From contig PWOI01000171.1 of assembly GCA_003557485.1 (NCBI GenBank), forward strand, positions 1-11,699: DNA of 11,699 nt. The letters run 5' to 3'. The position numbers and the translations under genes were made by a program. The stretch is from Elusimicrobiota bacterium. GTDB taxonomy: Bacteria; CG03; SLGR01; PWQF01. This document shows positions 1-11,699 of the stretch, in pieces. How positions within the stretch are numbered: position 1 is the stretch's first letter; every line of letters begins with the position of its first letter. The notes beneath the pieces were generated by a model. It did not search any database, was not told the DNA's origin, and saw only the letters and a list, made by a program, of their open reading frames with translations.

Positions 1-2988
1 AATGACACCGGAATTATTATAGGCCCCTACTCTGAAATAGTAGGTTGTATTCGGAACAAGATTAATTACATCCGTTGTTGTGGCCGTCAGGCCGGTATTA
101 AAATCGGCAAGAGTAGTTACAGCTTCTCCGAATGAAGCGTCGGTTGAGTATGAAAGACCATATATGGTCCCCTCGGGATTGTCTCCAGGATCCCAGATTA
201 AGGTTACAGAACTTATGTTTACCTCATCAAAACCCACGGATCCCGGTATATTGGCAAGGGTATATACCAGAGCCGGGTTTGAATTAGCCGCTCCTCCTGT
301 ATTGAAAACCTGGACATAGCGGTAATATGAAGTGTTCGGGCTCAATCCCGTCTCCTCCCATGACACGGTACCGGCGGCAAGGTCTCCGGAGGTACTTATC
401 CCGCCGGGAGTTGCGACCCTTACCCTGTACCCGTCTTCGCTGACAGAATTATCATCCCAGGTCCAGATTATGGAGTTTTCCGATAACGACTCACCGGAAA
501 AAGAAAGAGGCCATTGAGAGATAACGGGGGCAACAAGGTCATAGTCAATGTCGGTAAAATAATAGTTGTTAATGATATGATAAACACGGCCGGAACTTTT
601 ATCTGTATACATAATATGCGGATTCCCGTCAGGGTCTATTAATATTTTTGAAAAATGACCGACACTCCCGATACGCTGCGGCTCAATAATATCCCATTCC
701 TCATGAACGCCGTCCAACGGATAGTAGAGTGTAACAGCTAAATTGTCAGCCTCCTCAACTCTTGAAGATATATGAATATACCCGTCCCCATCCAGAACAA
801 TTGAAGGTTCGGCTACGTGACTTGTATACCCTGAGACTTCTACAATCCAATCCCCGGATTTGTTTGTAGCATACCCCTGGTCATAATTACCGTCTATATA
901 ATGGGTGAAGGCTATATGAGCACTGCCTTGACCGTCAACGGCAAGGGAAGTGTATTTTATAGGTACCTCTTCCTCGTAATAAACTTGAGTTTTTGTCCAG
1001 GAGCCGTCCTGGTTTTTTTGAGTATGCCAAAGCTGCGAATCGATCTCGTGTTCGTATGTATATGCTACCTGAGGCAACATATCCGGAGAAAGCTGGAGGC
1101 TTACCCAGCTTCCTGCCCTGTAACCGTCGGAATTCGAGTCAATTGTTTCATGGTTCCAGCTGCCGGGCGGGGTCCCGTAAGCATATCTAACCTGATAATC
1201 GTTACCTCCCTCGTGATATTGGTAGGCTATATGCACTACCCCAACTGGATCAATCTTAACCGAGCTGAAAAAGGCCTCCCCCGGCTTATCCACAAGCTGA
1301 TTGTTCCACCAGGAATCTCCGTCATAAAAGGAAAAAAACAGGTTCCCGTCTACCGTATTGTAGAAGGTTACAAAAGGATTCCTCTCATTATCCAGCGCAA
1401 TGCTCATCTGCTGGTGAACCGACCCGTCCCCGGCATTACCTATTATCACAGGGTCCGACCACTGGTTGGATTTATTAGAATAGTTCAGTGTGGAGTATAC
1501 AATATTATTGCCGGAAATGGCCGCGGCATGGATTACGCCTTTATTATCCATAACAAAATCCCCGTATCTGGTGCTTGTTTCTCCCGGGAAAACATCCCTT
1601 CTAAACCATATCTGGGCGCGGCCATTGGTCCGGTTGGATACCCCGGACCAGTTGCCTTCGGTATCATCCCTGGACCATATCCAGAAAAAATAATTCTTCC
1701 CGGGGTCAAGCCCACTTACTATATAGGTAACAGTTGTCCCGGGAGTAAGGCTGGAAGTTGAAATAGTTATCTGAGCGGCATCTTTTGAGGGGGATATGTT
1801 TCCATCCGTTGAATGCTGTATCTTAAACTCACCGGTAAGGTCTCCCCCGTAACCGTCTGCCGGGGAAGTCCAGTTAAGAAGAATTTCACCCTTGGTATTT
1901 CCGGCGGAAGCACTAAGGTTATTAATATCATCGGGGGGTAAAATCTGTTTTGCATAAACAATATCTCTTGAAGATGATCTAAAAACGATTCCGGGCAGAT
2001 GATAAGTAGGATCGTACCTCAAGTGATGGTGATACCTAGCAAAAATATTAGTTTCATAATCATATATTTTTGAAGCGTTCCACTCACTTCCATTATATTC
2101 GGCAAGCCATAATCCTGACCCTAAGGAATAAGATATTGCAGGGTTGTTATTATCAGGATTATAAGCCAGAGAACAGTAGTTCGCGACAGCTGCGGTTACT
2201 GCTGTTGATGTGGACCACTCTGTACCCGTCCACTTGGCATATTTAAGGTCATGTGGCCATTCATCTGATCTGTACGCTATGGCGGGATTACCGTCAGAAG
2301 GATCAAAAGCCACCGAAGCATAATTATGATTTTCATCGACATAGGTAGTGGTATAGTCACCGGAGTGTGAAAAAATTGAAAGTTCCAGCCCTCTTGCAGT
2401 TCCATGGGAAACCAAGCCATAGCTTCCGTCATAAAAACCCATAGAAAAGTTATTGTGATTCCAAACATCCAAAATGATATCGGACCAGCCGGAACCCGGC
2501 GTATATGTGGAAACATGAATCTCAATACTTGAGATGCTATAAGCAATTGCCGGAACATCAGAATCACTTATTGCCATAGCGCAAAGTTCATCAGTACCGG
2601 CAGTACCTACTGTTGAGGTTGACCATCCAACAGATTCCGTATAAGAGGCAAATATAACCTCATAAGTATCCGGTCTTACAAATGAAACATACGGTGCGGA
2701 GGAAACCGGGGCAAAATCAAGCCATACCTGGACATCATTTGTATTTGCAGACGGGAAAATTGTTTCCTCATCCCAGGAGTGCCCATCATATTTTGAATAT
2801 TTAAGATCCCCGCTCTCTTGGGCAAACCAAACTACGGCGGGAAGTCCATCGGATGGATCGTAGGCTAAACAGAAACCGTTTCCCGGTTCTGAACTGACTG
2901 TATCAATAATAAAAGTGGAAGCCCCTGCTACTGCGGGCAGCAGAAAAATTAAACTAAAAATCAGTAATAAGTAAAACTTCTTTTTTAT
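1..2988 (-). CDS. Secreted twin beta-propeller / fibronectin-III protein, partial (C-terminus off the window)
   Basis: One frame stays open for 996 codons from 2988 to base 1 with no stop. Residues 1-22 form a textbook Sec signal (KKK, then a run of Leu/Ile/Phe, then PAVAGA). Residues about 25-348 hold roughly seven blade-like units, the clearest with the pattern 'DPSDGxPAIAY...LKYAKW.G.EW'. Residues about 350-455 are a fibronectin-III domain. Residues about 458-815 hold seven further blades, each opening with 'hxhDxxGxxHIAY' (VMDNKGVIHAA, VKIDPVGVVHIAY, LIDPDGNPHIMY and others). Two more fibronectin-III domains follow at about 818-905 and 915-996. This architecture fits an exported surface or extracellular protein; substrate and activity are unknown, and I see no sialidase Asp-box series to support an enzymatic call. 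The start is odd: an in-frame TAG (2989-2991) directly precedes ATA (2986-2988), and the first in-frame ATG is more than 130 codons later, past the signal peptide. A missing C-terminal sorting domain may lie beyond base 1. Confidence 0.85.
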   Translation of the reverse strand, partial: MKKKFYLLLIFSLIFLLPAVAGASTFIIDTVSSEPGNGFCLAYDPSDGLPAVVWFAQESGDLKYSKYDGHSWDEETIFPSANTNDVQVWLDFAPVSSAPYVSFVRPDTYEVIFASYTESVGWSTSTVGTAGTDELCAMAISDSDVPAIAYSISSIEIHVSTYTPGSGWSDIILDVWNHNNFSMGFYDGSYGLVSHGTARGLELSIFSHSGDYTTTYVDENHNYASVAFDPSDGNPAIAYRSDEWPHDLKYAKWTGTEWSTSTAVTAAVANYCSLAYNPDNNNPAISYSLGSGLWLAEYNGSEWNASKIYDYETNIFARYHHHLRYDPTYHLPGIVFRSSSRDIVYAKQILPPDDINNLSASAGNTKGEILLNWTSPADGYGGDLTGEFKIQHSTDGNISPSKDAAQITISTSSLTPGTTVTYIVSGLDPGKNYFFWIWSRDDTEGNWSGVSNRTNGRAQIWFRRDVFPGETSTRYGDFVMDNKGVIHAAAISGNNIVYSTLNYSNKSNQWSDPVIIGNAGDGSVHQQMSIALDNERNPFVTFYNTVDGNLFFSFYDGDSWWNNQLVDKPGEAFFSSVKIDPVGVVHIAYQYHEGGNDYQVRYAYGTPPGSWNHETIDSNSDGYRAGSWVSLQLSPDMLPQVAYTYEHEIDSQLWHTQKNQDGSWTKTQVYYEEEVPIKYTSLAVDGQGSAHIAFTHYIDGNYDQGYATNKSGDWIVEVSGYTSHVAEPSIVLDGDGYIHISSRVEEADNLAVTLYYPLDGVHEEWDIIEPQRIGSVGHFSKILIDPDGNPHIMYTDKSSGRVYHIINNYYFTDIDYDLVAPVISQWPLSFSGESLSENSIIWTWDDNSVSEDGYRVRVATPGGISTSGDLAAGTVSWEETGLSPNTSYYRYVQVFNTGGAANSNPALVYTLANIPGSVGFDEVNISSVTLIWDPGDNPEGTIYGLSYSTDASFGEAVTTLADFNTGLTATTTDVINLVPNTTYYFRVGAYNNSGVI

Positions 2989-2996
2989 CTACTTTT

Positions 2997-3040
2997 CAAT
3001 TTCGCTTTCCCCCAGAAACTTTTTCAGTTAATCGAAATTG
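2997..3040 (-). promoter_or_regulatory. Leader hairpin next to the ATA start of the propeller gene
   Basis: The mRNA contains a perfect 8-bp inverted repeat, CAATTTCG (3040-3033) and CGAAATTG (3004-2997), with a 28-nt loop that itself can form a small AACT/AGTT hairpin. AGGAGA, the best Shine-Dalgarno-like sequence, sits immediately 5' of the stem (3046-3041), and 8 nt separate the stem from ATA. Folding the stem would bring AGGAG to a normal distance from the start. The pairing is seen; the function is inferred. Confidence 0.4.
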
Positions 3041-3076
3041 TCTCCTCATTTAAATAAAACGGCATCGGCTTTCTTC

Positions 3077-3082
3077 ATTATA
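3077..3082 (-). promoter_or_regulatory. Perfect -10 box (TATAAT) without a recognisable -35
   Basis: TATAAT on the minus strand, about 90 bp before the ATA start of the propeller gene. The position 16-18 bp upstream is a T-run with no TTGACA resemblance and there is no TGn extension. If used, it would be expected to need an activator. A start near 3070 would give a leader of about 80 nt containing the AGGAGA and the hairpin. Confidence 0.35.
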
Positions 3083-3116
3083 CGTAACAATAGTAACCAA
3101 AAAAAATAACTTTGTC

Positions 3117-3132
3117 TGTAACCTGGGTCACA
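3117..3132 (-). promoter_or_regulatory. CRP/FNR-family-like operator upstream of the propeller gene
   Basis: The minus strand reads TGTGACCCAGGTTACA, which is TGTGA-N6-TTACA and matches nine of ten core bases of the known cAMP-CRP site TGTGA-N6-TCACA. Its centre (3124.5) is about 54 bp upstream of the start predicted from the TATAAT at 3077-3082, and about 18 bp downstream of the start predicted from the TTGACA promoter at 3150-3177. Neither is the classic -41.5 or -61.5 position, so activation or repression cannot be told. A class III cyclase gene lies 2.5 kb upstream on the same strand. Confidence 0.45.
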
Positions 3133-3149
3133 TAAAAAATAATTTTAAC

Positions 3150-3177
3150 CATATAAAAAAAACCATACTATTGTCAA
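3150..3177 (-). promoter_or_regulatory. Sigma-70-like promoter for the propeller gene
   Basis: A perfect -35 TTGACA (3177-3172), a 16-bp spacer rich in T, and TATATG (3155-3150; four of six matches to TATAAT). It points toward the propeller gene from a gap after the preceding operon. The predicted start is near 3143, giving a leader of about 155 nt. The perfect -35 is the main support; the -10 is mediocre. Confidence 0.45.
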
Positions 3178-3178
3178 C

Positions 3179-3241
3179 TTTTTTGCGTTTCAAAAAGAAT
3201 TTTATTCTCTTTTTACTTCAATAAGGTTTAAACGCAAAAAA
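3179..3241. repeat. 12-bp perfect inverted repeat with 39-bp spacer
   Basis: Left arm TTTTTTGCGTTT (3179-3190) and right arm AAACGCAAAAAA (3230-3241) are exact reverse complements. The spacer contains a second hairpin (AGAAT-TTT-ATTCT, extendable by A/T pairs past one bulged C). The left arm ends 1 bp before the -35 box at 3177. It could be a paired operator or part of a weak bidirectional terminator; the arms are A/T-dominated with a single GCG core. Confidence 0.45.
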
Positions 3242-3260
3242 TTTTTAAAGAGTTTAAATT
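3236..3260 (-). terminator. Possible weak terminator after the response regulator gene
   Basis: The minus-strand transcript would form TTTAAA-CTC-TTTAAA followed by AA and six T residues, starting 17 nt past the stop codon of the response regulator gene. The stem is entirely A/T, so it would be a poor intrinsic terminator; it shares its T-run with the inverted repeat at 3179-3241. Confidence 0.2.
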
Positions 3261-3276
3261 ACCACTTCCTTAAGAA

Positions 3277-4071
3277 CTAAGCTATATCGGAGGCCTTATC
3301 CTCCTTAAGTTTGCGGATATGATTTTCAAGTTCTCTGGATTCTATTGGTTTTATTATAAAATATCTTTTGTTGCTTTTTTTAAGGGTATCACTCAACTCG
3401 CCTGCTTCTACATCTGCAACATCTATTACTATGGGGATATCCTTTAATAAAGAATTATGCAGTAGCTTTACCCCCATATAACCGCTCCATCCTGCATTTG
3501 ATGCACCGGTTAATATAACATCAGGTCTATTCTTTGTAGCCTTTTCCAGAAGCTCGGCGCTGTTATTTGCCTGGTCTATATTGTAATTCTGCTTACTTTG
3601 AATTTTACTGTAGGCAAAATCACTATTCTCTTTATTTTCAAAGCAGGAGAGAATTTTTATCTTTTCAGAAGTTACAGCTTCAACCTGTGCTGTATGGGTA
3701 ACCGGACCGGTTATTTTTTCTATCTTTTCAATAAAATCCTTCACATCAAAAGGTTTTTTAATAAAATCGTGGACATCCAGTTTGATATATTCAACCATAC
3801 TGTCGGTAAAATCCATAGCTGTAGCCATTATTATTGGAATACTCTTTGTCAGGGATGTGCTGCGCAACACCTTTACAGCCTCAAGCCCTGTCATATTGGG
3901 CATCTTGTTGTCAAGTATTATTATATCCGGCTGTATCTCCTTAGCCTTACCGATCCCCGACTGTCCGTCAAAGGCTTCAAATATTTCAAAGTTGTAATCC
4001 TTCAGAAAAGACCTGAACAAATTTCTCCAGTGTTTCTCATCATCAACTACAAGAATTTTTTTCTTATCCAT
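3277..4071 (-). CDS. Response regulator: receiver domain plus degenerate second receiver
   Basis: This 264-residue cytoplasmic protein has no DNA-binding or enzymatic domain. The N-terminal receiver (residues 4-121) keeps every phosphorylation residue: D10 and D11, phospho-acceptor D54 in IIILDNKMP, T84, and K106 before P107. The second domain (about 137-256) follows the same fold pattern (RPDVILTG, then DIPIVIDV, then FIIKPIE), but the acceptor position is G189, the acidic pair is replaced by S142/C143, and only K241-P242 survives. It therefore looks like a receiver followed by a pseudo-receiver. The start is well placed, with AAAAGGAG about 11 nt upstream. It lies 18 nt after the kinase gene, so it is probably a phosphorylation target of that kinase. 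It may act by protein contact or as a phosphate sink; the output is unknown. Confidence 0.88.
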   Translation of the reverse strand: MDKKKILVVDDEKHWRNLFRSFLKDYNFEIFEAFDGQSGIGKAKEIQPDIIILDNKMPNMTGLEAVKVLRSTSLTKSIPIIMATAMDFTDSMVEYIKLDVHDFIKKPFDVKDFIEKIEKITGPVTHTAQVEAVTSEKIKILSCFENKENSDFAYSKIQSKQNYNIDQANNSAELLEKATKNRPDVILTGASNAGWSGYMGVKLLHNSLLKDIPIVIDVADVEAGELSDTLKKSNKRYFIIKPIESRELENHIRKLKEDKASDIA

Positions 4072-4089
4072 TGTTAAAATATCTCCTTT

Positions 4090-5562
4090 TTACAGATACT
4101 CCTCTTCTCTTCCCGTATCATTAGCCTTTTCTTTTTTAACAGGGTCCGGATTTTTAAGCGGTATTGTGTAATAAAAAACAGTACCCTCGTTCTCTTTACT
4201 CTCAACCCATATTTTACCCCCGTGGGCTTCAACTATAGCCTTTGCGATTGAAAGACCGATTCCAGTACCCTTTATCCGAGAGTGTTTCTGGTGCTCCTTG
4301 AGCTGGGAGAACTTTCCGAATATTGTTTCTATCTGGTCAGGAGGTATACCTATCCCGGTATCGGCAACTGCCACGGTAAAATCTTTTTCTGATTTTTCCA
4401 GAGAAACCTTAACTCTCCCGTTTTCAGGAGTGAACTTAAGGGCGTTTGAGATAAGGTTTACGGTCAACCGCTCAACTTTATCTGCATCTATAACCGCCTC
4501 AACGGAATCTTCGGGCAGATCGCAGGAAAGTTCCACGTTCTTTTCCGACCCCAGCGGCTTAAGGGTCTGAATAATCTTTTCAACCAGTTGCCGCATATCC
4601 GCGGGAGCGGGGTCTATCTCCATTTTACCCGACTTAATTTTAGCATAATCCAGTATATCGTTTATAAGTGAGAGCAGTCTATCGCATATTGATTTAACAT
4701 CCGTGAGGGTTTCAAACTGTTTTGAAGAAAGAGGATCAAATGCTCCGCTTAAAAGAAGCGATATATAACCCATTGCCGCACTCAGGGGAGACCTTAAATC
4801 GTGAGTGAGGCTGTAAACAAAGTTCTCCTTCATTTCATCCAGTTCTTTAAGACGAAGGGCCATTGTATTAAACTCTTTTGCCAGATCTCCCAGCTCATCC
4901 CGCGTTTTTACGTCAATAGTGTACCCCAGCTCCCCGTTTCCTATCTTCCGGGCTCCCCCGGCAAGCTGGTCTATCGGTTTTATCATAGTGTAAGCCATTA
5001 TAAAAGAGCCTATGATCCCGGCAAAAAGTATAATCGCGGTAACAATAACTATACGCCGGGTAGTGGCAGCCATACTTTCCCTTATGGAATCCCGCAGTAT
5101 CCCTTCGGAAAACCCTACAAGAGCCGTACCCAGCCGGGTATCACCAACCATAACGGGCGTTGAGGCAACCGAAACAATCTCCCCGGCCTCGTTTTCATAT
5201 GACTGGAGTATGGCATCACCGGACTGCATTGCCTCAACATAATACTCCTTATCCTTTACGGTTTCTATAAAAGATGAGTCCGAATGCATCTGCACGGTCC
5301 CGGTATTATCAATAAAACTTAGATATAGGACTCCCGTAGCCTGAACTGCCGAGTTAAAATAATTAAGAGCAAAAAGTTCATCATCCATTATGATGGATTC
5401 CCGGCAAATCTCGGCCGAATCCCTGGCCAGCGAAATCTGGCCTTCCCGGCCCCGTCGGGCCAGGTGCCTTGCCTCAAATATTAAAAACAGGATACTAAGT
5501 CCCACTGCAACCGCTACGACAAAGAAAGCGGCAAACAGGCTGAACTTGGCTTTAAGTCTCAA
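4090..5562 (-). CDS. Membrane sensor histidine kinase (HAMP-HisKA-HATPase)
   Basis: The protein passes the membrane twice and autophosphorylates in the cytoplasm. Numbering from the upstream in-frame ATG at 5598 (502 aa): TM1 about 18-41; an extracytoplasmic sensor about 42-182, perhaps Cache-like; TM2 about 183-205; HAMP about 206-258; HisKA with H266 in SLTHDLRSPLSA; N-box with N385 in NLISNALKFTP; G1 DTGIGIP (413-419); F-box FGKFSQ; G2 GTGIGLS (444-450). All catalytic boxes are intact. I prefer TTG at 5562, giving MRLKAKFSLFAAFF and 490 residues, because GAGGTG lies 4 nt upstream. From the ATG, the extra 12 residues only re-read the conserved end of the cyclase gene in another frame and have no good Shine-Dalgarno. 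It overlaps the receiver-cyclase gene and precedes the second regulator gene, so both receivers are likely partners. Confidence 0.92.
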   Translation of the reverse strand: MRLKAKFSLFAAFFVVAVAVGLSILFLIFEARHLARRGREGQISLARDSAEICRESIIMDDELFALNYFNSAVQATGVLYLSFIDNTGTVQMHSDSSFIETVKDKEYYVEAMQSGDAILQSYENEAGEIVSVASTPVMVGDTRLGTALVGFSEGILRDSIRESMAATTRRIVIVTAIILFAGIIGSFIMAYTMIKPIDQLAGGARKIGNGELGYTIDVKTRDELGDLAKEFNTMALRLKELDEMKENFVYSLTHDLRSPLSAAMGYISLLLSGAFDPLSSKQFETLTDVKSICDRLLSLINDILDYAKIKSGKMEIDPAPADMRQLVEKIIQTLKPLGSEKNVELSCDLPEDSVEAVIDADKVERLTVNLISNALKFTPENGRVKVSLEKSEKDFTVAVADTGIGIPPDQIETIFGKFSQLKEHQKHSRIKGTGIGLSIAKAIVEAHGGKIWVESKENEGTVFYYTIPLKNPDPVKKEKANDTGREEEYL

Positions 5563-6574
5563 ACTGCACCTCGTAAGGAACCAGGCCGTATTTCTCATTA
5601 AGATCCCGGCAATCTATTTTTTTAAAATTATAAACTCCCTTGAGCGCTTCCGCGGCCTCTCTGCTAACGAGAATCTGACCGGGCAAGGCGGTCTGCTGAA
5701 GTTTTGCGGCAAAATTAACAGCGCTTCCTATAACCGTAAAATCGGAGCGCTTCTCCGTACCCACAGAACCTATTATGACTTGACCGGTATGAATACCGGT
5801 TCTCACCTTTAAAGGAATACCGCCGGGCCCTTTAAGCCGGCTGATGCTGCGGTGTATCTCAATTGCGGATTCCACTGCCTTCTCTTCTGTTAACCCCTCA
5901 TTCTCCCGCCGGGAACGAAAGAGAGCCATCACGGCATCTCCTATAAACTTATCTATTACCCCCTCCTTTTTCTGTATGGATTCAGATATAAGAGAAAAAT
6001 ATTTATTTAATATAACTTTTATCTTTTCCGGCTCCAGTTTCCTTGTCAAGACCGTAAACCCGCAAAGATCACAGAAAAGTATGGATACAGTCTCTTCATA
6101 TTGACCTTCTCCGGGGGTTCCCCGGAGCTTTCCGGAGAGTTCTTTAGATATATATTTCTCTATACTTTTTATATTCTCTTCTATCTCCTCTTTTCCGCTC
6201 TTAAAACGTCTGAAGGCGGCATTTATCCTGGCTGCCAGTTCCTTTTCGTCAAAAGGTTTTGTTATGTAATCATCAGCACCGGCATCCAGTCCGGTAACCT
6301 TGCTTTTGGTTGCAGTCATAGAGGTAAGCATTAAAACGGGTATATTTTTTGTCTCTTTTGTTTCTTTAAGTATCCGGCAAGCTTCAACCCCATCCATATC
6401 GGGGAGGTTCCAGTCAAGAAGGATTATATCCGGAGACTTTTCCCTGGCTGACTTAATTCCGCTTCCGGCATCAAAATTTTTTAATACCTGGTACTTACTT
6501 GAATTTAGGGTTTTTTTAATAATATCGGCATATACAGGCTCATCATCCACAACCAGTACTTTTATTTTATCCAT
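5552..6574 (-). CDS. Response regulator with class III adenylate cyclase output (REC-CHD)
   Basis: It is predicted to make cAMP from ATP under control of phosphorylation. The receiver domain (residues 4-121) has D10/D11, acceptor D54 in IILLDWNLP, T84 and K106. A helical linker (about 122-158) leads to the class III cyclase homology domain (about 160-335). Metal-binding aspartates are D169 in FCDLCGFT and D213 in IGDAVMA. The ATP-selecting pair appears to be K209 (DKFIGD) and D278 (SDFTVIG), which argues against a guanylate cyclase. The transition-state motif N-x3-R reads N287-F-A-A-K291, so arginine is replaced by lysine; this could lower activity. The protein is 340 residues, normal for REC-cyclase fusions, and cytoplasmic. 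GGAAGAT lies upstream of the ATG. The following gene is a histidine kinase that overlaps it, the likely phosphate donor. A CRP-like site lies further down the locus. Confidence 0.92.
   Translation of the reverse strand: MDKIKVLVVDDEPVYADIIKKTLNSSKYQVLKNFDAGSGIKSAREKSPDIILLDWNLPDMDGVEACRILKETKETKNIPVLMLTSMTATKSKVTGLDAGADDYITKPFDEKELAARINAAFRRFKSGKEEIEENIKSIEKYISKELSGKLRGTPGEGQYEETVSILFCDLCGFTVLTRKLEPEKIKVILNKYFSLISESIQKKEGVIDKFIGDAVMALFRSRRENEGLTEEKAVESAIEIHRSISRLKGPGGIPLKVRTGIHTGQVIIGSVGTEKRSDFTVIGSAVNFAAKLQQTALPGQILVSREAAEALKGVYNFKKIDCRDLNEKYGLVPYEVQFET
5567..5572 (-). promoter_or_regulatory. Ribosome binding site deciding the kinase start (TTG 5562)
   Basis: GAGGTG is a six-base match to the Shine-Dalgarno complement and sits 4 nt before TTG at 5562-5560, inside the last codons of the cyclase gene (stop 5554-5552). 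This favours a coupled TTG start over the ATG at 5598. Confidence 0.5.
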
Positions 6575-6610
6575 TTATCTTATCTTCCGACAGCAGACTG
6601 AGTACAAAAA

Positions 6611-7858
6611 TTACCTGGCAGTCAGCTGCCTCACCCTTTCAAGCCGGTCAAGCAGCCTGTAGGCATTTTCGTTTCCGGGATCAATCTCAAGTATATTATT
6701 TACAATATCCTCGCATTCCTTATACTGCCCGTTCATATAAAGAGCAGCCGCATCAAAGTACATTCTACGGGCCTTCACTCTTCTTTCCTTAAGTTCTTCT
6801 TCCGAAGCTGCTTTTCTTGCCCTGGAAATGTAATCCCCGGCCTTTTTGTTTTTTGGATCCAATTGAAGCGCTCTATTGAACTCCGATTCCGCTTGCCTGT
6901 AGTTTTCCCTTTCAAACATAGCAATGCCCTTTTCCAGGATTTCAGAAACTTTTTTATTTCTGGTATTCAGTGCTGATGATTTAAGAGCCCGGGCCTGACT
7001 GTGTCCCGAATCCTTTTCCAGCACCTTACTAAAAAGTGATATCGCCTCATTGTAACGTTTTTCTTCAAGGGAAACAGAAGCTTTTTCCATAAGCTCTTTT
7101 ATTTCCTCTCTCCTTTTTTCCTCCAAGCGAGCCTGGTATATCCGCTGCTCCCTGCGGGAAAGCCTATCCTGTATTTCTTTAATATATTCGGCGGCGCTCC
7201 TGTTTCCGGGATCAAGTTCGATAACCCTTCTCCAGGCTTCAAGCGCTTCTACAAGGTTCCCGCCCTGATAATACATATAACCCTCCCCTATGCGGTTTTC
7301 AAGAAGCGCGGCTCTGGCTATCATTTCTAATTCCTCTTGAGTAGATTTCACTCGTTTTTCAAGCTCCCTGTTGTCAGGCTGCCATATTAGCGACATTTCC
7401 CATTCTCTCAGTGCCATCGCCGGGTTATTCTGGGACAGATATTCCAATCCCCTTATGTAATATTCCCGGGCGCGCAAACGGGCCCGAGCTTCAGGAGTAT
7501 CTTCTTCTGTAAGCTTACTCAGTCTTTCCTTTTCCTTTTCTCGCTCAACCTCAATCTGACGAAGGGCTTCCTGCTCTTCCCTTTCCAGGCGTTCCCGGTC
7601 TTTACGCTCTTCTTCTATTTTCTTGCGCGATTTAAGGATGAATGCCTTGGCCCCCTTGTGTTCCGGGTCACTTTTGAGGGATTCCACAAACCTTAATATT
7701 GCGGAAGAATAGTTCCCTTCCAGGTATTTTCCCAGCCCCTCACGAAAAATAATATTGGCATCTCCGGCAGAATCAGCAGATATATATATGCTGGGGGATA
7801 ATATTAGCAGGGCGGCCGATATAGTCACCCTTATGCGCTTTAGAGTATTCAAACTCAT
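6611..7858 (-). CDS. Secreted TPR / coiled-coil protein
   Basis: This 415-residue protein starts with a Sec-type signal (LKRIRVTISAALLILSPS, cleavage probably near residue 28; no lipobox cysteine), so it should be periplasmic. TPR units are visible at about 34-67, 132-165, 189-222, 255-288, 306-339 and 364-397, several ending in the usual 'LDPGN' or 'LDPKN'. They are separated by highly charged Glu/Arg/Lys helices (about 74-118, 225-255, 342-362) likely to form coiled coils. It begins 2 nt after the PorV-like gene stop and ends 36 nt before the receiver-cyclase gene, so translation is probably coupled to the barrel gene. TPR proteins commonly scaffold envelope complexes; a role supporting the PorV-like barrel is inferred from position only. 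I cannot assign it to a named T9SS component. Confidence 0.82.
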   Translation of the reverse strand: MSLNTLKRIRVTISAALLILSPSIYISADSAGDANIIFREGLGKYLEGNYSSAILRFVESLKSDPEHKGAKAFILKSRKKIEEERKDRERLEREEQEALRQIEVEREKEKERLSKLTEEDTPEARARLRAREYYIRGLEYLSQNNPAMALREWEMSLIWQPDNRELEKRVKSTQEELEMIARAALLENRIGEGYMYYQGGNLVEALEAWRRVIELDPGNRSAAEYIKEIQDRLSRREQRIYQARLEEKRREEIKELMEKASVSLEEKRYNEAISLFSKVLEKDSGHSQARALKSSALNTRNKKVSEILEKGIAMFERENYRQAESEFNRALQLDPKNKKAGDYISRARKAASEEELKERRVKARRMYFDAAALYMNGQYKECEDIVNNILEIDPGNENAYRLLDRLERVRQLTAR

Positions 7859-7860
7859 CT

Positions 7861-8982
7861 TTATTCTAGTTTTCCGCTTGCTTTATCAAGTGACTTAAGG
7901 GCGCCTTCATGGTAGGGATCCATTATGAGGACCCGGGTAAATATATCAATTGCCTCCAGGTAATTGCCGGTTTCAAGCTCCCTTAACCCGGACCGGTAAA
8001 GCCGTTCAGATCTGCTGAGTCGCGGAGCAACTTCGGAATCAAGGGTTCCGAATTTATACCCTAAGGATATCCTGTGGGTACTTCCAAGGTCTCCGTATGG
8101 CACCCATGCGTAATCAACACAAAGGTCCCTGTAGCCAAAGCCTACACCTGCGGAAAGCCCGGACAGCATATCAAGATCGCTTATAGTTGTTGTTTTGAAT
8201 CCGGCCCGCGGCATTATCTGTACAGGGCCTATGCTGTTACTGTACTCGGCACCGGTATGAAAACTTATGCGGTTATCAGCAGGCAGGTTGATATCTGCCG
8301 CCAAAAGCAGTTGTTCTGATAATAGCCTGTAATAGGAACCAATCTTTACGTTAATCGGCAATGGATCCCTATCATCAACAAACTTCAGTCCCATTCCCAG
8401 ATTCTGGACAACAAGCCCTACCTTTATCTCCCGTGATTTTGATACCGTCTTTAATGTCCCTATATCTGCCGCTATCCCAAAAGCGGATTCTTCCTCCAGT
8501 TTGGAACTGATTACCTTCAGGTTCATTCCCAGCGGCCAGCCTTTTATTTTCCTGGCATAAGAAGCGGTAAACATCATATCCCGGGCAGTGTAAGTATCAT
8601 CCAGTCCCAAACCGGTATTGTCATAATAGTCCATATCGCCCGCACTCAGGTATTTTACCGATGCCCCCATTGTACCGCCCAAAGTTTTCTGTGAATAGGC
8701 AAGCCAGCTAAAGGAAATGTCCTGGAACCATATGGCATGCATGGCTCCGGCCTCTCTACCCTGTATCTGCCCCAGCCCTGCCGGGTTCCAGTATACTGCG
8801 TTTACGTCATCTGATACTGCTGTAAAAGCTTCTCCCATTGCAAGCGGCCTGGCTCCTATTCCCAGCTTAAGAAACTGCGCCGAAGTGGTTCCGACTTTAT
8901 CGGAGCTTAGCACAGCCAAAACGCTTCCGCCTGAAGTAAATGCCAGGATAACCGCTAATACGAATATTCTGTTCAATTTCAT
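7861..8982 (-). CDS. PorV/PorQ-family outer-membrane beta-barrel with C-terminal TPR
   Basis: After a signal peptide (residues 1-23, ending VLA) the protein carries the family's defining N-terminal block at about 34-70: AQFLKLGIGARPLAMGEAFT, then AVSDDVNAVYWNPAGL. The body consists of alternating hydrophobic strands typical of a FadL-like barrel (for example ISFSWLAYSQ, AGVGFGYRDLCVDYAWVPYG, HRISLGYKFG). In T9SS organisms PorV shuttles sorting-domain cargo at the outer membrane; PorQ is its relative. Here the barrel ends near residue 313 and is followed by a single TPR hairpin at about 327-360 (LYRSGLRELETGNYLEAIDI), an addition not needed by the family. AGGGGG lies just before the ATG. It is 10 nt after the sorting-domain gene and 2 nt before the TPR gene. 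Whether it is a true PorV cannot be settled without finding the rest of a T9SS. Confidence 0.88.
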   Translation of the reverse strand: MKLNRIFVLAVILAFTSGGSVLAVLSSDKVGTTSAQFLKLGIGARPLAMGEAFTAVSDDVNAVYWNPAGLGQIQGREAGAMHAIWFQDISFSWLAYSQKTLGGTMGASVKYLSAGDMDYYDNTGLGLDDTYTARDMMFTASYARKIKGWPLGMNLKVISSKLEEESAFGIAADIGTLKTVSKSREIKVGLVVQNLGMGLKFVDDRDPLPINVKIGSYYRLLSEQLLLAADINLPADNRISFHTGAEYSNSIGPVQIMPRAGFKTTTISDLDMLSGLSAGVGFGYRDLCVDYAWVPYGDLGSTHRISLGYKFGTLDSEVAPRLSRSERLYRSGLRELETGNYLEAIDIFTRVLIMDPYHEGALKSLDKASGKLE

Positions 8983-8992
8983 TGCAGGCCCC

Positions 8993-9553
8993 CTATTTAA
9001 TTATAGCGAAACTGCCGGTTGCCGTTTCGCCTTCCGAATTGCTTATGTAAAATATGTAAACCCCGCTTGCAAGTTTCCTGCCGGCGTTGTTGACCGCCTC
9101 CCACTCGTAATAGTTTACAGAAGTATCTCTCTTTTCGGCATCATACACAAGCTCTCCGGCTATGTTAAACACCCTTATATATGCATTATCGGTCAGGTTT
9201 TTGAAAGTGATTTTCTCTGCCTGGAACTTTCCCGGGGAGTGCGGCTTGAACGGGCTGGGATAGATATAAGCGTCTTTAAGCGTTGCTGCCGGCAAAATCC
9301 GGCTGGAGTAGGAAAACATTCCCATTGACCCCGCGCTTGTCCTGTAGGAGGAGCTCTCCCCCGTACCAGTTATGCCGTCGGAAACAGCCGCCGCTGTTTC
9401 ATAACCTGATGAGGCCCCCTTTCCCCCGCCGCCGGTAAAGAGGCCGAAAAGCAGACTGTAGCCGGAACTTGACATTAAAACGGCAAAGGCAGTGGATGAA
9501 GCCATAAGAAGAAGCAGCAGGGGTACCTGCTTTTTAATTTTTATATTTATCAT
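8993..9553 (-). CDS. Small secreted protein with T9SS-type / FlgD-like C-terminal sorting domain
   Basis: The 186-residue product has a signal peptide (1-24, KKQVPLLLLLMASSTAFA). Residues 27-80 are three loose repeats of about 19-20 residues, each with Ser-Ser-x-Tyr or Ser-Gly-Tyr followed by glycine-rich sequence. Residues 93-186 match the pattern of T9SS type A or FlgD-Ig-like C-terminal domains: AYIYPSPFKP, then RVFNIAGELV, then W151 in YYEWEAVNNAGRKLASGVYIF, ending GSFAIIK. Such domains direct cargo across the outer membrane and are usually attached to much larger proteins; here the domain is half of the protein. GGAG lies 7 nt before the ATG. The next gene, 10 nt away, is a PorV-like barrel, the known partner type for such domains. 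Export by that barrel is inferred. Confidence 0.82.
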   Translation of the reverse strand: MINIKIKKQVPLLLLLMASSTAFAVLMSSSGYSLLFGLFTGGGGKGASSGYETAAAVSDGITGTGESSSYRTSAGSMGMFSYSSRILPAATLKDAYIYPSPFKPHSPGKFQAEKITFKNLTDNAYIRVFNIAGELVYDAEKRDTSVNYYEWEAVNNAGRKLASGVYIFYISNSEGETATGSFAIIK

Positions 9554-9581
9554 TTTATTTCTCCAGCACTCTCACGCACCC

Positions 9582-11699
9582 TTACTCTATTTTCAGGAAA
9601 ACATTGCCGTCCGCCAGCAGGTAACCTATCCTCTTTCCGTCAGTTGTCTCCACACTCCGGCCGGTTATACTAACCTGCCCGGCCTTATAGGGAACCTGCC
9701 CGACAAGAGCAACCAGGGCGTAGTCAGACTTAAGCTCATCAGAGATATTATTCCCCACAAAACCGGGGTTAGTTGAATATACCCAACAAGGACATCCCCC
9801 TCCTGATATCTTCTGACCATTCCGGTATCAAGGTTAAGCCCTATCACATCCCCGGCTTCCAGATCTTCACCTATATCCTTTTTGAACCACTCGGCAAAAT
9901 CTCCTCCGGGTGACTCCCAAGAACCGGCAGCAGATGCTACACCGTCGCCCCTGAAATCAAACATAGTTGTTACTCCAACAGAATTGCCTGTAGATATCCT
10001 GACGAGGGAACCGTCTTCACCCGGCCCGCCGCCGATGAGATCAAAGCCTCCGTGAAAACGGGCACGAAAGCTGTTTGCAAGTGTATTTTCATTTGCATCA
10101 TTCAACGAATCGCTTACCGCCCAGGATCCTAAAGCAGTAGCGCTTGATCTCATACCTGCGGCAAATGAGTAATCCCCTGAGGCAACATTTTTCTCTCCTC
10201 CGGGCACCATTGAGTTATTTCCTGAAGCAACATTTTCTTTACCTCCGCCTACCACTGAAGCATTACCGGAAGCAATATTTTCATAACCGCCTCCAACTGT
10301 AGCACTTATGTTAGAAGCCTCGTTGTCCCAGCCACCTGCCACAGCGGTATACATCTGGGAAGCAACATTTCCTCTACCGCCTCCAACTGTAGCATACTCT
10401 CTGCTGGCCTCGTTACTCCCACCTCCACCGATTGTTGCGGAATCAGCACTGGCCTCATTACTATACCCGCCGCTTACTATGGAATGGTCACCGGCGGCAG
10501 TATTCTGATCTCCCCACACAAATGCATAATTGCCGCTAACTGATATATTTGAAAGGTTCCCTCCGGCAAATTTATTTTCCGTTATATGTACCCCGCTGCC
10601 AAACTCATCAAGCAGGTATAACCCGGCAGCATCACTTGCTGTTACGGTACTTACTGTTATAGGAGCAGCAGCAGTAAAAGCAGCAGTAACAGTAAGAGTC
10701 TCAATAAGACCGTTATCCGCATTGATATTTGTAGCATCAACAGTCATCGCATCAAGATCATTGGCTCCTATTTCATTGATCCAAGCAGATTCAGTAACAG
10801 TCACCGTGGCAAAAGTAACTTCCGAAGCGGTTGTTACGGGCTGGTCCATTTCAAAGAGCTGACCAGCTCCCTGACCGGTGTCTATTGCTGAGGCAGCAAT
10901 CGCTCCCGTAACATCAAGGTCTCCGCCAACCGAAAGATCACCTCCGACTGTCGTATCGCTTGATACCGTTACGGGCTTTGTAAAAGTATTCTGCCCGGTA
11001 AAAGTCTGCGTGGAGTGAAGAACGGCCGCATTGCCGCCGCCTGTTTCACTTGCCAGGCGGGTGTCCACGTAATTCTTTGTGGCCGCATCCTGGGCGGCCT
11101 CAGGATCAGCCATACTGCTGATTCGCTGCCCGCTCATAACCAGACCATCTGTTACGGTTACTGTTGAACCGGTAACCGTATTTACTTCCAGCGCTCCAGC
11201 TATCACTGTGTCACTTGATATAGTTACCATATTAAGGAAGTTATTTTGGCCGGTAAAGGTTTGCGTTGCATAGAGAACAGCCGCATTACCGCCCCCGGTC
11301 TGGTTGTCCACATAATTTTTTGTGGCCGCGTCCTGATCGTCATCCGGTTCACCCAGACCTGATATTTTATAACCGCCCATCGCAATATCAGCCCCGGCAC
11401 TAAATTCATCAAGGGTAACCTGGGTTAAATCTATCTCTGTTAAGCCTATGGCTTCCGGAATAACCGATTCGGCAAGTAGTGCATAGGGAGCCGTAGTTAT
11501 TGATATGTTTGCCACCTGTGCGGGAGATTCGGCCGCCGCAAAATTTGAATCACTGAAAACAACTCTGGAAGTTGGACTTGAAATTTCTACGGCTCCCAGG
11601 TAAATCTGAAAGTCCGCCTGAGCCGCGGGCGGAGTGTTTATTAAATTAGTGTAATCAAGATAATATGAAGACGTATTCCCGGCAAGCCTTTCAGTATAT
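9582..11699 (-). CDS. Mosaic adhesin: tail-fibre repeats, YadA-head repeats, Peptidase_G2-like C-terminus; 5' partial and frameshifted
   Basis: The frame is open from the right edge (first full codon at 11698) through 9776; an internal GTG at 11515 is not the likely start. In order it shows: two 81-residue units with AATKNYVD and TQTFTGQN motifs, as in phage tail fibres (11374-10904); a Val/Thr-rich stretch; eight 15-residue YadA/Hep_Hag-like repeats (10504-10145); then GDFAEWFKKDIGEDLEAGD, resembling the IMC autoprocessing domain found after such repeats (Peptidase_G2 type). At GYI (9784-9776) the frame breaks. The original frame runs 37 more codons of unrelated sequence to a stop at 9665. 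The -1 frame continues the domain perfectly with STNPGFVGNNISDELKSDYA, then ALVALVGQVPYKAG, and ends at TAA 9584-9582 with 28 nt and a GGAG before the next gene. I therefore take 9582 as the true end. It probably acts at the cell surface; phage origin of the modules is possible. One missing T would explain the break. Confidence 0.82.
9773..9784 (-). other. Frameshift site in the adhesin gene
   Basis: The mRNA reads GGG TAT ATT CAA in the upstream frame. Restoring one T (GGG TAT ATT TCA) joins it to the frame coding STNPGF and reaches a stop next to the following gene. There is no X-XXY-YYZ slippery heptamer here, so a deletion or base-calling error is likelier than programmed slippage. Confidence 0.75.
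10145..10504 (-). repeat. Eight tandem 45-bp (15-aa) YadA/Hep_Hag-like repeats
   Basis: Units follow N-x-A-S-x-x-x-S-x-V-x-G-G-x-x: NTAAGDHSIVSGGYS, NEASADSATIGGGGS, NEASREYATVGGGRG, NVASQMYTAVAGGWD, NEASNISATVGGGYE, NIASGNASVVGGGKE, NVASGNNSMVPGGEK and NVASGDYSFAAGMRS. There is no spacing drift. In known trimeric adhesins this pattern builds a left-handed beta-roll head. Confidence 0.88.
10904..11374 (-). repeat. Two tail-fibre-like repeats with a 243-bp period
   Basis: Unit 1 begins GYKISGLGEP at 11374 and unit 2 GQRISSMADP at 11131, exactly 81 codons apart. Both contain QDAATKNYVD, then GGGNAAVL, then TQTFTGQN; unit 2 carries a short insertion (RLASE) after KNYVD. Such AATKNYVD repeats are common in phage tail fibres and in surface proteins of candidate phyla. 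Confidence 0.75.

Follow-up and report, generated by a model that had tools for sequence, protein, structure and literature searches.

Results

Gene content of the window

The window, as we call the stretch analyzed here, is a whole contig of 11,699 nucleotides (G000:C37) from a 2.07-Mb MAG that is 86.6% complete; the source is a soda-lake bacterium whose phylum is little studied. Seven genes, all on the (-) strand, occupy positions 3277..11699 and encode, in order of reading, a surface adhesin, a small protein with a C-terminal sorting domain (CTD), a PorV-family barrel, a TPR protein, a REC-cyclase, a histidine kinase, and a REC/pseudo-REC regulator. A first-pass annotation, made from the sequence alone, had proposed these genes in this order, separated by 2-36 nt or overlapping. 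Profile scans recovered the domains, and the spacing is as described: the successive gaps are 28 nt (adhesin/CTD protein), 10 nt (CTD protein/PorV), 2 nt (PorV/TPR), 36 nt (TPR/REC-cyclase), -11 nt (cyclase/kinase), and 18 nt (kinase/REC-pseudo-REC).

The adhesin gene (9582..11699) is open at the contig end and carries head-type repeats (SNEAS..ATVGGG); its product is 50% identical to L069:1-2034 and has a C-terminal domain in common with G003:C211. We noted a frameshift near 9,780, where the first frame stops at 9665 and the second ends at 9582; the homologue in G003 continues unbroken past this point, through GVYSTKPGFVGNN. A short G run adjoins the break, and a sequencing error is as likely a cause as a genuine mutation. 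The next gene (8993..9553) encodes a small, apparently secreted protein made up mostly of a T9SS/FlgD-type CTD, which scored 32.6 bits with CHU_C (cut-off 27) and 19.2 bits with TIGR04183, under the cut-off of 23. Orthologues of this protein lie at L069:2063-2632 (53%) and L072:6645-7202 (48%).

The third gene (7861..8982) encodes a predicted outer-membrane barrel of 14 strands that ends, at its C terminus, in a TPR-like hairpin. With 182.3 bits against NF033709 (cut-off 90), the protein belongs to the PorV/PorQ family; against the equivalog model of the PorV that partners SprA (NF033710), it reached 68.4 bits (cut-off 250), and it also stayed below the PorQ equivalog cut-off. The AlphaFold2 model shows a 14-strand barrel followed by C-terminal helices, and its best matches in the PDB are the T9SS PorV chains 8gl6_F and 6h3i_F. 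Even-stranded barrels of the PorV type begin and end in the periplasm; the C-terminal helices, and with them the TPR protein encoded next door, should therefore be periplasmic.

The TPR gene itself (6611..7858) has a signal-peptide-like start and appears to encode, as a gene of its own, the part that PorV-TPR fusions carry as their TPR half. The best nonorthologous match of its product among the loci examined is the TPR half of a PorV-TPR fusion in G008 (30% identity over 273-292 aa, E ~1e-38), so barrel and TPR are encoded by two genes here and by one there. TPRs are promiscuous in searches, and by itself this similarity counts for little, but the gene order points the same way. The matched fusion lies in a locus that also has a fused sensor-cyclase. 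Sensor and cyclase are likewise two proteins in the window, with phosphotransfer as the presumed link between them, versus one protein in G008. No match to the T9SS protein PorW/SprE was obtained in NCBIfam, and this identity was rejected for the TPR gene.

The fifth gene (5552..6574) encodes a REC domain joined to a predicted class IIIb adenylyl cyclase domain, for which the closest solved structure is Arthrospira CyaC (1wc0). The metal ligands (Asp-169 and Asp-213), the ATP-type pair (Lys-209/Thr-280), and Asn-287 are present, and the transition-state arginine is replaced by Lys-291 in all three orthologues. Judged by these residues, the putative cyclase likely makes cAMP despite Lys-291. 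The membrane histidine kinase (4090..5562) has the layout TM-Cache-TM-HAMP-HisKA-HATPase, with two TM helices flanking a Cache domain, a sensor fold closest to those of WalK and CitA, and H-box, N, G1, and G2 motifs that are all conserved. Its start is most likely the TTG at 5562 and not the ATG at 5598, because the sequence MRLK(A/T)KFS is kept in G001 (from a TTG) and G003 (from an ATG) and a Shine-Dalgarno-like GAGGTG precedes it; from this start, the gene overlaps that of the cyclase by 11 nt. The last gene (3277..4071) encodes an intact REC followed by a degenerate receiver, in which all three orthologues lack both the acidic pair and the aspartate that would accept the phosphate; those in G001 and G003 are 70% and 63% identical to the window protein, respectively. 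Overall, the trio holds a HisKA/HATPase kinase and two REC proteins whose first receivers are intact, as in two-component systems. Domain scans found no output domain in the REC/pseudo-REC regulator and no DNA-binding output domain anywhere in the trio.

These features allow a reading in which the display and signaling genes form a regulon without physical contact. The kinase would sense a small extracellular ligand and, through the REC-cyclase, cAMP, and the second regulator, would only set the expression of the display genes, with PorV and TPR as targets and not as parts of the sensor. Operons that join a kinase to its targets are common, the Cache domain resembles the ligand-binding domains of WalK and CitA, and the genome holds two candidate Crp-type genes. 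We nevertheless regard this reading as somewhat unlikely, given a trio that lacks a DNA-binding output domain and an arrangement seen in another phylum (see below).

Downstream of the last gene is an AT-rich spacer of ~280 bases (3000..3276, (-) strand) containing a promoter-like site (TTGACA-18-TATGGT, 3177-3148) and an inverted repeat, and beyond it lies an fn3 surface gene. Because of this spacer, the gene set probably ends at 3277. Promoter-like sites in the window (26, compared with 20.2 +/- 5.5 in shuffles) and terminator-like sites (15, compared with 11.7 +/- 3.4) occur at chance level, and their counts are uninformative as an argument for or against a single transcript. Only a weak hairpin was seen at the TPR/cyclase junction.

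Conservation of gene order in the closest relatives

We compared the window with its closest relatives, G001 (same genus, PWMP01000214.1) and G003 (another family of the same order, SLGR01000049.1). Both belong to the CSSed series of sediment MAGs, from soda-lake sediment. GenBank labels the former as Elusimicrobia and the latter as Sumerlaeota; both labels may be unreliable, because the sample of the phylum is small (~15 relatives). On G001:C44, the order is CTD protein, PorV, TPR, REC-cyclase, kinase, and REC/pseudo-REC regulator, followed by unrelated TetR/TolC/RND genes; its PorV and TPR proteins are 37% and 51% identical to those of the window, respectively, and its three regulators 70-86%. 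In G003, the display set (adhesin, CTD protein, PorV, and TPR) and the signaling trio are on two separate contigs, and the trio is located behind a transglutaminase-like gene and is convergent with a different PorV and a CTD-bearing fn3 protein.

The PorV tree placed the window PorV as sister to that of the G003 display set and the trio-side PorV of G001 in another clade. Because the PorVs of the window and G001 come from different clades, the display cassette is taken to be exchangeable; the trio is stable. A seven-gene operon conserved across the order is ruled out by the split in G003; the exact order is narrow, and the fixed form is local to one genus. The first-pass annotation had staked its proposal on conservation of the order in relatives, and this held in part: the run from CTD protein to trio is kept in the same genus, but the two modules are apart in G003.

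Both the split in G003 and the exchange of PorV between the two congeners could be expected if an often-exchanged display cassette had by coincidence come to lie, in the ancestor of the genus, upstream of a two-component/cyclase operon with which it had nothing to do. We consider such a coincidence very improbable, because other genera and phyla show the same part types, again overlapping or closely spaced.

Relation to the type IX secretion system and to PorXY

A search of the genome for the T9SS core, as the first-pass annotation had suggested, revealed only part of it. A SprA-like protein of 1,728 aa (G000:C42) scored 199.6 bits with TIGR04189, at the very edge of the cut-off (200; E 5e-59), and 23.7-27.2 bits with SprA_N (cut-off 27). 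The motor components PorL/PorM (GldL and GldM) were not recovered. GldM_1st gave no match above cut-off in this 86.6% complete MAG, and GldM-like matches of 12.9-15.3 bits were dismissed as chance, being under the cut-off and similarly weak in control genomes. GldL gave no match in a search of the same MAG that had no positive control, and its absence is not proven. The PorU sortase (peptidase C25) was found in none of the genomes of the order, and the same search detected it in five family-f5 genomes. Because the SprA-like protein sits at the edge of the cut-off and GldL, GldM, and PorU were not found, we conclude that the genome has a candidate SprA-like translocon but do not class it as having a canonical T9SS. 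Further, the window set is not a member of the PorXY pathway, which it had also been said not to resemble: no PglZ domain is present, and the PorX model reached 68.7 bits (cut-off 300) over the REC part only.

The CheY-like domain of PorX has been reported to interact with GldL (PMC10951265), and control could by analogy run outward, with the kinase and its cAMP output gating how the PorV-TPR carrier is loaded or turned over, as proposed for the action of PorX on GldL. A trio without a DNA-binding output is in keeping with this. The regulators, however, are all in the cytoplasm, PorV and TPR lie beyond the inner membrane, and a GldL-like motor protein was not found in the genome; we therefore view this direction of control as improbable.

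Recurrence of the sensor beside PorV-TPR genes

PorV-family genes are numerous in the phylum (135 in 16 genomes), and we inspected the neighboring regulators around the 83 PorV ORFs of the order. A general enrichment of two-component genes near any PorV was rejected as weak, only a handful of these ORFs having an adjacent same-strand regulator. The signal is instead specific to one type of sensor. In G002:C34, the gene directly after a PorV-TPR fusion encodes a kinase that shares its N-terminal sensor with the window kinase, and four REC come next; in G003:C220, a same-sensor kinase likewise comes directly after a PorV-TPR fusion, and REC-GAF-HK follows it. Using a profile of the sensor region alone, we identified further loci. 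G014:C29 contains two CTD proteins, PorV-TPR, two small ORFs, a sensor kinase, and a REC. In G008:C77 and G012:C4, PorV-TPR, a 1.6-kaa fn3/CTD protein, and a Cache-HAMP-adenylyl cyclase fusion are encoded with 4-nt overlaps. At six Tad-like loci, a Cache-HAMP protein adjoins a PorV-TPR fusion, mostly directly before it, and the two of these proteins that were scanned both have PAS.

A PorV on the same strand lies within 5.5 kb of 14 of the 24 sensor genes that the phylum contains, compared with ~3% expected from the density of PorV genes (about one every 195 kb across the 16 genomes of the phylum). Two seed loci had been chosen for adjoining a PorV, and the enrichment is to that extent circular. 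When the five seeds were left out, the proportion was 10/19, and when the remainder was counted as arrangement groups, by a grouping of our own, 4 of 11 were near a PorV (p ~3e-4). For histidine kinases only, a PorV was nearby in 5/14 of the sensor type compared with 3/126 of the others; with the window genus counted once and the two PorV-chosen loci dropped, p = 0.05. Same-type sensor kinases also occur with no PorV nearby (G002:C54, G002:C28, G003:C101, and G000:C114). The sensor-linked PorVs do not group together in the PorV tree, where their distribution requires at least eight label changes; this rules out a single origin, and the pairing is thus not one inherited unit.

Sensor-barrel pairs in other phyla

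Similar arrangements were seen in other phyla. G044:C13 encodes a CTD protein, a PorV-TPR, and a HAMP-SpoIIE protein, and G060:C99 encodes a sensor-HAMP-cyclase followed by a PorV-like-TPR. Genes for the G060-type sensor-HAMP-cyclase (E <= 1e-60) are present in 62 of the 82 genomes of its phylum, and at all 30 loci examined, the next same-strand gene encodes a barrel protein, nearly always with TPRs and mostly overlapping or within ~20 nt. The likeness to the window is distant, with 27.8 and 43 bits for the barrels against the PorV-family cut-off of 90 and only a weak match between the sensors (1e-9 in G060 itself). The adjacency at 30 of 30 loci is the strongest single fact in this analysis and is independent of our PorV-based choice of seeds. 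Further, the genes on the other side of the sensor-cyclase vary between loci, a pattern more in line with a dedicated pair than with a promoter in common and thus an argument against the regulon without contact described above.

Discussion

The first-pass annotation had proposed an integrated set of export genes and a cAMP switch. The linked set, its synteny within the genus, and the recurrence of the link bear this out; the fixed seven-gene order does not extend as far. The parts, their order, and their repeated and conserved linkage are directly observed, and a functional linkage of the display and signaling genes is likely; we hold it with considerable confidence.

What this linkage does is best explained, in our view, by a PorV barrel and periplasmic TPRs that couple a CTD protein to a Cache sensor controlling cAMP, a reading to which we give an even chance. 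The window would hold one form of a sensing unit that is built from modules and spans the envelope. In this coupled unit, the CTD-bearing surface protein would be exported, probably via the SprA-like pore of the genome, and the PorV-family barrel belonging to it would carry or hold it. The TPRs at the periplasmic end of the barrel, fused to it in the relatives and partly a separate gene in the window, would reach toward the Cache domain of the inner-membrane sensor, which would report the state of export or of the surface inward. The window sensor, a histidine kinase, would phosphorylate the REC-cyclase and the REC/pseudo-REC regulator; in the relatives, the same kind of sensor directly carries a cyclase, phosphatase, or other module. 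The cAMP would act through Crp-type proteins. We infer the contact between PorV-TPR and the sensor, the direction of the signal, the activity of the cyclase, and the identity of the cargo. The PorV-TPR and the Cache-HAMP sensor with its cyclase or kinase output probably constitute an inward signaling route from the cell surface, and for the surface-to-cytoplasm mechanism as a whole, the balance is about even. More tentatively, and with somewhat less than even confidence, barrel-TPR proteins may be the outer-membrane half of widespread two-membrane receptors, whose Cache/HAMP partners have interchangeable outputs (adenylyl cyclase, kinase with REC-cyclase, PP2C-type phosphatase, or PAS), such that several phyla would read display or export out in the form of cAMP.

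Uncultured phyla, that of the window among them, are rich in PorV-family barrels, which in the order of the window occur without a complete T9SS set. If the partnership with a cAMP-making sensor is true, these barrels gain a testable function, and the pair would be a new example of information crossing two membranes from the cell surface. The first-pass annotation did not recognize the combination as described; likewise, the literature searched, from which most subscription papers and preprints were outside our reach, holds no description of PorV or UPF0164 paired with a cyclase or histidine kinase and TPR.

Several known systems resemble parts of the set. In the T9SS, PorV transports CTD proteins away from the SprA pore. 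The window PorV resembles T9SS PorV/PorQ (UPF0164) in exceeding the family cut-off and in its PorV-like fold. It differs in falling below both equivalog cut-offs, in its C-terminal TPR, and in belonging to a family with many paralogues per genome in the phylum, several of those examined adjoining a CTD protein. The cyclase shares with Arthrospira CyaC, its closest solved relative, the linkage to REC; unlike CyaC-type proteins, it has one REC only, a kinase encoded by a separate, overlapping gene, lysine in place of the transition-state arginine, and neighboring PorV and TPR genes. In FecA-FecR-FecI, an outer-membrane barrel and a periplasmic domain report to an inner-membrane regulator; the window set has neither a TonB-dependent receptor nor a sigma/anti-sigma pair, and its output would be kinase and cAMP.

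A precedent comes from Porphyromonas gingivalis, in which PorA, itself a CTD protein, binds PorV and has been proposed to pass a signal from the surface on to PorXY (PMC7712824). Like the PorA/PorV-PorXY-SigP pathway, the window set combines a small CTD protein, a PorV, and a histidine kinase pathway, and like PorX, which is a receiver protein with phosphodiesterase activity (PMC10951265), it joins a REC to an enzyme domain acting on nucleotides. It differs from PorXY-SigP in having no PglZ domain or SigP partner, its outputs being a class III cyclase and a REC/pseudo-REC regulator, and from the P. gingivalis T9SS in including a periplasmic TPR protein and in a genome where GldL, GldM, and PorU were not found. 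If the proposed partnership holds, the PorA/PorV-to-PorXY signal of Porphyromonas becomes comparable with a simpler two-gene pair, a barrel-TPR and a sensor-cyclase.

Outputs and arrangements of PorV-family loci

Beyond the window, we noted that outputs differ between loci encoding PorV-TPR proteins, in which a PorV-family barrel is fused to TPR repeats. Locus L252 (2582-7919), which belongs to another phylum, encodes a PorV-TPR protein of 1,247 aa and, after it, a HAMP-SpoIIE phosphatase as a third output type. The order at L185 (6425-9690) is a CTD-like protein, PorV, PorV-TPR and, 25 nt downstream, an HTH_17-REC regulator, which is a DNA-binding output occupying the same position. The window-type sensor kinase and three receivers form a conserved set at L241 (3710-7129), L236, and L237, and no PorV was found near this set within the sequence of these loci.

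In Tad-pilus-like loci (L243, 184-9592, and L246-L249), a prepilin-peptidase-like gene is preceded by genes for a Cache-HAMP-PAS protein, a PorV-TPR fusion, and another TPR protein; apparently, the PorV-family barrel is a built-in part of a pilus locus. Two PorV-like proteins (L161, 5107-7047; L198, 6105-8060), each ~650 aa long, also carry FlgD-like and OmpA domains and may represent a form of the barrel that binds peptidoglycan. At L128 (2992-8915), the gene that comes after the one for the SprA-like translocon is comF-like; T9SS genes do not follow it.

Surface genes and cyclase of the window

The fn3 surface protein gene (1-3000, minus strand) probably starts near 2,998, where the encoded sequence resembles a signal peptide; its mechanical ORF begins only at 2577 because the frame appears to be interrupted by an A-run near 2,998. 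The spacer past the last regulator gene contains an inverted repeat at 3170-3240, TTTTTTGCGTTT...AAACGCAAAAA, possibly a terminator. The adhesin reading frame shifts next to a short G run (9770-9790, minus strand), and the homologue in the same-order relative G003 is unbroken across the matching position. Sequencing error, decay, or phase variation may be the cause.

Residue 291 of the window cyclase (5552-6574) is Lys in all three orthologues, whereas class III cyclases usually have a transition-state Arg there; the sensor-fused cyclases retain Arg at the matching position.
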